A stretch of 64,000 bases of DNA from Actinocatenispora thailandica (GTDB lineage Bacteria; Actinomycetota; Actinomycetes; Mycobacteriales; Micromonosporaceae): contig NZ_AP023355.1 in NCBI RefSeq assembly GCF_016865425.1, forward strand, positions 1,610,198 through 1,674,197, in the 5' to 3' direction. Position numbers and translations under genes: made by a program. Shown here one piece after another: positions 1-64,000 of this stretch. How positions within the stretch are numbered: position 1 is the first letter of the stretch; each line of letters opens with the position of its first letter. The notes under the pieces are model-generated. The model was not told the DNA's origin, ran no database searches, and worked only from the letters and a program-made list of their open reading frames with translations.

Positions 1-2
1 CC

Positions 3-515
3 GCGGCGCTGGCGTTCGAGCGCGCGCTGTCCGAACGCGACCTGCATCCGCGCCACTTCGCGGTACTGCGCGGCCTGCGCGACGGCGGCGAGCACGCCCA
101 ACAGCAACTCGCCGCGGCCCTCGGTATCCCGCCGAGCCGCCTCGTCGCCCTGCTCGCGCTGTTGATCGAGCGGGGTCTGGTCCAGCGCCGCGAATCGCCG
201 GTCGACGCCCGGGTCAAACTGGTCCAGCTGACGCTGGACGGCCGATCCGAGCTGCGTTCGCTGACCAAGCTGGCGGGTGCCTCGGAGCGTCGCCTGACCG
301 CCGGGCTGTCCGACGCCGAGAAGGCCGAGCTGCGCCGGCTGCTGGGCATCGTGTACGACAACGCGGCGGTCGAGCCCGGGGGCGCCCGGCCCGAGTCTGG
401 TGATCCGACTCCCACCACCGCGGCCGAAGTTGGCAAAACGATTCCAAACGTAATAGTTTCAGTTGGAACGAACGACGCCCGCCGGAGCGGCCTCGAAGAC
501 AGGAGAAGTCAATGA
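3..515 (+). CDS. MarR-family transcriptional regulator, 5' end missing
   Basis: The frame is already open at the left edge, so the start lies outside the window and 170 codons are visible. Residues about 22-95 of the visible part read as a winged helix-turn-helix: AQQQLAAALGIPPSRLVALL is the recognition region and RRESPVDARVKLVQLT is the beta wing typical of MarR. MarR proteins are dimeric, ligand-responsive repressors, often of the gene next door. Its stop overlaps the ATG of the following SnoaL-like gene by four bases (ATGA), so the two are translationally coupled. The C-terminal 50 residues are low-complexity and probably disordered. The family is clear; ligand and target are unknown. Confidence 0.85.
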   Translation, partial: AALAFERALSERDLHPRHFAVLRGLRDGGEHAQQQLAAALGIPPSRLVALLALLIERGLVQRRESPVDARVKLVQLTLDGRSELRSLTKLAGASERRLTAGLSDAEKAELRRLLGIVYDNAAVEPGGARPESGDPTPTTAAEVGKTIPNVIVSVGTNDARRSGLEDRRSQ

Positions 516-919
516 CGCTCGAGCAGGACACGGTGCAGGACTACCTCGATCGAGTGCGGCAGGCCTGGGACGCCGGCGACGCAGCACGCTATGCGGCCGA
601 GTTCGCCGACGACGCCTCCTACGTGATCTTCCTGGGAGACGCGCTGCTCGGCCGCGCGGCCATCGAGCAGACCCACCACGAAGTGTTCACCCGCTGGCAG
701 CGCGGCACCCGAATGGTGGTCGAGCCGATCGACGTACGGATCCTGGACCCCGACACCGCCGTGGTCACCACGATCGGCGGCATCGGCACCACCGACCCGA
801 TCGACTTCGACAAGTTTCAGACCTACACCCTGCGGCGCAGCTCCGGACGCTGGCAATGCGTGGCATTCCACAACACCGAGATGAGCACCCGCGCCAAGCA
901 CACCTACGCCACCCGCTAA
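512..919 (+). CDS. SnoaL-like / SgcJ-EcaC family NTF2-fold protein
   Basis: A 135-residue protein with the NTF2-fold pattern: an N-terminal helix VQDYLDRVRQAWDAGDAARY, then AEFADDASYVIF, a middle RAAIEQTHHEVFTRW helix and a C-terminal beta sheet ending in GRWQCVAFHNTEM. This is the SnoaL-like/SgcJ-EcaC group, where members act as small isomerases, hydrolases or ligand binders. No catalytic residues allow a specific reaction to be named. AGGAGA sits six bases upstream of the ATG. It overlaps the stop of the MarR gene, so the regulator probably controls its own operon including this gene. The stop is followed within bases by the left end of an IS remnant. Confidence 0.8.
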   Translation: MTLEQDTVQDYLDRVRQAWDAGDAARYAAEFADDASYVIFLGDALLGRAAIEQTHHEVFTRWQRGTRMVVEPIDVRILDPDTAVVTTIGGIGTTDPIDFDKFQTYTLRRSSGRWQCVAFHNTEMSTRAKHTYATR

Positions 920-1530
920 AGGTTGTCCCGTAATCGTGGGCGGGTTCGGTCGTTGATCTTGGTGTGGAGCAGACGATCAGGTCCGATCAGCCTGCAGTGG
1001 ATCCCGGTGTTCACCGGTCTGTCCGAGCGACAGTTCGCCAAGTTCGTGGGCATCGTGGCTGGTCGCGGCGGTCAGCAGACCGGTGCCGGGCGCCGGTGGG
1101 GGGCTGCCGCTGGCCGACCGGGTGCTGTTGGTGGCCGTCGCCACTACCGCACCAACCTGGCCCTGCGCCAGATCGCCCCGCTGTTCGGAGTATCGAAGTC
1201 CGCGGCCGGGCGCATCGTCGATCACCTCGCCCCACACCTGGTGTTGGAGTCCCAGACCCGCCGGCATCGGCCAGCGGCGGTGCTGATCGTGGACGGCACG
1301 TTGCTGCCCACCCACAACCGGAGCATGTCGGCCCGGTCGAAGAACTAACGGTACTCCACCAACCTGCAGGTCGTCATCGACGCCAACACCCGGCTGACCG
1401 TCGCGGTGGGAGATCCGTTGCCCGGCAACCGCAACGACTGCACCGCCTGCACCGACTCCGGTGTCGACCACCAGTGTGCCGGCGCGGCGGTGATGGCCGA
1501 GGCGGCTACCAGGGCGACCCGGAGGTGAGT
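920..1530 (+). mobile_element. Decayed IS5-like insertion sequence (HTH_Tnp_4/DDE_Tnp_4-type transposase)
   Basis: Three frames have to be joined to read the transposase. LSERQFAKFV (from about 1018) is in one frame, LPLADRVLLVAV (from about 1110) in another. The first frame then resumes with YRTNLALRQIAPLFGVSKSA through VLIVDGTLLP to a TAA at 1346-1348 in the motif SKN-stop-RYSTNLQVV. The expected residue there is tyrosine, so a TAC to TAA change is likely. A last frame change gives GGYQGDPEV near 1500. These match the helix-turn-helix plus DDE domain of actinobacterial IS5-type transposases; VDGTLLP carries the first catalytic Asp. The sequence GGTTGTCCCGTAATCG at 921-936 looks like the left terminus; no matching right terminus was found. 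Non-functional. Confidence 0.75.
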
Positions 1531-1831
1531 CGTTGCGGCCCGCTGGCCGGGGCGGTTGTCGTGCACGGCGATGCGGTGACCGTCCAGCATGGACAGACAC
1601 AGGCACTCCGAGCCGCAGGGGTGCCCGAGTCTCGGAGGCACGGCGGGCAGTCACCGGTCTCGGGTGCCGCTCTGCAGCGCTGGTTGGTGGACTGGGCGGG
1701 ATTCGTCGGCACCGCTGAACGAGGATTCCGTACGCACCACCGATCTTGACCATGCGGAGTTGCGCGACCGGACGAGCCGACGGCCGCGTGGCTCGATTCC
1801 CGCGGTGGCGTCAGCCATGCCTGATCGCTGT
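1531..1831. other. No gene recognised downstream of the IS remnant
   Basis: About 300 bases between the last recognisable transposase sequence and the stop of the serine hydrolase gene. Open frames exist on both strands but none has a plausible start, ribosome site or recognisable motif. It may contain the scrambled 3' end of the insertion sequence. Confidence 0.5.
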
Positions 1832-2953
1832 TCAGTCGGTGCGGGCGCGGCAGAGGGCGCCGATGGTCAGCTCGGCCTGAGCGTTCTCCAGGTTCCAGCG
1901 ATGCTGCTGGTAGGCGTGGTTGCTGACCCAGAACACCATCCGGTCGTCCCGCAGCGATCGCGCGAACACCGCGAGCGACCAGGTGTCGCCGCCGTCATGC
2001 CAGGCGACCTCGCCGACGTCGGTGTCCGACAGCACCCAACCGTCGCCGTAGTGGTCGTCCGAGTCGGCCATCCGGACGTGCCGGCCGAACAGCTGCCGCT
2101 TCGCCCATCCCGACAGCACCGCGTCACCGGTCAACGCCCGCTGCCAGCGGAACATGTCCCGTGCGGTGGACAGCATCCCGCCGTTGCCCCGCAGATTCCA
2201 GTACGGTCCGTCGGCCGCCCAAGGATGATCGAACGGGCGGCCGTGCGACCGGCCCCGGTCGTCGTACTCCACCGCGACCTGGCCGCGCCGCCAGCGCGGC
2301 AGCACGTACCCGGTGTGCGTCATGCCGGCCGGCGCAAACAGGTACCGGGCCAGGTATCGCTCGTAGCTCGTGCCGGCGGCGTGCTCGACGATCACGGCGA
2401 GCAGGCCGTACCCGACGTTGGAGTAGCGGAACTCGCGCCCCGGCGCCGAGCGCAGCCGGGACGCCAGGGCGGTCCGTACCATCGCGTCGCGCGACAGCGG
2501 GTCGTAGTCGTCGCCGAGCGACTCGACCAGCCCGGCCGTGTGCGTCAGCAACTGACGCACCGTGATGCGGCGCTTGTCGGCCGGTACCGGGCCGAGGAAG
2601 CGGTCGATCCGGTCGCCGAGCCGTAGCCTGCCCTGCATGGCGAGCTTCAGGATCGCCGCCGCGGTGAACTGCTTGGTGATCGACATGATGTCGTAGCCGG
2701 TGTCGCAGCCGGCGCGGCGGTGGGCGTGCCGGTCCGCCCAGCCGACGCCCTGGCAGTACCGGATGCGGTCGTCGGCGGCCACCAGCACGGTGCCGCTCGC
2801 CCCGGCCGGAAACGTGCGTGTCACGAACGGGGCCACCGGTTCCGCACGCCATGGGCAGTGCGCGTCCGCCATCCCGTCGCCGCAACCGGTGAGCGTCACC
2901 GCCGCCACCATCAGCACCGCAGCCGGGCCCAGCCGGCGTACCCATCGCCTCAT
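1832..2953 (-). CDS. Serine hydrolase / class C beta-lactamase-like lipoprotein
   Basis: A 373-residue protein starting at the ATG at 2953 (MRRWVRRLGP). This start is preferred over longer upstream readings because it gives a clean lipoprotein signal: basic n-region, hydrophobic stretch and lipobox LTGC with Cys24. The mature part has the penicillin-binding/beta-lactamase class C motifs: SITK (Ser91, Lys94), YSN in FRYSNVGYG, and a C-terminal WHDGG in place of KTG. Such proteins include D-aminopeptidases, esterases and DD-peptidases on the outer face of the membrane, and most have no known substrate. The longer upstream frame would run through an 18-bp tandem repeat (PARLVG repeats), which looks non-coding. 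Divergent from the HTH gene at 3222. Confidence 0.85.
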   Translation of the reverse strand: MRRWVRRLGPAAVLMVAAVTLTGCGDGMADAHCPWRAEPVAPFVTRTFPAGASGTVLVAADDRIRYCQGVGWADRHAHRRAGCDTGYDIMSITKQFTAAAILKLAMQGRLRLGDRIDRFLGPVPADKRRITVRQLLTHTAGLVESLGDDYDPLSRDAMVRTALASRLRSAPGREFRYSNVGYGLLAVIVEHAAGTSYERYLARYLFAPAGMTHTGYVLPRWRRGQVAVEYDDRGRSHGRPFDHPWAADGPYWNLRGNGGMLSTARDMFRWQRALTGDAVLSGWAKRQLFGRHVRMADSDDHYGDGWVLSDTDVGEVAWHDGGDTWSLAVFARSLRDDRMVFWVSNHAYQQHRWNLENAQAELTIGALCRARTD

Positions 2954-3063
2954 CGGTCCCACGCTGCCGGCGGTCGGGGCGGCGAACAAGACGTCGGCCT
3001 GTTCGAGACTGTGCGAGACACTGGCGGTACGACCGCCGAACGACCGAGCAGAACCGGCGCGCC

Positions 3064-3180
3064 GAGCATGACCAGGCCGCCGAGCAGGACCAACGAGCCG
3101 AGCAGGACCAACGAGCCGAGCAGGACCAACGAGCCGTGCAGGACCAACGAGCCGTGCAGGACCAACGAGCCGAGCAGGAG
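3064..3180. repeat. 18-bp tandem repeat array in a divergent promoter region
   Basis: Five tandem 18-bp units, GAGCAGGACCAACGAGCC (first base A to T in the last two, GTGCAGG), occupy 3082-3171. A degenerate unit precedes them from 3064 and a partial one follows at 3172. The array lies between the divergent genes at 2953 (-) and 3222 (+). 18 bp is a multiple of three, so all frames stay open through it and create artificial long frames on both strands. Confidence 0.9.
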
Positions 3181-3221
3181 CCGCAGAGCCGGCGAAGCCC
3201 GGCGAGCCGAGGAGGGTACAC

Positions 3222-3809
3222 ATGCCGGAGACCGCACCGCCCGAGCCGACGGCACCGGCGGACCGGGCCGCCTTCATGGTCGAACTGCGGCGGCTCAAGG
3301 CCTGGTCCGGGCGCAGCTACCGGCAGTTGGAACGCCGCGCTCGCGCCGCCGGAGACACGTTGCCGTACTCGACCGCGGCGAGCATGCTCGGCCGCGACCG
3401 GCTGCCGCGCGAGGAGCTGCTCGTCGCGTTCGTCCGCGCCTGCGGCATCGACGACGTACGCCCGTGGGCAGCCGCCCGCGCCGCCCTAGACCAGGGTGCC
3501 CCACCCCGGACCGACCCCGACCGTGCACCCGTGTCGATGCAGCCCGCCGATCTCGGACCGGCGCCGGGGAGTGTCCGGACAATCGCCGACCACACCTCGA
3601 TCGGAGCGGAGAGGGGGCGCGGTTACTCGATCGGTGCGGCGCAGCCGGGCACGCCGCCGTCACCGGGGTCGCGGTGGGTTCGGCCACCACAGCAACTGGT
3701 CGCGGCGGCGGTCCTGCTGGTGGCGCTCGCGGTCGCGCTGGCCGTCGGCGTCACGTACACCGTCGGCGGGCACACCGCGAACGTCACCCACACCGTCCTC
3801 GACCGCTGA
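3222..3809 (+). CDS. XRE-like helix-turn-helix protein with one C-terminal membrane segment
   Basis: A 195-residue protein. GAGGAGGG at 3210-3217 fixes the ATG. Residues 12-80 (FMVELRRLKAWSGRSYRQLE to FVRACGIDD) form a divergent helix-turn-helix found at the N-terminus of many actinomycete signalling proteins. A proline-rich linker of about 55 residues follows, then one membrane helix, QLVAAAVLLVALAVALAVGV, near residues 157-177, and a short outside tail of under 20 residues. Membrane-anchored HTH proteins of this type usually carry an extracellular SH3-like or sensing domain; here the tail stops early. The sequence after the stop does not continue that domain in an obvious way, so it is unclear if the gene is truncated. 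Function unknown. Confidence 0.7.
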   Translation: MPETAPPEPTAPADRAAFMVELRRLKAWSGRSYRQLERRARAAGDTLPYSTAASMLGRDRLPREELLVAFVRACGIDDVRPWAAARAALDQGAPPRTDPDRAPVSMQPADLGPAPGSVRTIADHTSIGAERGRGYSIGAAQPGTPPSPGSRWVRPPQQLVAAAVLLVALAVALAVGVTYTVGGHTANVTHTVLDR

Positions 3810-4006
3810 CGCGGCAGACAGCGTCTCCTCCGGGCTGGCCTGCACCACGAACGGGGCGACGCACCGGCCGGCGGCGTCTTTCTTGATCGTCACCCTCGAC
3901 GGGGCCGACGGCAGCGTCTCCGGCTAGCGCAGCGCCGTCTCGCCGATCTTCGGCAGCCGGCGTCGAGGATCGGCGTCGCCCTGCGGGAGCCACGACCGAG
4001 GTTCGG

Positions 4007-4588
4007 CTATCGGGGGCGAAGGCCGGTGAGGGTGTGGTCGAGGATCTGTGGGATGTCGCCGACGTCGAGCTCGTCGGTGCCGAACAGGAGCCGGAAGTAC
4101 ACGACCGAGTAGATCATCTCGGTCATGGCGCGGGTGGGTATGTCGGAGCGCAGCTGGCCGGTGGAGATGGCGGCGGTCAGCCGTTTCTCGCACAGTCGGG
4201 TGCGGGGTTCGATGATGTTCTCGCGCAGCGCGGCGCCGATCGACGGGTCGCTCTGCGCGTCCGCGACGATGCCACGAAACACTGCCCCGATCGGGCCCTT
4301 GAGCAGGCGGACGACCTCGTTGAGCTGCTGGACGAGGTCGGCCGCGACGTCGCCGGTGTCGGGGAAGTCGATCGCTTCGCCGACGAAGTCGTTGATCGCC
4401 TCCAGGGCCAGCGCCGCCTTCGACGGCCACCACCGGTAGATCGTCTGCTTGCTGACCCCGGCCCGGGCGGCGATGGCTTCGATCGTGACCTGCGCGTACC
4501 CGCGGTCGCCGACCAGCTCGATGGTCGCGTCCAGGGTCGCGCGCCGGGAGCGTTCGTTGCGGCGTTCGGGATTGGGTGCGGGAGTCAT
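4007..4588 (-). CDS. TetR-family transcriptional regulator
   Basis: A 193-residue protein with the TetR DNA-binding domain at residues about 15-60: TIEAIAARAGVSKQTIYRWW followed by PSKAAL. The C-terminal ligand domain resembles TetR_C subfamilies that bind hydrophobic small molecules, ending LDHTLTGLRPR. It is divergent from the alpha/beta hydrolase at 4732. The 143-bp gap carries two near-identical palindromes spaced 56 bp centre to centre. The likely role is repression of itself and of the hydrolase, with relief by the hydrolase substrate or a related compound. The effector is not identifiable. Confidence 0.9.
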   Translation of the reverse strand: MTPAPNPERRNERSRRATLDATIELVGDRGYAQVTIEAIAARAGVSKQTIYRWWPSKAALALEAINDFVGEAIDFPDTGDVAADLVQQLNEVVRLLKGPIGAVFRGIVADAQSDPSIGAALRENIIEPRTRLCEKRLTAAISTGQLRSDIPTRAMTEMIYSVVYFRLLFGTDELDVGDIPQILDHTLTGLRPR

Positions 4589-4605
4589 GCCGACAGTCTA
4601 GCGGA

Positions 4606-4675
4606 ACGAGACGTCTCGTGTTGACGTGCAGGAAGGGTTGACTTACGCTGTTCGACAGCAAACGAGACGTCCCGT
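4606..4675 (+). promoter_or_regulatory. Twin TetR operators flanking a sigma-70-type promoter
   Basis: Operator 1 at 4606-4619 is the perfect palindrome ACGAGACGTCTCGT. Operator 2 at 4662-4675 is ACGAGACGTCCCGT, with one mismatch. Between them lie a -35 TTGACG (4621-4626), a 17-bp spacer and a -10 TACGCT (4644-4649) reading towards the hydrolase. Operator 1 abuts the -35 and operator 2 sits just past the expected transcription start, an arrangement suited to tight repression by the TetR protein encoded on the other side. Confidence 0.8.
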
Positions 4676-4731
4676 TCCGTTGAGCCGGGCGCCTCCTGTC
4701 CTGGTTGCGACGACCGAGAACGGAAACGCCG

Positions 4732-5574
4732 ATGAACCTTGTCCAGGCACCGATCGAGACCGGGACGCTGGAGGTCCCTGGCGCCAGCCTGTGCTACGAG
4801 GTACGGGGGACCGGGCCGCTGCTGCTGCTGATCATTCCCGGCGGGCCCACGGACCTGGGAGCGCCGTCCGGGGTGGCGGCGTGCCTCGCCGACCGTTACG
4901 CAGTCGTCACGTACCACCGGCGCGGCCCGTCTCGCGGCCTGCTCGCCGGGCCACCCGTCGACACCGAGGTGGCGTCGCTGAGCGACGACGCCCACCGGCT
5001 GCTGGCTGCGCTGGGAAGTGAGCCGTGCTACGTGGTGGGCAACAGCGGCGGCGCGCTCGCCGGTCTGCACCTGACGGCCCACCACCCCGAGCAGGTGCGC
5101 GAACTGCTCGTGCACGAACCCCCGCTGCCGGGACTGCTGCCCGACCGCGACCGCTGGCGCGCGGCGTTCCAGGACGTCCACGACACGCCGTGGATCGACG
5201 CAGCTGGCACGTTCCTCGCCGCCGACGCGACCGCCGCGGGTGGTCACGCCGAGCCTCCCCTGATGCCCCACCGGCCCGCCCTGGCCCGCGATGGCGGGTC
5301 CCGCACCCAAGGCAACCTGGACTACTTCCTGGCCCACCTGTTGCTGCCGGTACTGCGCTTCGCCGCGGACGTCGCCGCCCTACGTTCCGGCCGGGTCCGG
5401 ATCACCGTCGGGGTCGGGGCCGCATCCGGAGAAGGCGTGCCGGCACGATCCGCCCGGATACTGGCCGAGCTGCTCGGCGTTCGGCCGATCGAGTTCCCCG
5501 GCGACCACCAGGGACTCGCATCCGAGCCGGCCGCCAGCGCCGAGATCATCCGCGCCGTCCTGGGCCGCACTTGA
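4732..5574 (+). CDS. Alpha/beta hydrolase
   Basis: A 280-residue alpha/beta-hydrolase fold protein. The nucleophile elbow is GNSGG (Ser105), the oxyanion region is the IIPGGPTDLG loop near residues 34-43, and the catalytic His is probably in PGDHQGL near the C-terminus. The ATG at 4732 is chosen because it begins the conserved N-terminal strand; an in-frame TTG at 4705 is possible. The family includes esterases, epoxide hydrolases and lactonases, and the substrate cannot be inferred. Its divergent TetR neighbour and operator pair suggest inducible expression. Confidence 0.85.
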   Translation: MNLVQAPIETGTLEVPGASLCYEVRGTGPLLLLIIPGGPTDLGAPSGVAACLADRYAVVTYHRRGPSRGLLAGPPVDTEVASLSDDAHRLLAALGSEPCYVVGNSGGALAGLHLTAHHPEQVRELLVHEPPLPGLLPDRDRWRAAFQDVHDTPWIDAAGTFLAADATAAGGHAEPPLMPHRPALARDGGSRTQGNLDYFLAHLLLPVLRFAADVAALRSGRVRITVGVGAASGEGVPARSARILAELLGVRPIEFPGDHQGLASEPAASAEIIRAVLGRT

Positions 5575-5603
5575 CCCGAAGGTGGGCGCACCGAACGCTC
5601 ACC

Positions 5604-5619
5604 GCCGCCCACGGGCGGC
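5604..5619. terminator. Short GC hairpin after the hydrolase gene
   Basis: GCCGCCC (5604-5610), two-base loop, GGGCGGC (5613-5619), 30 bases past the stop at 5574. There is no T-tract, as is usual for actinomycete terminators. Weak call. Confidence 0.4.
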
Positions 5620-5987
5620 TCGATCGTCCATGGGTGCGACACAGAGCGTCCAGTCCGATTCGGTACCAGGCGCCGTTGATGAACACGTGCAGGTTCGCGC
5701 CACGGCACTGGAAGCCGCGACCGACGATGTCGATGCCGCCCGGTCGCACGATGCGGCGCGGTGATCCCGCCGCCACGCTGGTGTCGTCCTCGCGGTCGAT
5801 TCCGCGCTTCTTCACCGATGGACCGCACATTCGTTGCCGCCGGGTCGCAGCACGGCCACCAGAGCTGGTGCGCAGGCCGGCCCGCCGGAAGACGTCGTGC
5901 ACCCATGGGTCACGCCGATTCCGACCGACCGCTGCACCCCAGGTTGCCGAAGCGGGTCGGCAGGACCGGCCGAACCGCCCGGGTCGG
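5620..5987. other. No confident gene; possible remnant on the minus strand
   Basis: A minus-strand open frame covers 5546-5902 and contains GRGFQCRGANLHVFINGAWY, which looks protein-like. It runs antisense over the 3' end of the hydrolase gene, lacks a clear ribosome site and resembles no family I recognise. The stretch may be a decayed gene end. Confidence 0.35.
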
Positions 5988-7532
5988 TCAGTCCGTGGAA
6001 TCGGTGTGCCAGGAGGGGAGCGGGCCGTAGGGGCGCGGTCCGTACGTTTCGCGCAGCCGGCGCCGGCCGGCTCGGTTCATCTCGATGGTGTGTCGGTCAT
6101 CGGCCGACCCCAGGATGAGGCCGACCGATCCGAGTGGGTAGATGCGGCTGAGCCACAACACCCGCGCCACGGCGTCGATGAGTTCCTGGCGTGGCGGCTG
6201 GTCCGGGGAGTCGAGTTCGAGCCGTACCGTGAGTACGCTGCTGTCGGGCTTCTCCCGCCAGTTCGATCCCCCGTAGCTGATGCTCGCGCCGGACACGCCG
6301 GGAAGCGCGCGCAGTTCGTCCTGCACGCGGCGCCGGAGCCACTCGGCGCGCCGATCGATGGTCGTGCCGGCGCGGCGTCCGACGAGCAGCGCCAGCGCCC
6401 AGATGTAGATCAGGAGAGCGAAGCCACCCCCGACGACCCACCCGACGATGGCGATCGGGAACCGTACCGTCAGCCCGGCGAGGGCGATCAGCGCTGCGCC
6501 GACGGCAAGTTTCCAGGCCGGTTTGGGAAACGGTCGTCTCCACCAGCGGTCTGATTGCTGCAGCAGGGCCGAGTTTCCGACCGTGTGGTCGAACACGACG
6601 TCCAGCGGCCCGCGGCGACGGCGCTTCGGCGGGTCGGCCAGATCGGCCAGCAGGTCGCGTAGCGCCGAGGTGGTGATCGCCGCGGCCGCGGCGGCGAGGC
6701 GATCCTCGTACTCGGGCAGGGTGAGCCGGCCGCGGTCGAGCGCGGTGCCCAGCGCCCGGATCGTGGCCGCGCGGTCGGAGTCGGCGGGTCGCCGGTCGGC
6801 ACCGGTCAGGTCCCGCAGCAACGCGGTGAGTTGGGGGCCGCTGACGGCGTGACGTAGCTTCGCCGCGCGCTCGGCCTGTTCGTGGGCGTCGAGCTGACCC
6901 GCCTGGTACGCGGCATCGAGGTCGCGGGCGGCCTCGTCGCGGCGGCGGTCCCCGACCCGGTCGTCGAGCGAGGCGACCAGCCGGGCGAGGTCGGATCGGC
7001 GCCGGGCCTGGCCGATCTCGGCGTCCAGGACGGGTACCTCGACCGGGTCGAGCCGGTGGTCGCGCACCGCCTCGTGCAGGGCCGTACGGGCCGCGTCGCG
7101 GTCCGCGGTGTCGGCCAGCAGATCGTCGGGCGCGTCCGGCCAGCCGGGCAGGCCGTCGAGGAGCCGCTTGAGCTGGGAGTACCTGACGACCGCGGGCAGT
7201 GTGGCGACGCGCTGCTCGTACTCGGCGCTCGACAGTCGCTCGTGCGCGGCGGCCTCGGCGAGTATCCGAACGGCCAGTTCGCGGTCGTCGGAGCGGATAC
7301 GGGCGCGGTTGTCCCAGTCGCGCTCGCCCCGCCGGGTGGGCAGGTCGCTCGTCAGCGCCGCGAGCCGGGCCCGGGTGCCCGCGTCGTCCACGGCGCGCAG
7401 CCGTCGGTCGTACTCGGCCGCATCGAGCCGGCCCTCGGCCTCAGCGGTGTGCAGCAGGCGCCGTACCGCGCGCCGGTCATCGGCGGTGGCGCGCAGCTCG
7501 CCGTACCCCCCGTCCGACCACCCCAACATCAT
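5988..7532 (-). CDS. Multi-DUF1707 membrane protein
   Basis: A 514-residue protein with several DUF1707 (SHOCT-like) helical modules in tandem over residues about 10-310, each with a pattern such as DDRRAVRRLLHTAEAEGRLD or DRAATIRALGTALDRGRLTL followed by YEDRL. About residues 350-410 contain two membrane helices (LAVGAALIALAGLTVRF and VVGGGFALLIYIWALALLV), and a cytoplasmic alpha/beta tail of about 100 residues follows. DUF1707 proteins are actinomycete-specific, and some influence cell envelope or antibiotic tolerance, but no biochemical role is established. The ATG at 7532 begins the first DUF1707 unit; a second ATG follows immediately. Having four or so copies in one protein is more than the usual single copy. 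Confidence 0.8.
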   Translation of the reverse strand: MMLGWSDGGYGELRATADDRRAVRRLLHTAEAEGRLDAAEYDRRLRAVDDAGTRARLAALTSDLPTRRGERDWDNRARIRSDDRELAVRILAEAAAHERLSSAEYEQRVATLPAVVRYSQLKRLLDGLPGWPDAPDDLLADTADRDAARTALHEAVRDHRLDPVEVPVLDAEIGQARRRSDLARLVASLDDRVGDRRRDEAARDLDAAYQAGQLDAHEQAERAAKLRHAVSGPQLTALLRDLTGADRRPADSDRAATIRALGTALDRGRLTLPEYEDRLAAAAAAITTSALRDLLADLADPPKRRRRGPLDVVFDHTVGNSALLQQSDRWWRRPFPKPAWKLAVGAALIALAGLTVRFPIAIVGWVVGGGFALLIYIWALALLVGRRAGTTIDRRAEWLRRRVQDELRALPGVSGASISYGGSNWREKPDSSVLTVRLELDSPDQPPRQELIDAVARVLWLSRIYPLGSVGLILGSADDRHTIEMNRAGRRRLRETYGPRPYGPLPSWHTDSTD

Positions 7533-7753
7533 GGCGCGAGCATAGGAGCTCGCGACAAAATCGATCCCGAGCGCCGTGGCTGGCATCGATCTTGGCCGCC
7601 AGAGCAGGATCGATGCGCGGCGGCGGTTCCGGGTGTCGTGGACCGGTGAGCCGGTGACGCTCGACGAGCAGGCCGCCGTGGCCCGCGCCGGTCGCCCGAA
7701 GGGCACGTGCGGCCGACCAACGGATCGCGGTCGTCACCGCCGGTCGATCGGGC

Positions 7754-8593
7754 TCAGCCGGCGCCGCGGCGGGCCGCCGGGTCGGCCGGGGGCGCGGGAT
7801 CGGCGCTGTCGGTGTGCCATCGGCGCAGCATCTCGGCCGTCGCCTCGTCGGCCGGCAGGAACGCCTCCAGCCGCAGCTCCGAGAGCGTCACGTCCACCGC
7901 GGTCGCGAACGAGGTCAGCGTGGTGATCAGCCGCAGCTCGCCGGCCGCGACCCGCAGCCGCAACGGCACCGCGAAGCCCAGGTACTCCGGCCCCGGCGAC
8001 ACGTCGGGCAGGTACCCGTCCAGCTCCGCGACGAACGCGGCCAGCGCCGGGTCCGGGCTGCGGCGCGACAGGTCGCGCAGCCCGCCGGTGATGTGCCGGC
8101 CCCAGTCCGCGAGGTTCGCCACCCGCGGGCCCATGCCGCGCGGATGCAGCGCGAGCCGCAACACGTTCACCGGCGGTACCAGCAGCGACTCGTCGGCGCC
8201 CTCGGTGAGTACGCCGAACGCGGCGTTCGCCGCGACCAGCTCACCGTAGGGCCGGACCACCACCGCCGGGTACGGCAGGTGGCCGTGCAGGATCGTGTCG
8301 AGCGCGTGCCGGACCGGCCCGAGTGCGGGAGCACCGAGGCCGGATTCGGGGTACACCGGGGCGAAGCCGGCGACGTGCAGCAGGGCATTGCGTTCCCGCA
8401 GCGACAGCCGCAGCGACTCGGCGAGCCGGACCACCATCGCCGGGCCCGGCCGGGATCTGCCCTGTTCCAGGAAGCTCAGGTGGCGCTGGGTGGTACCGGC
8501 GGCGGTCGCCAGCTCCAGCTGGCTGAGCCGGCGCCGGTGGCGCCACAGCCGAAGCTCCGCCGCGAACCGCCCGCCCGACAGCGTGCTCGTCAT
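7754..8593 (-). CDS. XRE-family regulator with MmyB-like ligand-binding domain
   Basis: A 279-residue protein. Residues about 8-70 form the XRE helix-turn-helix, with LSQLELATAAGTTQRHLSFL as its core. Residues about 90-260 match the MmyB-like transcription regulator ligand-binding (PAS-like) domain: YPAVVVRPYGELVAANAAF, then LRLALHPRGMGPRVANLADW and a terminal LRLEAFLPADEATAEMLRRW. Start ATG at 8593 follows the conserved family start. It is divergent from the SnoaL-like gene at 8678 with only 84 bp between them. Regulators of this family often sit next to a divergent NTF2-fold or short-chain dehydrogenase gene, which they probably control. Confidence 0.9.
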   Translation of the reverse strand: MTSTLSGGRFAAELRLWRHRRRLSQLELATAAGTTQRHLSFLEQGRSRPGPAMVVRLAESLRLSLRERNALLHVAGFAPVYPESGLGAPALGPVRHALDTILHGHLPYPAVVVRPYGELVAANAAFGVLTEGADESLLVPPVNVLRLALHPRGMGPRVANLADWGRHITGGLRDLSRRSPDPALAAFVAELDGYLPDVSPGPEYLGFAVPLRLRVAAGELRLITTLTSFATAVDVTLSELRLEAFLPADEATAEMLRRWHTDSADPAPPADPAARRGAG

Positions 8594-8677
8594 GGCTTCT
8601 TCATACCCGACGGTGGTGTGCACGCCATTCCTTCCGGGGAATCGCATCGCCGCCGGACCGGCCGCAGACTTCAGCGC

Positions 8678-9100
8678 ATGCACAGCACAGACGCCACCAC
8701 GTTGGCCGACCGGTACCTCGCGCAGTGGAACGAACCCGACCCCGCGGCCCGCGCCGCGATCATCACCGAACTCTGGGCCCCCGACGCCGTCCACGTCCTC
8801 GTCCACCCACCCCAGCAGATCCGGGACGCCGCCGCCGAGCTGGCGGTCCCGGCGCCGCCGCTGGTGGTACGCGGGCACGACGCGCTACGTCGCCGGGTGG
8901 ACCGCGCGTACCAGATGTTCGTCGCGTCCGGCGAGCACGTGTTCGTGGTGGACGAGGTGTCCGTCCTGATGCCCGCCGTGTACGCGGTGCGCTGGTCGAT
9001 GCGGTCGACCGCGAACGGCACGGTCGACGGTGGAGGCGCCGACGTCATCACCGTCGACGATGCGGGACGGATCCGCACCGACCACCAGTACGTCGGCTGA
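8678..9100 (+). CDS. SnoaL-like NTF2-fold protein
   Basis: A 140-residue NTF2-fold protein: helix TTLADRYLAQWNEPDPAAR, then ELWAPDAVHVL, an RGHDALRRRVDRAYQMFV helix, and the closing strands AVRWSM and GADVITVDDAGRIRTDHQYV. It belongs to the nuclear transport factor 2/SnoaL-like group, whose members bind or isomerise small molecules. It is divergently paired with the XRE/MmyB regulator at 7754-8593. Catalytic chemistry is unknown. The ATG at 8678 opens the first helix. Confidence 0.8.
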   Translation: MHSTDATTLADRYLAQWNEPDPAARAAIITELWAPDAVHVLVHPPQQIRDAAAELAVPAPPLVVRGHDALRRRVDRAYQMFVASGEHVFVVDEVSVLMPAVYAVRWSMRSTANGTVDGGGADVITVDDAGRIRTDHQYVG

Positions 9101-9151
9101 CGCGAGCGGAGAACTCCGCCGGCCCGGCCGGGTCGCCATGCTCCGGCGGCA

Positions 9152-9326
9152 TTGCCCCGGAAGCGTTGGTCGTCGCGGCCTGGGTCGGGTCGTAGACCAG
9201 GAGCGGCAGGATCGTGCCGCTGGCGGCCGTGCCGGCCATCGAGATGGTGCGCGCCAGCCAGTAGTAACCGAACCGGGGCGAGGTGCGCAGCAGACTCGGG
9301 TGGTTGGCTGCCGGCACCGGTATCAC
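9152..9326 (-). pseudogene. N-terminal stub of an MFS transporter
   Basis: About 58 codons from 9326 read LLRTSPRFGYYWLARTISMA followed by GTAASGTILPLLVYD. This is the first membrane helix of an MFS drug exporter (the usual F..YWLA.T.S...... pattern). After DPTQAATTNASG the frame continues into unrelated residues and no second helix follows, so the gene is truncated. The start and first helix are intact, which suggests a 3' deletion. The stretch 9327-9500 contains nothing recognisable. Confidence 0.6.
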
Positions 9327-9500
9327 CGTCCATCGAGCGCGTCGACGACCCGTTCACCTGGACAGCAGGCTAGTGCAGGTCGTGTCGAGACACGCACATG
9401 AGCCCTTCATTCTGCGGTGTGTTCGTGGTCGTGGAGGACGTGGATGGCCTTGGCGAGGCGGGCTGCTCGTCGTGGCCACCTACTGCCGGGGAAGTCGTTG

Positions 9501-10106
9501 CTATGACGGCGATCGACCGTTGCCGGACCGGATGTCTGCCTCGGTGGCGGCGGCGCGGAGGCCGTCGATCGTGAAGCCCGCGAAACGGCGTACTGCTGCG
9601 TCGCGCGTGGAGGCGGGTGCGGCGGTGAGCCCGCGACCGGCGAGCAGGATGACCGCGAAGTCATCGAACACGAAGTCCGGACGTAACCGACCTGCAGCCT
9701 GCGCGCGACGGATGATGGTCGTGACGGTACGGCCCAGCTGTTCGCGGTGTGCCGCGAAGTCGACGACGTCGGGGTGCGCCGACATGAATGCGTCCGTGAA
9801 GCCCTGGTTGCGCGCGTTGAGGAGCAGGGTGCGCTCGACGACGAAGCAGAACCCGCGCCACGGGTCCGGGTCGGCGGCGCCGTCGTAGACGATCGAGCTG
9901 CACTCGGCGAGCTCGTGCTCGAACGCCTCGAGCACCAGGTCGTGCTTCGTCGGGAACCGGCGGTAGAGGGTCGCGGGTCCGACGCCGGCACGCCGGGCAA
10001 CCTGTCGCATCGTCACCTCCAGTCCGGATTCGGCGAACAACTCCCGGGCCGCGGCGAGGACCCGGTCGCGGTTCTCCCTTGCGTCGACACGCAGCAGGTG
10101 AGTCAT
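9501..10106 (-). CDS. TetR-family transcriptional regulator
   Basis: A 201-residue protein. Residues about 10-55 are the TetR HTH: AARELFAESGLEVTMRQVAR, then RAGVGPATLYRRFPTKHDL. The C-terminal half resembles SbtR-like or TetR_C domains of regulators of efflux and reductase genes. The ATG at 10106 follows from family alignment. It is divergent from the quinone oxidoreductase at 10206, and a perfect 8+8 dyad in the gap is a likely operator for both directions. Confidence 0.9.
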   Translation of the reverse strand: MTHLLRVDARENRDRVLAAARELFAESGLEVTMRQVARRAGVGPATLYRRFPTKHDLVLEAFEHELAECSSIVYDGAADPDPWRGFCFVVERTLLLNARNQGFTDAFMSAHPDVVDFAAHREQLGRTVTTIIRRAQAAGRLRPDFVFDDFAVILLAGRGLTAAPASTRDAAVRRFAGFTIDGLRAAATEADIRSGNGRSPS

Positions 10107-10135
10107 CTTTCCGCCGATCTCTCTCACCACAGGAA

Positions 10136-10155
10136 AGTGGACGCACACGTCCACT
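10136..10155. promoter_or_regulatory. Candidate TetR operator
   Basis: A perfect inverted repeat, AGTGGACG at 10136-10143 and CGTCCACT at 10148-10155 with a 4-base centre CACA. It lies 30 bp upstream of the TetR start and 50 bp upstream of the oxidoreductase start, so one site could control both genes. Confidence 0.8.
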
Positions 10156-10205
10156 ACGTTCGATCGTACTGGAGTCAACCGGATCGAACCAGCCAGGAGC
10201 GATGC

Positions 10206-11178
10206 ATGCGAGCAGTCTCCATCCGTACCTTCGGCAGCCCGGCCGGCATGAAGATCGTCGAGGTCCCGGTCCCCAGCCCACGCGCAGGCGAGGTCGTCAT
10301 CCAGACCGAGGCGATCGGGGTCGGCGGAGTCGACGCGGTCATCCGGCGCGGCACGCTGGGCGCGCTCGGCCCGTCCATGCCTCAGGATGGTCTGGTACCG
10401 GGAAGCGAGGTGGCTGGGACGATCACGGCCGTGGGGGAGGGCGTCGAGGCGTCGTGGCTCGACCGACGCGTTTGGGCGTTCACCGGCGTCTCCGGCGGCT
10501 ACGCCGAGCACGTGGTCGCGCGGATCGAGAACGTCACGCCGCTTCCCACCGACCTGGCGGCCGTCGACGCGGTGACACTCGGCAGCGCGGCCCCGGTGGC
10601 GCACTTCGCCCTGCGGCAGGCGTACTTCACCAGGGGGAGGCCGTGCTGGTACGTGGTGCGGCCGGCAGCATCGGCATCGCGGCCGTGGAGATCGCCGCCC
10701 GAGCTGGCGCACGGGTAGTCGCGGTGACCACGTCGTCAGCCGAGCGGGGCGAGCGGCTGATGGAGTACGGCGCGACCCACGTGCTGGACCGTGCCGGGAA
10801 CAGTCTGCGCGGTCACGAACCAGCCGGCTTCGATGTGATCGTCGACATCGTCGGCGGGCCAGCGCTGCCCGCGTTCCTCACGCGGCTGGTACCCAATGGC
10901 CGGCTGGTGTTGGTCGGCCTCGTCGCCGGCCCCCGCCGGCGGACTTCGGCTCGGTGCTGCTGAGCCGGTTCCAGCGGTCCGTGTCGGTCGCGACCTTCAG
11001 CCTGGACACGGTGCCGCGAGCTGACGTGGCCCGGGTACGCGCCGACCAGTTCGACGCCGCGGCGCGGGGCGACCTCAGCGCCGTCGTCCACGCCGTCCTG
11101 CCGCTCGAAGCCGCGGCAGACGCCCACCGGCGTATGGATGCCGGCGATGTCTTCGGGCGTGTCGTCCTGACACCGTGA
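10206..11178 (+). pseudogene. NADPH:quinone oxidoreductase (zinc-independent MDR), two frameshifts
   Basis: Translation starts at the ATG at 10206 with AGGAGC six bases upstream. The frame reads MRAVSIRTFGSPAGMKIVEV through GSEVAGTITAVGEGVEASWL to ALRQAYFT. At the G-run 10633-10637 the frame must drop one phase to continue EAVLVRGAAGSIGIAAVEIA (nucleotide-binding loop) and DVIVDIVGGPALPAF. At the C-run 10930-10934 it must drop one phase again to reach SRFQRSVSVATF and the normal end AADAHRRMDAGDVFGRVVLT. Both breaks are repaired by one extra base in the run. Joined, the product is about 324 residues, normal for this family, so it may be intact in the cell. Such enzymes reduce quinones or enones with NADPH. 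Confidence 0.8.
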
Positions 11179-11354
11179 CCCACTGTCGCTGGCTCTCGGC
11201 CTGGTGCACAGCCGATCGCAGGACATCGTGCTGTTCGCCGCCGGGGCCATGACGTTCCTGGAGTTCTGTCCGTCGAGGTCGGCAGCGGTCGTCGTGGGTG
11301 ACCTGACGTTGCTGGCCGGCGCCGCGATCAGCCCGGACCGGCTCCGGTACGTGG

Positions 11355-11500
11355 GTGTGGGCGGGCTTGATCGGTCGTCTTCCGTTGGGGCTCAGGCGGT
11401 TCCTCGACTTCTGCACCCAGGTCGGCATCCTCCGGGGCACCGGCGACGCCTGGCAGTTCCGGCACGGTGTGGCCGCGCCTCTGCCTCGTGATCCGTTCGG
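11355..11500 (+). pseudogene. Possible C-terminal remnant of a NACHT/NB-ARC-type protein
   Basis: The frame reads GRLPLGLRRFLDFCTQVGIL followed by RGTGDAWQFRHGVAA. The pattern LP.RLRRFLD......LLR..G..(Y/W)QFRHA is common at the end of the ATPase/winged-helix region of actinomycete NACHT proteins. Nothing upstream (11179-11354) or downstream (to 11615) completes the gene. This is recognition of a short motif only and may be wrong. Confidence 0.3.
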
Positions 11501-11615
11501 CTTTGGTGTTGACGCCTCCGGCCGTGCAGGCTTCGGAGCTGAGGATGCAGGCTGATGTCCCACACCAGCTGTGGTGGATGGATTCGTTCCCGGTACGTCG
11601 CCGGGTACCTCGGCG

Positions 11616-12095
11616 TCACGCGGAGCGGCTCAGTGTCCGCAGCGCCAGCCCGCCGCACAGCGCGGCGAGTGGCAGCTCGGCGCCGAGCGCCATGGCGACC
11701 GCGGTGGCGAAGTCGCCGCCCGGGGCCGCGGTCGTGGTGTCGAACCAGGCGTCCACCACCAGCAGCGTCGCGGTCGCGGCGGCCGGTAGCGCGTGCCGCC
11801 GGTCGCCCCGCGCGGCGAGCAGGCCGGTGGCGATCAGGCCGAGCGCCTCCAGCGCGTCGAGCCCGACCCAGGCGACCGGCCAGTGCGCCGCGGTCGCGGT
11901 GGCCGGCAGGTCGGTGGCCAACACGTACAGCCACGGCAGCAGGGCGAGCCCGCAGGCGACCAGCAGCCACCCGGCCCGCCGCATGCCCCACGGCGGGCGC
12001 GGCCCCTCCGCTCCTTCGCGCAGCGGGTTGACTTCGGCGCGGTCGAGGTCCTCGGCACCGACCACTTCCGCATCGCACCAGGCCAGTTCACGCAT
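11616..12095 (-). CDS. Four-helix integral membrane protein, unknown function
   Basis: A 159-residue protein starting at the ATG at 12095, which has a GGGGGA ribosome site a few bases upstream; an ATG at 12131 is also in frame. After a soluble N-terminus of about 40 residues come four hydrophobic segments: GWLLVACGLALLPWLYVLAT, AWVGLDALEALGLIATGLLA, ALPAAATATLLVVDAWF, and the last around AVAMALGAELPLAALCGGLAL. The acidic aspartates in helix 3 (VVDAWFD) resemble small actinomycete membrane proteins of unknown role. It is divergent from the sensor kinase at 12267 with 171 bp between. Confidence 0.65.
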   Translation of the reverse strand: MRELAWCDAEVVGAEDLDRAEVNPLREGAEGPRPPWGMRRAGWLLVACGLALLPWLYVLATDLPATATAAHWPVAWVGLDALEALGLIATGLLAARGDRRHALPAAATATLLVVDAWFDTTTAAPGGDFATAVAMALGAELPLAALCGGLALRTLSRSA

Positions 12096-12266
12096 CGTCT
12101 TCCCCCGCTCGCCGCCGGCTCTCCCGTTCACGCGCTCCAGCCTCCGCCGCGCACCAGGGCGCCGTCAGTCACGCAGGGTTCCGACCCGGGGTGGAGACAA
12201 GTGCACCCCCGAGCCGGGCAGGAGCCTCATGGCACGGGGATGGCCTGCGGCTTTACCGTTTGACGC

Positions 12267-13550
12267 ATGCAATTCGCGACGTGGCCGCAGCGGGTGCTGG
12301 CCGGGCCGTTCCGCGGGGCGGGACGCCGGACCGCGTTCGTCGCCGCCGGCCTGCCGCTCCACCTCGCCGTGGTGCCATTGTGGCTCTGGCTGGTCGGCAC
12401 GCTGGCGGCGTTGGTGCCGGCCGCGACCCTGCGGCCGGCGCTGCTCCCACTGGCGGCGCTGCCCGTGCTGCTCGCGCTCGTGGTGACGCCTCTGCTGACC
12501 GCCGGGCAAAGGCGGCGCTACCGGGCGCTCGTCGGCAGGGACCTCCCGCGCCCTGCGGTACCCGGGCCGGGACGCGGCTGGAAGTCGGCGGTGCGCCGGC
12601 TGGCCACCCGGTCCTGGTGGCGGCAGGCCTGCTACCACGCCGTGGCGGGTCCGCTGCTCGCCGTCGTGGACCTTGCCGTCCTCGCCGTCTGGGCCGCCGC
12701 TCTCGCGGCGGCCTCCATCTACGTGTGGATCTGGGCGCTGCCCCCGCAGTGGCGGGTCAGTGACCTCGGATACACCGTGCAGGCCGCGTACCTCACCGCC
12801 GGCGGCCTCGCCCTGCTGTTCCTCGCGCCCCGGCTGACCGGCGCTCTGGTACGGCTGGAGAGCCGGGCGGCCGAGGTCCTGCTCGGCCCCAGCCGTACGG
12901 AGAAGCTGGCCCGCCGGGTTGCCGACCTCACCGCGAGCCGGGCCGGCGTGCTCGACGCCGCCGACGAGGAGCGGCGGCGGATCGAGCGCGACCTGCACGA
13001 CGGCGCGCAGCAGCGCCTCGTCGCGCTCGCCGTCAACCTGGGACTGGCCAGGTCCACCCTCGGCGACCTACCGGCGGACGCCCGCACGGTGATCGACGAG
13101 GCGCACCGCGAGGCGAAGGAGGCGATCGCCGAGCTGAACAACCTGGTGCGCGGCCTGCACCCGGCCGTCCTCGAGGACCGCGGCCTCGACGCCGCGCTGT
13201 CCGGGGTCGCCGCCCGCCTCCCGATCCCGGTACGCGTGGCGGTGGACCTGCCGCAGCGCCCCTCACCCACCGTCGAGGCCGTCGCGTACTTCGTGGTCTC
13301 CGAGGCCCTGACGAACGTGGTCAAACACGCCCGGGCGACCCGGGCGGACGTGACCGTGGAGCGGCTCGGGGAGACACTGCTCGTGGTCGTCGCGGACGAC
13401 GGCGCGGGCGGCGCGGATCTCGCAGCGGCCGGCGGCACCGGGCTCGCCGGGCTCGCCAGGCGCGTCGCGTCCGTCGACGGCACGTACTCCTGCAGCAGCC
13501 CCGCCGGGGGCCCGACCGTCATCACCGTGGAGCTGCCGTGCGCGCCGTGA
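12267..13550 (+). CDS. Two-component sensor histidine kinase (NarL-partner type, HisKA_3)
   Basis: A 427-residue membrane kinase. Hydrophobic segments near residues 23-75 and 125-190 form the sensor part, with no extracellular domain of note. The dimerisation and phosphoacceptor motif is ERDLHDGAQQRLV with His244. The HATPase domain follows: EALTNVVKHA is the N-box, VVVADDGAGG the G1 region, and GTGLAGLARRV the G2 region. It overlaps the response regulator start by 13 bases, so the two are made together. Such pairs respond to envelope or small-molecule stress and commonly regulate a nearby transporter, but the adjacent MarR is a separate unit. Confidence 0.9.
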   Translation: MQFATWPQRVLAGPFRGAGRRTAFVAAGLPLHLAVVPLWLWLVGTLAALVPAATLRPALLPLAALPVLLALVVTPLLTAGQRRRYRALVGRDLPRPAVPGPGRGWKSAVRRLATRSWWRQACYHAVAGPLLAVVDLAVLAVWAAALAAASIYVWIWALPPQWRVSDLGYTVQAAYLTAGGLALLFLAPRLTGALVRLESRAAEVLLGPSRTEKLARRVADLTASRAGVLDAADEERRRIERDLHDGAQQRLVALAVNLGLARSTLGDLPADARTVIDEAHREAKEAIAELNNLVRGLHPAVLEDRGLDAALSGVAARLPIPVRVAVDLPQRPSPTVEAVAYFVVSEALTNVVKHARATRADVTVERLGETLLVVVADDGAGGADLAAAGGTGLAGLARRVASVDGTYSCSSPAGGPTVITVELPCAP

Positions 13551-14188
13551 TCGCCGAGGATTCCCTCTTGCTGCGCATCGGCGTGGTCAAGGTGCTGGAG
13601 GCGGCCGGCTTCCAGGTGTGCGCGCAGGTCACCGACGCGGAAGGGCTGCTGGCGGCCGTCGAGGAGCACCGGCCCGACATCGCCGTGGTCGACGTGCGCA
13701 TGCCGCCCGGCTTCACCGACGAGGGAGTACGCGCCGCGCTGGTGATCCGCCGCCAGTACCCGCGTACCGCCGTGCTCCTGCTGTCGCAGTACGTGGAGGA
13801 GCGGTACGCCGCCGATCTGCTCGCCGCCAACACCTCGGGCGTCGGCTACCTGCTCAAGCAACGGGTCGCCGACGTCGAGGAGTTCACCGAGGCGGTACGA
13901 CGGGTGGCGGCCGGCGGCACCGCGCTCGACCCGCAGGTCGTCGCGCAGCTGCTGGTGCGCCGGCACAGCGACCCGCTCGACCGGCTGACACCGCGCGAGC
14001 GGGAGGTGCTGGAGCTGATGGCGGGCGGCCGGTCCAATTCCGGCATCGCGGCCGAACTGGTGGTGAGCGAGAGCGCGGTCGCCAAGCACATCAACAGCAT
14101 CTTCACCAAGCTCGACCTGCCCAGGGCCGACGCCGACCACCGCCGCGTCCTGGCGGTACTGCGCTTCCTCGGCGTCGCGACCGCATAG
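13538..14188 (+). CDS. NarL/LuxR-type response regulator
   Basis: A 216-residue regulator starting with a GTG inside the end of the kinase gene. The receiver domain (about 1-120) has the acidic pocket at Asp8, the phosphoacceptor Asp52 in DIAVVDVRMPP and the conserved Lys in VGYLLKQRV. The LuxR-type HTH (about 145-205) reads LTPREREVLELMAGGRSNSG, then IAAELVVSESAVAKHINSIF. Phosphorylation by the upstream kinase should promote dimerisation and DNA binding. No target is identifiable from the sequence. Confidence 0.92.
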   Translation: MRAVIAEDSLLLRIGVVKVLEAAGFQVCAQVTDAEGLLAAVEEHRPDIAVVDVRMPPGFTDEGVRAALVIRRQYPRTAVLLLSQYVEERYAADLLAANTSGVGYLLKQRVADVEEFTEAVRRVAAGGTALDPQVVAQLLVRRHSDPLDRLTPREREVLELMAGGRSNSGIAAELVVSESAVAKHINSIFTKLDLPRADADHRRVLAVLRFLGVATA

Positions 14189-14294
14189 CGCTGCTGTGGG
14201 CCTGGGGCACCTGGACCTGAACGCGACTCGTTGTCACCGACCGCCAGGGGTTCTCGTGAGACGGGCGGGCGGCGGCTCAGCGACGCCAGGCAAT

Positions 14295-14331
14295 GCATAA
14301 ACGATTCATATAAATCTGCTATGCTTCAGGC
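14295..14331 (+). promoter_or_regulatory. MarR operator over a leaderless promoter
   Basis: An interrupted perfect dyad, GCATA-N3-GATT-N6-AATC-N3-TATGC, spans 14295-14324 and is the most AT-rich stretch for kilobases. Its right arm is also the -10 element TATGCT (14320-14325). Six bases later lies the GTG start codon at 14332, so the transcript probably begins at the start codon itself. Binding of the MarR protein here would block its own promoter. Confidence 0.75.
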
Positions 14332-14790
14332 GTGAGTCGTCGAGACACCGGGCACCGGGCTTCCGATGCCATCGGGTCGGCCCTCTACGAGCTGGCCACC
14401 AGCGCCGTGCGGCGGCTCCCTCGCGACATGAGCCTGGCATCCGCCGCCACCTTGGCCACCCTGGACAAGACCGGCCCGCGACGGATCACCGATCTGGCGG
14501 TGGCCGAGGGCGTCACCCAGCCCGCGATGACCGTCCTGGTCCGGGTGCTGGAGGAGTCCGGGCTGGTCGAGCGGAAGGGCGACCCGTCCGACAAGCGGGT
14601 CACGCTGGTGTGCCTGACCGAGGCCGGCGCGTCCTACGTCCGGACACGGCACCAGGCGGGCGTCCACGCGTACGCGCGGTTGATCGACGAACTCACCGGC
14701 GACGAGGTCGAGGCTCTCGCCGCAGCGCTTCCGGCGCTGCTGCGGCTGGCGGAGTGGGAAAGCCGCGGCCGAGAAGAGCCGGTCCGGTGA
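14332..14790 (+). CDS. MarR-family transcriptional regulator
   Basis: A 152-residue protein with the MarR winged HTH: LATLDKTGPRRITDLAVAEG, then VTQPAMTVLVRVLEESGLVE as recognition helix and KGDPSDKRVTLVCLTEAGAS as wing. The GTG start has no ribosome site and coincides with the predicted transcription start, consistent with leaderless translation. The overlying dyad indicates autoregulation. It stands alone; the DUF1330 gene lies 254 bp downstream. Confidence 0.9.
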   Translation: MSRRDTGHRASDAIGSALYELATSAVRRLPRDMSLASAATLATLDKTGPRRITDLAVAEGVTQPAMTVLVRVLEESGLVERKGDPSDKRVTLVCLTEAGASYVRTRHQAGVHAYARLIDELTGDEVEALAAALPALLRLAEWESRGREEPVR

Positions 14791-15044
14791 CCGCGGACCG
14801 CGGCGCTGGCCGGCATCACCGCGACGGCGATCACGACGGTGGCCGGCCCCGCTGCCCCTCGCTGACGCTCACCACCCGCGACCCAGTCCGAGCACAGCCC
14901 CAGCCGGTGCGCCCGGCCGGGGCTGGTCGTGTCGAACCGGAAGCCGAGCACCGAATCCGTCCGACGTCGACGCCGTTGCCGCCGGCTCGCTGCCACAGCG
15001 CGCCGACATGGATCCGAGCATCACCACCGAACACAGGAGGCACC

Positions 15045-15338
15045 GTGGCCAAGGGTTACTGGGTCAGCGTCTACCGCACCATCGCGGACCCCGAGAAGCT
15101 GGCTGCCTACAACAAGCTGGCTGGTCCAGCCGTCCGGGCCGCGGGCGGGCGGACCATCGTCCGCGGCGGCCGGGTCGTCGGCCACGACGCCGGGATCGCC
15201 GAGCGCACCGTCCTGGTCGAGTTCGACAGTTTCGAACAGGCGGTCGCCGCGCGTGCGAGTGCGGCCTACCAGGAGGCGCTGGACGCACTCGCCGACGGCG
15301 TCGAGCGCGACTTCCGCATCGTCGAAGGCCTCGACTGA
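15045..15338 (+). CDS. DUF1330 (dimeric alpha-beta barrel) protein
   Basis: A 97-residue protein with AGGAGG at 15035-15040 before a GTG start. The sequence MAKGYWVSVYRTIADPEKLA to ERTVLVEFDSFEQAVAARAS and YQEALDALADGVERDFRIVE is the DUF1330 pattern, a small ferredoxin-like fold that dimerises. No enzymatic activity is established for the family, and members often occur singly. It is convergent with the MFS gene at 15528. Confidence 0.9.
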   Translation: MAKGYWVSVYRTIADPEKLAAYNKLAGPAVRAAGGRTIVRGGRVVGHDAGIAERTVLVEFDSFEQAVAARASAAYQEALDALADGVERDFRIVEGLD

Positions 15339-15527
15339 CGAGTGCGGCGCTCGAACAGCGACACCAGGTCGTGAACGTGGCGGCCGATCGTTCGCTGTGC
15401 CTGCAAGGAGCGCCGTCGGTGCCGCGCCGAGCGTAGCCGTGGACCAGGACCGGTCGTCGATGATGTCGGCGACCGGTGCGAGCGAGTCGGCAACGCTTGG
15501 ACCGCCGTCCACGGGAGGTCGCCGAGG

Positions 15528-16808
15528 TCAGTCCGGTGCGGCCGTCTCGGGCCGGGGAGCGACGGCCGCCGGCTCGGCGCGCGGGGCGGGCACGGCGGCG
15601 GATCGACGATGGCGCCATGGTAGGAGGAACGCGCTGGCCAGGCACAGCGTCCCGGCGATCGCGAGCGCCGGGCGAACGCCCAGCAGGTCGGCGATCACGC
15701 CGCCGGCGAGCATGAACAGCGCCTGCACCACCCGCGAGCTGATCGACCAGCTGGTGACGACGCGGGACATGAACGCATCGTCGGTCGCGTCCATCCGATA
15801 GGTCGAGAACGACGGGTTGAACACCCCGGCGGCGAACAGCAGGCCGAAGTCGATGGCGACGATCGCGCCGACGCCGAGCGCGCCGGCGGGTGTCAGCGGC
15901 AGCAGGAGTAGCCAGGGTGCGCGGCCGGCTCCGGACAGCAGCAGGGTCCGGCGCGGTCCCAGGCGTCGGGTCAGCGCGGGCGTGAGGTGTGAACCGAGCA
16001 CCCCGCCCAGGCACGGCAGGCCGAGTGCCAGGCCGTACTGCCACGGTGCCAGGCCCAGGTTGCGCAGCATGAGCACGGCCATCAGGGGCGATGCCATCAT
16101 GACCGGGCCGCCGAACAGCAGGGAGTTGACGAACAGCACCCGCAGGCCGCGCCGGGCGAGCAGGTGGCGCCATCCGGCGGTGACGTCGCGCCACAGGTGC
16201 GGCGGGTCGGTACGGGCGGGTGGGGTGGGCTCCGGCCGGCGGATGCGGTGGATCCCGGCCACCGAGCCGAGGAAGGACATCGCGTCCACCGCCATCGTCG
16301 CCGTCGTGCCCAGCACGCCGATCAGCAGTCCGCCCAGCGGTGGGCCCGCACTGGAGCTGACCCAGTTCGTCGTTTCGAAGGCGCTGTTGGCTCGGATCCG
16401 GCCGGCCGGCTCGACGAGCGCCTTGAGATGCGCGCCGCTCGCCGCGTTGAACGCCACCGAGGCCGCTGTCTGCACGACGCCGACGACGCACAACTGCGGG
16501 TAGGTCAGTACCCCCAGGGCCGCGGCGGCGGGCACGCTCGCCAGCACCGCGAAGCGCAGCACGTCCGCGGACATCATCACCGGGCGCTTGCGCCGGTACT
16601 CGATCCGCACGCCCAGCGGTAGCGCGATCGCCGCGCTGGCGACCGCCGACAACCCCGCCAGCAGCGACACCTGGAACGTCGAGGCGTGCAGGGCCAGCAG
16701 CGCGATCAGCGGCAGCGCCCCCGAGCCGACCGCGCTCCCCGCGGCGCTGACCGTGTAACCGGCCCACAGCCTGCGGAAGTCCTCACCGAGCCCGTGTTGG
16801 CGACGCAA
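15528..16808 (-). CDS. MFS transporter (enterobactin exporter/EntS-like)
   Basis: A 426-residue, 12-helix major facilitator. The first helix is FRRLWAGYTVSAAGSAVGSG and the loop 2-3 motif is LGVRIEYRRKR. NSAFETTNWVSSSAGPPLGG is the helix 5 region characteristic of the MFS_3/EntS group, which mostly export drugs or siderophores. The TTG at 16808 is preferred because GGAGG lies four bases upstream and gives normal family length; upstream frames to 16991 lack membrane or family features. No regulator is adjacent. Confidence 0.8.
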   Translation of the reverse strand: MRRQHGLGEDFRRLWAGYTVSAAGSAVGSGALPLIALLALHASTFQVSLLAGLSAVASAAIALPLGVRIEYRRKRPVMMSADVLRFAVLASVPAAAALGVLTYPQLCVVGVVQTAASVAFNAASGAHLKALVEPAGRIRANSAFETTNWVSSSAGPPLGGLLIGVLGTTATMAVDAMSFLGSVAGIHRIRRPEPTPPARTDPPHLWRDVTAGWRHLLARRGLRVLFVNSLLFGGPVMMASPLMAVLMLRNLGLAPWQYGLALGLPCLGGVLGSHLTPALTRRLGPRRTLLLSGAGRAPWLLLLPLTPAGALGVGAIVAIDFGLLFAAGVFNPSFSTYRMDATDDAFMSRVVTSWSISSRVVQALFMLAGGVIADLLGVRPALAIAGTLCLASAFLLPWRHRRSAAVPAPRAEPAAVAPRPETAAPD

Positions 16809-16935
16809 CGGCCCTCCGCTCGTCCGAAGCAGCGATCGTAGCGCTGCGATCCCGGGCGGCAATGAGCTGTGGCAGCGGCCCGCCGGTCCGCCTCCGCTTG
16901 AGCGTCGATCGGTCTTGTGAAGGGCTCGCGTGAGG

Positions 16936-19125
16936 TCAGGTGACCGCGTGTACCTCCGGATAGCGACGGTCCGGCTCGGGCGGCGGACCACCGCGCAGGA
17001 CGGCGGTGACGAACGCAGTGACGTAGGCGGACACCACGACCAGCGCGCGATCGCCGTCGATGGGGCCGAGCTGGGTCAGCCCGTGCAGTGCCCGGGGAAT
17101 GTAGTACGCGCCGTAGTCGGTGAAGTTGAAGTGCTCGGCACCGGCGATCTCGTACCGGAAGCTCGGCCCGCTGCTCGCCGCCCGCAGCGACGTACTGGCG
17201 GCGAGGATCTCCCGGTGGGCGGCGTCGGCCGGGTGACAGGTGCCGGCGAGGCAGTCGCCGGGGGTACCGAGCAGCATCATCGGCGCCGTCAGCCCCGTGG
17301 TGACCACCTGCCCGTGCGGGGTGCCGTCCAGGTCGGCGGCCCCGGCGCAGCGCGGGTCGTCGTGGCAGGCCTGCAGCGATGCCGCTCCGCCGAAGGAGTG
17401 CCCGAGGTAGGCGACGTGGGTGGCGTCGACGTGGCCGGACAGCGGACCGCCGACAGCGGCCATCCGCCGGGCGACGAAGCGGGCGTCGGCGGCCCACACC
17501 GGTACCAGGCGGTCGCCGGCGGCCTGGCTGAAGTTCCGCGGGTTGCCGCGGGTGGTGGCGTCGACGGCGTGCCCGTGCAGGACGGTGCGGTTGGCGCTGT
17601 AGGTGGGGGTGACGCCGGCGACGACGTAGCCGTGGCTGGCGAGATTCTCGGCCAGGGTGCTGAACTGCGGTGCGCCGAGCCCCATCCCGGGTTCCAGCAG
17701 TACCAGGGGGAACCGGCCGGCGGACACCGGCGCGCCCTCGATCGAGTGGGTGCGTACCGCGTCGAGTCGGTTGGCGAGGATGCCGAACTGCAGCATGCCG
17801 GCCCAGTGCCCCGGCGCGTACGGTGCGGGTGCGCCGGTGGTGCCGGCGGGCGCCGGATACCAGACCCAGACCGACAGCTCGCGGTGCTGGCCGGGATCGG
17901 GTGCGAGCGGGTCGATGCGGTGGCCGTCGGTCCAGTCGTAGGCGGTGCGCCCCACCTGGTACGGGCCCGTCGGCGCCGGCAGGGTGCGTGGCAACACGTG
18001 CCGTACCCCGAGGTAGGTCACCGTGCCGGCGAGCGCGAGCAGGACCACCAGCGGCAGGCCGAGCAGCGCCTGGCTGATGCGGTGGCGGCGGCGCCGGATC
18101 GCCTGCGTCAGCGCGGTGAGCGACCCGAAGAGCAGTGCGACCACGATGATCAGGCGTACCAGCCTGCCCCATCCGGTGACCGGATAGTCGAACAGGGCAC
18201 CGATGCCGGCGCGCAGCCCCACCGCGACCGGCACGCCGGCGAGCATCGCGTAGCCGGCGCAGACCAGCGCGGGGCGGCGCCCGGCGCGGCCCGGTGGTCT
18301 CGGGGTGGCGGGCGGCGCGGGTGTCCTGGTCGGGCGGAGATGCAGCACCCGAAGGTAGCCGCCGAGCGGCAGGACGGCCGTCAGCAGGCAGGCGGTACCC
18401 ACCGCGGTGCGGGTCGCCGCTGCCGCCGCCGGCTGCGCACCGAGCCCGTCGCCGAGCGCCTCGGCCAGCGTGAGCCCGGCCGCGAAGGTGCCGCAGACCA
18501 GCGCCGCGGTGGCCAGGCGGTGCCGGCGGAGCCCGTGCCGCCCGCCGACCGCCACCCGGCGCAGCCAGCCGACGGCGCCGGCCGCTGCCCTGCCGGGTCG
18601 CCCGAAGCGGGCGAGCAGGTCGGCCAGCGAGGCGAGTACGCCGTCGGTCCAGTCGGGTGCCTGCGCTGCGCCGTCGTCGGCGCCGGCAACCCGGGAGGCG
18701 TGCCGCACCGTGCCGGCGACCAGCGCGGTGCCGACGGTCAGCACGGCCAGTGCCACGATCAGCGCTCGCCCGGTCGCGTTCCACGGGGCCCGATCGGTGC
18801 GCAGGGCCACCGCGATCCAGTCGACGGCCACGGTCGCGCCGACCAGCCCGACCAGGACCCGACCGGCGCGCAGCAGGTCGCCCGCCGGCGGGATCCGTTG
18901 CCCGGTGCGGTCGACGATGCGTACCAGCATCGCCACGGCCAGCGCCGGCACCAGGAACTGGGTGCAGGAGACGACCGTGTCGTACGGGTCGTGGTGCCAG
19001 GCGCTGGGTGCGCGCACCGCGTGGAGCTGCGTCGTGGTCCAGGCGAACGCGGTGAACAGCGCCGCGATCGCGATCCCGGCCCAGGACGCCCGGCGCACCG
19101 CGGCCGGCAGTTCGTTCCCGCTCAT
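16936..19125 (-). CDS. Polytopic membrane protein fused to an alpha/beta hydrolase (PAF-acetylhydrolase-like)
   Basis: A 729-residue protein with GGAGG before the ATG at 19125. The first 380 residues hold about ten hydrophobic helices. The remainder is an alpha/beta hydrolase close to the platelet-activating-factor acetylhydrolase/cutinase-like group: FPLVLLEPGMGLGAPQFSTL opens the domain, LGHSFGGAAS carries the nucleophile serine, LDGTPHG follows on the acidic strand and GAEHFNFTDYGAYY holds the catalytic His. The hydrolase probably acts on the outer face, on lipids or esters. Direct repeats upstream of the start suggest control by an unlinked repressor. Confidence 0.8.
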   Translation of the reverse strand: MSGNELPAAVRRASWAGIAIAALFTAFAWTTTQLHAVRAPSAWHHDPYDTVVSCTQFLVPALAVAMLVRIVDRTGQRIPPAGDLLRAGRVLVGLVGATVAVDWIAVALRTDRAPWNATGRALIVALAVLTVGTALVAGTVRHASRVAGADDGAAQAPDWTDGVLASLADLLARFGRPGRAAAGAVGWLRRVAVGGRHGLRRHRLATAALVCGTFAAGLTLAEALGDGLGAQPAAAAATRTAVGTACLLTAVLPLGGYLRVLHLRPTRTPAPPATPRPPGRAGRRPALVCAGYAMLAGVPVAVGLRAGIGALFDYPVTGWGRLVRLIIVVALLFGSLTALTQAIRRRRHRISQALLGLPLVVLLALAGTVTYLGVRHVLPRTLPAPTGPYQVGRTAYDWTDGHRIDPLAPDPGQHRELSVWVWYPAPAGTTGAPAPYAPGHWAGMLQFGILANRLDAVRTHSIEGAPVSAGRFPLVLLEPGMGLGAPQFSTLAENLASHGYVVAGVTPTYSANRTVLHGHAVDATTRGNPRNFSQAAGDRLVPVWAADARFVARRMAAVGGPLSGHVDATHVAYLGHSFGGAASLQACHDDPRCAGAADLDGTPHGQVVTTGLTAPMMLLGTPGDCLAGTCHPADAAHREILAASTSLRAASSGPSFRYEIAGAEHFNFTDYGAYYIPRALHGLTQLGPIDGDRALVVVSAYVTAFVTAVLRGGPPPEPDRRYPEVHAVT

Positions 19126-19140
19126 CGACACCTCCGTCGA

Positions 19141-19173
19141 ACTAGTACGCGACACGATAGTACGCGACGCGTA
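19141..19173. promoter_or_regulatory. Direct-repeat/palindrome operator upstream of the membrane hydrolase
   Basis: AGTACGCGAC occurs at 19144-19153 and again at 19159-19168, a 15-bp period, and the second copy runs into the perfect dyad TACGCG-A-CGCGTA (19161-19173). It lies 16-48 bp upstream of the hydrolase start. The form suits a TetR-type dimer pair, but no TetR gene is adjacent. Confidence 0.6.
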
Positions 19174-19360
19174 GTGTTTTCGGTGGCACGGCATCGGAGG
19201 TACCGGATCAAGGCCCGGCCGGCGGCGCTGCCGGGCTGTTCGAGAGGCGTTCACTGGGGTCGCCGGGACGCTGTCGCGTTCCTCGCCCGGTCCGGACTCG
19301 GTCGCGGCCGGATCGAGCGGGGAGGCGGGATTGTCGGTGCTCGGACCTAGGATGCGCGGC

Positions 19361-20080
19361 ATGACGCGATTTGTGGACGAGGACCTGCACGGTGCGGAGT
19401 TTCGCGAGTGCGACCTGACCGGGGCGCGACTGGTTGGCGTCGTCATGCAGGATGCCCTGATCGACGGGCTCGTCAGCAACCTCGTGGTGAACGGTGTCGA
19501 GGTCACGGAGTACGTCGAGGCAGAGCTCGACCGGCGTCATCCGGTGCGGGTGCTGATCCGCTCCGAGGATCCGGCCGAGCTGCACGAGGCGGCGCGCCAG
19601 CTCGATGCCGACTGGGCCGCCACGATCGCGCGGATCCGCCGCACGCCCGGGGTCGAGCGCCGCAGCGTGAACGACGAGTGGTCGGCGGCGCAGACGATGC
19701 GGCATCTGGTCTTCGTCCACGACTCGTGGTTCCGCCGCTGCTGCCTGGGCTCCACGGCGCCGTTCACGCCGATGGGCCTCGGGCCGAACGTCGAGCCCTA
19801 TCGTGGAGCGCACGGGCTCGACCTCTCGCTCGACCCGGCCCTGGATGAGATCGTCAGCGTGCGTCAGGCACAGGCCGCCGAACTCGAGGCGTGGCTGGCC
19901 GGGGTCACGGCTGAGCAGCTCGCCGCCCCAGCTCCGGTGCCGGCCGACGATGTCTGGCCGCCGTACGCGCGGGGCCGCTCGGTGCGCCAGTGTCTCGGCA
20001 CGGTGCTCACCGAGACCTTCGAGCACCACGGTTTCTGCGTCCGCGATCTCGACCTGATCGAGGCGCAGGACGCCGAGTAG
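19361..20080 (+). CDS. DinB-family protein with N-terminal pentapeptide-like strand
   Basis: A 239-residue protein. Residues 1-45 (FVDEDLHGAEFRECDLTGAR LVGVVMQDA) read like a short pentapeptide-repeat segment. Residues 75-220 are a DinB/DUF664 four-helix bundle: EWSAAQTMRHLVFVHDSWF carries the first metal-binding His, and LTETFEHHGFCVRDL the last two. DinB-like proteins bind a divalent metal and include mycothiol- and bacillithiol-dependent transferases, so a thiol-S-transferase role is possible. AGGA lies seven bases before the ATG at 19361; the ATG at 19352 is less well placed. It ends upstream of a clear hairpin. Confidence 0.8.
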   Translation: MTRFVDEDLHGAEFRECDLTGARLVGVVMQDALIDGLVSNLVVNGVEVTEYVEAELDRRHPVRVLIRSEDPAELHEAARQLDADWAATIARIRRTPGVERRSVNDEWSAAQTMRHLVFVHDSWFRRCCLGSTAPFTPMGLGPNVEPYRGAHGLDLSLDPALDEIVSVRQAQAAELEAWLAGVTAEQLAAPAPVPADDVWPPYARGRSVRQCLGTVLTETFEHHGFCVRDLDLIEAQDAE

Positions 20081-20181
20081 GGGGCGGCCGGCCCGGCGTC
20101 CGACGGTGGGCATGGCCGGAGGTCTCGAGGGGAGGCGGGTGCCGGTCACCCGCTCACTCGGCCGGACCTCTGCGACATCCG

Positions 20182-20218
20182 CCGCACCGGGCGGCCCGTG
20201 AGGGGCGGCCCGGTGCGG
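20182..20218. terminator. Hairpin terminator between convergent genes
   Basis: An 11-bp perfect stem, CCGCACCGGGC (20182-20192) and GCCCGGTGCGG (20208-20218), with a 15-base loop and a T-containing tail after it. It lies between the convergent DinB and aldo/keto reductase genes. Confidence 0.75.
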
Positions 20219-20331
20219 TTCTCGCGGCTTTTCCGCAGGGGGTCCGAGGTCCGAGTCCTGCCGGCGCCGGAACCCGCCGTCCATCCGCTGACGGCCGCGG
20301 GAAGTTCCCGGCACGGGCGGCCGCGGGCAGT

Positions 20332-21264
20332 TCACGGCACGGTGTATCCGGCGGCGCGGAACAGTTCGTACCACTCGGCGCGGGTGAGTGGCAGTTCCGA
20401 GCCGAGGGCCGCGGCGGCCACCCGCTCGGGCGTGGTGGTGCCGAGCACGACCTGCATCTGCGCCGGGTGGCGGGTGATCCACGCGACGGCGATCGCCTCG
20501 GCCGGCACCTGGTACTTCCCGGCGAGGCGGTCGACCACCGCGTTCAGCTCGGGATAGCGGTCCGAACCGAGGAACGGACCGTCGAAGAAGCCGGCCTGGA
20601 ACGGCGACCACGCCTGGACCGTGATGTCGTTCAGCCGGCAGTAGTCGACGATCCCGTCGTCGCGGGCGATCGACTGGTCCAGGCCCTGCATGTTCGCCGC
20701 GACGCCCTGGGCGATCATCGGCGCGTGCGTGATCGACAGTTGCAGCTGGTTCGCCACGATCGGCTGCGTGACGTGCGTGCGCAGCAGGTCGATCTGGCGC
20801 GGCGTGTGGTTCGAGACGCCGAACGCGCGCACCTTGCCGGCCGCCGACAGCTCGTCGAAGGCCCGGGCGACCTCCGCCGGCTCGACCAGCGCGTCGGGCC
20901 GGTGCAGCAGCAGGATGTCCAGGTAGTCGGTGCCGAGCGCCGCCAGCGAGCCGTTGACCGACTCGACGATGTGCTCGTAGGAGAAGTCGAAGTAAGGCCC
21001 TGCTGGCACGATGCCGGCCTTCGACTGGATCACGAACCGTTCGCGTTCGGACGGGGTCAGCTTCAGCGCCTCGGCGAAGCGGCGCTCGCAGCCGTGCAGG
21101 CTGGATCCGTACACGTCGGCGTGGTCGAGGAAGGTGATCCCGGCGTCCCGCGCCGTACTCACCAGCGTCCGTACCTCCTCGTCCGTCTTGTCCTGGATGC
21201 GCATGAGCCCGAGGACGACGTTCGGCGCCACGATGTCGGTGCCGGGCAGGGTGAAGGTCTTCAC
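20332..21264 (-). CDS. Aldo/keto reductase (YdhF-like)
   Basis: A 310-residue (alpha/beta)8 NADPH-dependent reductase. FLDHADVYGS carries the catalytic Asp and Tyr, FVIQSKAGIV the Lys, and LLLHRPDALV the His, completing the aldo/keto reductase tetrad. Residues near VLGTTTPERVAAAA bind the NADPH phosphate. The closest type is the oxidoreductase YdhF group. GTG start with AGGAGA upstream. It lies 15 bases downstream of a second aldo/keto reductase and is probably co-transcribed with it. Substrates are unknown. Confidence 0.92.
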   Translation of the reverse strand: MKTFTLPGTDIVAPNVVLGLMRIQDKTDEEVRTLVSTARDAGITFLDHADVYGSSLHGCERRFAEALKLTPSERERFVIQSKAGIVPAGPYFDFSYEHIVESVNGSLAALGTDYLDILLLHRPDALVEPAEVARAFDELSAAGKVRAFGVSNHTPRQIDLLRTHVTQPIVANQLQLSITHAPMIAQGVAANMQGLDQSIARDDGIVDYCRLNDITVQAWSPFQAGFFDGPFLGSDRYPELNAVVDRLAGKYQVPAEAIAVAWITRHPAQMQVVLGTTTPERVAAAALGSELPLTRAEWYELFRAAGYTVP

Positions 21265-21279
21265 AGGTCTCCTCGAAGG

Positions 21280-22137
21280 TCAGGCGGACAGGCGCGCGAC
21301 CTGGTCGGCCGTGAGCACGAGGTCGGCGGCGCCCGCGGAGTCACGGATGCTCTCGGGGCGGGAGGCGCCGGGGATCGGGATCACGACCGGCGCGAGGGCC
21401 AGCTGCCATGCCAGGGTGACCCGGTGGACGCTCGCGCCGACCTCGTCCGCGACCTCCTGGAAGACGCCGTGGCGAGCGGCGAGGTCCTTGGCGTTCTTGA
21501 TGCCGCCGAGCGGGCTCCACGGCAGGAACGCGATACCGAGTTCGGCGCAGTGTTCGAGCTCGCCCTGGCTGGAGCGGAACGCGGGCGAGAACTGGTTCTG
21601 CACCGACGCCAGCCGGCCGCCGAGGACCTCGCGGGCCTCGTCGATCTGCCCGACATCGGCGTTGGAGATGCCGGCCATCCGGATCACGCCCTCGTCGAGC
21701 AGGTCGCGGATCGCGCCCACCGAGTCGGCGTACGGCACCGAGGGGTCCGGGCGGTGGAACTGGTACAGGCCGATCGCGTCGACGCCGAGGCGGCGGGCGG
21801 ACTCCTTGGCCGCGCGCTTGAGGTACTCGGGGTCACCGTTGCGGGTCCACGTGCCGTCGCCGGGGCGCAGGTGGCCGCCCTTGGTCGCGACGAGTACGCC
21901 GTCGGCGCCGGAGCCGTAGCCACGCAGCGCGCGAGCGATGAGCTCCTCGTTGTGCCCGACCTCGTTCGCGTCGCGGTGGTACGCGTCGGCGGTGTCGACG
22001 AGGGTGACCCCCGCGTCGATCGCGGCGTGGATGGTCGCGATCGAACGTTCTTCGTCGGGGCGTCCCTCGATCGACATGGGCATGCCGCCGAGTCCGATCG
22101 CCGAGACGGGATGACCGCCGATGGTGCGCTGGTGCAT
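21280..22137 (-). CDS. Aldo/keto reductase
   Basis: A 285-residue aldo/keto reductase with the tetrad Asp-Tyr in LVDTADAYHRD, Lys in VLVATKGGHLR and His in LYQFHRPDPS. The C-terminal IPIPGASRPESIRDSAGA is the NADPH-phosphate site. It is the first gene of a two-gene unit with the reductase at 20332-21264, although the two are different subfamilies rather than a recent duplication. It is divergent from the cysteine-desulfurase-like gene across a 273-bp gap with no obvious regulator. Confidence 0.92.
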   Translation of the reverse strand: MHQRTIGGHPVSAIGLGGMPMSIEGRPDEERSIATIHAAIDAGVTLVDTADAYHRDANEVGHNEELIARALRGYGSGADGVLVATKGGHLRPGDGTWTRNGDPEYLKRAAKESARRLGVDAIGLYQFHRPDPSVPYADSVGAIRDLLDEGVIRMAGISNADVGQIDEAREVLGGRLASVQNQFSPAFRSSQGELEHCAELGIAFLPWSPLGGIKNAKDLAARHGVFQEVADEVGASVHRVTLAWQLALAPVVIPIPGASRPESIRDSAGAADLVLTADQVARLSA

Positions 22138-22410
22138 GTGCTTCGTCCTCCGTCCGCGGGCGCCAACCGACGCCGCGCGTTCACTCTAGGAATCGGTGAT
22201 CCGGAAGTCCAACAAGGGCTGGTTATCGGATTCAGAAGTGGCGGAGGTGAATCACCCAGCGCCGTCCGGCCCGATGCGCACGCCGCCGCCCAGCGCGGGA
22301 CACCGCCGCCCCGGCGCGGGACCTCGTCGCCGAGGCAGGCAGAGTCGGGGAGAGCTGCCGGCAGCGCCGCTCTCCCCGCGACCACCACACGTCTCCCGAA
22401 AGCCGAGGCC

Positions 22411-23610
22411 ATGACGATCGACCTGACCGCGCTCCGAGCCCACTTCCCGTCCCTGGACACCGGCCTCGCCTTCTTCGACGGACCGGGCGGTACCCAGACC
22501 CCGCGTGCCGTCGCCGATGCCATCGCCGCGACGCTGACCGGCCCGCTGTCCAACCGCGGGACGGTCAGCCCGTCCGAACGCAACGCCGGGCGAGCCGTGG
22601 CCGACTTCCGGGCCGCGTACGCCGACCTGCTGAACGTGCCCGCGCGCGGCATCGTCCACGGGCGCAGCGCCACCCAGCTCACCTACGACTTCTCCCGGCA
22701 TCTGGCCAAGGACTGGGCCGCCGGCGACGAGATCGTCGTCAGCCGCCTGGATCACGACAGCAACGTCCGGCCCTGGATCCAGGCGGCGGAACGGGTCGGG
22801 GTGGCCGTGCGCTGGATCGAGATCGACGGCGCGACGATGGATCTCGACCTCGGTTCGTTCGAGCGGGCGCTGTCACCGCGTACCCGGCTGGTCGCGCTCA
22901 CCGCCGCCTCGAACGTGCTGGGGACCAAACCGCCGGTACGCCGGATCGCCGACCGGGCGCACGAGGTCGGCGCCCTGGTGTACGTGGACGGCGTCCACTA
23001 CGCCGCGCACGAGCTGGTGGACGTGCCGGCCCTCGGCGCGGACCTGTTCGTGTGCTCGCCGTACAAGTTCCTGGGGCCGCACTGCGGGGTGCTCGCCGGA
23101 ACACCCGAGCTGCTCGAGTCGCTGCGCCCGGACAAGCTCCTGCCGTCCTCCGACGCGGTACCGGAGCGCTTCGAGTTCGGCACGCTGCCGTACGAGATCC
23201 TGGCGGGTGCCACCGCGGCCGTGGACTTCCTCGCCACGCTCGACCCCGGTACCGGGGTCACCCGCCGGGAGCGGCTCGCGCATTCGCTGGCCGCCCTGCA
23301 CGAGCACGAGCACTCGCTGCGTACCCGGATGGAGGAGGGGCTGCGGGCGCTCGGCGACGCCGTCACGCTGTACTCGACGGCGGCGGACCGGACCCCGACG
23401 CTGCTGCTGGGTTTCGAGGGCCGCGACGCGCGCGCCGCCCAGCTGCACCTGGCGGCACGTGACGTGCTGGCCCCCGCCGGGTCGTTCTACGCGTACGAGC
23501 CCTTCGCCGCGTTGCCGTTGCCGAACCCGGCCCTGCGAGCGGGTCTGGCCCCGTACAGCACCTCCGACGACGTGGACAGGTTGCTCGACGGGCTGGCGTC
23601 GTTTCGCTGA
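22411..23610 (+). CDS. Cysteine-desulfurase-like class V aminotransferase
   Basis: A 399-residue PLP enzyme of the TIGR01976-type cysteine-desulfurase-like group. LSNRGTVSPSERNAGRAV and the FDGPGGTQTPRAV N-terminus are typical. The PLP-binding Asp193 sits in YVDGVHYAAH and the Schiff-base Lys219 in VCSPYKFLGPHCG. The active-site cysteine loop of true IscS/SufS is not evident, so it may act as a selenocysteine lyase, an isopenicillin-epimerase-like enzyme or another lyase. No sulfur-cluster genes are nearby. The ATG at 22411 lacks a strong ribosome site. It ends at a hairpin shared with the convergent gene. Confidence 0.88.
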   Translation: MTIDLTALRAHFPSLDTGLAFFDGPGGTQTPRAVADAIAATLTGPLSNRGTVSPSERNAGRAVADFRAAYADLLNVPARGIVHGRSATQLTYDFSRHLAKDWAAGDEIVVSRLDHDSNVRPWIQAAERVGVAVRWIEIDGATMDLDLGSFERALSPRTRLVALTAASNVLGTKPPVRRIADRAHEVGALVYVDGVHYAAHELVDVPALGADLFVCSPYKFLGPHCGVLAGTPELLESLRPDKLLPSSDAVPERFEFGTLPYEILAGATAAVDFLATLDPGTGVTRRERLAHSLAALHEHEHSLRTRMEEGLRALGDAVTLYSTAADRTPTLLLGFEGRDARAAQLHLAARDVLAPAGSFYAYEPFAALPLPNPALRAGLAPYSTSDDVDRLLDGLASFR

Positions 23611-23620
23611 GACACTCGTT

Positions 23621-23652
23621 CCGTGCCGGTTCGGCCGGTCGGCCCGGCACGG
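23621..23652. terminator. Bidirectional hairpin between convergent genes
   Basis: CCGTGCCGG (23621-23629) and CCGGCACGG (23644-23652) form a perfect 9-bp stem with a 14-base loop, 11 bases past the stop at 23610 and 48 bases past the stop of the opposing gene at 23700. Confidence 0.75.
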
Positions 23653-23699
23653 TTCCGGCGGCGTCCGTACCGTGTGGTCGGCCTGCCGTCGGTCCGGTT

Positions 23700-24959
23700 T
23701 CAGGGTCGCGGAATGCGCCGGATGCCGGGGGACCGCTCCGCGCGAAGGAGCAGCACGGATGCGTTGCAGGAACGCACGAAGTGCATGGTGAGGCCGTGGG
23801 TGGCAGGGCGGCCGACGCCGTCGTGCGGTGCGACGAGCAGGTCGCAGGGCAGTTGCCGGAGCGCCGTGCCCAGCCGCGACGGTTGTCGGTGCAGCACCGT
23901 CGCATCCGACGTTTCGGGTACCGGGGCAGGTGTGGTGACCAGTACGGTCAGCTGGCAGGAGAGACGCTTCGCGAGCGTCGCGGCGACCCGTACCGCGGTG
24001 CGTCCGGGCGCCGAGCCGTCGAAGATCGTCAGGATGACGCGGAAGGCGCGCGGCGCGCCATGATCGAGGCGGGCGATCAGCAGGTCGCACGGCGCGTGGT
24101 GGATGATGGTGGCCACGTTCCCCGGCCACGGATGCGGGTGGTCGTGCCAGCCGAGCGCGATCACCCCGGCGTGCTGGCGGCTCGCTTCCCGGACGAGTGC
24201 GACACCGGCCGGGTCCGAGGTCAGGATCGGGTACGCCTCGACCGTCCTGCCTTCCGGCACGGCCGTCAGCGCCGGCCCCAGTCGATCCTGCCAGCCGTCG
24301 AGGACGAGGTGGCGTGGACTGCCCCACGCGCCGACGAGATCGGCTTCCCGGGTCACCGTCACGAATCGCAGCGGCTCGCCCGCCGGTGTCAGCAGCGCCG
24401 CCTGTCGCGCGGCTTCGGTACTGGACGGGCTGCCATCGACGGCGCACATGACGCTCGGGCAGAGGTCGTCGGGCTGGCGGGTCACGGGCTGGCCACCGTT
24501 CGCCGGCCGGGGCCGCAGGGTACTCAAGCGCGGGCTGGCCTCGGTGTCCAGCGGTCGCCGCGCGCCGATCAACGAGAGGTCGATCTGCAGGGCGAGTATC
24601 GCCTCGTAGGCCAGGACCGCGGTGAAGGAGGCCAGGAAGTAGCCGAACCATCCGTTCAGCAGGGCTGCCGGTGCCCACCCGGCCGCGATCGCCACCGGCA
24701 CCGACAGCAGGTGCATGGCCGCGAACGCGCGGCGCTCGGGTTCCACCGCGTGCAGCGCGCCCCGGGGACCGAACGTGGTGGCCACGATCAGCACCACGGA
24801 CAGCAACGCACCGCCGATGTAGGCGAACACGTCGAGCGGGCCAGGATGACCGAGGCTCCCGATCGCCACCGCACCGGTGCCCCAGATGACAAGCGTGAAC
24901 CCGTAAGCGTTCGCCTGTTGGGTGAGCGCGAACCGCAAGACGCGCAGATATCGATTCAC
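23700..24959 (-). CDS. Four-helix membrane domain fused to tandem universal-stress-protein domains
   Basis: A 419-residue reading from the GTG at 24959 (VNRYLRVLRFALTQQANAYG). Residues 1-135 hold four hydrophobic helices, such as FTLVIWGTGAVAIGSLG and VFAYIGGALLSVVLIVATTF. After a linker, residues about 175-300 form a universal stress protein domain beginning CPSVMCAVDGSPSSTEAARQ. A second related half starts AFRVILTIFDGSAPGRTAVR and ends HFVRSCNASVLLLRAERSPG. The G-2x-G-9x-G(S/T) nucleotide motif is only partly kept. A start at an internal GTG before the USP part (VTRQPDD) would separate the two, but it has no ribosome site. USP domains bind ATP or sense stress; tethering one to the membrane is unusual. 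Confidence 0.7.
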   Translation of the reverse strand: MNRYLRVLRFALTQQANAYGFTLVIWGTGAVAIGSLGHPGPLDVFAYIGGALLSVVLIVATTFGPRGALHAVEPERRAFAAMHLLSVPVAIAAGWAPAALLNGWFGYFLASFTAVLAYEAILALQIDLSLIGARRPLDTEASPRLSTLRPRPANGGQPVTRQPDDLCPSVMCAVDGSPSSTEAARQAALLTPAGEPLRFVTVTREADLVGAWGSPRHLVLDGWQDRLGPALTAVPEGRTVEAYPILTSDPAGVALVREASRQHAGVIALGWHDHPHPWPGNVATIIHHAPCDLLIARLDHGAPRAFRVILTIFDGSAPGRTAVRVAATLAKRLSCQLTVLVTTPAPVPETSDATVLHRQPSRLGTALRQLPCDLLVAPHDGVGRPATHGLTMHFVRSCNASVLLLRAERSPGIRRIPRP

Positions 24960-25131
24960 CGGTGAACCAGTCCCCCCGCCCAGTGTACGGAGGGGTGGAC
25001 GCCCGCACCGGGAATGCGGCCCGCAACCCGCCTCGGCAGCGATGCGGCCCGGCGCGGGGGTTCGGCGGTGCGCCTGCCGGGTGACACCACGGTACGGGCG
25101 ATCCCGGATGCTCCCCGCGCCGGGCCGATCG

Positions 25132-26510
25132 TCACGGGCGGATCGCCGAGGCCAGCGCGGCGACCGCGTCGTCGAGCCGGTCCTCGGGATGCGTCCGTAG
25201 CCGAGGACGAGCCCGTGGAACGACGTGGCGGCCAAGGCGAACCGGCTCAGCGGGGCCACGCTGACGCCCGCGTCGAGCGCCCGTTCCGCGACGGCCGCGC
25301 CGTTCGCGCCGGGCGGCAGCCGCAGCAGCGCGTGCACGCCCGCGGCGATGCCCTCGATCCGGCAGCCCGGCAGGCGCTCGTCGACGGCCTCGGCGAGCCG
25401 GCGCCGGCGCCGCTGGTACGTCTTGCGGGCGCGACGGACATGCCGGTCGTAGTGCCCGTGCTCGATCATCAGGGCCAGCGCCTCCTGGTCGACCGCCGGC
25501 GGGCAGACGTCCATCAGGTGCCGGATCCGGCGCGCCTCCGGCAGGTACCGTTCCGGCAGGACCATCCACGCCAGGCGGAGCGCCGGCGCGAGCGTCTTGG
25601 ACGTGGTGCCCAGGTAGGCCACGGACGAGGGGTCCAGGCCGTGCAGGGCCCGCACCGGCTGCCGGTCGTAACGGAACTCGGCGTCGTAGTCGTCCTCGAC
25701 CAGCAGCCCGCCGGTGCGCCGGGCCCAACCGACCAGCTGCCGCCGACGTTCGCCGGAGAGCACGACCCCGGTCGGGAACTGGTGCGCGGGCGTGAGGATG
25801 ACCGCATCGACGTCGAGCCGGTCGGTCCGCAGGCCCGACGCGTCGACCGGTGTCGGCGACACGGCGAGTCCGTGCTCCCGGATCCGGTCGGCCTGGCTGG
25901 TCAGCGACGGGTCCTCGACCGCGATGCACCGCCCGCCCGCGCTGGCGAGGACGCGCATCAGCAGGTCGACGGCCTGCGCGGTGCCGTGCGTGACGAGGAT
26001 GTGCTCCGGATCCGCGGCCACGCCACGGGTGCGCCCCAGGTGGTCGGCCAGGGTCCGGCGCAGGTGCTCGGTTCCCCGCACGTCGCCGTAGCCGTACCCG
26101 GCGGCCGGCAGCGACCGGGCGGCCATCGACAGGTACGCCGCCCAGCGCTGCGCCGGGAAGTGCGCGACATCGGGGGTGGTGGCCGTGAAGTCGAACCGGA
26201 CCGGCGCGGTGCCGCTCCGCTCGGCCGGTCGCCGCGGTGCGCCGTCGGACCGGTCGGTGGCGGCGACGACGGGCGCGGCCTTGGTGCGGCTGACCAGGTA
26301 TCCCTGCGCGGTGAGCTGCTCGTACGCCTCGGTGACCACGCCGCGGGAGACCCCGAAGTGGGCGGCCAGCGTCCGCGACGACGGCAGCCGCACGCCGGGC
26401 CGCAGCGAGCCGGCCCGGATGGCGTCGTGGACGACGCGCTGCACCGCGTCGGCGAGCCTCTCGCCGGGCCGTCGCGCCAGCACCAGCCATCTGGCCTCGT
26501 CATACTCCAT
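25132..26510 (-). CDS. MocR-type GntR/aminotransferase regulator, frameshift near the C-terminus
   Basis: From the ATG at 26510, residues 1-75 form a GntR winged helix (VRLPSSRTLAAHFGVSRGVV) and residues 105-430 a fold-type I aminotransferase domain. That domain keeps the PLP-binding Lys305 in GTTSKTLAPAL and the Asp in VEDDYDAEFRYDR. At the three-base G-run 25186-25188 the frame breaks: VLGYGRIP is followed in the next phase by EDRLDDAVAALASAIRP and a stop at 25132. One added base restores a normal MocR end, so the loss may be technical. MocR proteins sense PLP, GABA or amino compounds. It is divergent from a PPOX-family gene, which suggests a vitamin B6-linked (PdxR-like) role. Confidence 0.85.
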
Positions 26511-26512
26511 CG

Positions 26513-26559
26513 ATCTGGACCTTAACGTGGGCCAGATCGGCGGCCACACTGGCAACGTG
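26513..26559 (+). promoter_or_regulatory. MocR operator and leaderless promoter for the PPOX gene
   Basis: ATCTGGACC (26513-26521) and GGGCCAGAT (26529-26537) form an inverted repeat with one mismatch and a 7-base centre. A plausible -35 TTAACG (26522-26527), a 17-bp spacer and a -10 CACACT (26545-26550) read towards the PPOX gene, putting the start site at or next to the GTG at 26557. The operator covers the -35, so PLP-responsive MocR binding could switch this promoter. Confidence 0.65.
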
Positions 26560-27237
26560 ATCACAGATCGTATTCGCGTGCGGCGCGCGGCCGACCGCGG
26601 CCGGTACACGCGGGCCGACGTCGAGCAGGTGCTGGATGCGTCGCTGGTCGCGCACGTCGCGTTCGTCGACTCGGGGCAGCCCTGGTGCATACCGTTCCTG
26701 CACGCCCGCGTCGGCGATGTCGTCTACCTGCACGGCTCTACCGGGAGCCGCGCCATGCGGGTGCTCGCCGCGGGTGCGGAGGCGTGCCTGACGGTGACGG
26801 TTCTCGACGGGCTGGTGCTGGCGCGGTCGGTGTTCGAACACTCTGCCAACTACCGCTCCGCAGTACTTTTCGGGCGATTCGCGCCCGTGTCGCCGGACCG
26901 GCGGGCGGTCGCGCTGCGTGCCTTCACCGAGCGGCTGGTACCCGGACGATGGGACGAGGTGCGCGGACCGTCGGAGAAGGAACTGGCGAAGACGAGCATC
27001 CTGGCGATGGCGTGGGACGAGGCGTCGGTCAAGGTACGTACCGGCCCGCCCAGCGACGGCCGGAGCCCCGACGCGACCGACGACGCGTGGGCGGGGGTCC
27101 TGCCGTTCGCCACCGGATTCGGGCCACCCCAACCGGCACCGGAACTGCCGGTGGGCCTGCCCCTGCCGCGCAGCGTCCGGGCCGTCTACGGCCCGGATCC
27201 CGACGCGGCGAAGGAGGGCCGGCAGAACCGCCGATGA
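26557..27237 (+). CDS. PPOX-class flavin-nucleotide-binding protein
   Basis: A 226-residue protein starting with a GTG that sits at the predicted transcription start. RGRYTRADVEQVLDASLVAH followed by VAFVDSGQPWCIPFLHAR and GDVVYLHGSTGSRAM are the split beta-barrel FMN-binding motifs of the pyridoxamine 5'-phosphate oxidase family. NYRSAVLFGRFAPV continues the barrel, and the C-terminus matches the flavin-nucleotide-binding (PF12900-type) group rather than true PdxH. It is divergent from the MocR regulator and probably its target. The cofactor could be FMN or F420; the substrate is unknown. Confidence 0.85.
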   Translation: MITDRIRVRRAADRGRYTRADVEQVLDASLVAHVAFVDSGQPWCIPFLHARVGDVVYLHGSTGSRAMRVLAAGAEACLTVTVLDGLVLARSVFEHSANYRSAVLFGRFAPVSPDRRAVALRAFTERLVPGRWDEVRGPSEKELAKTSILAMAWDEASVKVRTGPPSDGRSPDATDDAWAGVLPFATGFGPPQPAPELPVGLPLPRSVRAVYGPDPDAAKEGRQNRR

Positions 27238-27411
27238 CCGGCCCGGACGATGTCTCGCTGCCGGCGGCGGCCGTGCCGCTCAGGTCCATCCGTGCTGACC
27301 CTTCGCCTGGCTCGCTGCCGCGCAGCACGCCCGCTCGTCACCCGGCCGCGCACCGCAACGGCGGCGCACGGCCGAACTCGGCTTCACGTGACCGGAAACG
27401 AAAGGACGGCC

Positions 27412-28485
27412 ATGACGGCGACCGGATACCTGGACGAGGCGTACGACCGGCTGCACCGCACCGGACCGGAGTTCGGCGGCGACCGGGACGGCAACAACGG
27501 CCTGGCGAACCACGGCCCGATGGCGGCGGAGGTACTCGTCCGGCGCGGCCACGGTGCGCAGCTGGAACCGTGGCTGGACCGCTACCTGACCCGGCTGATC
27601 GAGCTGCCCGACGCCCGCGAGGAGATCACCCGGCGAAACCTGCCGCGAGCGATCGGCGGCGGGCGCGGGCGGCTGGGGGACTGGACCGCCTACTTCGGCC
27701 GGCAGATCGCGGAACGTCCGTGGGCCGAGGTCCTGCGGGAATGGTGGCCGACGCTGCTGCCCGGCATCACCGCCGGCGCGACACACGGCGCGATCCGGGT
27801 CGGTCACGCCGTCCGCGCGCTCGGCGAGGACAGCAGCGCGATCGCCCAGCAGGAACTGGCACACGGCCTGGCCTTCTGGGCCGCCCGAGCGAACCCGATC
27901 CCGGCGGCGACCGGGCCGCGCGGCACGCTGGACCCGGCCGAAGCCCTGGCGGGCATCCCGCACCTGGCCGACCAGTCCGGGCTCATCGCCCAGCGGCTCG
28001 GCCGGCTGGCCACGCTGCACGGCTGGCCCGAGGCGCAGGCCGCCCTGCGGCCGGCCGCCGACCCCGACGACGTGCCGCGCCTGCTCGACGACCTGGTGCA
28101 CGCCGCCACGGTGCGCTACCTGCGGCGCGCGCACGGCAGCCCGATCCTGCTCGTCCACACCGCCACCGCCCCGAACGCCGTCAAGAACACGCTGCCGGCG
28201 CTGCCCAGGGAGCTGTGGGCGCCGAGCCTGACCGCGGTGTGGTCGGCGGTCGCGGCGGTCGTCGCGGGCTACGAGCCCGCGGATCCGGCGCCGCGCGCCG
28301 AGCTGCCCGAGCCCCCGCGGGCCGACGACCCCGTCGCCGACCTGATCGACCGTGCCGTCGACAACGGCGACGAGCACGTCATCAAGTTCACCGACACCGC
28401 GGTGGACGTCTACGAACGGACCGGCGACCCGGACGCGCTGGCCGCGGCGCTGCGCGCCCGGGAGCTGATCAGGCCGGAAGTCTAG
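27412..28485 (+). CDS. Questin oxidase family protein (DUF4243)
   Basis: A 357-residue all-helical protein. YDRLHRTGPEFGGDRDGNNG LANHGPMAAEVLVRRG is the conserved N-terminal signature, followed by LPGITAGATHGAIRVGHAVR and repeated His residues (HGPM, ATHGA, VGHAV, LAHGL). Members include fungal questin oxidase, a cofactor-poor Baeyer-Villiger-type enzyme in geodin biosynthesis, but bacterial relatives are uncharacterised. The GAAAGGA site precedes the ATG at 27412. It lies 61 bp upstream of the ABC transporter operon in the same direction and could be co-transcribed. Confidence 0.8.
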   Translation: MTATGYLDEAYDRLHRTGPEFGGDRDGNNGLANHGPMAAEVLVRRGHGAQLEPWLDRYLTRLIELPDAREEITRRNLPRAIGGGRGRLGDWTAYFGRQIAERPWAEVLREWWPTLLPGITAGATHGAIRVGHAVRALGEDSSAIAQQELAHGLAFWAARANPIPAATGPRGTLDPAEALAGIPHLADQSGLIAQRLGRLATLHGWPEAQAALRPAADPDDVPRLLDDLVHAATVRYLRRAHGSPILLVHTATAPNAVKNTLPALPRELWAPSLTAVWSAVAAVVAGYEPADPAPRAELPEPPRADDPVADLIDRAVDNGDEHVIKFTDTAVDVYERTGDPDALAAALRARELIRPEV

Positions 28486-28546
28486 CGCGGCGTCGCTGCG
28501 AGCGGTCTGCGCGCGGTTTGTGAGCGGCAGGGCGGAGCCTGCCGAC

Positions 28547-29497
28547 ATGAGGGATGCGATACAGGCCGAGGGCCTGGTGAAACGGTTCGGCGGCAAGACG
28601 GCGCTGGACGGGCTTAACCTGTCGGCGCGGGACGGTACGGTGCTCGGCCTGCTCGGGCCGAACGGCGCCGGCAAGACGACGGTGGTGCGGATCCTGGCGA
28701 CGCTGCTGCGCCCGGACTCCGGCCGGGTGCGCGTGTGCGGGCTGGACCCGGTACGCGACGCGGCGAAGCTCCGCCGGCTGATCGGGCTGACCGGGCAGTA
28801 CGCCGCCGTTGACGAGGACCTGACCGGCGCCGAGAACCTGGCGCTGGTGGGTCGGCTGCTCGACCTGCGCCGGGACGCGGCCAAGGCGCGGGCGGCGGAG
28901 CTGCTGGACCGCTTCGGGCTGGCCGACGACGCGCGGCGCAAGGTGTCGACCTACTCCGGCGGCATGCGGCGCCGGCTCGACCTCGCCGCGAGCCTCGTCG
29001 GCGACCCGGCGGTGGTGTACCTGGACGAGCCGACCACCGGCCTCGACCCGGCCCGGCGCGGCGACGTCTGGCGGATGGTGCGCGCGATGGCCGCCGACGG
29101 GGTGACCGTGCTGCTGACCACGCAGTATCTGGACGAGGCCGACGCGCTGGCCGACGAGATCTCGGTGGTCGACCACGGCCGGGTCGTCGCGGCCGGCACG
29201 CCGGCGGCGCTGAAGCAGCGGGTCGGCGGCCAGACACTGGTGGTACGGCCCCGGGAAGTCGAACGCGCCGACGAGGTGGCGCGCATCGTCGGCGCGATCA
29301 CCGGGCAGCTCCCGGACACCGCGAACGGCGTGGTCGTCGCGCCGACGCGGGGCGACGAGGTGCTGCCCGAGGTGGTGCAGCGGCTCGGCGGCGCGGGCAT
29401 CGTCGTCACCGAGCTGTCGCTGCGGCTGCCGAGCCTCGACGAGGTCTTCCTGACCCTGACCGGGCACGGCACCGGCGATAAGGAGGTGGCGGCATGA
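28547..29497 (+). CDS. ABC transporter ATP-binding protein, daunorubicin-resistance (DrrA) type
   Basis: A 316-residue ATPase with Walker A GPNGAGKTT near residue 40, the Q-loop GLTGQYAAVDEDLTG, signature YSGGMRRRLDLA, Walker B VVYLDEPTTGLDP and H-loop LLTTQYLDEADAL. The C-terminal VVVRPREVERADEVARIVGA is the DrrA-specific extension and SLDEVFLTLTGH closes it. The ATG at 28547 has GGAG nine bases upstream. The stop overlaps the permease start (ATGA). With the permease it should form a homodimeric-type exporter of hydrophobic drugs. Confidence 0.93.
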   Translation: MRDAIQAEGLVKRFGGKTALDGLNLSARDGTVLGLLGPNGAGKTTVVRILATLLRPDSGRVRVCGLDPVRDAAKLRRLIGLTGQYAAVDEDLTGAENLALVGRLLDLRRDAAKARAAELLDRFGLADDARRKVSTYSGGMRRRLDLAASLVGDPAVVYLDEPTTGLDPARRGDVWRMVRAMAADGVTVLLTTQYLDEADALADEISVVDHGRVVAAGTPAALKQRVGGQTLVVRPREVERADEVARIVGAITGQLPDTANGVVVAPTRGDEVLPEVVQRLGGAGIVVTELSLRLPSLDEVFLTLTGHGTGDKEVAA

Positions 29498-30312
29498 GCG
29501 ACACCCTGACGGCCGCGGCGGACACCGGGCAGACCCCGCTGCCGGTGCGCCGGCTCGGGCTCGTCCGGCACGGGTTCGCCCTGGCCGGACGCAACATCAC
29601 CAAGATCCGGCGCAACCCGGGATCGCTGGGCGACGCGGTGTTCGCGCCGATCATCTTCCTGCTGATGTTCGTGTACCTGTTCGGTGGCGCGGTCGCCGGG
29701 TCGAGCCACGCGTACCTGCAACGGGTGTTCCCGGGCGTGCTGGTGCTGACGGTCATCATGGCGGGCCTGGTGACCACCGGGGTGAACCTGAACATCGACA
29801 TCAAGCAGGGCGTGTTCGATCGGTTCCGCAGCTTGCCGATCGGCCGGTCCGTGCCGCTGGTCGGCTCGGTGCTCGGTGACCTGGTGCGCTACCTGCTGTC
29901 GATCGCCGTGCTGTTCGCCTGCGCGTACCCGATGGGTTTCCGGGTCACCACCGGCGTGCTGCCGGCGCTGGCCGCGGTCGGGCTGGTGGTCGTGTTCGGC
30001 TTCTGCCTGGCCTGGGCGTACGTGCTGATCGGGGTGGTGGTCAGGACGACCTCGGTGGTGCAGAGCGTCGTGGTGCTGGGGATGTTCCCGCTGGCGTTCG
30101 GCACGGACATGGTGGCGCCACGGCAGACGCTGCCCGGCTGGCTGCAGGCGTGGGTGTCGGTCAACCCGGTCAACCACGTGGTCGCCGCGGCACGCGGGCT
30201 GCTGGTCGGCGGGCCGGTCGCCGGTGCGGTGACCGCGACGCTGGTGTGGTCGGCGGTGCTGTTCGTGGTGTTCGCGCCGCTGGCCGTCCTGGCCTACCGG
30301 AGGCGGACATGA
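29494..30312 (+). CDS. ABC transporter permease, DrrB type
   Basis: A 272-residue ABC-2 permease with six hydrophobic helices: FAPIIFLLMFVYLFGGAV, VLVLTVIMAGLVTTGVNLN, YLLSIAVLFACAYPMGF, LAAVGLVVVFGFCLAWAYVL, SVVVLGMFPLAFG and the last helix LVWSAVLFVVFAPLAVLAY. FRSLPIGRSVPLVGSVLGDL is the conserved cytoplasmic loop, and MFPLAFGTDMVAPRQTLPGW the family signature. It starts inside the ATPase stop and ends inside the start of the erythromycin esterase gene, so all three are coupled. Confidence 0.93.
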   Translation: MSDTLTAAADTGQTPLPVRRLGLVRHGFALAGRNITKIRRNPGSLGDAVFAPIIFLLMFVYLFGGAVAGSSHAYLQRVFPGVLVLTVIMAGLVTTGVNLNIDIKQGVFDRFRSLPIGRSVPLVGSVLGDLVRYLLSIAVLFACAYPMGFRVTTGVLPALAAVGLVVVFGFCLAWAYVLIGVVVRTTSVVQSVVVLGMFPLAFGTDMVAPRQTLPGWLQAWVSVNPVNHVVAAARGLLVGGPVAGAVTATLVWSAVLFVVFAPLAVLAYRRRT

Positions 30313-31577
30313 GCACGTCGTTCGCCGACTGGGTGCGGCAGTACGCGATGCGCGCCGACACCATCGACCCGGATGCACCGCTGGACGACCTGGAACCGTT
30401 GCGCGAACTCATCGGCGACGCCCGCGTCGTCGGGATCGGGGAGAGCGCGCACCACGTGGCCGAGTTCTACCGGGTGCGGCACCGGGTCAACCGGTTCCTG
30501 GTCGAGCGGTGCGGCTTCGACACCTACGTGTTCGAGGCGCCGCTGACCGAGGCGGACGCGCTCGACGCGTGGGTGGCCGGCGCACCCGGGCCGCGGCCGA
30601 AGCTGCCCGGGATGGGGCTGGACCGGTGCGACGAGTTCGACGCGCACATGTCGTGGCTGCGCCGGTACAACGCGGACGCGCCGGCGCGACGGGGCCGGTT
30701 CGCCGGCGCGGTACCCGGGTCCGGCGGTGGGATGCCGCTGCCGGAGCTCACCGCGATCGCCGAGTACCTGCGCGCCGCCGACCCGGACGCGCTGCCGCTG
30801 GCCGAGCAGGTACTGACCGCGATCGGCGCTCCCGCTCGGGGTGGTGACTCGCCGGCGACCGACGAGCCGGTGCCGATGCGGTGGCTCGCCGGGATGTCGC
30901 GCGATCCGGCCCGGCGCGACGCGGTCAGCGCGGCGATCGGCCGGCTGCTCGGCCGGATGGAGACGATGCGCCGGCCCGACCCCGGGTACGCGCGTGCCCT
31001 GGCCCGGCTGCGCTGCACGTGGTACCTGGACCAGTTCCACCGCGACTCGGCGGGGCTGGGGCTGGCCCTGGGTACCACGTCGCTGGACGCGGCGATGGCC
31101 GAGTGGGTGCTGCACCTGCTGGCCGCCGACCCGTCCGCGCGGGTCGTGCTGGGGCTGCACAACGTGCACCTGCGGCGGACGCCGATCGCGCACGACGGCC
31201 CGTCCGGCCTGCTGCCCGCCGGGTACCACCTCGCACGCGAGCTGGGTGAGCGGTACGTGGCAATCGCGCTGACCGGCGGCGGCGGAACGGTCGCCGCGGG
31301 ACGGATGGATCCGGCGCTGCCGGCCGGGATCGAGTTCGTCGCGCAGCCGGCCCCGCCGGTGCCCGACGACTGCATGGAGGCCGCGTTCGGTGGCGCCGGC
31401 GCACCGTTGACGGTGGCCGACCTGCGGGCCGCGCGGCACGCGGTCGGCGACACCGAGGCGTACCGGCTGATGCGGATGGAGCACGAGTTCGCCGGCGTAC
31501 CGGTGTTCGACGCGTTCGACGCGATCGCCTACCTGCCCCGCACGAGCTGCACCGACCACGTCACCGGGACCCGCTGA
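30309..31577 (+). CDS. Erythromycin esterase-family hydrolase
   Basis: A 422-residue protein with the PF05139 motifs: VVGIGESAHHVAEFYRVRHR near residue 45 (His-Glu site), CGFDTYVFEAPLTEADALD, and VVLGLHNVHLRRTPI with a second catalytic His. In EreA/EreB these residues open the macrolide lactone ring; related proteins also act as succinoglycan-type esterases. It is the last gene of an overlapping DrrA-DrrB-esterase operon, so export and hydrolysis of the same class of compound is a natural reading. A 14-bp stem terminator follows eight bases past the stop. Confidence 0.88.
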   Translation: MSTSFADWVRQYAMRADTIDPDAPLDDLEPLRELIGDARVVGIGESAHHVAEFYRVRHRVNRFLVERCGFDTYVFEAPLTEADALDAWVAGAPGPRPKLPGMGLDRCDEFDAHMSWLRRYNADAPARRGRFAGAVPGSGGGMPLPELTAIAEYLRAADPDALPLAEQVLTAIGAPARGGDSPATDEPVPMRWLAGMSRDPARRDAVSAAIGRLLGRMETMRRPDPGYARALARLRCTWYLDQFHRDSAGLGLALGTTSLDAAMAEWVLHLLAADPSARVVLGLHNVHLRRTPIAHDGPSGLLPAGYHLARELGERYVAIALTGGGGTVAAGRMDPALPAGIEFVAQPAPPVPDDCMEAAFGGAGAPLTVADLRAARHAVGDTEAYRLMRMEHEFAGVPVFDAFDAIAYLPRTSCTDHVTGTR

Positions 31578-31584
31578 CACGAAG

Positions 31585-31624
31585 CCGGATCGCCGGCGCC
31601 GCCCGGGCGACGCCGGCGATCCGG
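31585..31624. terminator. Strong 14-bp stem terminator
   Basis: CCGGATCGCCGGCG (31585-31598) pairs perfectly with CGCCGGCGATCCGG (31611-31624) around a 12-base loop, starting eight bases after the esterase stop. Confidence 0.85.
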
Positions 31625-31630
31625 CGGCGG

Positions 31631-31802
31631 CACCATCCGGCAGCCCGGCCCGCGGCGCCTCGTCCAGCCCGGCCTGCGGCACCAGCCGGCAGCCCGGCCT
31701 GCGGCGCCTCGCTCAGCCCGGCCTGCGGCACCGTCCGGCAGCCCGGCCCGCGGCGCGTCGCTCAGCCCAGCCCGCGGTGCGTCGCTCAGCCCGGCTCGCC
31801 GG
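31631..31802. repeat. GC-rich tandem repeat, alternating 25- and 24-bp units
   Basis: Units beginning CACC..CCGGCAGCCCGGCC (25 bp) alternate with units beginning CGCCTCGCTCAGCCCGGCC (24 bp), each ending TGCGG or CGCGG, for about three 49-bp double units plus one partial. The array sits between the esterase terminator and the SARP gene and runs into the last five SARP codons. Confidence 0.85.
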
Positions 31803-34800
31803 TGGCCGCGGCGGCGATGGCGCCCGTCGCCGCGGTCCGGTCCAGCGCGCGCCCGCGCTCGTATGCCGCCGCATACCCGGCCGCGCCCAGGGTCGCGGCC
31901 AGCCGTTCGGCGAGGACCGCGACGTCCGGATTGAACGCGTCGGCCGCACCGCGCAGCGCGTGCGCCGCCCCGAGCAGGACGGCCGCCTCGTCCGCGGCGT
32001 CGTGACGCCACGCGAACCGCGCGGCGGCCACCCCCACCATCGCGGTGACCGGCAGGTCTCGCAGCGGCCCGGCCAGCCCGTACGCGGTGGCCAGGTGGCG
32101 CCGCGCCGCGTCGGGACGATCCTCGTCCAGCCGCAGGTGCGCGATGCCGGCATGCAGCATCGCGCCGAACAACGGTTCGTGCCCGGGCGACCGGTCGAGG
32201 TCGGCGCGCGCCGCCGCGTACTGCCGACGCGCCTCGTCCCGGTCGCCGTCGTGCCGGGCCAGGTTGCCCAGCAGGATGTGCGCGATCACCTGGTACCCGG
32301 CGGCCGACCGTCCGGCCGCGACCACGTCGGTCATCTCGCGGCGGGCGCGGGCCAGATCACCGGTGTGCAGGTGCGCCTGCGCGAGTGAGACCCGTTGCAG
32401 CGTGGTGTCGCCACGGATCTCGTCCAGCAGCGCGATCGCCTCGGTCAGCGCGGCCGCGGCCGTGTCGAACGACCCGAGCGTGCCGTCGGTGAGCCCCTGG
32501 TACGTCAGCGCGGTGGCGAGACCCCAGCGTTCCCCGACCACGCGGAAGGCGGCGACCGCGCCGGCCAGCTCGCGCCGCATCGCCGCCATGTCGCCGGTGT
32601 TGCCGGCCAGCATGGACCGCACCAGCAGCAGCATCGCCCGTACCCACGGGTCGGGATGCCCCCGGTGCCGGTCCACCCGTTCGGCGCCGGCAGCGGCGTC
32701 GTCGTCGTGCAGCGCCAGCAGCGCACCGAGCAGGGCGCCGTCCGGGTCGTTCGGCCCGGCCCACGCCGCGTCCACTGTGGACGGCCGCGGGCCGCGATCG
32801 CCCGCGAGCACCGCGTTGAACAGGTACCAGACCGCGGCAGCGCGCACCGCTTCCGGTGGGCCGAGCCGCACCGGACCTCCCGGCACGCGGGCCGCGGTAC
32901 CGTTGGCGGCCGGCGGGTGCGCGGACGAGCCGACCTCCACCGGCCGCGCGCGGTCCGCGTCGGTCGCGGCTGGCTCCGACGCGGTGGCCGGGTGACGGTC
33001 GGGGCCGGACGGGGTCGGCGTCAGGGCGGTGGCCAGGCGGCGTGTCGCGGCGGCGTGGTCGCCGCGCATCGTCCAGAACTGGCCGAGCGCGGCGCCGAGC
33101 CGTATCGCGGTGTTCGCGTCGCCGTCGGCCGCCGCCCGCTGCGCCGCGGCGGCGAGGTCGGGTTCGTCGTCGATCAGCCGGGCCAGCCAGGGCAACTGCC
33201 CCGGCCCGCGCAGCGGCGCCGCGGCCCGCTCGGCCAGGTCCCGGAAGTGGCCGGAGTACGCGGCGCGCGCCGCCGCCGTCCGGCCTGCCTCGGCGAGCCG
33301 GCCCAGCCCGTACTGACGGATCGTCTCCAGCATCACGAACCGCGGCTCGGCACCGGGCACCGGCTGCAGCAGCGACCGGTCCGCGAGCCCCGACAGCAGG
33401 TCGAGGACGGCGTCGGGGGAGAGGCCGCAGACCCGAGCCGCGGCGGGTACGCCGATCGGGCCGGGGAACACGGCGAGCCGTTCCGCCGCGTCGCGCTCGT
33501 CCGGGGTCAGCAGGTCCCAGCTCCAGGCGACCACCGCCCGCAGCGTGCGGTGCCGAGGTAGCGCGGTGCGGCTGCCACGCGTCAGCAGCGCGAACCGGTC
33601 GCCGAGCCGCGCCGCCACCTGCGCCGCGCTCAGCGCGCCCAACCGGGCGGCGGCCAGCTCGATCGCCAGCGGTAGACCGTCCAGGCGCCGGCAGATCTCG
33701 GCGACCGCGGTGGCGGTGTCGTCGGTGAGCGTGAAGCCCGGCCGTACCGCACCGGCCCGGGCGGCGAACAGCCGTGCCGCCGGGCTGTCACGCACCGCGT
33801 CCGGTGTGGCACCGGCGGCCGGTACGCCCAGCGGCGGCACCGGGCACAGCGCCTCGCCGACAAGTCGTAGCGGCTCCCGGCTGGTGGCGAGGATCCGCAG
33901 CCCCGGGCAGCGGCCCAGCAACTCCTCGGCCAGCTGGGCGATCGCGTCGATCAGGTGCTCGCAGTTGTCGAACACCAGCAGCGCGGCGTCCACGGACAGC
34001 ACCTCGACGAGCCGGTCCACCGCCCGCGCGCCGCCCGGCCGCGTGGCGCGCAGGCCCAGCGCGGCGGTGACCGCGTGCGGCACCTCGGCCGGGTCGGACA
34101 TCGCGCCGAACTCGACCAGCCACACTGGCGTCGCGTCGCCGAGACCGCTCGCGTACGCGACCGCCAGGCGCGTCTTGCCCACCCCGCCGGGGCCGGTCAG
34201 CGTGACGAGCCGGGTGTCGGTGTACCGGCGGCCCACCTCGGCCAGCGCGCCGTCCCGCCCGACCAGCGCGATCAGCGGCACCCGCAGGTTGCCTCGCCGC
34301 CCGCGGTGCGGCGGCACCCCGGACCCGGACGGTGCGGGGTGTGCCCGGGGCCCGGTCCCACCGGGTGCGGCCGGTGTGGCGTCGAGCGACCCGGACGGCG
34401 TCGCGTCCGGTGCCGGCGGACCGTCTCCGGCGGCGGGTCGGTCGGCACCCGGCGTCGCCCGCCGGCCGGCGGCGGTCGACTGCTCGGTACTCGCCGGTCG
34501 CGGCCCCGGGTAGGTGTTCTGCGGCGCGGGCCGCTCGTCGGGCGGTGCCGGCCGCTCGCCAGGCGCGGGCCGCTCGTCGGGCGGTGCCGGCCGCTCGCCA
34601 GGCGCGGGCCGCTCGTCGGGCGGTGCCGGCCGCTCGCCAGGCGCGGCGCGCTCGTCGCGTGCTGTGGTGGGCTGGTCGCCTGCTGCCGGTTGCCCGTACC
34701 GCACTGCGGGCCCGTCGCGCAGTGCCGCCCGGTACGCCGCCTGCAACGGCGGCCCTGGCTCGGTGCCCAGCTGGTCGGCGAGGGTCCGCCTGGTCGCCGC

Positions 34801-35442
34801 GTACCTGGCCAGCGCCTCCGCCCGGCGGCCCTGCCCGGTCAGGGCCAGGATCAGCAGTTCGTGCCCGCGTTCCCGCAACGGATGCTCGGCGACCAGCTCG
34901 GTCAGCCGCGGTACCAGGTCGGCCCGGTCCGGGGTGGCCGTGAGATCGGCGGTGAGCAGGTCCTCGGTCGCGGCGAGCCGCAGCTCGGCGAGCCGGGCGG
35001 CGGCGGCGACCGCGTACCGCGCGTTCGCGGCGTCGGCCAGCGGCGCGCCGCGCCAGAGCCGCAACGCGCCCCGCAGCAGGCTCGCCGCCCGCACCGGGTC
35101 GCCGTCGGCCAGTACCCGTCGACCGTCCCGGGCCTGGCGTTCGAACCGGATCGCGTCGACGGCCTCCGGCGCCAGCGCCAGCGTGTAACCGCCGGGTCCG
35201 GACCGGATCGGGGCGTCGCGGGGCAGGAGCCGCCGCAGTCGCGAGACCAGGGACTGCAGCGCGTGCGCCGGGTCGTCCGGCAGCCGGTCCGGCCACACCG
35301 CGTCGGCCACCTCGTCGACCGACACCGCCCGGTCGGCGTCGACGGCGAGCCGCACCAGGAGCCGGCGCAGCCGCGCACCGCCGATCCGGAGCGGGCCGCC
35401 ATCGACCTGCACCGCGAGCGGCCCGAGCACCCCGACGTCCAC
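31786..35442 (-). CDS. SARP/BTAD-family regulator with NB-ARC ATPase and TPR domains (AfsR-like)
   Basis: A 1218-residue protein starting with GTG at 35442. Residues 1-90 are the OmpR-like winged helix (VLGPLAVQVDGGPLRIGGAR), 95-245 the bacterial transcriptional activator (BTAD) domain. A proline/Arg-rich linker of about 140 residues contains three exact 39-bp repeats. Residues about 385-660 are an NB-ARC ATPase with Walker A LTGPGGVGKTRLAVAYA, Walker B LLVFDNCEHL and the LPLAIELAAARL motif. The rest is helical, TPR-like. Such SARP proteins activate secondary-metabolite or stress genes. There is no biosynthetic cluster beside it, so its target may be distant or the DrrAB operon. Confidence 0.88.
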   Translation of the reverse strand: MDVGVLGPLAVQVDGGPLRIGGARLRRLLVRLAVDADRAVSVDEVADAVWPDRLPDDPAHALQSLVSRLRRLLPRDAPIRSGPGGYTLALAPEAVDAIRFERQARDGRRVLADGDPVRAASLLRGALRLWRGAPLADAANARYAVAAAARLAELRLAATEDLLTADLTATPDRADLVPRLTELVAEHPLRERGHELLILALTGQGRRAEALARYAATRRTLADQLGTEPGPPLQAAYRAALRDGPAVRYGQPAAGDQPTTARDERAAPGERPAPPDERPAPGERPAPPDERPAPGERPAPPDERPAPQNTYPGPRPASTEQSTAAGRRATPGADRPAAGDGPPAPDATPSGSLDATPAAPGGTGPRAHPAPSGSGVPPHRGRRGNLRVPLIALVGRDGALAEVGRRYTDTRLVTLTGPGGVGKTRLAVAYASGLGDATPVWLVEFGAMSDPAEVPHAVTAALGLRATRPGGARAVDRLVEVLSVDAALLVFDNCEHLIDAIAQLAEELLGRCPGLRILATSREPLRLVGEALCPVPPLGVPAAGATPDAVRDSPAARLFAARAGAVRPGFTLTDDTATAVAEICRRLDGLPLAIELAAARLGALSAAQVAARLGDRFALLTRGSRTALPRHRTLRAVVAWSWDLLTPDERDAAERLAVFPGPIGVPAAARVCGLSPDAVLDLLSGLADRSLLQPVPGAEPRFVMLETIRQYGLGRLAEAGRTAAARAAYSGHFRDLAERAAAPLRGPGQLPWLARLIDDEPDLAAAAQRAAADGDANTAIRLGAALGQFWTMRGDHAAATRRLATALTPTPSGPDRHPATASEPAATDADRARPVEVGSSAHPPAANGTAARVPGGPVRLGPPEAVRAAAVWYLFNAVLAGDRGPRPSTVDAAWAGPNDPDGALLGALLALHDDDAAAGAERVDRHRGHPDPWVRAMLLLVRSMLAGNTGDMAAMRRELAGAVAAFRVVGERWGLATALTYQGLTDGTLGSFDTAAAALTEAIALLDEIRGDTTLQRVSLAQAHLHTGDLARARREMTDVVAAGRSAAGYQVIAHILLGNLARHDGDRDEARRQYAAARADLDRSPGHEPLFGAMLHAGIAHLRLDEDRPDAARRHLATAYGLAGPLRDLPVTAMVGVAAARFAWRHDAADEAAVLLGAAHALRGAADAFNPDVAVLAERLAATLGAAGYAAAYERGRALDRTAATGAIAAAATGEPG
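34523..34639 (-). repeat. Three exact 39-bp coding repeats in the SARP linker
   Basis: Three identical 39-bp copies at 34523-34561, 34562-34600 and 34601-34639, with a decayed fourth after them, encode the 13-residue unit PAPPDERPAPGER. Exact identity implies recent expansion. The period is a multiple of three, so length can vary without frameshift. Confidence 0.9.
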
Positions 35443-35643
35443 CCCACCACTCTGCCAGCCCGGTGCCGCGCTGCTCGGGTCCGGTCGTCGTGACCGGACC
35501 CGGTTACGACGCGGGCCCGAACGGGTCCTGCCCGCTCGGCGCGGCGGCTACCGCTCTCCGTGCCACCCGGCCGCAGCCGGGTCGATGAACGCCCGGTTCA
35601 CCGATTCGCGCAGCGCGCCGGCGTGACGCCCGCGCCGGGATCG

Positions 35644-36012
35644 TCACGCCCCGGCACGTGGCCCGGTTTCGTCGTCGGACCCGCCGTGACTGAGCGGTTT
35701 CGGCTGGTCGGTGTCCTGCTGGTACTGGCGGTTGAGGCGTTGGGCTTCGGCGAGTTGGTCTTCCAGGACGATGATCCGGCATGCGGCGTCGATCGCGGTG
35801 CCCTCGTCGACCAGTGCGCGGGTACGGGCGGCGAGACGGAGCTGGTAGCGGGAGTAGCGGCGGTGCCCGCCCTCGGACCGGTGCGGGTTGAGCAGTCTCG
35901 TTTCCAGGCTTCGCAGAAAGTCCTGGGAGACTCCGACCAGCTCGGCCGCTTGTCCCATGGTGTATGCGGGGTAGTTGTCGTCGTCGAACATGTCTTCGAG
36001 CTGTTGGCCCAT
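35644..36012 (-). CDS. MerR-type HTH regulator, paralogue of the gene at 37540
   Basis: A 122-residue protein with AGGAGGG six bases before the ATG at 36012. Residues about 15-50 (YTMGQAAELVGVSQDFLRSL, then ETRLLNPHRSEGGHRRYSRY) form the MerR winged helix as in HspR-like proteins. LRLAARTRALVDEGTAIDAA CRII continues the DNA-binding domain, and a coiled segment LEDQLAEAQRLNRQYQQD follows for dimerisation. It is a close paralogue of the MerR protein at 37540-37989, and the two bracket the hsp20 gene in divergent orientation. Repression or activation of the small heat-shock gene is a reasonable inference. Confidence 0.85.
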   Translation of the reverse strand: MGQQLEDMFDDDNYPAYTMGQAAELVGVSQDFLRSLETRLLNPHRSEGGHRRYSRYQLRLAARTRALVDEGTAIDAACRIIVLEDQLAEAQRLNRQYQQDTDQPKPLSHGGSDDETGPRAGA

Positions 36013-36442
36013 GCACCCTCCTGTTGGCCTCGGCCAGACGCAGTCGAGGGCCCCCGGCGCGGGTACGCCGGGGGCCCAGGGTTCGGGATCGATACCACCA
36101 ACTGCCGACATCGTGTCGGCGCCTTGTTTCCGCACCCGGGTCACGGGACCACAAGGTGCGGGGATCGCGTAAACGTGACCGGAGATCACCACCTCGGTCT
36201 CGATGGACTCTCGACGGTGTCCGCCCGGCATCGACATCGCTGCCCGGGCGGGCGATCCAACGGTGTCTGTCACCCTCCCTTTCCTGCGAACCTTCACTTC
36301 CTTCTACCGGCTGTCGATGCGGGTGATCCGGTCTCGCCGTCCACCTGCTCCGGCAGCGCTCCACTCGTCGGCAAACCCAGCTCGGGCCTGCCTCCGCGCC
36401 CTCGACGGCGCGGCTACTGCGTCGGCGTTCGTCCTGGTCTTC
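36013..36442. other. Long upstream region of the heat-shock locus, no confident gene
   Basis: About 430 bases divergent between the MerR gene and the first candidate promoter. Open frames exist (for example 36203-36496, plus strand) but lack ribosome sites and family features. I see no gene here; it presumably holds the promoter of the minus-strand MerR gene. Confidence 0.5.
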
Positions 36443-36446
36443 GCTG

Positions 36447-36490
36447 TTGACAGGGGAAACCCTAGGCGACGTTTCATCGAATGTCTAGGG
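36447..36490 (+). promoter_or_regulatory. Candidate promoter with long spacer and CCCTAG/CTAGGG dyad
   Basis: A consensus -35 TTGACA (36447-36452), a 19-bp spacer and a weak -10 TTTCAT (36472-36477). CCCTAG at 36460-36465 and CTAGGG at 36485-36490 form a dyad with a 19-base centre across the -10. A 19-bp spacer is typical of promoters controlled by MerR-type activators. Confidence 0.45.
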
Positions 36491-36642
36491 CCGTGAGCCC
36501 AGATTTTCGCGTGTCGCGGGCCGGGGTGGAGCGCGGCATCGCGCGCTCCCGGTCGGATCCGGCGGCGGTGGCGGCGAGTCCCGGAGTGGTCGGCCCGGCG
36601 TGCCGCGTCGTTCGGCGGGATCGGCGGGATCGGCGGACCGGC

Positions 36643-36708
36643 TTGACGGCGCCCGCTGGACCGCTAAAATTGGTCTCGCCACTACAGGATTTGCCCCATG
36701 GCTAGGGG
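36643..36708 (+). promoter_or_regulatory. Strong sigma-70-like promoter of the hsp20 unit with CTAGGGG operator-like site
   Basis: -35 TTGACG (36643-36648), 16-bp spacer, -10 TAAAAT (36665-36670). About 25 bases after the -10 lies CCCC-ATGGCTA-GGGG (36694-36708), which shares CTAGGG with the upstream dyad. It drives towards the 40-codon ORF and hsp20. Confidence 0.65.
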
Positions 36709-36732
36709 TGGTTTGTTGCTGTGGAGGTGAGT

Positions 36733-36756
36733 GATCGATGTCGGCCACCATCGATC
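36733..36756 (+). promoter_or_regulatory. RNA hairpin burying the start codon of the small ORF
   Basis: GATCGATG (36733-36740) and CATCGATC (36749-36756) form a perfect 8-bp stem with an 8-base loop in the mRNA. The last three bases of the 5' arm are the ATG of the small ORF, and the Shine-Dalgarno sequence lies immediately upstream. Such a structure could make translation temperature- or protein-dependent. Confidence 0.55.
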
Positions 36757-36860
36757 GGACGGCGCGTGGGCGGCGGTGGCCGCGGCGCCGTGGCCGCCGG
36801 GTCTGGCATCCGCGCAGCCCGTGGCGGCCGTGGCCTGGAGGGCCGATACGGCTGGCCTGA
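36738..36860 (+). CDS. Small arginine/tryptophan/proline-rich ORF upstream of hsp20
   Basis: A 40-codon ORF starting MSATIDRTARGRRWPRRRGR and ending with the motif WPGGPIRLA. GGAGGTGA at 36723-36730, a full match to the anti-Shine-Dalgarno sequence, lies seven bases before the ATG; this is the strongest ribosome site seen in the window. It stops 53 bases before the hsp20 start and is presumably on the same transcript. It carries 13 Arg and 5 Trp, so it could be a nucleic-acid- or membrane-binding peptide, or a leader whose translation controls hsp20. It has no recognised family. Coding status rests on the ribosome site and position. Confidence 0.5.
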   Translation: MSATIDRTARGRRWPRRRGRRVWHPRSPWRPWPGGPIRLA

Positions 36861-36913
36861 GCGCCGGCCCGACACGTTGTGGTGTTTGTTGATCGTTGCG
36901 GGAGTGATGGTTG

Positions 36914-37351
36914 ATGAGCATGGTGCGGTTTGATCCGTTCCGGGAGATCGAGCAGTTCGCCAACGGCTGGGCCACCGAGCCGGCCTGGCGGGCCCGCTGG
37001 GCGGCGATGGACGCGTTCAAGTCCGGGGACGCCTACCAGGTGCGGCTGGATCTGCCCGGCATCGACGAGGACTCGTTGGACGTCACCGCGGAGAACAACA
37101 CGTTGACAGTGCGGGCGCGGCGTGACGTCGACGCGCCGAAGGGTGCGGAGTTCGTGGCGCGCGAGCGTCCGGTGGGCACCTTCACCCGGCAGATGGTGCT
37201 GGGTGACGGGCTGGATGTGGAGAAGGTGTCGGCCGACTACCGCAACGGCGTGCTGACGGTGACGATCCCGGTCGCCGAGCACGCCAAGCCGCGGCGGATC
37301 CCGATCGCCCGCCCCGCCGGCGGTAACCGGAAGGTCATCGAGTCCGGCTGA
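36914..37351 (+). CDS. Hsp20/alpha-crystallin small heat-shock protein
   Basis: A 145-residue chaperone. Residues about 35-130 are the alpha-crystallin domain: AFKSGDAYQVRLDLPGIDED, SLDVTAENNTLTVRARRDVD and RPVGTFTRQMVLGDGLDVEK. The conserved YRNGVLTVTIPVAE (A-x-x-x-n-G-v-L motif) follows, and the short tail PRRIPIARP carries the I-x-I oligomerisation motif. GGAGTGA lies six bases before the ATG at 36914. It binds unfolding proteins in large oligomers without ATP. Paralogous MerR genes flank it on both sides, pointing to dedicated local control. Confidence 0.95.
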   Translation: MSMVRFDPFREIEQFANGWATEPAWRARWAAMDAFKSGDAYQVRLDLPGIDEDSLDVTAENNTLTVRARRDVDAPKGAEFVARERPVGTFTRQMVLGDGLDVEKVSADYRNGVLTVTIPVAEHAKPRRIPIARPAGGNRKVIESG

Positions 37352-37464
37352 CCGGGACCCGGTGCTCGAACACGGGCAGGCAGGGGCCCGGCGCATTGGG
37401 GTGATCGACTCTCGCGCGAAGAGGTGATGCCCGGGATCGGATCTTTCGGCTGACGGTTTCTCGG

Positions 37465-37516
37465 TGCTGGCTGCCCACCCCGTTCGGTGATCCTTCAGCG
37501 GGGTGGGCAGCCAGCA
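37465..37516 (+). promoter_or_regulatory. 18-bp perfect hairpin between hsp20 and the downstream MerR gene
   Basis: Bases 37465-37482 pair without mismatch with 37499-37516 around a 16-base loop. The 3' arm ends seven bases before the AGGAAGG ribosome site of the MerR gene at 37540. It could end hsp20 transcription, act as an attenuator for the MerR gene or protect the hsp20 mRNA 3' end. Confidence 0.8.
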
Positions 37517-37539
37517 ACACGGCAGGAAGGTGGCGTCCG

Positions 37540-37989
37540 GTGTTCGCAGACAGCGCACCCGAGACACCCGGGTTCGGGGCACCCGACCCGCAGGCACCCG
37601 ACTCGCCGGCGCCCGGGCTCGATCGGTCCGGGTTGATCGGGACGCGAACGCCGGCGTTCACGATCGGGACCGCGGCGCACCTGTTGGGGGTCAGCCAGGC
37701 GTTCCTGCGTCAGCTGGGCGTCAACGGGCTCCTGGACCCGCAACGCTCGGCCGGCGGGCACCGCCGCTACAGCCAGCACGACCTGGGCCTGGCCAGCCAG
37801 GCCCGAGTGCTGGTCGACGAGGGCCTGTCGATGGACGCCGCGTGCCGCATCGTGACCCTGCAGGTCGAACTCGCCTACGCCCGGGCCGAGATCGCCGAAC
37901 TGCACCGGCAACTGGACACCACCGCCAGCTCGCAGAACGTCGCTACCGATCCCGCCACCACTTCCAGCCCGGACATCGTCGACCGCTGA
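37540..37989 (+). CDS. MerR-type HTH regulator, paralogue of the gene at 35644
   Basis: A 149-residue protein from a GTG with AGGAAGG upstream. After a Pro/Ala-rich N-terminus of about 40 residues, FTIGTAAHLLGVSQAFLRQL and LLDPQRSAGGHRRYSQHDLG make the MerR winged helix, LASQARVLVDEGLSMDAACR continues it, and a coiled helix (VELAYARAEIAELHRQLD) follows. It matches the regulator at 35644-36012 across the whole HTH, including the VDEG..(I/M)DAACRI(I/V) segment, so the pair arose by duplication. It follows hsp20 in the same direction behind an 18-bp hairpin and ends inside another very long hairpin. Confidence 0.85.
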   Translation: MFADSAPETPGFGAPDPQAPDSPAPGLDRSGLIGTRTPAFTIGTAAHLLGVSQAFLRQLGVNGLLDPQRSAGGHRRYSQHDLGLASQARVLVDEGLSMDAACRIVTLQVELAYARAEIAELHRQLDTTASSQNVATDPATTSSPDIVDR

Positions 37990-38023
37990 ACTCCGGCCGC
38001 CCCGGGCGGCCGGAGTTCAGCGG
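37983..38023. terminator. 19-bp perfect hairpin overlapping the MerR stop codon
   Basis: Bases 37983-38001 pair perfectly with 38005-38023 around a 3-base loop. The stem includes the stop codon TGA at 37987-37989. It lies between convergent genes (MerR and sortase) and should terminate both strands. Confidence 0.85.
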
Positions 38024-38124
38024 CCACCGGAGGCAGGTGCCCGACGAGCTGAGCTGTCCACCGCGACGAACACGCGCGGCCGTACGACGATCTGGTCCGC
38101 GACGACCGCCGCACCTGGGCTCGT

Positions 38125-38826
38125 TCACCGGGCGGGCACGGCGGTCACGACGATGTTGTCGGCGTACGAACGATGAGCGCGGTCGAAACTGCCGCCGCAG
38201 GTGAACAGGGTCAGGCGCGGAGCGCCAACGGGGCTGAAGTACCTGCCCAGGTCGATCGTTGCCTTGGGTATCCGTTCTCGTGCCACGACCCGGAACCAGC
38301 GAGTGGTGGTGGCTGTCGACAGTCTGATCCGGTTTCCTGGGCGAAGGTTGGTGAGGTGGAAGAAGGCGCCGACGCCCTCGGTGGCGCTGTCGACGTGTCC
38401 GCCGATGACGATGGAACCCGTTGAAGCAGTCAGGTCGGGCCCGTATCTGTACCAGCCCACCGTGTCGACGCTGGGCGGCACGGAGAAGTCGCCGTGCGAG
38501 TCGACACCGGTGGCCACCACCCGCGCCCTGACGCCGATCGCGCCGATGTCGATTCGGGTCGGCGCTACCTGATGACGTGCCTTCGGCAGCTCGCCAGCCC
38601 GCACCGCTGGCCCAGCGTCACTCGTGCGGGACCGCGGAGACGCGGTTTCCAGTGCCCGAACAGACGAGCTACCGATCTCGCCCGGAGGCCGCGAGTGCCA
38701 CCACGCGATGCCGGTCGTCGTGAGGGTCAGGACGGCGACGGCGACGAGCAGCACACCATACCGTCGGCGTCGGCGGGCGCCGGGACGGAGCGCCCGGCGC
38801 CCGCCTGACCGCGCTCTCTGGATCAT
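38125..38826 (-). CDS. Class F sortase
   Basis: A 233-residue transpeptidase. The ATG at 38826 is eight bases past the stop of the DUF4397 gene, so translation is probably coupled. A basic N-terminus precedes one membrane anchor, GVLLVAVAVLTLTTTGIAWW. The sortase barrel carries the catalytic His in IGGHVDSATE, Cys in LTLFTCGGSF and Arg in RAHRSYADNIVV, the triad of class E/F enzymes. Sortases link secreted proteins to the cell wall. The partner may be the upstream DUF4397 protein, although that has no clear sorting signal. It belongs to the ECF sigma/anti-sigma cluster. Confidence 0.92.
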   Translation of the reverse strand: MIQRARSGGRRALRPGARRRRRYGVLLVAVAVLTLTTTGIAWWHSRPPGEIGSSSVRALETASPRSRTSDAGPAVRAGELPKARHQVAPTRIDIGAIGVRARVVATGVDSHGDFSVPPSVDTVGWYRYGPDLTASTGSIVIGGHVDSATEGVGAFFHLTNLRPGNRIRLSTATTTRWFRVVARERIPKATIDLGRYFSPVGAPRLTLFTCGGSFDRAHRSYADNIVVTAVPAR

Positions 38827-38834
38827 CCGATGGA

Positions 38835-39674
38835 TCAGTGCCGGGAGACCGGGTGCGGCCGGCGCGAGAGCATCAACGCCATCCCGACGATCAGCAGCAC
38901 CAGCCCCGCGCCAGCGCCGGCGAACCACCAGCCGGATCCACCGGATGCGGCCTGTCCGCCCGTTCCGGCCGGCATTCCACCCGGTGCCTCACCCAGGCCG
39001 GTGAGGTTCTGAGCGACCAGAGCGAGCGACTTGTCCTTGGCGGAGCCGATCGCGTACACGATCGTTTCGGTTCCGGCCTGCAGGTTCAGCGTTTGCGGGC
39101 CGATGGCGACGGTGTTGGTGCCGGCCAGGACCACGTCGGCCTTGACACTTCCGGCGGGCAGGTCTGCGGACGCCTGCTTGGGGTTCGTGAGGTCGGCGAA
39201 AGCCACCTTGCCGTCGGCGCGAACATCCACGGCGGGTGCCGCGGCAGTGTGCCGGACCACCAGCCGTGCCATCCCCGGCTTGATCATGCTGGTGTCGTTG
39301 ACGAACGGTGTCAGGGCCGGCTTGCCGTCCGCGGTCAGATGTGCGACCAGGCTGAGGTTCTTGCCGCCGGGCACGGCCAGCGACTTGTTCTCGATGATCG
39401 GCGAGTCCACCGATCCGCCTGGTTTGGTCAATGCCACGTCGTAGCTGCCTGCCGGAAGCGACAGCGGCCCGGCGACCTTCGTCGGTTGGAAGTTGCTCAG
39501 CGTCTTCTTGCCGTTGACATAGACGTCGACCGGCTGGCCCGGAATGCCGTGCACGACCGACACGCTGGAATCCTCGGCCGCTGAGGCCGGTGTGACCACT
39601 GCTACTCCAGCTGCGGCTCCCGCGACCAACATGGCGGCAGCCATGCCGATTCGCCGTAGGTGCGAGAAGGTCAT
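38835..39674 (-). CDS. DUF4397 surface protein
   Basis: A 279-residue secreted protein. Residues 1-32 are a signal peptide ending TPASAAED. Two DUF4397 beta-rich modules follow: VSVVHGIPGQPVDVYVNGKK and ARLVVRHTAAAPAVDVRADG. After a Gly/Pro/Ser linker comes a C-terminal hydrophobic segment WWFAGAGAGLVLLIVGMALM and a basic tail LSRRPHPVSRH. That end resembles a sortase-type tail without a clear LPxTG-like motif, or a plain membrane anchor. It heads a two-gene unit with the class F sortase and is divergent from the ECF sigma factor; candidate ECF promoters serve both. Confidence 0.9.
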   Translation of the reverse strand: MTFSHLRRIGMAAAMLVAGAAAGVAVVTPASAAEDSSVSVVHGIPGQPVDVYVNGKKTLSNFQPTKVAGPLSLPAGSYDVALTKPGGSVDSPIIENKSLAVPGGKNLSLVAHLTADGKPALTPFVNDTSMIKPGMARLVVRHTAAAPAVDVRADGKVAFADLTNPKQASADLPAGSVKADVVLAGTNTVAIGPQTLNLQAGTETIVYAIGSAKDKSLALVAQNLTGLGEAPGGMPAGTGGQAASGGSGWWFAGAGAGLVLLIVGMALMLSRRPHPVSRH

Positions 39675-39744
39675 GATCGTCAGTCCCCCAAGATCGTGTC
39701 TTCGCTCGGCGCTACTGCGAGCGCCGTGCGGTGCTGTCGATGGG

Positions 39745-39807
39745 GATACGTACGCACCGGGCCGTTTGGATTCATCGAGAACCGCTCCGGGCTAGAGTGT
39801 TCGTGAT
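39745..39807. promoter_or_regulatory. Back-to-back candidate ECF promoters
   Basis: On the minus strand, -35 TGAATC (39769-39774) and -10 CGTATC (39745-39750) with an 18-bp spacer face the DUF4397 gene. On the plus strand, -35 AGAACC (39778-39783) and -10 CGTGAT (39802-39807), also 18 bp apart, face the sigma gene. Both resemble the TGAACC-N18-CGTNTC type known for SigK/SigL-like ECF factors paired with RskA-type anti-sigmas. The assignment is from pattern only. Confidence 0.6.
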
Positions 39808-39842
39808 GCACCGCGCGCCAACGCACCTCGGGGCGGAGGATC

Positions 39843-40445
39843 GTGATCTCTGCCGGTGATGCCGGGGATTCCCCTGACCCGCTGCCAAGCCAGTTCCGCG
39901 ATGGAGCTGACGGGGCACTGCGTGCTGTGTTCGACCGGTACGGACCGGCCGTCTGGCGGTTGGCACGGTCGGTGCTTCCCACCGCGACCGACGCCGAGGA
40001 CGTGCTTCAGGCAACCTTCGTGTCGGCCTGGCAGGCTCGCGAGTCGTACGATCCGGCGCGGGGGAGTCTGCTGACGTGGCTGTTGGCGATCGCGCGGCGT
40101 CGGTCCATCGACCAACTCCGTGCCCGTCGGCGGCACGAGCGGGTGATGACGGTCGAGGCGGCGCTGAGCCCGTCCGACGCGGGTCGCGCCGACGGGGTGG
40201 ATGGCATCGTCGACCGTTTGGTGATGGCGGACGAGATCAGGCAGCTTCCACCCGAGCAGCAACGGCTGGTGCACCTCGCGTTCTTCGACGACCTGAGCCA
40301 TCAGCAGATCGCGCAGCGGACCGGTTTGCCGCTGGGCACTGTCAAGAGTCGACTTCGGCGTGCCATGTCGAGGTTGAAGGACCGCTGGGAGGTGAGCCGT
40401 GTCCCACCCCAGCAGCGACAAGCTGACACTCATCGCCTTGGGTGA
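39843..40445 (+). CDS. ECF RNA polymerase sigma factor (SigK/SigL-like)
   Basis: A 200-residue sigma factor with GGAGG before a GTG at 39843. Region 2 (AVFDRYGPAVWRLARSVLPT, then DAEDVLQATFVSAWQARESY, then LLTWLLAIARRRSIDQLRAR) binds the core and the -10. Region 4 (LPPEQQRLVHLAFFDDLSHQ, then IAQRTGLPLGTVKSRLRRAM) binds the -35. Its stop lies within the anti-sigma gene, a 47-base overlap, so both are made together. It is probably autoregulated and directs the DUF4397-sortase genes on the other strand. Confidence 0.93.
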   Translation: MISAGDAGDSPDPLPSQFRDGADGALRAVFDRYGPAVWRLARSVLPTATDAEDVLQATFVSAWQARESYDPARGSLLTWLLAIARRRSIDQLRARRRHERVMTVEAALSPSDAGRADGVDGIVDRLVMADEIRQLPPEQQRLVHLAFFDDLSHQQIAQRTGLPLGTVKSRLRRAMSRLKDRWEVSRVPPQQRQADTHRLG

Positions 40446-41118
40446 GCCCGATGACGGTTCCGTGGCCCGACACGTGCGTGACTGTGATCGCTGTGCCGAT
40501 GAACTTGCCAGCCTCCGCAAGGTCACTGATCTCGCCCGCGCAAGCCGTGATGATCAGGAGCTTCCCGAGCCTCCGGCCGGGATGTGGGAGCGCATCGCCG
40601 AGCAGACCGGCGTCGCACCCAGGCTTGCCCTGGCGCCGGATCCCGGAACTGGATCGCTGGCCGGCGTGGCGCCGCCATCTCGCTCCCGACCTCGCCGTCG
40701 CTGGGCCTTGACGGCAGCGGCCGTCGTCGCCGCGATCGTGCTCGGCGCGGGCGTGACAGTGGGCGCGCAGCAACTGCGTAGCGCGGGCACCTCGGTGGTG
40801 GCGACTGCGTCGCTGGTGCCCACCACCGCCGCGCCAGCGCAAGCTCGCGGCGAGGTGAGCGTCGTGTCGCGTTCGGGGAAGAAGAGCCTGAAGGTGTCGT
40901 TGAAGGGCATGCCCGAGACTTCGGGCCTGTACGAGGTCTGGTTGTTCGACGGGCATGCCACGATGATTCCCGTCGGCGTGCTCAACAACGGTAGCGTCGA
41001 GCTTCCGGTCCCTACCTCCATCTCGCTGGGCCGGTTCTCGATCGTGGATGTCTCGCTGCAACGAGTCGGTCAGGCCGCGCACGGTCAGAGCATGCTGCGT
41101 GGTCGGTTGCGGGAGTGA
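40399..41118 (+). CDS. RskA-like anti-sigma factor
   Basis: A 239-residue single-pass membrane protein from a GTG with GGGAGG upstream. Residues 1-60 form a zinc-binding anti-sigma domain with the HxxxCxxC motif in ARHVRDCDRCADELASL. WALTAAAVVAAIVLGAGVTV near residue 110 is the membrane helix. The outside part (GEVSVVSRSGKKSLKVSLKG, then YEVWLFDGHATMIPVGVLNN) is the RskA C-terminal domain. It should hold the ECF factor at the membrane until regulated proteolysis releases it. It is convergent with the flavin monooxygenase at 41146, with only 27 bp between. Confidence 0.93.
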   Translation: MSHPSSDKLTLIALGEPDDGSVARHVRDCDRCADELASLRKVTDLARASRDDQELPEPPAGMWERIAEQTGVAPRLALAPDPGTGSLAGVAPPSRSRPRRRWALTAAAVVAAIVLGAGVTVGAQQLRSAGTSVVATASLVPTTAAPAQARGEVSVVSRSGKKSLKVSLKGMPETSGLYEVWLFDGHATMIPVGVLNNGSVELPVPTSISLGRFSIVDVSLQRVGQAAHGQSMLRGRLRE

Positions 41119-41145
41119 CGGAGAGTCGCTCATCTCTCGCTGGAT

Positions 41146-42444
41146 TCACGGCGCCTCCGCCGACGACCTGGGCTGGTCCGCCTGGCGTCCCTCGCTTCCC
41201 CCGTGGAGCGGTGCCGTTGGGCACGACCCCAACCCCTCGAGAATCCATGACGCGAGCGTCGGTGCCTGCGGGCCGTAGGCGTTGGCCCTGGCGGCTCGGG
41301 CGCGGGCGCCGGGAACCGCGGTCACCGCACGCAACAGGCGTGTGGGCAACAGCGGCCGGCCGGCGCGACGGGCGCGGGCCGAGCGGCGTTCGACCCGTAC
41401 CTGTGCCGCCTGCACGCGCCGCAGCGCCGGCTCGCGTCGGCGCTGGACCCTGTCGAGGCCCTCGTCGGTGACGGCATGGTGAGCCAGCGGCGGGGCCAGC
41501 AGGTTGGCGGCGGTCACGGCGTCCTGCACGGCCATCAGGATTCCGTTGCCGCCGACCGGGGAGATCACATGGGCGGCATCGCCGATGAACAGCAGCCCGG
41601 GCCGCCACCACCGCTGCAGTCGGCTGATGTCGACCGACAACAAGGTGGTCTGGTCGAAGCCGGTCAGTAGCTGGACGCGGTCGGCAAGCCATGGGACCTG
41701 ACCTGCGACCACGTCTCGGACTGTCGCCACTCCCGCGTCCCGCAGCGCCGGGTATCCGCCTTTGGGCAGGCTGACTCCCACCTGCCAGCTGTCCGGACCG
41801 CCCAGCAGACCGACGTACTGGTGTCGGCCGAAGAACAGGTCCACATCGGCATCGGGTGGATCCTGGTCGTGCCGCGGCAACCGGAACCACAACAGGTCGG
41901 TGGTGGCGCCAAGCCTGGTCGTCTTCATGCCGGCCGCGCGCCGCATCCGGGAGTACCGGCCGTCGGCGGCAACGACGAGGTCCGCATACAACGGTGCACC
42001 GCTGCCCAGCTCGACACCAAGGATGGCGGCTTGGTGTTCGAGCAGTCCACGCGCTCGACATCCCATCCGCAGCTCGAAGTTCGGCCAGCGGACGGCCTCG
42101 GCGGCGAGGAACTGGAGAAATCGGGCTTGCGGCATCAGCGCCACGTAGTTGAATGGTGTGTCGAGCTTCCCGTAGTCGGCCGTGGTCACCGAGCCGGACG
42201 GGGTGTGGAATCGGAAGTACCGCGCCTGGTGATGGGGCAGCTGCAACAGCTGGCCGGCAAGGCCGAGCTGGTCGAACAGCTCCAGCGTGTAGGGGTGTAG
42301 CGAGTCGCCGCGAAAGTCGCGATCGAAGTCGCGGTGGGTCTCCAGCACCGTGACGGGTACGCCGGCGCGCGCCAGCAGGTAGCCCAGCAGCAACCCGCCC
42401 GGCCCGGCGCCGACGATGACGCAGGAACGTCGCGCGGCCATCAT
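41146..42444 (-). CDS. FAD-dependent aromatic hydroxylase-type monooxygenase
   Basis: A 432-residue flavoprotein. The Rossmann motif CVIVGAGPGGLLLGYLLARA opens it, LVVAADGRYSRMRRAAG is the DG motif and FIGDAAHVISPVGGNGILMA the GD motif that binds the FAD ribityl and pyrophosphate. This is the para-hydroxybenzoate hydroxylase fold, which uses NAD(P)H and oxygen to hydroxylate small substrates. Its ATG overlaps the stop of the upstream reductase gene (ATGA), so the two are coupled. The Arg-rich 80-residue C-terminal tail is atypical and may be an extended frame. Substrate unknown. Confidence 0.88.
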   Translation of the reverse strand: MMAARRSCVIVGAGPGGLLLGYLLARAGVPVTVLETHRDFDRDFRGDSLHPYTLELFDQLGLAGQLLQLPHHQARYFRFHTPSGSVTTADYGKLDTPFNYVALMPQARFLQFLAAEAVRWPNFELRMGCRARGLLEHQAAILGVELGSGAPLYADLVVAADGRYSRMRRAAGMKTTRLGATTDLLWFRLPRHDQDPPDADVDLFFGRHQYVGLLGGPDSWQVGVSLPKGGYPALRDAGVATVRDVVAGQVPWLADRVQLLTGFDQTTLLSVDISRLQRWWRPGLLFIGDAAHVISPVGGNGILMAVQDAVTAANLLAPPLAHHAVTDEGLDRVQRRREPALRRVQAAQVRVERRSARARRAGRPLLPTRLLRAVTAVPGARARAARANAYGPQAPTLASWILEGLGSCPTAPLHGGSEGRQADQPRSSAEAP

Positions 42445-42905
42445 GGCCGCCCATTGGCTGGTGGGGACAGTCGGAACACCGCCATCTGCGGCATCGCCGC
42501 GGCGATCTGGGCGAGGCTGGCGCCGTCGTGCACCGGGAACGCCGCGCTCACCCACGGCTGCGCCGTGGCCGACAGGTACGCCGCGACGGCGCGGGCTGCC
42601 TCGTCGTCGTCGATGGGCGTCGTGCGGTACTCGATGCGTTGCGACCCGGCCGCAAGCAGGCACCGTGGCCGGGCGCGTAGGTTGGCCGGCCAGTCTCGGT
42701 TCCGGTCCGGGCAGACCAGGTAGCGCTGTCCGTCGTGCTCCAGCAGTCCGACCGGGGTGCGGTGCGGACGCCCGCTGAGCCGGCCGACGGTCTCGAGTAC
42801 GCGAAGAGCGCAGGCGTCGCGGTGAAGCTGACCCGGTGGGTCGGCCAGTATTCGCTCGATCATCTTCCGGTTGGTCGTGACGATCTCGTCGCGCAGTGGG
42901 TTCAT
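42441..42905 (-). CDS. Deazaflavin-dependent nitroreductase family protein (DDN-like)
   Basis: A 154-residue split beta-barrel protein from the ATG at 42905, with GGGGGTG upstream. LRVLETVGRLSGRPHRTPVG and LLEHDGQRYLVCPDRNRDWP, then NLRARPRCLLAAGSQRIEYR are the signatures of the deazaflavin (F420)-dependent nitroreductase family. Such enzymes reduce quinones or nitro compounds with F420H2. It is first in a two-gene unit with the FAD monooxygenase and is divergent from the CrtU-like gene. The paired dyads in the intergenic region suggest shared regulation. Confidence 0.85.
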   Translation of the reverse strand: MNPLRDEIVTTNRKMIERILADPPGQLHRDACALRVLETVGRLSGRPHRTPVGLLEHDGQRYLVCPDRNRDWPANLRARPRCLLAAGSQRIEYRTTPIDDDEAARAVAAYLSATAQPWVSAAFPVHDGASLAQIAAAMPQMAVFRLSPPANGRP

Positions 42906-42924
42906 CGACACCCCCAGTTTGTAG

Positions 42925-42970
42925 CTAGCTATTCTAGCTAGATAAAATCGATGCGCAAATCGACGCATCG
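42925..42970. promoter_or_regulatory. Two dyads in the reductase/CrtU-like divergent promoter
   Basis: CTAGCTA-TTC-TAGCTAG (42925-42941) overlaps a minus-strand -10 TAGAAT (42931-42936), whose -35 TTTGCG lies 17 bp upstream. CGATGCG (42949-42955) and CGCATCG (42964-42970) form a second dyad with an 8-base centre. The region is AT-rich relative to its surroundings. No regulator gene lies beside it. Confidence 0.65.
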
Positions 42971-43020
42971 TCAGCGTATGCTTCCGGGCCAGTACACGCA
43001 CGTCGATCGGAGGAGGTCAG

Positions 43021-44592
43021 ATGGCGCCGTCGACCGGTTCCGCCGCACTCGCCGGCTTCTCGCGCCTCGTAGGGCGCGCGCTCGGCGTGCGGCGCCGGCT
43101 GCAGATCCAACCCTCCGCCTCCCGCCACCCGGGCGGCCCGGTCGGGTCGGTGCTGGTGATCGGTGGCGGCATTGCCGGGATGTCCGCTGCGGTGGTGATG
43201 GCCGAACGCGGATTTCCGGTCATGGTCTGGGAACAGGCACCGCAGCTCGGTGGCCGCCTCTGCGCCGTGCCGCACACGCTGCCCGACGGGACGGAACAGC
43301 CGATCGATCACGGGTTCCATGGCTTCTTCCGGCAGTACTACAACTGGCGCGCCGTCCTGTCGCGCATCGACCCCGACGGCGGCCTGCTGCAGCCGCTGGG
43401 TAGCTATCCGGTGGTGTCCTCCCGCTTCCCGGACGAGCAGTTCGACGCGCTACCGCCGACACCGCCGGTCAGCATCGCCGCGCTGGTGGCGCGATCGCCG
43501 AGCCTGCGCCTGGGTGAGCTGCGGCACGCCAACCAGGACCTGGCTCGGGAGCTGCTCGCCTACCACGGTTCCGGCACCCCGCGACGGCTGGATCGGTTGA
43601 GCGCACGGGATTTCCTCGCCGAACTCGGGCTGCCGGACCGGGCTCGCGCCATGCTGTTCAACGTGTTCGCGCACTCCTTCTTCAACGACGCCGGCAGCAT
43701 GTCGGCAGCCGAACTGGTGGCGATGTTCCACTTCTACTTCCTGGCCAACCCGGAGGGCCTGGGGATGGACGCGCCACGGGCCGACTACCAGACCGCGATC
43801 TGGACTCCCCTGCAGCGGTACGCGCAGCGGCACCGGGTCGAGTTCGAGTTCGGCCGCTCGGTCACCCGCCTCGAGCACACGGCCGCCGGCAGGTGGCGTG
43901 GGCACGCCGGCGCCGAGAGCATCGAGGTGGACCGCGTCGTACTGGCGGCCGATGCCCGGTCGGCCGGCTCGATCCTCGCCGCCTCCCCGGAGATCACCGA
44001 ACGCGACCCGCGGCTGCGCGCCGCGGCCACCGCACCGTTCGTCGGCCCGCCGTACGCGGTGGCGAGGTACTGGTTGTCCGGGGAGGTCGGCGCCGACCGC
44101 GCCGTGTTCACCAGCATCGGTGACGCGCAGGAGCTGGACTCGATCACGCTCTACCATCGTTTCGATCCGCACGCCCGGCGCTGGCACGAGCGCACCGGCG
44201 GGGCAGTGGTGGAACTGCACGCCTACGCCTGCAACCGGAACGCCGACAGCGAACACGTCGCCGACACCATGTTGTCGGAGTTGACCGACCTGTGGCCGGA
44301 GGTCGCCGCTTCGTCGGTGGTTCATCGCCGTTGCCGGATCGGCCACGACGCCGCCGGCTTCCCCGTCGGTCGTGGCGCGCAGCGACCGGGCACCAGAACC
44401 GCGCTGCCCGGCCTGGAGCTGGCCGGCGACTGGGTCGGCTCGCCCGTGCCGGCCGCGCTGATGGAACGCGCGGCGCTGACCGGGATCCGGGCGGCCAACC
44501 AGATCCTCACCTGCTACGGCCACCCGGTGGAACCGATCTGGTCGGTACCCACCCGAGGGTTGCTCGGCGCCCGCGCCGGGTCGCGCCGGTGA
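43021..44592 (+). CDS. FAD-dependent amine-oxidase-fold protein, CrtU/carotene desaturase-like
   Basis: A 523-residue flavoprotein with GGAGG before the ATG. VLVIGGGIAGMSAAVVMAER near residue 42 binds FAD. IDHGFHGFFRQYYNWRAVLS and FNVFAHSFFNDAGSMSAAEL VAMFHFYFL are close to actinomycete CrtU (beta-carotene desaturase/methylase) and plant-type carotene desaturases. LPGLELAGDWVGSPVPAALM is the C-terminal FAD motif. CrtU converts beta-carotene to isorenieratene, but no carotenoid genes are in the window, so this may be a paralogue with another isoprenoid or quinone substrate. It is divergent from the F420-type reductase pair. Confidence 0.8.
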   Translation: MAPSTGSAALAGFSRLVGRALGVRRRLQIQPSASRHPGGPVGSVLVIGGGIAGMSAAVVMAERGFPVMVWEQAPQLGGRLCAVPHTLPDGTEQPIDHGFHGFFRQYYNWRAVLSRIDPDGGLLQPLGSYPVVSSRFPDEQFDALPPTPPVSIAALVARSPSLRLGELRHANQDLARELLAYHGSGTPRRLDRLSARDFLAELGLPDRARAMLFNVFAHSFFNDAGSMSAAELVAMFHFYFLANPEGLGMDAPRADYQTAIWTPLQRYAQRHRVEFEFGRSVTRLEHTAAGRWRGHAGAESIEVDRVVLAADARSAGSILAASPEITERDPRLRAAATAPFVGPPYAVARYWLSGEVGADRAVFTSIGDAQELDSITLYHRFDPHARRWHERTGGAVVELHAYACNRNADSEHVADTMLSELTDLWPEVAASSVVHRRCRIGHDAAGFPVGRGAQRPGTRTALPGLELAGDWVGSPVPAALMERAALTGIRAANQILTCYGHPVEPIWSVPTRGLLGARAGSRR

Positions 44593-44791
44593 CGTTCGCC
44601 GCCACGGTACCGAACACGAGGTCGGCCGCGGTGCGATCAGCTTCCGGTACGCGGGCCCGGCGAAGCCGTCGACCCGGATCGCCGTCGGCAGGGCACGAGC
44701 GAGTTCTCCGTGGCGCCGCGCCCGGACCACCGAACCTGCGGTAGGGCTCGTCCATCGCCTCGGCCAGCACGACAACCCGGTTGATCCGCGG

Positions 44792-45736
44792 TCATCCGAG
44801 GCGCCGTAGTGCTGTCTCCACGGCGACCTCGACCCGGGAAGCCATGCCGGACACGTCGACCGGACGGCGCCCGGCGACCTGACCACGGATCCACTTCGGC
44901 TGGCTGTCGTCGTAATGCAGCAGGGCATACAGGTCCCACCACGGATCGAGGGCCACCCCGGCGATCGACTCGTACCGCGACCGAAGCTGCTCGGCCCACT
45001 CGGGCGAGTGGAGTGCCGCAAGGTATCGCCGACACTGCCCGACGTCGATCGCGCGCGATCCCCGGTGGACGCCGTTCCAGTCGGTCAGCCCGGTGATCCT
45101 GCCGCGCGACCACAGCATGTTGACCGGCAGGAAATCGCCGTGCAGGAAGACGGCGGTGTCCTTCGGCGGCGGCGCCGCCATGGCATCGAACGCCGCCTTC
45201 CACACGGCCGGCTTCCGTGCACCGGCCGGCACCCGGAAACCATCGAGAGGAGCGATCCACGAATCCGTCCACGGCCGGAACGGCCTCGCGGGCAGATCGA
45301 GGGAATGCAGTGACGCGGCGAGCTCCGCGATCCTCGTCAGCCAGGACCGAGGGTCGGCCGGGCTGAGGTCCACGTGCCCTGCCAACCGGGTCATCAGCAA
45401 CGATGGCGCCCCGCCCGTCGATGCGCCGGAAACGTCGGAAGCGAGGACGCTCGGCACCGGGATCCCGCTTCCCGCCACCACCCGCAGGTTGGCGATCTCC
45501 CGCTGCACGGTCGCCTGCAGGCCAAGCCCGCCCGGATACTGTCGCAGCACGACGAACGTTCGCCTTCCACGCCGCTCGACGGTCAGCCGATGCACGGCGG
45601 AGCAGACGCCACCGGTCAGCCGGCGATGGCCGACGACGCGACTGCCCGCTCCCATCGACGCCGCAACCCAGGCGAGGGTTTCCGCGGAGGGGCGACGCTG
45701 CCTGAACCCGCCGTCCCTCCAGTCGCCTTCGGTCAT
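44792..45736 (-). CDS. Aminoglycoside phosphotransferase (APH)-family kinase
   Basis: A 314-residue protein with the kinase-like APH fold. GGVCSAVHRLTVERRGRRTF VVLRQY holds the nucleotide-binding lysine region, FLHGDFLPVNMLW is the Brenner catalytic loop (Asp-x4-Asn), and ITGLTDWNGVHRGSRAID the metal-binding Asp. The DFLPVN catalytic loop is characteristic of broad small-molecule kinases rather than resistance enzymes. The start ATG at 45736 opens the first conserved segment. About 200 bases separate it from the CrtU-like gene (convergent), and nothing is recognised there. Confidence 0.85.
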   Translation of the reverse strand: MTEGDWRDGGFRQRRPSAETLAWVAASMGAGSRVVGHRRLTGGVCSAVHRLTVERRGRRTFVVLRQYPGGLGLQATVQREIANLRVVAGSGIPVPSVLASDVSGASTGGAPSLLMTRLAGHVDLSPADPRSWLTRIAELAASLHSLDLPARPFRPWTDSWIAPLDGFRVPAGARKPAVWKAAFDAMAAPPPKDTAVFLHGDFLPVNMLWSRGRITGLTDWNGVHRGSRAIDVGQCRRYLAALHSPEWAEQLRSRYESIAGVALDPWWDLYALLHYDDSQPKWIRGQVAGRRPVDVSGMASRVEVAVETALRRLG

Positions 45737-45792
45737 GAGCGCGAGGCTATTCGGCCGGGACCTGCCGCGATAGGGGTTTTCTGGGCTGCCGG

Positions 45793-46065
45793 TCAGCGGC
45801 AGTGACCAGCCGGCCGGGCGGCCGTCACCAGCTGGAACGGCCCCGAGCAAGCAGGCGGGTGCGGCCGATCGTCGGTGTGGTGGTGCACGAACGAGGAGAG
45901 CCGGGTGGCGAGCCCGCCGTGACCGGTCAGGCAGAGGCGGATGCGGGATCCGTCGCTGCGTCGGGTGTTGACCGCCAGGCGGTGCTGGGTGGGCGGCCGG
46001 TCGGCGATGCCGGGCAGGTCGGCGGTGTCGATGCCGCAGTGGATCCGGCGCCGCACCTCTTCCAT
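45793..46065 (-). CDS. Hypothetical ORF downstream of the SDR gene
   Basis: A 90-codon frame, MEEVRRRIHCGIDTADLPGI then LAVNTRRSDGSRIRLCLTGH, starting 26 bases past the SDR stop. It contains a plausible beta-strand pattern and few rare features, but no family is recognised and the ribosome site is weak. It could be a decayed C-terminal fragment. Confidence 0.3.
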   Translation of the reverse strand: MEEVRRRIHCGIDTADLPGIADRPPTQHRLAVNTRRSDGSRIRLCLTGHGGLATRLSSFVHHHTDDRPHPPACSGPFQLVTAARPAGHCR

Positions 46066-46090
46066 TGGCCGGGGTTCGCGAAGCCGGGTT

Positions 46091-47041
46091 TCAGCGGATC
46101 GTGGGGTGGATCAGTTCGGTGGAGACTTGCCAGAGTCGGGTGGCGGCCTCCGGATCGAGCGCGTAGGCGGCGACGCCGCGGCGTACGCCGGGCTGGTTCG
46201 GGCCCGCCTCCTGGCAGTCCTCGAAGTACCGTCCGGTGACACCGGCCACCAGCGGTGACCCCGCGAGCAGCACCGAGGTCGCGGCGCCCTGTTCGATGGT
46301 CTTCCACGACACGTCGGTGCTGGTCGGTTCGAACGATGCCGGCGCATTCGCGATGTCGCCGATGTGCCGGCTCAGGTTGGTGCCGGTGATCCGGCCCGGG
46401 TTCAGCGCGTTGGCCGTGATCCCGTCCGCCGCCCACCGCTTCGCTGCCTCGATGGCGAACAGGACGTTGGCCGTCTTCGACTGTCCGTAGGCCAGCCACG
46501 GGTCGTACGGCCGGCGATCGAAGTTGAGGTCGTCGAAGTCGACGTTGCCGTTGATGTGCCCGACCGAACTGACGGCCACGATCCGGGCAGCACCGGCCGC
46601 GGCCAGGGCCCGGTGCAGGCCGACCGCGAGGGCGAAGTGGCCGAGGTGGTTGGTCGCGAACTGCATCTCCCAGCCCTGGACGGTCCGCAACAGCGGGGGC
46701 GCCATGATCCCGGCGTTGTTGACGAGGATGTGCAGTGGCCCGCGCCAGGCCGACACGAATGCGGCCACCGATGTCTGGTCGGCCAGATCCAATGGCGCGG
46801 CCGAGACCTGCTTGTTGCCGGTGGTCGTGGCCAGGTCCTCGGCGACCTGCTGGCCGGCGGCGATGTCGCGCACGGCAAGGGTGACGGCCGCTCCGGCGCC
46901 GGCGAGCGCGCGCGCCGTCTCGATGCCAAGACCGGACGACCCGCCGGTCACGATCGCGCGGTGATCTGTCAGGTCGACTCCGGCGATGACCTCGGCGGCC
47001 GTCGACGTGGCCCCGAACGGTGTGGTGAATGGATCGGACAT
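46091..47041 (-). CDS. Short-chain dehydrogenase/reductase
   Basis: A 316-residue SDR with AGGAGGG before the ATG. The NADP-binding motif is VTGGSSGLGIETARAL, followed by the structural NNAGIMAPP. The catalytic serine is in VAVSSVGHING and Tyr-Lys in YGQSKTANV. GITANALNPGRITGTNLSRH is the loop typical of the retinol-dehydrogenase-like group. It is divergent from a TetR gene, and two operator-like repeats lie in the gap, so it is probably the regulated partner. Substrate unknown. Confidence 0.9.
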   Translation of the reverse strand: MSDPFTTPFGATSTAAEVIAGVDLTDHRAIVTGGSSGLGIETARALAGAGAAVTLAVRDIAAGQQVAEDLATTTGNKQVSAAPLDLADQTSVAAFVSAWRGPLHILVNNAGIMAPPLLRTVQGWEMQFATNHLGHFALAVGLHRALAAAGAARIVAVSSVGHINGNVDFDDLNFDRRPYDPWLAYGQSKTANVLFAIEAAKRWAADGITANALNPGRITGTNLSRHIGDIANAPASFEPTSTDVSWKTIEQGAATSVLLAGSPLVAGVTGRYFEDCQEAGPNQPGVRRGVAAYALDPEAATRLWQVSTELIHPTIR

Positions 47042-47088
47042 GGTCCTGTGCCCTCCTGGATGGGCGGCTGGGCTGCCGCTAGGCTGTA

Positions 47089-47139
47089 AGCGGACTCGGC
47101 TCCGCTATTGTTCGACGGTAACCGGATTCGGCTCCGCTT
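47089..47139. promoter_or_regulatory. Tandem TetR operator repeats
   Basis: Two copies of CGGAYTCGGCTCCGCT lie 32 bp apart (47091 and 47123). The first is a clean dyad, AGCGGA (47089-47094) and TCCGCT (47101-47106) with a 6-base centre. Three helical turns between copies would put two repressor dimers on one face of DNA between the SDR and TetR starts. Confidence 0.75.
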
Positions 47140-47183
47140 AGCAAGGCGATGCGAGTCACAGCCTCGGCGAAGGCAGGAGGACG

Positions 47184-47773
47184 ATGGCTGATCGACCGCT
47201 CCGTGCGGATGCGCGGAGCAATCAGGAGCGGCTGCTCGCGGTCGCGGGGAGGCATTTGCCCGAGAGGGCACTCAGGCGTCGCTGAAGGCGATCGCGCAGC
47301 AGGCCGGCGTCGGGATCGGCACGTTGTATCGGCGCTTCCCCACCCGAGAAGCCCTGGTCGAGGCGGTCTACCGCAACGAGCTTGCTCACCTCTGCGCAGC
47401 CTCACCCGAGTTGCTGCGGACGCTCCCGCCGGAGGTGGCACTGCCCACCTGGATGGAGAGGTTCATCGACTTCATGGCCACCAAGCAGGGGATGGCCGAC
47501 GTGCTGCGGGTGGTCCTGCTGTCGGAGGAGGACCGGTTGCGTACGCGCGATCAGCTCCGGGCCGCCATTGCGGTACTGCTCGATGCGGGCGCGTCCGCCG
47601 GCACGCTACGTACCGGCGCCGACCCGAACGACGTGCTGATGGGACTCGGCGGAATCAGTCTGATCGCCGGCCAGGAGAATCAAAGGGGACTGGCAACCCG
47701 CTTGATCGGCCTGCTGCTGCACGGCGTCATGGCCACCGCAGTGCAGGACGGCGCCGTCCATTCCGGCAGTTGA
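47184..47773 (+). CDS. TetR-family regulator, one frameshift in the HTH
   Basis: AGGAGG at 47175-47180 precedes the ATG at 47184. The reading goes MADRPLRADARSNQERLLAV A, then breaks at the four-base G-run 47246-47249. One added G restores EAFAREGTQASLKAIAQQAG followed by VGIGTLYRRFPTREALVEAV, a normal TetR helix-turn-helix, and the frame continues to the stop at 47773. Joined length is about 196 residues. It lies divergent to the SDR with paired operators, a standard repressor-target arrangement, so function in the cell is likely if the break is technical. Confidence 0.8.
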
Positions 47774-48230
47774 GCGACCGCCGGCACGCGCCGGCGACGT
47801 CGATCGCGGCGTGTGTGCCGGAGACGTGCCCTGCCGCTGAGCCTGGATCGGACCGGCGGCTCGAGCAGGGTCACGATGTGTCCCTGCCGTCGGCCGGCCG
47901 CCGTCGGTCGCGATGGGCGCCGGTGAGCGGCGATACCGGAACACCGGCGATCGCCGATTCGGTGGTGCTCACCGTGGCGTTGTCGAGCGCCGGCTCGTCG
48001 GCACGGGTGTCGCGCCGAATCAGCCCTTCGGCAGCCCTGAGTGCGCCGCTGCCCATTGGCCGCCCTCGATCTACGACAGCGAGTGTAGTAACAATAGCTA
48101 CGACGCTGAAATGTAGTAGCTGAGGCTGCTGGGTTCCTTCGGGCGGCAGGTGCCGAGTGCGGGTGGGGAGCGCCGCGTGCGCCGACACGAAGCACTGAGC
48201 TGGCTCACCCTCTACCTCGAAAGGCATGGC
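47774..48230. other. Region with no confident gene, ending in a dyad-rich promoter
   Basis: Frames on the minus strand here look like shadow sequence. A GC hairpin (CGCCGGC-ACGC-GCCGGCG near 47779) follows the TetR stop. The stretch 48070-48120 is more AT-rich and carries the dyads listed separately. Confidence 0.5.
48072..48118. promoter_or_regulatory. Repeated TACGACA/TGTAGTA dyads upstream of PAP2
   Basis: TACGACA-N5-TGTAGTA (48072-48090) and TACGAC-N8-GTAGTA (48099-48118). The TACNACA/TGTNGTA form resembles BlaI/MecI-type operators. It lies 113 bp or more upstream of the PAP2 start. No BlaI gene is in the window. Confidence 0.5.
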
Positions 48231-49007
48231 ATGGCAGCAGACCGCAGCCTGTTCTGGGACATCAACCAGCTGTCGGCGCACACCGGATGGGCGCATGGAT
48301 TCATGGCCGCCTACGCCCTCTGGGGTGGCCTGGCCTGTCTCGCCACGATCTGGGTGGTCTGTGGGTTGCTGGCCCGGCGTCGCGACGACGGGTTCGCATC
48401 GATCGCCACGGTGGCCCTGACCGGTCTGGCCACGGTGCTCGCACTGCTGGTCAACCAGGTTGTCGGCCCCTTGGTCGACCGGCCCCGACCGTTCGTGGCG
48501 ATGCCGCACGTGCTGCTGCTGTTGAGTCACTCGGCCGACCCGTCGTTCCCCTCCGACCATGCGGTCATGGCCGGAGCGTTCGCCGCCGGGCTGCTGGTGG
48601 CCTCGCGCAGGTGGGGTGCCGTTGCCGCGGTGCTGGCGGTGTTCCTGGCCTTCGCGCGGGTCTACTGCGGGGTCCACTACCCGCTGGATGTCGCTGGTGG
48701 GCTGCTGATCGGCGCCGCGGTCGCGGCACTGGTCATCGGTGTCGCCCGCAACCTGGTGGTACGGCTGCTGGTGGCGCTGGCCCGCACACCGTTGCGGCCG
48801 ATGATCACCGCGGCGCCGGTTCGTCCGGCCGTCGGCGTCGCGCAGCGATACCCGTCGACTCCGGACGACCGGCGGGCTCCGGTCGGGCCGGCCTCGCACG
48901 CCGCTCGCGGCGACCAGCCGAGCGCCACCGTGTCGCGGCGTGCCGAGCCCGGCGGGGTCGACGTGACCACGACCGCTGACCTGCCGGGTCCGGGCCGATA
49001 CCGGTGA
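48231..49007 (+). CDS. PAP2-family phosphatase (undecaprenyl-diphosphatase-like)
   Basis: A 258-residue membrane phosphatase. The PAP2 motifs are NQVVGPLVDRPRP (C1, with Asn where Lys is usual), LSHSADPSFPSDHAVMAGAF (C2, PSDH) and FARVYCGVHYPLDVAGGLLI (C3, R-x5-H-x3-D). About five to six membrane helices bracket them. Likely substrates are lipid phosphates such as undecaprenyl diphosphate. AAAGG lies six bases before the ATG at 48231; an upstream in-frame start at 48150 is possible. The C-terminal 60 residues are disordered. Its stop overlaps a small DedA-like stub (GTGA). Confidence 0.85.
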   Translation: MAADRSLFWDINQLSAHTGWAHGFMAAYALWGGLACLATIWVVCGLLARRRDDGFASIATVALTGLATVLALLVNQVVGPLVDRPRPFVAMPHVLLLLSHSADPSFPSDHAVMAGAFAAGLLVASRRWGAVAAVLAVFLAFARVYCGVHYPLDVAGGLLIGAAVAALVIGVARNLVVRLLVALARTPLRPMITAAPVRPAVGVAQRYPSTPDDRRAPVGPASHAARGDQPSATVSRRAEPGGVDVTTTADLPGPGRYR

Positions 49008-49135
49008 CTGCGGCGTTCGTCGATCTGGGCGCACTGCTCGGCCGTTACGGCCACCTCGCGGTGCCGGTGCTGGTACCGGTGGGGGACGTCGGGTGCCGGT
49101 GGGCGCCGACGATGCGGAGGTCCGAGGCGCGGTGA
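49004..49135 (+). pseudogene. N-terminal stub of a DedA-family protein
   Basis: A 43-codon reading, VTAAFVDLGALLGRYGHLAV then PVLVPVGDVGCRWAPTMRR. The start GTG overlaps the PAP2 stop and the stop overlaps the MFS GTG at 49132. The first 28 residues match the N-terminus of DedA/SNARE-associated membrane proteins (L..YG..AV....V.DVG.PVP). DedA genes are common PAP2 neighbours, so this is probably what remains after a deletion joined the DedA start to the MFS gene. Confidence 0.5.
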
Positions 49136-50322
49136 CCGCCGGCCCGGACCCGAGCCTGCCGCCGGCCACCCGGCGACGGCAGGTACGGCCGCTGTACGCG
49201 GCCGGGTTCGTCACCGCGTTCGGCGCACACAGCGTGGCCGCGAACCTCGGCGGGTACACCCATGCCGGGCACGCGTCGCTGCTGACCCTCGGCGTCCTGC
49301 TGGCCGTGTACGACGGTGCCGAGGTGGTGCTGAAGCCGGTGTTCGGTGCCCTCACCGACCGGATCGGCCCGCTGCCGGTGCTGCTCGCCGGGCTGGCCGG
49401 GTTCTGGCTCGCCTGCATCGCCGTCGCCGCCACTGGCGCCCCCGCACTGGTCGGCGTCGCCCGCTTGGGGCAGGGCGCGTCCGTGGCGGCGTTCTCACCG
49501 GCGGCCGGCACCCTGCTGGCCCGGCTGCGGCCGGCTGGGTCTCGCGGCCGGACGTTCGGCGGGTACGGCGCGGCGAAGGGCCTCGGCTACACGCTCGGCC
49601 CGCTGCTCGGCGGGCTGCTCGTCTGGCTCGGCGGGTACCGGATCCTGTTCGCGGCGCTCGGGCTGCTGGCCGCCGCGGTCTGCCTGTGGGCTGCGCTCAC
49701 GGTGCGCGCGGTACCGCCACTGCCCCGGCACCGTGCCACCCTCGCCGACGCGGTGCGCGCCTTCGCCCGGCCCGGATTCCTGGTACCCACCGTCACACTG
49801 GCCGCCGCGACCGCCGCCCTGTCCACCGGCGTCGGGTTCCTACCGGTCCGCGGCGCCGCGCTCGGCCCGCTGGTCACCGGCGGGATGGTCGCCCTGCTGT
49901 CAGCCACCGCCACCGTGGTCCAGCCGTACGCCGGGCGACTGCACGACGCGGGCCGGCTGCCTGCCGCGGCCGGGATGGCGCTCGGTGTCGGACTCGCCGC
50001 GGCCGGGTACGTCGGTGCCGGCTGGCTGCCGCCGGTCGCCGGGCTGCCGGTGGCGGCTCTCCTGATCGGCCTGGGTACCGGTCTCGCCACCACGCTCGGC
50101 TTCACTGCGCTCGCCGCCGCGACGACACCCGACCGACTCGGTACCACGATGGGTGCCGCCGAGGTCGGCCGGGAGACCGGCGACGCCGGCGGGCCGCTGC
50201 TGGTCGGCGCGCTCGCCGCCGGTACCACCGTCACCGGCGGGCTGACCGGGCTGGCGTTGCTGCTCGCGGCGGCCACCGCGGCACCCGCGTGGGCCGCTCG
50301 TCGAGTACGCACCGGCCGGTAG
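49132..50322 (+). CDS. MFS transporter
   Basis: A 396-residue, 12-helix major facilitator. The first helix begins QVRPLYAAGFVTAFGAHSVA, the loop 2-3 motif is GALTDRIGPLPVLL and the helix 5 region is GRTFGGYGAAKGLGYTLGPL. It resembles arabinose/multidrug efflux-type MFS_1 carriers. The GTG at 49132 overlaps the end of the DedA stub; an in-frame GTG at 49093 with GGGGGA upstream is an alternative. It is co-directional with PAP2 and probably in the same transcript. Substrate unknown. Confidence 0.85.
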   Translation: MTAGPDPSLPPATRRRQVRPLYAAGFVTAFGAHSVAANLGGYTHAGHASLLTLGVLLAVYDGAEVVLKPVFGALTDRIGPLPVLLAGLAGFWLACIAVAATGAPALVGVARLGQGASVAAFSPAAGTLLARLRPAGSRGRTFGGYGAAKGLGYTLGPLLGGLLVWLGGYRILFAALGLLAAAVCLWAALTVRAVPPLPRHRATLADAVRAFARPGFLVPTVTLAAATAALSTGVGFLPVRGAALGPLVTGGMVALLSATATVVQPYAGRLHDAGRLPAAAGMALGVGLAAAGYVGAGWLPPVAGLPVAALLIGLGTGLATTLGFTALAAATTPDRLGTTMGAAEVGRETGDAGGPLLVGALAAGTTVTGGLTGLALLLAAATAAPAWAARRVRTGR

Positions 50323-50414
50323 CCGGCCGGAACGCCTGAACTCGACGACCAGGTGCCCCGGATCCGGTCTGGCGGCCACCCGAGACGATCCTCGATGCCG
50401 CGTCGCCGTCGGGG

Positions 50415-51773
50415 TCAGCGGCGTCCTCGGGCCCCGCGGTCGGCAACGCCGGCGTGGCCGGCGCGCGCCGCCGCGAGGTGTTCGGCGAACCAGCTGGTGG
50501 CGAGGGCGGCCGCCTGGTCGAGCGTGCCGGGCTCCTCGAACAGGTGGGTCGCGCCCGGCACCACGGCGAGGTGCTTCGGCCCGGCCAGCCGATCGAGGGC
50601 CTCCCGGTTGAGCGTCAGGACGACGGGGTCCGCGCCACCGACGATCAGCAGGGTCGGTGTGCCGATGGCCGGCAGCCACCGATCGGCGAGATCCGGCCGG
50701 CCGCCCCGGGACACGACGGCGCCGACGTCGAGCGCCGGGTCGGCCGCGGCGGCCAGCGCGGCGGCGGCTCCGGTACTGGCACCGAACAGGCCCACCGGTC
50801 GCCCGGCGACGGCGGGCTGGTGGCGGATCCAGCCGATCGCGGCGGCCAGCCGGCGGGCCAGCAGGTCGATGTCGAACACGTTGCGCCGGTCGATGCTCTC
50901 GTCCGGTGTGAGCAGGTCGAACAGCAGTGTCGCGAACCCGGCCCGATTCAACAGGCGTGCCACGTACTGGTTGCGCGGGCTGAGCCGGCTGCTGCCGCTG
51001 CCGTGTGCGAAGACGACGATCCCGCCGGCCCCTCCGGGCACGGCGAGCAGTCCGGGCAGCGTCACCGGTCCGGCCGGGATCGACACCCGGATGTCGCCGG
51101 CATCCGCGGCCGGACGCGGCGCGGCAGCCAGCGCCACCAGGTGCTGGACCTCGCCGTCATCGACCGGCGGGAAGTGTTCGTACCAGGAGCCGATTGCGCC
51201 GAGCCGCCGCGGGGTCCGGTCGCACACCACCTGATCGGCGTCCGGCGAGAGCGCCGCGACGCTCGACGCCGCCGCCACGGGGGCCGCGACGACGACGCGG
51301 CGGGCCCCGCGGGCGCGGGCGATCCGGCAGGCGGCCCGAGCCGTCGCGCCGGTGGCGATCCCGTCGTCGACGATCAGCGCCGTCCGACCGGCGAGGTCGA
51401 CCTGCGGGCGGACCCGGCGCAGGCCCGCCAGCCGGCGGTCGAGCGCGGCGCGTTCGGTCCGCTCCACTGCGGCCAGCTCGGCATCGTCGACGCCCTCGCC
51501 GCGGACCACACCCGGGTTGAGCACGCGTACCCCACCCTCGCCGATCGCGCCGGCCGCCAGCTCCGGCCAGCCCGGCACCCCGAGCTTGCGCACGACGAGG
51601 ACGTCGAGCGGGGCGTCCAGGCCGCGTGCCACCTGATAGCCGACCACGACGCCACCGCGCGGCAGGCCCAGTACCACGGTGTCACCGTCCCGGAACTCCG
51701 ACAGCAGTGGGACCAGCCGCCGTCCGGCTGCTACCCGGTCCGGTAGGATCCGGGTGTTCTCGTCTCGATCCAT
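50415..51773 (-). CDS. Phosphoribosyltransferase fused to a dienelactone-hydrolase-type domain
   Basis: A 452-residue two-domain protein with GGAG before the ATG at 51773. Residues 1-210 are a type I phosphoribosyltransferase: LPRGGVVVGYQVARGLDAPL at the PPi loop and TALIVDDGIATGATARA, the PRPP motif. Residues 240-440 are an alpha/beta hydrolase of the dienelactone hydrolase group: VFAHGSGSSRLSPRNQYVAR, nucleophile in GLFGASTGAAAALAAA, acid in VGGADPVVL and His in PGATHLFEE. This fusion is known in actinobacteria and proteobacteria, but its reaction is undefined. Linked hydrolase and transferase chemistry on a nucleotide or dienelactone-like substrate is inference. Confidence 0.88.
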   Translation of the reverse strand: MDRDENTRILPDRVAAGRRLVPLLSEFRDGDTVVLGLPRGGVVVGYQVARGLDAPLDVLVVRKLGVPGWPELAAGAIGEGGVRVLNPGVVRGEGVDDAELAAVERTERAALDRRLAGLRRVRPQVDLAGRTALIVDDGIATGATARAACRIARARGARRVVVAAPVAAASSVAALSPDADQVVCDRTPRRLGAIGSWYEHFPPVDDGEVQHLVALAAAPRPAADAGDIRVSIPAGPVTLPGLLAVPGGAGGIVVFAHGSGSSRLSPRNQYVARLLNRAGFATLLFDLLTPDESIDRRNVFDIDLLARRLAAAIGWIRHQPAVAGRPVGLFGASTGAAAALAAAADPALDVGAVVSRGGRPDLADRWLPAIGTPTLLIVGGADPVVLTLNREALDRLAGPKHLAVVPGATHLFEEPGTLDQAAALATSWFAEHLAAARAGHAGVADRGARGRR

Positions 51774-52182
51774 GTCTTCGCTCCCGGGCCGGTCGCGCTC
51801 GGCCGCCGAGCGCATCGACCGCGCTGGCCGATCGATGCCGATGCACCATCCCCAAAGACACCCGGCAGGGCCGGCCCTCGTCACCGGTTGGAGACCTGCC
51901 GCAAACGGCAGCGAGAGTGGGACCGGCCCATCGCTGGGTGGCCACTACTCGACTCGCCTCCGATGACCCGGGCTACCTGTCGGGTGCCAGTTCCATCGTG
52001 TTCCCGGCCGGGGTTGCGGTGCGGGGCCGTTCGGCCCGGCTTCCGGGGGCCTATCGCCCTCGCCTCGGCCCGCGGCATCGCCCGGTGGCGGTGCGAGCCC
52101 GGAATCCGGGCTCGCCGGGTGCTGGCTGGGCCGGGATGGCGCCATGGTGCTACGACTGTGCAGGCGGGGAGGAGGCCCGGAG
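51774..52182. other. Divergent intergenic region, nothing recognised
   Basis: About 410 bases between the fusion gene (-) and the kinase at 52183 (+). Open frames on both strands lack ribosome sites and family patterns. Presumably it holds both promoters; no clear -35/-10 pair stands out. Confidence 0.5.
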
Positions 52183-53040
52183 ATGGATGCGGCTGCGAGG
52201 AGGCGTGCGACGGCCGCCGCGATGTCGACCGCCGCGGAGCTCGACCTGGCCGTCGACGACGGGATCGTTCTCAGCGACTCCAACCGGCTGGTGATCCGGC
52301 TGACGCCGTGCGACGTCGTCGCCCGGGTCGCGCCGATCACGCACTTCGCCAGCGTGCAGCGGGAAGTCGACGTGGTGCGGCAACTGGCGCAGGTGGACGG
52401 CCCGGTCGCCGCGCTCGATGCTCGGGTCGAACCACGCGTCTTCGTGCGTGCCGGCTTCGAGATCACCATGTGGGCGTACCTCGAACCCGTGCGGTCTCGA
52501 ACCGTTCCACCGGCCGAATACGCCCAGGCACTCGGCCGTCTTCATACCGGACTGCGCAGGATCGAGGTCCCGGCGCCGCACGTGATGGATCGAGTGGCTG
52601 CCGTTCGACGAGACGTTGCCAGCCGTGCGGTCACTCCCGATCTCGCGGACACCGACCGGGCGCTGCTCGCCGACACGCTGCGCGAGCTGGGGCGATCGAT
52701 CGTCGACCGGCGCGCGCCCGAGCAACTGCTGCACGGCGAGCCGCACCCGGGGAACGTCCTCGCCACGAAGGACGGGCCGCTGTTCATCGACTTCGAGAAC
52801 ACCGCGCACGGGCCAGTCGAGTACGACCTGGCCTGGGCGCCCCGCGAGGTCGGCCAGCTCCGTTCCGACGCCGACCACGACCTGGTCGGCGAGTGCCGGG
52901 CGGTCGTACTCGCGATCGTGGCGGCGCATCGCTGGAACCGCAACGATCGGCACCCGAGCGGCCGGGAGTCGGGAGTGGCGTTCCTGCACGCCCTGCGGGA
53001 GGGCCCGCCATGGCCGGCACTCGACGATGTCGTGTGGTAG
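52183..53040 (+). CDS. APH-family phosphotransferase
   Basis: A 285-residue kinase with AGGAGG upstream of the ATG at 52183 (an ATG at 52144 is in frame but weaker). VIRLTPCDVVARVAPITHFA binds nucleotide, LLHGEPHPGNVLATKDGPLF is the catalytic loop with HGEPHPGN (Glu replacing the usual Asp) and IDFENTAHGPVEYDLAWAP the metal site. The Asp-to-Glu exchange in the catalytic loop occurs in several APH-like subfamilies. It is followed by a P-loop kinase in the same direction, 145 bp downstream. Substrate unknown. Confidence 0.82.
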   Translation: MDAAARRRATAAAMSTAAELDLAVDDGIVLSDSNRLVIRLTPCDVVARVAPITHFASVQREVDVVRQLAQVDGPVAALDARVEPRVFVRAGFEITMWAYLEPVRSRTVPPAEYAQALGRLHTGLRRIEVPAPHVMDRVAAVRRDVASRAVTPDLADTDRALLADTLRELGRSIVDRRAPEQLLHGEPHPGNVLATKDGPLFIDFENTAHGPVEYDLAWAPREVGQLRSDADHDLVGECRAVVLAIVAAHRWNRNDRHPSGRESGVAFLHALREGPPWPALDDVVW

Positions 53041-53185
53041 CAACCGGGCGCCCCCGGAGGCCCCGTCACGATCGGGCAGATTGGCCCGGGAGGGTCGTGC
53101 GGTGGCGCTGTGTTGGCCCGTTGGTCGGCAGGACCGACGACCGAGCCGGCCAACGGTTGCGCGACGACCTCCAGGCTCGGCGGTC

Positions 53186-53980
53186 ATGACGGTCCTGATC
53201 GCGGTGTGCGGGGCAGCTCCGGGAATGGGCAAGTCCACCCTGTGCGGCGGGCTGTCCCGATGGCTGGCCGGTACGGCGTTGCGGGTGGACCACTTCCGTG
53301 AGGAGGAGATCCTGACCCGGCCGCAGTTCGCCGCGGTGGCTGCGGAGTTCACTGCCACGGGCCGGGTCGAGCGGGAGACGTTGCTCGCGGCAACCGGGCG
53401 CTTCGTCGAGTCGGTCCTGGCGAGCGGCGTCGATGTGGTGATCGCCGACGCGCTGGTGCCGTTCGTCCCCACCCTGCTGGCCATGGGGCACGACGAGCGG
53501 ACCATCGATGCGTTCCTCACCGAGCTCACCGAGGTACTCGCACCGGTCCGCCCGGTCATGGTCTTTCTCGACGGGAACGCCGAGACCGCCCTGTCCCGCG
53601 CCGCGAGCAGGACAGGGGTGCAGTGGCTCGACTGGTACGTCGCCAAGCTCGCCGGGTACGGAGTGAGCCCGCCGGTGACCGACGTCGCGTCCGCGGTCAC
53701 GTACCTGCAGCGCGAGCGGGAGGTGACGCTGCGCGCGGTCGCCCGGTACTGCTGGCATGTCGTGATGGTCGAACGAGCCGATCAGCTCTCTCCCGGCGAG
53801 GTACTGCGGCGCGCGCGGCAGGGCCTGCAGCCCTGGCTGGCCGCGGCACGCCCGGCTAGCCGGGCGTGCCGCGACGAGCTGACCCGCATCCCCGCTCGCC
53901 CCCGGCGGATCAGCGAAGCGGGAACGGGCTCTGCCACCACCAGGGGCGGTCGAGTACCTCGACGCGTGCCACCCACTTGA
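53186..53980 (+). CDS. P-loop ATPase/kinase-like protein
   Basis: A 264-residue protein. VLIAVCGAAPGMGKSTLCGG is the Walker A at residues 3-20. RVDHFREEEILTRPQFAAVA follows at the substrate site, SGVDVVIADALVPFVPTLLA is the Walker B-like strand and FLDGNAETALSRAASRTG carries the lid-type Arg. It resembles uridine/deoxynucleoside or small-molecule kinases of the P-loop class but not a named family. The final 45 codons, after a perfect 32-bp palindrome, are Arg/Pro-rich and overlap the opposing gene by 71 bases, so the natural end may be earlier. Confidence 0.7.
   Translation: MTVLIAVCGAAPGMGKSTLCGGLSRWLAGTALRVDHFREEEILTRPQFAAVAAEFTATGRVERETLLAATGRFVESVLASGVDVVIADALVPFVPTLLAMGHDERTIDAFLTELTEVLAPVRPVMVFLDGNAETALSRAASRTGVQWLDWYVAKLAGYGVSPPVTDVASAVTYLQREREVTLRAVARYCWHVVMVERADQLSPGEVLRRARQGLQPWLAAARPASRACRDELTRIPARPRRISEAGTGSATTRGGRVPRRVPPT
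53842..53873. terminator. Perfect 32-bp palindrome inside the kinase frame
   Basis: Every base from 53842 to 53857 pairs with 53873 to 53858, giving a 16-bp stem with no loop bases, centred on GGCTAGCC. It lies 36 bp before the 3' end of the opposing molybdoenzyme gene and within the last 46 codons of the kinase. It is best read as a bidirectional terminator, although its place inside a coding frame is odd. Confidence 0.7.
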
Positions 53981-54935
53981 CCCACCAGAAACCGCGCCGC
54001 CCTGGCGCGACCAGCCGCAGCGGCCCGCCGTGTCCGGCAGACAGCAGCGCGCCCGCGGCACCGGTGGCGAGCAGCAGGTGCGGCGCGTCGGAGGCCGGGA
54101 AGCTGCGGTGGTAGCCGGTGACCGACACGACCCGTACCGCCGCGCCCGGATCGATCGCACCGAGCAGCCGGTCCAGCCGCACGCCCTGCCACCGCTGCTC
54201 GGCGTACCAGCCGTTGGTGCAGTCCAGCGTCGCGCGCACCTGGTCGGTGGCGGCGGCGAGCGTCGCGTACGGCACCCGCCGGGTCCGGCCGCCGGCGTCG
54301 ACCAGCAGGTCGTGGTCGCTGACGGACAGCGCCGGCACCCGGTCGGTGAACCACTGGGTGACCGGCATCGCGGCCGGATCGCCCGAGCCGGTCGGGTACG
54401 AGCCGGTGACCCGGCGCCGCGCCCCCGGCAGTGCCGCGAGCCGGTCCAGCCCGACCAGCGCCAGGTAGAGCCCACCGCCGGCGGCGCCGACGCCCAGCAG
54501 CCGGACCAGCGTCCGCCGGGACAGGTCGGTGCGCCGGGGCCGCTGCGGGCGCAGGAGCACGTGCGCGACGAGCAACGCCGCCGCGGCCACCGCGGCACCG
54601 ACGTGTACCTGCATCAGGCTGATGCCGCCGACCGACAGGTCGCCGGCCAGGCCGTGCGCGACACCGGCGCCGATCGACAGCACCACCAGCACACCGAGCG
54701 CGGCACCGATCATGCCACCGCGGTGCCCCGTCCGCCGCCACCTGCGGCGCACGATGACCCGTTTCCACGGTACGAGAGCGACCAGGGCGAGACCGACGAC
54801 CGCGTGCGCTGCCGCGATCAGCAGCCCGGGTACCGGTGTGCCCAGCGCGAACGCCACCGCGCCGGTGCCGATCGCCAGCACCAGCAGCACCAGCAACGCC
54901 AGATTGGTACGCCGTCCGGCGCGCAGCGAACGCAC
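53910..54935 (-). CDS. Membrane cytochrome-b561-like/molybdopterin oxidoreductase fusion (sulfite-oxidase fold)
   Basis: A 341-residue protein from the GTG at 54935. The first 170 residues hold four membrane helices (TNLALLVLLVLAIGTGAVAF, then LLIAAAHAVVGLALVALV, and two more with His at VHVGAAVAAAALLVAHVLL). That region looks like a heme or quinone-binding helical core, with only a few His candidates. Residues 185-340 are the sulfite-oxidase-type molybdopterin domain: VSDHDLLVDAGGRTRRVPYA, LDCTNGWYAEQRWQGVRLDR with the Mo-ligand Cys, and YHRSFPASDAPHLLLATGA. It is related to YedY/MsrP-type reductases, but the fusion replaces a separate MsrQ. A likely role is reduction of oxidised periplasmic sulfur compounds. 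Confidence 0.82.
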   Translation of the reverse strand: MRSLRAGRRTNLALLVLLVLAIGTGAVAFALGTPVPGLLIAAAHAVVGLALVALVPWKRVIVRRRWRRTGHRGGMIGAALGVLVVLSIGAGVAHGLAGDLSVGGISLMQVHVGAAVAAAALLVAHVLLRPQRPRRTDLSRRTLVRLLGVGAAGGGLYLALVGLDRLAALPGARRRVTGSYPTGSGDPAAMPVTQWFTDRVPALSVSDHDLLVDAGGRTRRVPYATLAAATDQVRATLDCTNGWYAEQRWQGVRLDRLLGAIDPGAAVRVVSVTGYHRSFPASDAPHLLLATGAAGALLSAGHGGPLRLVAPGRRGFWWVKWVARVEVLDRPWWWQSPFPLR

Positions 54936-55217
54936 CGTTCCAGTCTCCCGCTCCCGCGCGGGCCCGGCCACCGGCGCCGGCCGGCCCGGCACCGCCCGCG
55001 GGCGCGACACCGGATCACCGGGCGCCGCGGGTGTCCGGCGCGAGGAGTGCGGGGCCGGGGTGAGAAGCCTCGCTCCGGCGTCGGCTGCGCGGAACATCGG
55101 CACCCGCCCCGGACCGGATCTTCCCCTATCATGCGCTACATGACGATCGATACAGATCAGAACAAACCAGACACGCGCATTCCACCGTGCAACTGACCGA
55201 AGAGGAGGACCGCCCTG

Positions 55218-56051
55218 GTGGGCTGGGACAAGAAGAGCTTCGACGAGATCTACCACCAACCGGACCCGCGAGCGTACTTCGCGACGCTGGGCCCGCTCGA
55301 CTACCAGATCCCCACGCACGGAAGCGTGGTCTTCCGGCGGCTGGCCTCGCTGCTGGCCAGGGACGATCGCCCGGTCACCGTTCTGGACCTGTGTTGCTCG
55401 TACGGGTTGACCGCCGCACTGCTCAACCACGACCTCACGCTCGACGACCTGCGCCGCCGCTACGCGCAGGCGGACCTGGCCGGCCTGTCCCCGGACGCGC
55501 TGATGCGCGCCGACCGCGAGTACTTCGCCGCGCGGCGGACCGCGAACTCCGTGCGGGTCATCGGGGTGGACGCGTCCGCCCCGGCTCTGCGGTACGCGAC
55601 CGGCGCCGGTCTGCTGGACGAGGCGTTCGCCGAGAACCTGGAGGACCAGCCGGCGAGCGACCCGCTGCGCGCCGCCGCCGACGGCGCCGACCTGGTGACC
55701 GTCACCGGCGGCATCGGGTACATCACCAGCCACACGTTCGAACGGCTGCTGCGACGCCGCGACGCCCCGCCCTGGGTCGCCGCCTTCACCCTGCGCACCG
55801 TCGGGTACGAGCCGATCGCCGCCGTGCTCGACCGGTGCGGGTTGGTGACCGAGCGGCTCGCCGACCGTACGTTCAAGCAGCGCCGGTTCTTCGACGACCA
55901 GGAGCAGCGGAGCACGCTGGAGGCGCTGGCCGGGGCCGGCGTCGACCCGACCGGCCGGGAGGCCGACGGCTGGTACCACACGGAGTTCTACCTCTCGCGT
56001 CCCGCCGGGCAGGCTCCGCGCCGCTCCGTTGCGAGCTTGGTGGCGCCCTGA
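55218..56051 (+). CDS. Class I SAM-dependent methyltransferase-like protein
   Basis: A 277-residue protein from a GTG with AGGAGG ten bases upstream. PVTVLDLCCSYGLTAALLNH is motif I, with DLCCSYG in place of the usual DxGxGxG. VRVIGVDASAPALRYATGAG is motif II (acidic D) and ADGADLVTVTGGIGYITSHT the region after motif III. The altered motif I still fits a Rossmann turn but is unusual. The C-terminal part (RRFFDDQEQRSTLEALAGAG, then YHTEFYLSRPAG) is family-specific. Methyl acceptor unknown. It stands alone. Confidence 0.75.
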   Translation: MGWDKKSFDEIYHQPDPRAYFATLGPLDYQIPTHGSVVFRRLASLLARDDRPVTVLDLCCSYGLTAALLNHDLTLDDLRRRYAQADLAGLSPDALMRADREYFAARRTANSVRVIGVDASAPALRYATGAGLLDEAFAENLEDQPASDPLRAAADGADLVTVTGGIGYITSHTFERLLRRRDAPPWVAAFTLRTVGYEPIAAVLDRCGLVTERLADRTFKQRRFFDDQEQRSTLEALAGAGVDPTGREADGWYHTEFYLSRPAGQAPRRSVASLVAP

Positions 56052-56244
56052 ACGCGGGCGGCACCACGACACCGGGCACGGCGGGACGGGTTCGGTAGAC
56101 CGGCACGATCGGGCACGCGTTCGCACGCGGTGGTCCCGGTGGTGGTGACCGAGTGTCGCCGGTGACGCTGTCCGCCGGGTGAGCCGCGTCCGGACGGTGG
56201 CGGTGTGCCGGGGCGCGCACGTGCCCCGGCACACCGCCAGCCGG

Positions 56245-57735
56245 TCAGCGGGTGTGCGGACGGTGGCCCGGCTCCTGGTGCGGAACCTGCTGGCTCGTCG
56301 GCACGGTCGGCAGCGGCAGCGTCGCCGCCTCCCGCTGCTCGACCGCGAGCAGTGGCGTCGGGTCGGGCAGCCGCGGGAACCTCGGGGCGGCGTGGCCGAG
56401 CCGCAGCGCCGAGGTCAGGTCCCCCACCGTACGGCGGCGCCAGGCACTGATGTTGCTCTCGCGCACGCCGAAACGCCGCTCCAGGAACCGTAGCTGCGAG
56501 GTGTGGTCGAACGGCTCGCTGCACACCCAGCCGCCGGTGCTCCACGGCGAGATCACCAGCGCCGGCACCCGGTAGCCGGGGCCGACCGGGCCGGCTATCC
56601 CGACCGCGCCGGCGGGCAGCGGGTCCACGGTGACCCACTCGCCCGGCGTACCCTCCGGCGGTCGCGGCGGCGGCACGTGGTCGAACAGGCCGTCGTTCTC
56701 GTCGTACACGATGACGAAGACGGTCTTGGCCCACACGTCGGGCCGTGAACCCAGCGCGTCGAGCACCGTCCAGATGTACTCGGCGCCGGCCGCCGGGAAG
56801 TTGCCGGGACCCTCGGCAGCCTCGGGCAGCCCGTACACCGACGGCAGGTACTGGGCGTCCAGCCAGGTCACCGACGGCAGGTCGCCGCCGCGGATCATGT
56901 CGGCGACCATGGACGGCGAGTACGGCACCATCGCGTTGTCGTACAACGCATCGCCCGGCCTGGCGTCCTGGAACGCCTTGAACCAGCCCAGATCGGTGTC
57001 CGGCGGGTATGCGGTGCAGTAGCGCCAGCTGATCCCGGCCCGCTGCAACCGCTCCGGGTACGTGGTCCAACGGAAGCCGGTGGAGTGGTTGTCGACGACC
57101 GGGCCGCCGAGCGTGCCGTCCGGGTCGACGGTACCGCTGATCGCCATCACGCGGTTGGGGTGCGTCGGGCCGAGCACCGAGCAGAAGTAGCTGTCGCACA
57201 CCGTGAAGGCGTCGGCGAGCGCGTAGTGGAAGGGCAGGTCCTCCCGGGTGTAGTACGCCATGGTGAACGGGCCCCTGGTCGCCCCGTCCAGCCTGCGATG
57301 GGTGGGCACCCAGTTGTCCATCTTCCCGCCGTTGCCGGACAGGTGCTGCGCGTCCCAGGCGTGTCCCGTGCCGTACGCCTTGATGCCGCTGGTGGTCTTC
57401 GTGTCGTACCGGAACGGCAGCAGGTAGCCGTCCGGGTTCTCCGGGTCGGGCTGGTGGAACACCGAACGCCCGGTGGACAGGGTGATCGCGTCCGGGTCGT
57501 CGAACCCGCGGACACCCTTGAGCGTGCCGAAGTAGTGGTCGAACGAGCGGTTCTCCTGCATCAGGAAGATGACGTGCTCGATCTGCCGCAACGAGTGCAG
57601 CGGCTCGGCCGGGGCGGCGAGCGCCTTGCGCATCGACCCGGGCAGCAGCGACAGTGCTGCCGCGCCGGCCGCCGTCGCGCCAGCCGTACCGAGGAACCTG
57701 CGTCGAGTGGTGCCGTGCGGGGGGTCTTCCGGCAT
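56245..57735 (-). CDS. Tat-exported phospholipase C/acid phosphatase-family phosphoesterase
   Basis: A 496-residue protein with GAGGAG before the ATG at 57735. RRRFLGTAGATAAGAAALSL is a twin-arginine signal with the AAPAEP cleavage region after it. The mature enzyme has the phosphoesterase (PF04185) signatures: VIFLMQENRSFDHYFGTLKG, SVLGPTHPNRVMAISGTVDP, YDENDGLFDHVPPP and SPWSTGGWV. This is the phospholipase C/AcpA superfamily that hydrolyses phosphoesters outside the cell. The C-terminal additional domains of classical PLCs are absent, so it is the shorter acid-phosphatase-like form. A promoter with -10 TAATCT lies 130 bp upstream. Confidence 0.9.
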   Translation of the reverse strand: MPEDPPHGTTRRRFLGTAGATAAGAAALSLLPGSMRKALAAPAEPLHSLRQIEHVIFLMQENRSFDHYFGTLKGVRGFDDPDAITLSTGRSVFHQPDPENPDGYLLPFRYDTKTTSGIKAYGTGHAWDAQHLSGNGGKMDNWVPTHRRLDGATRGPFTMAYYTREDLPFHYALADAFTVCDSYFCSVLGPTHPNRVMAISGTVDPDGTLGGPVVDNHSTGFRWTTYPERLQRAGISWRYCTAYPPDTDLGWFKAFQDARPGDALYDNAMVPYSPSMVADMIRGGDLPSVTWLDAQYLPSVYGLPEAAEGPGNFPAAGAEYIWTVLDALGSRPDVWAKTVFVIVYDENDGLFDHVPPPRPPEGTPGEWVTVDPLPAGAVGIAGPVGPGYRVPALVISPWSTGGWVCSEPFDHTSQLRFLERRFGVRESNISAWRRRTVGDLTSALRLGHAAPRFPRLPDPTPLLAVEQREAATLPLPTVPTSQQVPHQEPGHRPHTR

Positions 57736-57867
57736 CTGTACTCCTCGAACCGTGGGGGGCCTGTTCCGCGAGGATGTCGGCGGCTGGTGGCTGCTACGTG
57801 ACGTGCCACCACCCGCGCCATGAATGACAGTCGATGATCGGTCCGTCCGCAAGGCGACGGTGGCGGT

Positions 57868-57897
57868 AGATTACCCGTATTTTGCATGTTGTGTCGA
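57868..57897 (-). promoter_or_regulatory. Candidate promoter of the phosphoesterase gene
   Basis: On the minus strand, -35 TCGACA (57892-57897) and -10 TAATCT (57868-57873) with an 18-bp spacer, in the most AT-rich patch of the region. The leader to the ATG would be about 125 bases. Confidence 0.5.
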
Positions 57898-58233
57898 AAA
57901 TCGCCGCGTCCGCAGCGATTGCTGGCGTCGGACCGCGAAGGTCACGGGCCCGAACCCGCAATCGAGCGTCAGCGTGCGCCCGACCAGGTCGTCCACCGGG
58001 ATGGCTCAGTCTGGCAGCTGGCCGGGACGGCGGTGCCGCGTCGGCGCCGTACCCCGCGCTGGCTGCCACGATTGCCGGATCTCGCTGCCCCGGCGACAGG
58101 CGCGCGGCACAATTGCCACCGATCCGTTACCCGGCAGCCGGTAAGACGTCGAGTCGCGCCGACACCAGACACCTGAGCGGCAGGTACCGGGAAGGCGGTG
58201 CCGGCAACGACCAAGCTCGAGGGGACCGAGGTC
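57898..58233. other. Upstream region of the oxidoreductase, no gene seen
   Basis: About 335 bases with only short shadow frames. It presumably contains the promoter of the gene at 58234; no clear element is visible. Confidence 0.5.
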
Positions 58234-59151
58234 ATGAAGGCGATCGTGGTGACGGACGAGGCTGCGGGCCTGGCCGGGATGACGCTGGCGCAGCGGCCCG
58301 AACCGGCGGCGGCGATCAACGACGTCGTCGTCGCGGTGCACGCGTCGGGGTTCGTTCCGACCGAGTTGGAGTGGCCGTCGACCTGGGTCGACCGGGCCGG
58401 TCGCGATCGCACGCCATCGGTGGCCGGGCACGAGCTGGCCGGCGTGGTCAGCTCGCTGGGCTACGGCACGACCGGGCTGTCCGTCGGGCAGCGGGTGTTC
58501 GGCATCGCGGACTGGCACCGCGACGGCACCCTCGCCGAGTACGTGGCGGTCGAGGCGCGCAACCTCGCCCCGCTGCCCGGCGACGTCGAATTCACGGTGG
58601 CCGCGAGCCTGCCGATCTCGGGGCTGACCGCGTGGCAGGGCCTGTTCGACCACGGCCATTTGCGGGCCGGTCAGCGGGTTCTCGCGCACGGCGCGGCCGG
58701 CGCCGTGGGCACGATGGTCACCCAGCTGGCGCGCGAGTTCGGCGGTTACGTCATCGGTACCGGGCGGGCCGCCGACCGCCAGAAGGCGCTCGACTTCGGT
58801 GCCCAGGAGTTCGTCGACCTCGACAGCGACGCCCTGACCGACGTCGGCGAGGTCGATCTGGTCTTCGACGCCATCGGCGGCGACGTGCAGCAGCGGTCCG
58901 CGCGCCTGATCCGGCCCGGCGGCCGGCTGGTGTCGGTCGTCGGGCCGGTCGAGGCGCGGCCCGCCGACGGCGTGGCGGTCGACTTCGTGGTCGAGTCCGA
59001 TCGGGCCCAACTGCAGGAGATCGTGCAGCGGGTGCGGGACGGGCGGCTGCGGACCAACATCGGTACGGTGGCGCACCTCGACGAGGCCGTCGCCGCGCTC
59101 GACCCGGCCGAGCGCCGCAAGGGCAAGACGGTCGTTCAGGTTCGTCCGTAG
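58234..59151 (+). CDS. NADP-dependent zinc-independent medium-chain oxidoreductase
   Basis: A 305-residue quinone-oxidoreductase-like MDR protein. PSVAGHELAGVVSSLGYGTT and VFGIADWHRDGTLAEYVAVE form the substrate domain. RVLAHGAAGAVGTMVTQLAR is the NADPH-binding loop and LRTNIGTVAHLDEAVAAL closes the barrel. No zinc ligands are present. The ATG at 58234 is preferred; an upstream in-frame ATG-like codon at 58198 is less well placed. It is convergent with the LuxR gene. It resembles, but is not a copy of, the frameshifted oxidoreductase at 10206. Substrate unknown. Confidence 0.9.
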   Translation: MKAIVVTDEAAGLAGMTLAQRPEPAAAINDVVVAVHASGFVPTELEWPSTWVDRAGRDRTPSVAGHELAGVVSSLGYGTTGLSVGQRVFGIADWHRDGTLAEYVAVEARNLAPLPGDVEFTVAASLPISGLTAWQGLFDHGHLRAGQRVLAHGAAGAVGTMVTQLAREFGGYVIGTGRAADRQKALDFGAQEFVDLDSDALTDVGEVDLVFDAIGGDVQQRSARLIRPGGRLVSVVGPVEARPADGVAVDFVVESDRAQLQEIVQRVRDGRLRTNIGTVAHLDEAVAALDPAERRKGKTVVQVRP

Positions 59152-59203
59152 CCGGCGAGGCCACCGGGCGACCCGCCGATCGCCCTGGTGACAACGGCTT
59201 CGC

Positions 59204-60139
59204 CTAGAGCCAGCCGCGTTTGGTCGCCTGCACGCCGGCGGCGAAGCGGGTGGTGACGCCGAGCCGGTCGAGGATCGCGGCGATGTTGCGCCGCACGGTA
59301 CGGATCGACACGTGGGTGCGGGCGGCGATCTCCTCGTCCTTGAGGTTTCCGGCCAACAGCGCGAGCACGTGCCGCTGGTAGGGGGTCAGGTCACCGGTGT
59401 GGCTCGGCGCGGCCGGGTACGGCGCCGCCCGGTCCCACAGGCTCTCGAACAGGTCGACGAGTGCCCCGATCACCGACGGGGAGCGAAACAGCACCAAGCC
59501 GGCCGAGCCGCTCTCGTCCAGCGGTACCAGGGCGGTGGACCGGTCGGCGACCAGCAGCTTCATCGGCAGCGTCGCGGCGAGGCGGGTCTCGCCGCCGGCG
59601 TTTCGGGTGCCGTCGACGATCCAGGCCAGTTCGGGAGTGGCGAAGTCGGTGGTGAAGATCGTCTTCCAGGTCCGTGGCGGCTCGTCGGCGGCGGGGGAGA
59701 GCCTCGGCTGGCACAGGCACCCGGCCGCCGCGGTGGTGTCCAGGGACAGCAACTCGTCGCGCGCGCCGCGCTGGACGCTGTCGACCAGGGTCAGGATCCG
59801 GTCCGGTTCGGTGACCACGTCGGCCGGGGACCGGACCGGGCCGCCGTCGACGCTCAGCGCGTCGCGCTGCAGCACGATCAGCTCGTGCACGGTGTGCGCG
59901 GTCTGCTCCTGCCAGGAAGCGATCCGCGCGGCCAGCTCGCCGAGTACCTCCTGCGCGGCGACGGCGGGTGCGATCGGAAGCAGCACCGGTGGATCGCCGT
60001 CCTGGACCCGGGCGAAGCCGGCCAGCACCAACTCGTGCACGTCGTGGTCGAGTGCGGCCGGCGCCAGGATGTGACGCTCACCGGCGAGCAGCCGCTGGTA
60101 CAGCTCGCCTGCTCGCTGGGAGAGTACGGAGTCCAGCAT
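59204..60139 (-). CDS. LuxR-type HTH transcriptional regulator
   Basis: A 311-residue protein. The C-terminal 65 residues are a LuxR HTH: LTPYQRHVLALLAGNLKDEE, then IAARTHVSIRTVRRNIAAIL. The N-terminal 60 residues (LSQRAGELYQRLLAGERHIL) resemble a TrmB-like winged domain, followed by an effector domain with CLCQPRLSPAADEPPRTWKT and ATLPMKLLVADRSTALVPLD. This layout is common in actinomycete regulators of unknown signal. It is divergent from the hypothetical membrane gene at 60301. There is no receiver domain, so control is not by phosphorylation. Confidence 0.85.
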   Translation of the reverse strand: MLDSVLSQRAGELYQRLLAGERHILAPAALDHDVHELVLAGFARVQDGDPPVLLPIAPAVAAQEVLGELAARIASWQEQTAHTVHELIVLQRDALSVDGGPVRSPADVVTEPDRILTLVDSVQRGARDELLSLDTTAAAGCLCQPRLSPAADEPPRTWKTIFTTDFATPELAWIVDGTRNAGGETRLAATLPMKLLVADRSTALVPLDESGSAGLVLFRSPSVIGALVDLFESLWDRAAPYPAAPSHTGDLTPYQRHVLALLAGNLKDEEIAARTHVSIRTVRRNIAAILDRLGVTTRFAAGVQATKRGWL

Positions 60140-60300
60140 GCCGCCATCGTATTCGCCGTCGTATGTCCGGAAGCTGCCACTGACCCGTTCTCTCCTTGAG
60201 CTGGTGCGGTGCGGCCCGGAGACTGGTTCCGGTCCACGGCCGGAGGCCGGAACGCAGGGCAGCCCCTCCGGGGCGGGTGTGAGCGGGGCGAGGCAGCGCG

Positions 60301-61562
60301 ATGGCGTTTCACCGGATCGACGAGGTACCGGACGTACGGCTCGCGCACTTCCTGGACTTCACCAGCACCACGTACTACAACACGCAGCTGACCAGCACCC
60401 GCTGGGCCGTGCAGCCGATCGCGGCGCGGCGGCCCGCCGAGGGCAGCGCCCGGCACCGCGTGCACTGCGGCACCTGCAGGCAGTCGGTGGAGGTGCTGGT
60501 GCCGAGCGCGGAGCGTACCCTGCGCATCCAGCGGATCTGGCTCGCCGTGCTGGTCGCGGGGCTCGCGGTGCTGGTCGCGGTGGTCGGGTACCTCGCGGCG
60601 CGGTCGGACTGGACGAGCGCCGGCGGTGCCCTGGCCGCGGTCCTGATCCTGACCCTCGTGATCCTCCTGTCCGTCGCGCCGCTGCTGGCGGCGCTGGACC
60701 GGGCGCAGCACGCGCACGGCGTCCGCATCGCGCCGGGCCAGCCCCGGGCGGCGGTGCGCCGCCACTCGATCCGCCTCCCCAAGGCGCGCGGCGCGCGGTA
60801 CCGGCCTCGCGCGGCCGGTAGCGCGGCGCGGCCGACGACGGCGCCGGCTGCCACGGTCGGTACCCGGGACGTGCGTGCCGCCCCGGCGACCGGAGCCGGG
60901 GCGAAGGCCGGCACCGTCAAGGCGGGGCCGGTGTTCGCGCTGCGGCCCGGAACGGGGCGCGACACGGTGCTGGCGCGGCTGGGCCCGCCGGCGGGCGACT
61001 CCACTGGCGCGGAGGCCGTCGGGGTGTCTCCGCGCCAGTGGACCGGGAGATCCTGCGCTACGACGGTCCGCTTGCCGGCCACCAGACCAGCGTCGTGCTT
61101 GCCGCCGGTGTGGTGGAACGGATCGAGATCGCCCCTGGTGGTGCGGCCGTCGGTGACCCGGCGCCGCCCGACCGCATCGTGATCGGCCGGGACGGGATCC
61201 ACGCGTCCACGTCGCGCTACGCGTACCACGCGCTCGACGCGTGTCTCGGCCCCATGTCGCGCTGGGAGGACGGCGCCTGGCAGGCGGAGCGCGCGCAGCT
61301 GCAGGCGAGCTGGCCTGCGGCCGCGGTCACCGTCGAACCGGTGCTCGCCACCGTGGCACGGTTGCGGTCCGACCTGTCCGCCGACGCCGAACGGCCGGGC
61401 CACCGGGCCTTCCTCGTCGCGCCGCTGCCGGAGCAAGGCTGCGCGCAGGTGGTGTCCATCTTCGATCAGCCGGGGCAGGCCACCGGAACCGGCACCGCGT
61501 ACCGGGTCTGGCGGCTGACCGGGGGCCGCTGGGCCCTGATCCGCTCGACCCCCAGAACCTGA
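60301..61562 (+). CDS. Hypothetical two-helix membrane protein, one frameshift
   Basis: From the ATG at 60301 the product has a soluble N-terminus with a CxxC pair (HCGTCRQSVEV), two membrane helices (IWLAVLVAGLAVLVAVVGYL and LAAVLILTLVILLSVAPLLA) and a basic linker. At the G-run 61021-61024 the frame breaks within DSTGAEAV. With one added G it continues GVSAPVDREILRYDGPLAGH then VVERIEIAPGGAAVGDPAPP to the stop at 61562, an outside or cytoplasmic domain of about 180 residues. Joined length is about 420 residues. No family is recognised; the CxxC could bind zinc. Confidence 0.6.
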
Positions 61563-61657
61563 CGCCGCCGGGTGGCCCGTCACCGTTGGGGCGTGGCGGC
61601 GGCGGTGCCGGAGACGGCGGCTGGCCCGCACGGTGGCACCTCCGTGGCGCCGCCGGC

Positions 61658-62338
61658 TCAACGTGGTGACGTGGTGGTCAGGTGGAATGCTCGTCGGAGA
61701 TGGTCCACGCGGTCGGGTGGGCCGGTGAAGGTCATGGTCCGCAGGGCGCGGGCACGTTGGGCAGCGGTGGTGGCTGTTCGTAGCGTGATGAGGTCCGCGG
61801 ATCGGGCCGTGATGGTCACCTCCGGTGCGGCGGTGGACGGTGCGAGGCGGTCCGTGTCGACGGCGAAGGTGAAGCGGCGGTCGTCGACGTCGACGGCCAC
61901 GTCGAGGGTCAGGCCCGCTGCGGCCTGCGGGTCGAAGGCAAGCAGGACGCCGGCGAGGAATCCGCTGGAGGGGGAAACGGCGCCGGGGGCTGTGGTGTCC
62001 CAGTCGCGGAGTCCGAACCGGGCGACGGCGGACAGGATCGGTACGACGTAGCGCCAGCCGGGCTCGGTCAACTCCAGCACGGTTCGGGCTGCTGGTGCTG
62101 GCAACTCGGTACGGCGGACCAGGCCGGCGTCGTCCAGCTCCCGCAGCCGGGTGGCGAGCAGGTTGGTGGCGATTCCGGGCAGCTCGGCACGGATGTCGCC
62201 GTACCGGCGGGGGCCGCCGACCAGTTCCCGCAGGATCAGCAGCGTCCAACGGTCGCCGAGGATGTCGAGGCCGAGGGCGATCGGGCAGTTCTGTTGGTAG
62301 CTTCGCACGGTCCTCGGTCCCACCTTCGCGTCGATCAT
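61658..62338 (-). CDS. HxlR-family regulator with SCP2-like C-terminal domain
   Basis: A 226-residue protein. Residues about 10-100 form the HxlR winged helix: CPIALGLDILGDRWTLLILR and RYGDIRAELPGIATNLLATR, then LRELDDAGLVRRTELPAPAA. Residues 120-220 are a sterol-carrier/SCP2-like ligand domain (LDVAVDVDDRRFTFAVDTDR, then VTITARSADLITLRTATTAA). It lies seven bases downstream of the membrane-protein gene at 62346 and is probably co-transcribed with it. HxlR proteins respond to redox signals or small ligands; the SCP2 domain suggests a lipid effector. Confidence 0.87.
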   Translation of the reverse strand: MIDAKVGPRTVRSYQQNCPIALGLDILGDRWTLLILRELVGGPRRYGDIRAELPGIATNLLATRLRELDDAGLVRRTELPAPAARTVLELTEPGWRYVVPILSAVARFGLRDWDTTAPGAVSPSSGFLAGVLLAFDPQAAAGLTLDVAVDVDDRRFTFAVDTDRLAPSTAAPEVTITARSADLITLRTATTAAQRARALRTMTFTGPPDRVDHLRRAFHLTTTSPR

Positions 62339-62345
62339 GACGATC

Positions 62346-63101
62346 CTATGCCGTGCGGATCGGCCGTACCGGTGCCGTGGTGCTGGTGCTCGTGGTCCGC
62401 AGCCGGGTCAGGGACAGGATGTGCAGGGCGAACAGCAGCGGTACGCCGGCTGTCGGGATGAGCGCCAGCGGCAGCGTGGACACGTACTGCGTGGTGGGTG
62501 TCAGGTGCAGGATCGGGTCGCTGCCGGGTCCGCCGAGGAACGCGATGGTGAACGCGGTGACGAAGTCGGCGATGCCGAGGAGGTTGAACCAGATCGCGCG
62601 TCGCTTGCCATCGCCGTGCAGCAGGCCGCGGGACACCCGGCGTGCGGTGAGGCCGATGGCGATGTCGCCGAGCGCGGCGGGCAGCGCGAAGGCCGGGGGC
62701 AGCAACCCCAGCACGAGCGCGAGCAGGAAGATCACGCCGACGATACGCACCTCGTGTGGCCGGGCGAGCCGGGCCACGACGTGCGGTCCGGACAGTATCC
62801 GCGCCGCGACCGGTAGCCGAGCCAGGAGCAGCAGCACGGCGAGGGGCACCGCGAATCCCGCCAGCAACCACGGCGTGATGGCGGCTTTGTCCATCCGGTA
62901 GACGTGCGTGGCTGCCAGCGCAGCGGTCAGCACGATCCATCCGGTGTATCCCGCCGCGAACAGCGCGGTCACCCGCGTCGCGGTCGCGTCGCCCATGCCG
63001 GCGGCCTTCGCCGAGTTCCGCAGCTCTCGCGCGGTGCTGAACAGGATCAGCCCGATGCCGATCACCACGAGCGCCGAGAGGTACCAGGGTCCAGATGTCA
63101 T
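62346..63101 (-). CDS. Seven-helix membrane protein, unknown function
   Basis: A 251-residue hydrophobic protein from the ATG at 63101. Segments include GPWYLSALVVIGIGLILFST, VTALFAAGYTGWIVLTAALA, ITPWLLAGFAVPLAVLLLLA, EVRIVGVIFLLALVLGLLPP, IWFNLLGIADFVTAFTIAFL and LALIPTAGVPLLFALHILSL. Short charged loops separate them. It resembles small actinomycete membrane proteins with no assigned role. It is the first gene of a two-gene unit with the HxlR regulator. The AT-rich stretch 63155-63195 upstream looks like its promoter. Confidence 0.75.
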   Translation of the reverse strand: MTSGPWYLSALVVIGIGLILFSTARELRNSAKAAGMGDATATRVTALFAAGYTGWIVLTAALAATHVYRMDKAAITPWLLAGFAVPLAVLLLLARLPVAARILSGPHVVARLARPHEVRIVGVIFLLALVLGLLPPAFALPAALGDIAIGLTARRVSRGLLHGDGKRRAIWFNLLGIADFVTAFTIAFLGGPGSDPILHLTPTTQYVSTLPLALIPTAGVPLLFALHILSLTRLRTTSTSTTAPVRPIRTA

Positions 63102-63537
63102 GTCAGCTCGCTTCGCACGCCGGTCCGCACCGACGGGTGTCGATGCACAAGAAAATCTACCAGCTAGACAAATTTTTAAAGTAGAAATGAGGAGTTGCTC
63201 ACATCCCGTGGCGGGCGCTCCGGTCGAGGACTGGCAGGCGGTGTTGGACCTGATCAGGTCGAGGGATGGGTGCGGCAGTACTCGGTGGGCGGTGTCGCTG
63301 CGCCACCGCCTCTCGCTGCGGAGGTGCCGTGCCTGGCGGCGGCGAGCTTGTCGAGCACGGCCCGCATCCTGGGCTCCCTGTTCGGTAGCCGCTTGTCGAA
63401 GACCGCTTGCGGCCCGGGGCACCGCGGGGTGACACCACTCCCGGATCATGCCAACTACCGGGGAACAATCATGCCGGCCAGAGACCGGGAGCCCCATGGC
63501 CGGCGGCGATGAAGGTACCGGGGCTACCTGGTGCCGG
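63102..63537. other. AT-rich promoter and a possible decayed coding segment
   Basis: 63150-63195 is strongly AT-rich; in the minus direction it includes TTTGTCTAGCTGGTAGATTT, an imperfect dyad (TCTA-N5-TAGA) that may be a regulator site for the membrane protein gene. From about 63430 to 63250 on the minus strand a frame without a start reads QAVFDKRLPNREPRMRAVLD then KLAAARHGTSAARGG, which looks protein-like but matches nothing I recognise. Confidence 0.4.
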
Positions 63538-64000
63538 TCAGGGTTGGAGCCAGCGGTCGAACCAGGCGCGGGTGCGGCGCAGGAAGTCGAGCTGGTGGTT
63601 GCGTTCGCGGATCCAGTGGCCCTCCCGCGGGTAGATCACGAACTCGTGCTCGGCGCCGAAGTGGCGGAGCGCCCGGTGGAGGTACACGGCCTGCCCGAGG
63701 GGACGTTGGTGTCCTCGGCGCCGTGCAGGATCAGCACCGGGGTGCGAACGCGGCTGGCGAAGGAGACGGGGCTGACCGCGTCGTGCGGGTGCGGGCCGAT
63801 GCCGCACCATCCGGTGCTGCCGCCGAGCGCCGCCTCGAACTGGCCGTTCTCCCCGGTCGCGGCGAGCATCCCCCAGTCGGTGACGCCGGCGCTGACCAGC
63901 GCGGCGCGAAACCGCTCGGTCTGCCCGACGGCCCAGGCGGCCAGGAACCCGCCGTGGCTGCCACCGGCGATGCCCAGCCGGTCGGGGTCGGCGATGCCCT
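63538..64000 (-). CDS. S9-type peptidase/alpha-beta hydrolase, 5' end outside window, one frameshift
   Basis: The visible C-terminal part includes GIADPDRLGIAGGSHGGFLA with the nucleophile motif GxSxG (Ser in GGSHGG). It continues WAVGQTERFRAALVSAGVTD and VSFASRVRTPVLILHGAEDT N with the catalytic Asp. At the G-run 63699-63702 the frame breaks. One added base gives VPLGQAVYLHRALRHFGAEH, EFVIYPREGHWIRERNHQLD with the catalytic His, and the stop at 63538. These are hallmarks of the prolyl-oligopeptidase (S9C, acylaminoacyl-peptidase) family. The protein would be about 600 residues, most of it beyond the window edge. Confidence 0.8.
   Translation of the reverse strand, partial: GHRRPRPAGHRRWQPRRVPGRLGRRADRAVSRRAGQRRRHRLGDARRDRGERPVRGGARRQHRMVRHRPAPARRGQPRLLRQPRSHPGADPARRRGHQRPLGQAVYLHRALRHFGAEHEFVIYPREGHWIRERNHQLDFLRRTRAWFDRWLQP

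Follow-up and report, generated by a model that had tools for sequence, protein, structure and literature searches.

The gene for a small heat-shock protein, hsp20, lies between two genes for MerR-type regulators in Actinocatenispora thailandica, which raises the question of whether the three form a single regulatory circuit. The first-pass annotation of the stretch of DNA analyzed (the window: 64,000 nucleotides, positions 1,610,198 to 1,674,197 of NZ_AP023355.1) had read them as a two-regulator switch for hsp20, with CTAGGG motifs recurring in the shared upstream region. The features of the locus are as follows.

35644..36012, minus strand: reg1, a 122-amino acid MerR-type regulator of the RNA-linked subfamily (open reading frame, Pfam MerR_1, tree)
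36013..36452, minus strand: reg1 leader, ca. 440 nt, with a 5' end deduced from the position of the promoter (promoter and downstream core both conserved)
36048..36077, minus strand: terminator-like hairpin with a 13-bp stem and no U run, located downstream of the RNA core and ahead of the ribosome-binding site of reg1
36090..36269, minus strand: structured RNA core, ca. 176 nt (covariation and search with model R1, which has 176 positions and 32 pairs)
36459..36506, minus strand: promoter and operator-like site of reg1 and the RNA (conserved consensus and spacing), reading AAATCT (36501-36506), N13, TAGACA (-35; 36482-36487), N17, TAGGGT (-10; 36459-36464)
36643..36670, plus strand: hsp20 promoter-like TTGACG-N16-TAAAAT, conserved in the congeners G050 and G070
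36694..36708, plus strand: CCCC-N7-GGGG inverted repeat in the hsp20 leader, containing the third CTAGGG (comparison of relatives)
36738..36860, plus strand: short upstream open reading frame in the hsp20 leader, 40 amino acids, rich in Arg, Trp, and Pro (codon comparison with G050)
36914..37351, plus strand: hsp20, 145 amino acids (Pfam HSP20; sole match in the genome at E<=1e-20)
37540..37989, plus strand: reg2, a 149-amino acid MerR-type regulator 3' of hsp20, start codon uncertain (open reading frame, Pfam MerR_1)

The gene content given by the first-pass annotation was borne out: all three open reading frames are at the positions claimed, reg1 is transcribed away from hsp20, and reg2 follows hsp20 and shares its orientation. 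The two regulators are MerR-type paralogs, as had been claimed, with matches to Pfam MerR_1 above the cut-off in a profile search (2.6e-11 and 4.1e-12), 56% identity over 87 amino acids (E 6e-30), and the segment VDEG..(I/M)DAACRI in common. The middle gene matches Pfam HSP20 (5.5e-24), and the upstream open reading frame in its leader differs from that of G050 by 11 synonymous and 4 non-synonymous codon changes. In a tree of 172 regulators, 107 follow a copy of the RNA described below, 25 follow an hsp20, and 0 follow both, and all 107 RNA-following regulators fall within one branch of 125. This tree, which has only 101 columns and several long branches, places reg1 and reg2 in different MerR subfamilies.

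Two known regulators of heat-shock genes offered candidate control sites. The operator of HspR, known as HAIR, is CTTGAGT-N7-ACTCAAG, and that of RheA is TGTCATC-N5-GATGACA. No HAIR-like site with up to 3 mismatches is present in the window, and no RheA-type site within 3 mismatches lies near hsp20; the one RheA-type match in the window, at 39501 with 3 mismatches, is about what chance would give. Control of hsp20 through either site was rejected, neither being found near the gene. The likeness to HspR lies in the MerR helix-turn-helix and the short C-terminal stretch common to reg1 and reg2. Both score below the 105-bit cut-off of the NCBIfam HspR family NF047375 (40.5 bits for reg1, 54.4 for reg2), and a true HspR (141 bits) is encoded elsewhere in this genome. 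According to excerpts of PMC2687793, HspR controls hsp20 in Deinococcus, and RheA of Streptomyces albus is a repressor dedicated to the small heat-shock gene hsp18. A dedicated repressor for a small heat-shock gene is the likeness between that system and the present one; the two were compared, and differ, at the level of the operator site.

The motif proposed earlier fared no better as an operator. CTAGGG is present at 36460 (minus strand), 36485 (plus), and 36702 (plus), but its standing as a recurring motif was not borne out, since it is not conserved in relatives. These three are three-quarters of all copies in the window, where shuffling predicts 10.9 and 4 occur, so the motif is clustered, yet not over-represented. 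On the hsp20 strand, the first two places read CTAGC and CTAGT in G050, CTAGA and CTAGT in G070, and CTACA and CTACT in G132, which belongs to another genus; at the third, in the hsp20 5' leader, CTAG is absent from G050 and G070. Two of the copies coincide in part with core elements of the reg1 promoter, the one at 36485 with the -35 hexamer and the one at 36460 with the -10 hexamer. The relatives' sequences thus rule out CTAGGG as the operator, and AAATCT-N13-TAGACA-N17-TAnnnT is conserved instead.

This site lies upstream of 70 of 115 genes labeled reg1 (shuffled mean 0.05), 2 of these being hsp20-promoter sites seen through an hsp20 gene, and the other 45 upstream regions have no motif; it also precedes 9 of 27 reg2-labeled genes and 13 of 36 hsp20 genes (shuffled 0). 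The spacer is 13 nt in 70/70 reg1-labeled sites, although 8-18 was allowed, and TAnnnT follows 16-18 nt downstream in 66 of 68 (shuffled mean 3). The A. thailandica genome has a single copy of AATCT-N13-TAGA, which lies at the reg1 promoter, ca. 140 bp from the hsp20 promoter; the AAATCT-N13-TAGA site was not found in the hsp20 promoter of the window.

Between this promoter and reg1 lies a conserved RNA leader, which the first-pass annotation had overlooked. The core matches R1 with 108 bits (E 3e-22) and is the only match in the genome at E<=1. Across the 45 training sequences, 94.3% of 1440 cells are paired, and there are 74 two-sided changes, compared with 30 in shuffles. Among 31 sequences outside the training set the figures are 95.5% paired and 41 two-sided changes, compared with 16, and sliding the pairing partner leaves at most 57% paired. 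Two weaker measures, the number of pairs with a two-sided change and the number of pair types, were reached by 17 and 9 of 500 shuffles of the training set and by 2 and 0 of 500 shuffles of the outside set, respectively. The core and hairpin of the window fold with a z of -3.9. Behind 69/70 cores, most of them preceding reg1, a stem of 11 bp or longer lies within 22 nt (shuffled mean 0.05).

The structured RNA of the reg1-hsp20 gap appears uncatalogued. In Rfam 15, at gathering score, no family matched the element, either in the window or at the loci scanned, and weak matches to cspA, tmRNA, and ncS011 lie outside it. Literature searches, covering article listings and excerpts of five articles (PMC9130861, PMC3765725, PMC2422843, PMC11109978, PMC2687793), yielded no matching RNA or hsp20-MerR operon. 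Like the riboswitch-type leaders in Rfam, the reg1 leader has a conserved, structured domain 5' of an open reading frame; it differs from them in having no Rfam 15 match and in that copies without reg1 keep the promoter. The Streptomyces candidates dauA, livJ, pntA, and asfR lie upstream of other genes, as far as the excerpted text of PMC11109978 describes them. Another structured RNA that is widespread in actinobacteria is Ms1/scr3559, whose neighbors, in the portion of PMC9130861 consulted, are genes for a HAD hydrolase and an oxidoreductase. Neither is a recurrent neighbor of the present RNA by eye, and no HAD is among the best 25 of 99 near families. Unlike Ms1, the RNA of the reg1 leader is linked to MerR genes, and identity with Ms1 was set aside on this gene context alone.

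The RNA recurs across filamentous actinobacteria. Among 200 genomes of the family, 95 carry it, and all 95 also have a reg1-type match; 15 have a reg1-type match only (15/110 of those with such a match, some being hsp20-reg2 types), and 90 have neither. In a Streptomyces-like genus, the genomes with the RNA have between one and four copies each, and matches also occur on Streptomyces plasmids; in phages, no relative of reg1 was found. The leaders of Actinoplanes and of most Nocardia have diverged; they keep the promoter site and mostly score below the R1 threshold.

These observations are best explained by two modules that meet back to back, a recurrent hsp20-reg2 pair and, on the opposite strand, a unit of promoter, RNA, hairpin, and reg1; we give this reading a probability of about 0.6. 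In the first module, reg2 would most likely repress hsp20 and reg2 itself until stress. In the second, a sigma70-type promoter overlapped by AAATCT-N13-TAGACA would drive the long leader with the RNA core, followed by the hairpin and reg1. Proteins of the reg1 type may bind the site and autoregulate, and those of the reg2 type may bind it too through the shared DNA-binding domain. The hairpin, despite having no U run, could end many transcripts and release free RNA, with read-through yielding reg1, and the free RNA would act in trans in a stress response. Where relatives carry the site at the hsp20 promoter, the modules may share control; because hsp20 of the window has no such site, any tie to reg1 here would be indirect or through reg2.

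Whether the RNA has a role beyond reg1 turns on copies that stand alone. We picked 16 candidates by eye against the reg1 matches listed. Fifteen have no reg1 directly behind them and the other (L218) is followed by a 32-amino acid reg1 remnant; the promoter motif is strict in 13, loose in 1, and absent in 2, and all 16 are followed by a hairpin of 11 bp or more. Because 15 copies have no reg1 behind them, 12 of which have the strict promoter, the RNA is probably more than a part of the reg1 leader, and the function proposed for it is a prediction. In two samples of 100 genes, one near the RNA and one far from it, STAS domains number 5 and 2, respectively, and the near set includes SpoIIE (4), CSD (3), HSP20 (3), and HATPase_c_2 (3), families that are absent from the best 25 of 108 far families, so that each could have at most one far member. 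This contrast, drawn from related and hence non-independent loci, is no more than suggestive, and the p value of a 15-against-2 test, which used a rough count, is given no weight. We propose, at somewhat below even odds, a widespread and new class of structured RNAs that act in trans in filamentous actinobacteria, expressed from promoters under control of a dedicated MerR subfamily, usually as part of the regulator's own transcript, and connected to stress genes of the heat, cold, and partner-switching kinds.

The strongest competitor, though an unlikely one, is a cis-acting leader (riboswitch, attenuator, or RNA thermometer) serving reg1 only, in which the core would sense a ligand, a protein, or temperature and the hairpin would stop transcription or not. 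The usual position of the RNA just 5' of reg1 also fits such a leader: in a sample of the phylum that included the window, 15 of 17 copies directly precede reg1, as do most of the strong hairpins behind the cores. Stand-alone copies would then be remnants. L218, where reg1 has decayed behind an intact RNA, is a plain case of decay, and others could have the same history. Against this stand the reg1-less copies with a strict promoter, bit scores among stand-alone copies that reach 159, compared with 108 for the window copy, and the window hairpin, which does not overlap the ribosome-binding site of reg1. By a rough gene caller, the next gene is on the same strand in 7 of the 15 reg1-less copies and on the opposite strand in 8, and the former would allow a cis role on other genes.

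Still less probable is the switch proposed by the first-pass annotation, in which reg1 and reg2 bind the common divergent region and set hsp20 expression. Its framework survives in that paralogs do flank hsp20 and in that both divergent promoters of G132 carry the same site, AAATCT-N13-TAGACA; what found no support is CTAGGG as the shared site and the idea of a switch dedicated to hsp20. The three-gene order is intact in the congener G050 and in the other-genus locus G132/L051. Both regulator types occur near an hsp20, in other gene orders, at three Actinomadura loci and one Nonomuraea locus. A Nocardia locus (L117) was rejected as a three-gene cluster: an HspR-like regulator, which groups with true HspR in the tree, replaces reg2. 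In the family, 16 of 26 hsp20 loci have a regulator directly downstream, and 14 of these 16 have no reg1-type gene or RNA within ca. 1.5 kb on each side; among the matches listed, reg1-type genes are mostly away from hsp20. These counts argue against a dedicated switch, as does the conserved site, which is missing from the hsp20 promoter of the window and has its sole genomic occurrence at the reg1 promoter. Finally, it is highly improbable that the conservation is that of an unrecognized small protein or of an element acting as DNA, for example the end of a mobile element. The up to four copies per genome, the plasmid matches, and an in-frame reg1 extension that spans the region in the window would fit, but compensatory changes appear in sequences outside the training set, a stop inside the core ends the extension in G050 and G070, and copies differ in core length by numbers of nucleotides not divisible by three.

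On the two-module reading, the hsp20 locus is the meeting point of two regulatory modules that are independent of each other, and not a single switch with two regulators. One of them carries an RNA that, with its tightly fixed promoter site, is found in about half of the sampled genomes of the family. If the proposed role of this RNA is true, stress control in the principal bacterial producers of antibiotics would gain a further level, exerted by RNA.

Main features of the locus:

35644-36012, minus strand: reg1, a sound gene for a 122-residue MerR-type regulator
36090-36269, minus strand: window copy of the RNA core in the reg1 leader, matching its covariation model, R1 (176 positions, 32 pairs), with 108 bits
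36914-37351, plus strand: hsp20, a sound small heat-shock gene
37540-37989, plus strand: reg2, a sound gene for a 149-residue MerR-type regulator

We take the locus to be two back-to-back modules, hsp20-reg2 and an autoregulated RNA-reg1 unit. The regulators flanking hsp20 are paralogous, as the first-pass annotation had stated, with 56% identity across 87 residues. Both match the HspR model weakly, under its cut-off, and a true HspR is encoded elsewhere in the same genome. The nearest named relative of the locus is that of Actinocatenispora rupis (Micromonosporaceae). The window also encodes a 1218-residue AfsR/SARP-like regulator (31786-35442, minus strand; identified by eye), whose sequence includes a Pro/Glu/Arg-rich tandem repeat at about 34500-34680. 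Inside the hsp20 leader lies a 40-residue Arg/Trp/Pro-rich ORF (36738-36860, plus strand), a leader peptide candidate; its start is identical in the congeners G050 and, by eye, G070, a third congener, G012, has a similar ORF, and short Arg-rich ORFs of this kind occur in the hsp20 leaders of G040, G042, G064 and G117.

The three-gene order is shared only in part. Among four genomes of the genus, the window's own included, G050 has reg1, hsp20 and reg2 as in the window, as does G132 from another genus, whereas G012 has hsp20-reg2 alone and G070 is split, with hsp20-reg2 on one contig and reg1 adjoining a truncated hsp20 on a second. Damaged second copies point to local rearrangement: in G050 (L056) an hsp20-reg2 pair lacks its 5' end, and in G070 (L033) the hsp20 next to reg1 breaks off after about 30 residues. 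In other genera of the family, a MerR-type regulator lies directly downstream of hsp20 at 16 of 26 loci, the 14 closest included, and at the remaining 10 there is none in that position; neither reg1 nor the RNA occurs within about 1.5 kb on each side in 14 of the 16 hsp20-regulator loci. By eye and among the matches listed, at least 10 of 200 family genomes carry hsp20 and a reg1-type gene no more than 3 kb apart. Six of 80 named loci found by reg2 alignment hold hsp20 within the examined stretch: A. rupis with reg2 only, three Actinomadura and one Nonomuraea, where both regulator types occur but in orders differing from the window's, and a Nocardia whose second regulator clusters with true HspR in the tree. 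At two Actinomadura loci (L069, L133) the regulators of the hsp20 cluster have a STAS-like gene, identified by eye, between them. At the Nocardia locus, from Nocardia rhizosphaerihabitans (L117), hsp20 and the HspR-like regulator are transcribed divergently, and a reg1-type gene lies about 2 kb off.

Using distance limits of 420 nt for the RNA and 600 nt for hsp20, 107 of 172 regulators lie behind the RNA and 25 follow hsp20; no regulator belongs to both groups. The RNA-linked regulators are confined to one branch of 125 (107 with RNA, 18 with none detected; support 94/97), in a tree whose deeper order is uncertain because columns are few and branches long.

CTAGGG, which the first-pass annotation had singled out as a recurring motif, has four copies in the window, of which three are at this locus; it is not conserved on alignment with G050, G070 and G132, and we reject it as an operator. 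The unit that is conserved is AAATCT-N13-TAGACA-N17-TAnnnT on the minus strand. The site, AAATCT-N13-TAGACA, was found in 70 of 115 deduplicated reg1-labelled upstream regions (two of the 70 being hsp20-promoter sites), in 9 of 27 reg2-labelled regions and upstream of hsp20 in 13 of 36. With 8-18 nt permitted, the spacer is invariably 13 in the reg1-labelled set; one reg2-labelled region (L065) has 11. TAnnnT follows 16-18 nt past the site in 66 of 68 reg1-labelled regions, and the looser AATCT-N13-TAGA occurs once in the whole window genome, at this locus. Both regulators would bind this site. The site spans the -35 of reg1 promoters together with sequence upstream of it. At many relatives' hsp20 promoters it overlaps, by eye, both the -35 (TTGAAA) and the -10 (TAGAAT), which suggests repression there; in G093 and G009 it lies farther upstream. 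Near an AAATCT-N13-TAGATT site upstream of hsp20 in G093 (L137) is an inverted repeat, TGTCATC-N4-GATGACA, resembling the RheA operator. The two-regulator hsp20 switch of the first-pass annotation, which we do not adopt for the window, may operate in relatives like G132 that have the site at both divergent promoters.

The RNA core is common to reg1-type leaders from several actinomycete families. An alignment of 45 training sequences gave a fold of 32 pairs, in which a stem closes the structure and GATCGC pairs with GCGATC in a long-range helix, besides side hairpins. None of 500 shuffles reached the observed percentage paired, number of cells with two-sided change or covariation score; 17 of them reached the number of pairs with two-sided change, and 9 the number of pair types. 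For 31 non-training sequences, whose alignment was fitted to the model and is hence favoured, and some of which come from genomes with another training copy, 0, 0, 0, 2 and 0 of 500 shuffles reached the observed paired percentage, two-sided cells, covariation, two-sided pairs and pair types, respectively. Of 70 cores, 69 are followed within 22 nt by a stem of 11 bp or more (shuffled mean 0.05), and the window core with its hairpin folds better than 200 of 200 shuffles; this hairpin would terminate transcription. No Rfam 15 family matched the element in the window and loci scanned. A guanidine-III riboswitch in Streptomyces katrae (L130:11930-11990, plus strand) is unrelated to it. Reg1-type leaders of Actinoplanes and Nocardia (e.g. 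L061, L066) have the promoter site as well as a GC-rich hairpin but fall mostly below the R1 threshold; they are possibly diverged variants.

The family set holds 137 RNA copies in 95 of 200 genomes, all 95 with a reg1-type match; 15 of the 200 have such a match without the RNA. R1 matches 44 of the 80 named loci, 21 of them training sequences. In the phylum sample, where stricter filters may lose weak matches, 9 of 296 genomes carry the RNA: the window genome and eight of one genus (g50), inferred to be Streptomyces because it clusters with named Streptomyces loci in the tree, with up to four copies per genome. Reg1 lies directly behind 15 of these 17 copies; of the others, one precedes a SepF-like ORF (read by eye) and one lacks reg1. 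Plasmid records that match at least part of a g50 RNA-reg1 stretch number 89, among them 63 from Streptomyces and 21 from Rhodococcus; the best 25 span 70-83% of it. Genes near the RNA lean, in a small sample, to stress functions (STAS, SpoIIE, cold shock, HSP20), the cold-shock family being seen also by family search. By eye, CspA-type genes lie near several copies (L166, L171-L173, L218-L220, L223, L226).

Sixteen copies that have no reg1 beside them among the matches listed were examined. Reg1 is absent directly behind 15 of the 16, one of which (L226) has a separate RNA-reg1 unit farther off; in L218 a 32-residue reg1 remnant follows the RNA. The strict promoter motif is kept by 13 of the 16, L218 included, a loose form by one and neither by two, and all 16 retain a hairpin of 11 bp or more. 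A rough gene caller places the next gene on the opposite strand in nine and on the same strand in seven. Although some of these copies may be in decay, or may work in cis on a different gene, that most stand-alone copies hold promoter motif and hairpin with no reg1 directly behind them argues that the RNA is maintained for its own sake; it would act in trans.
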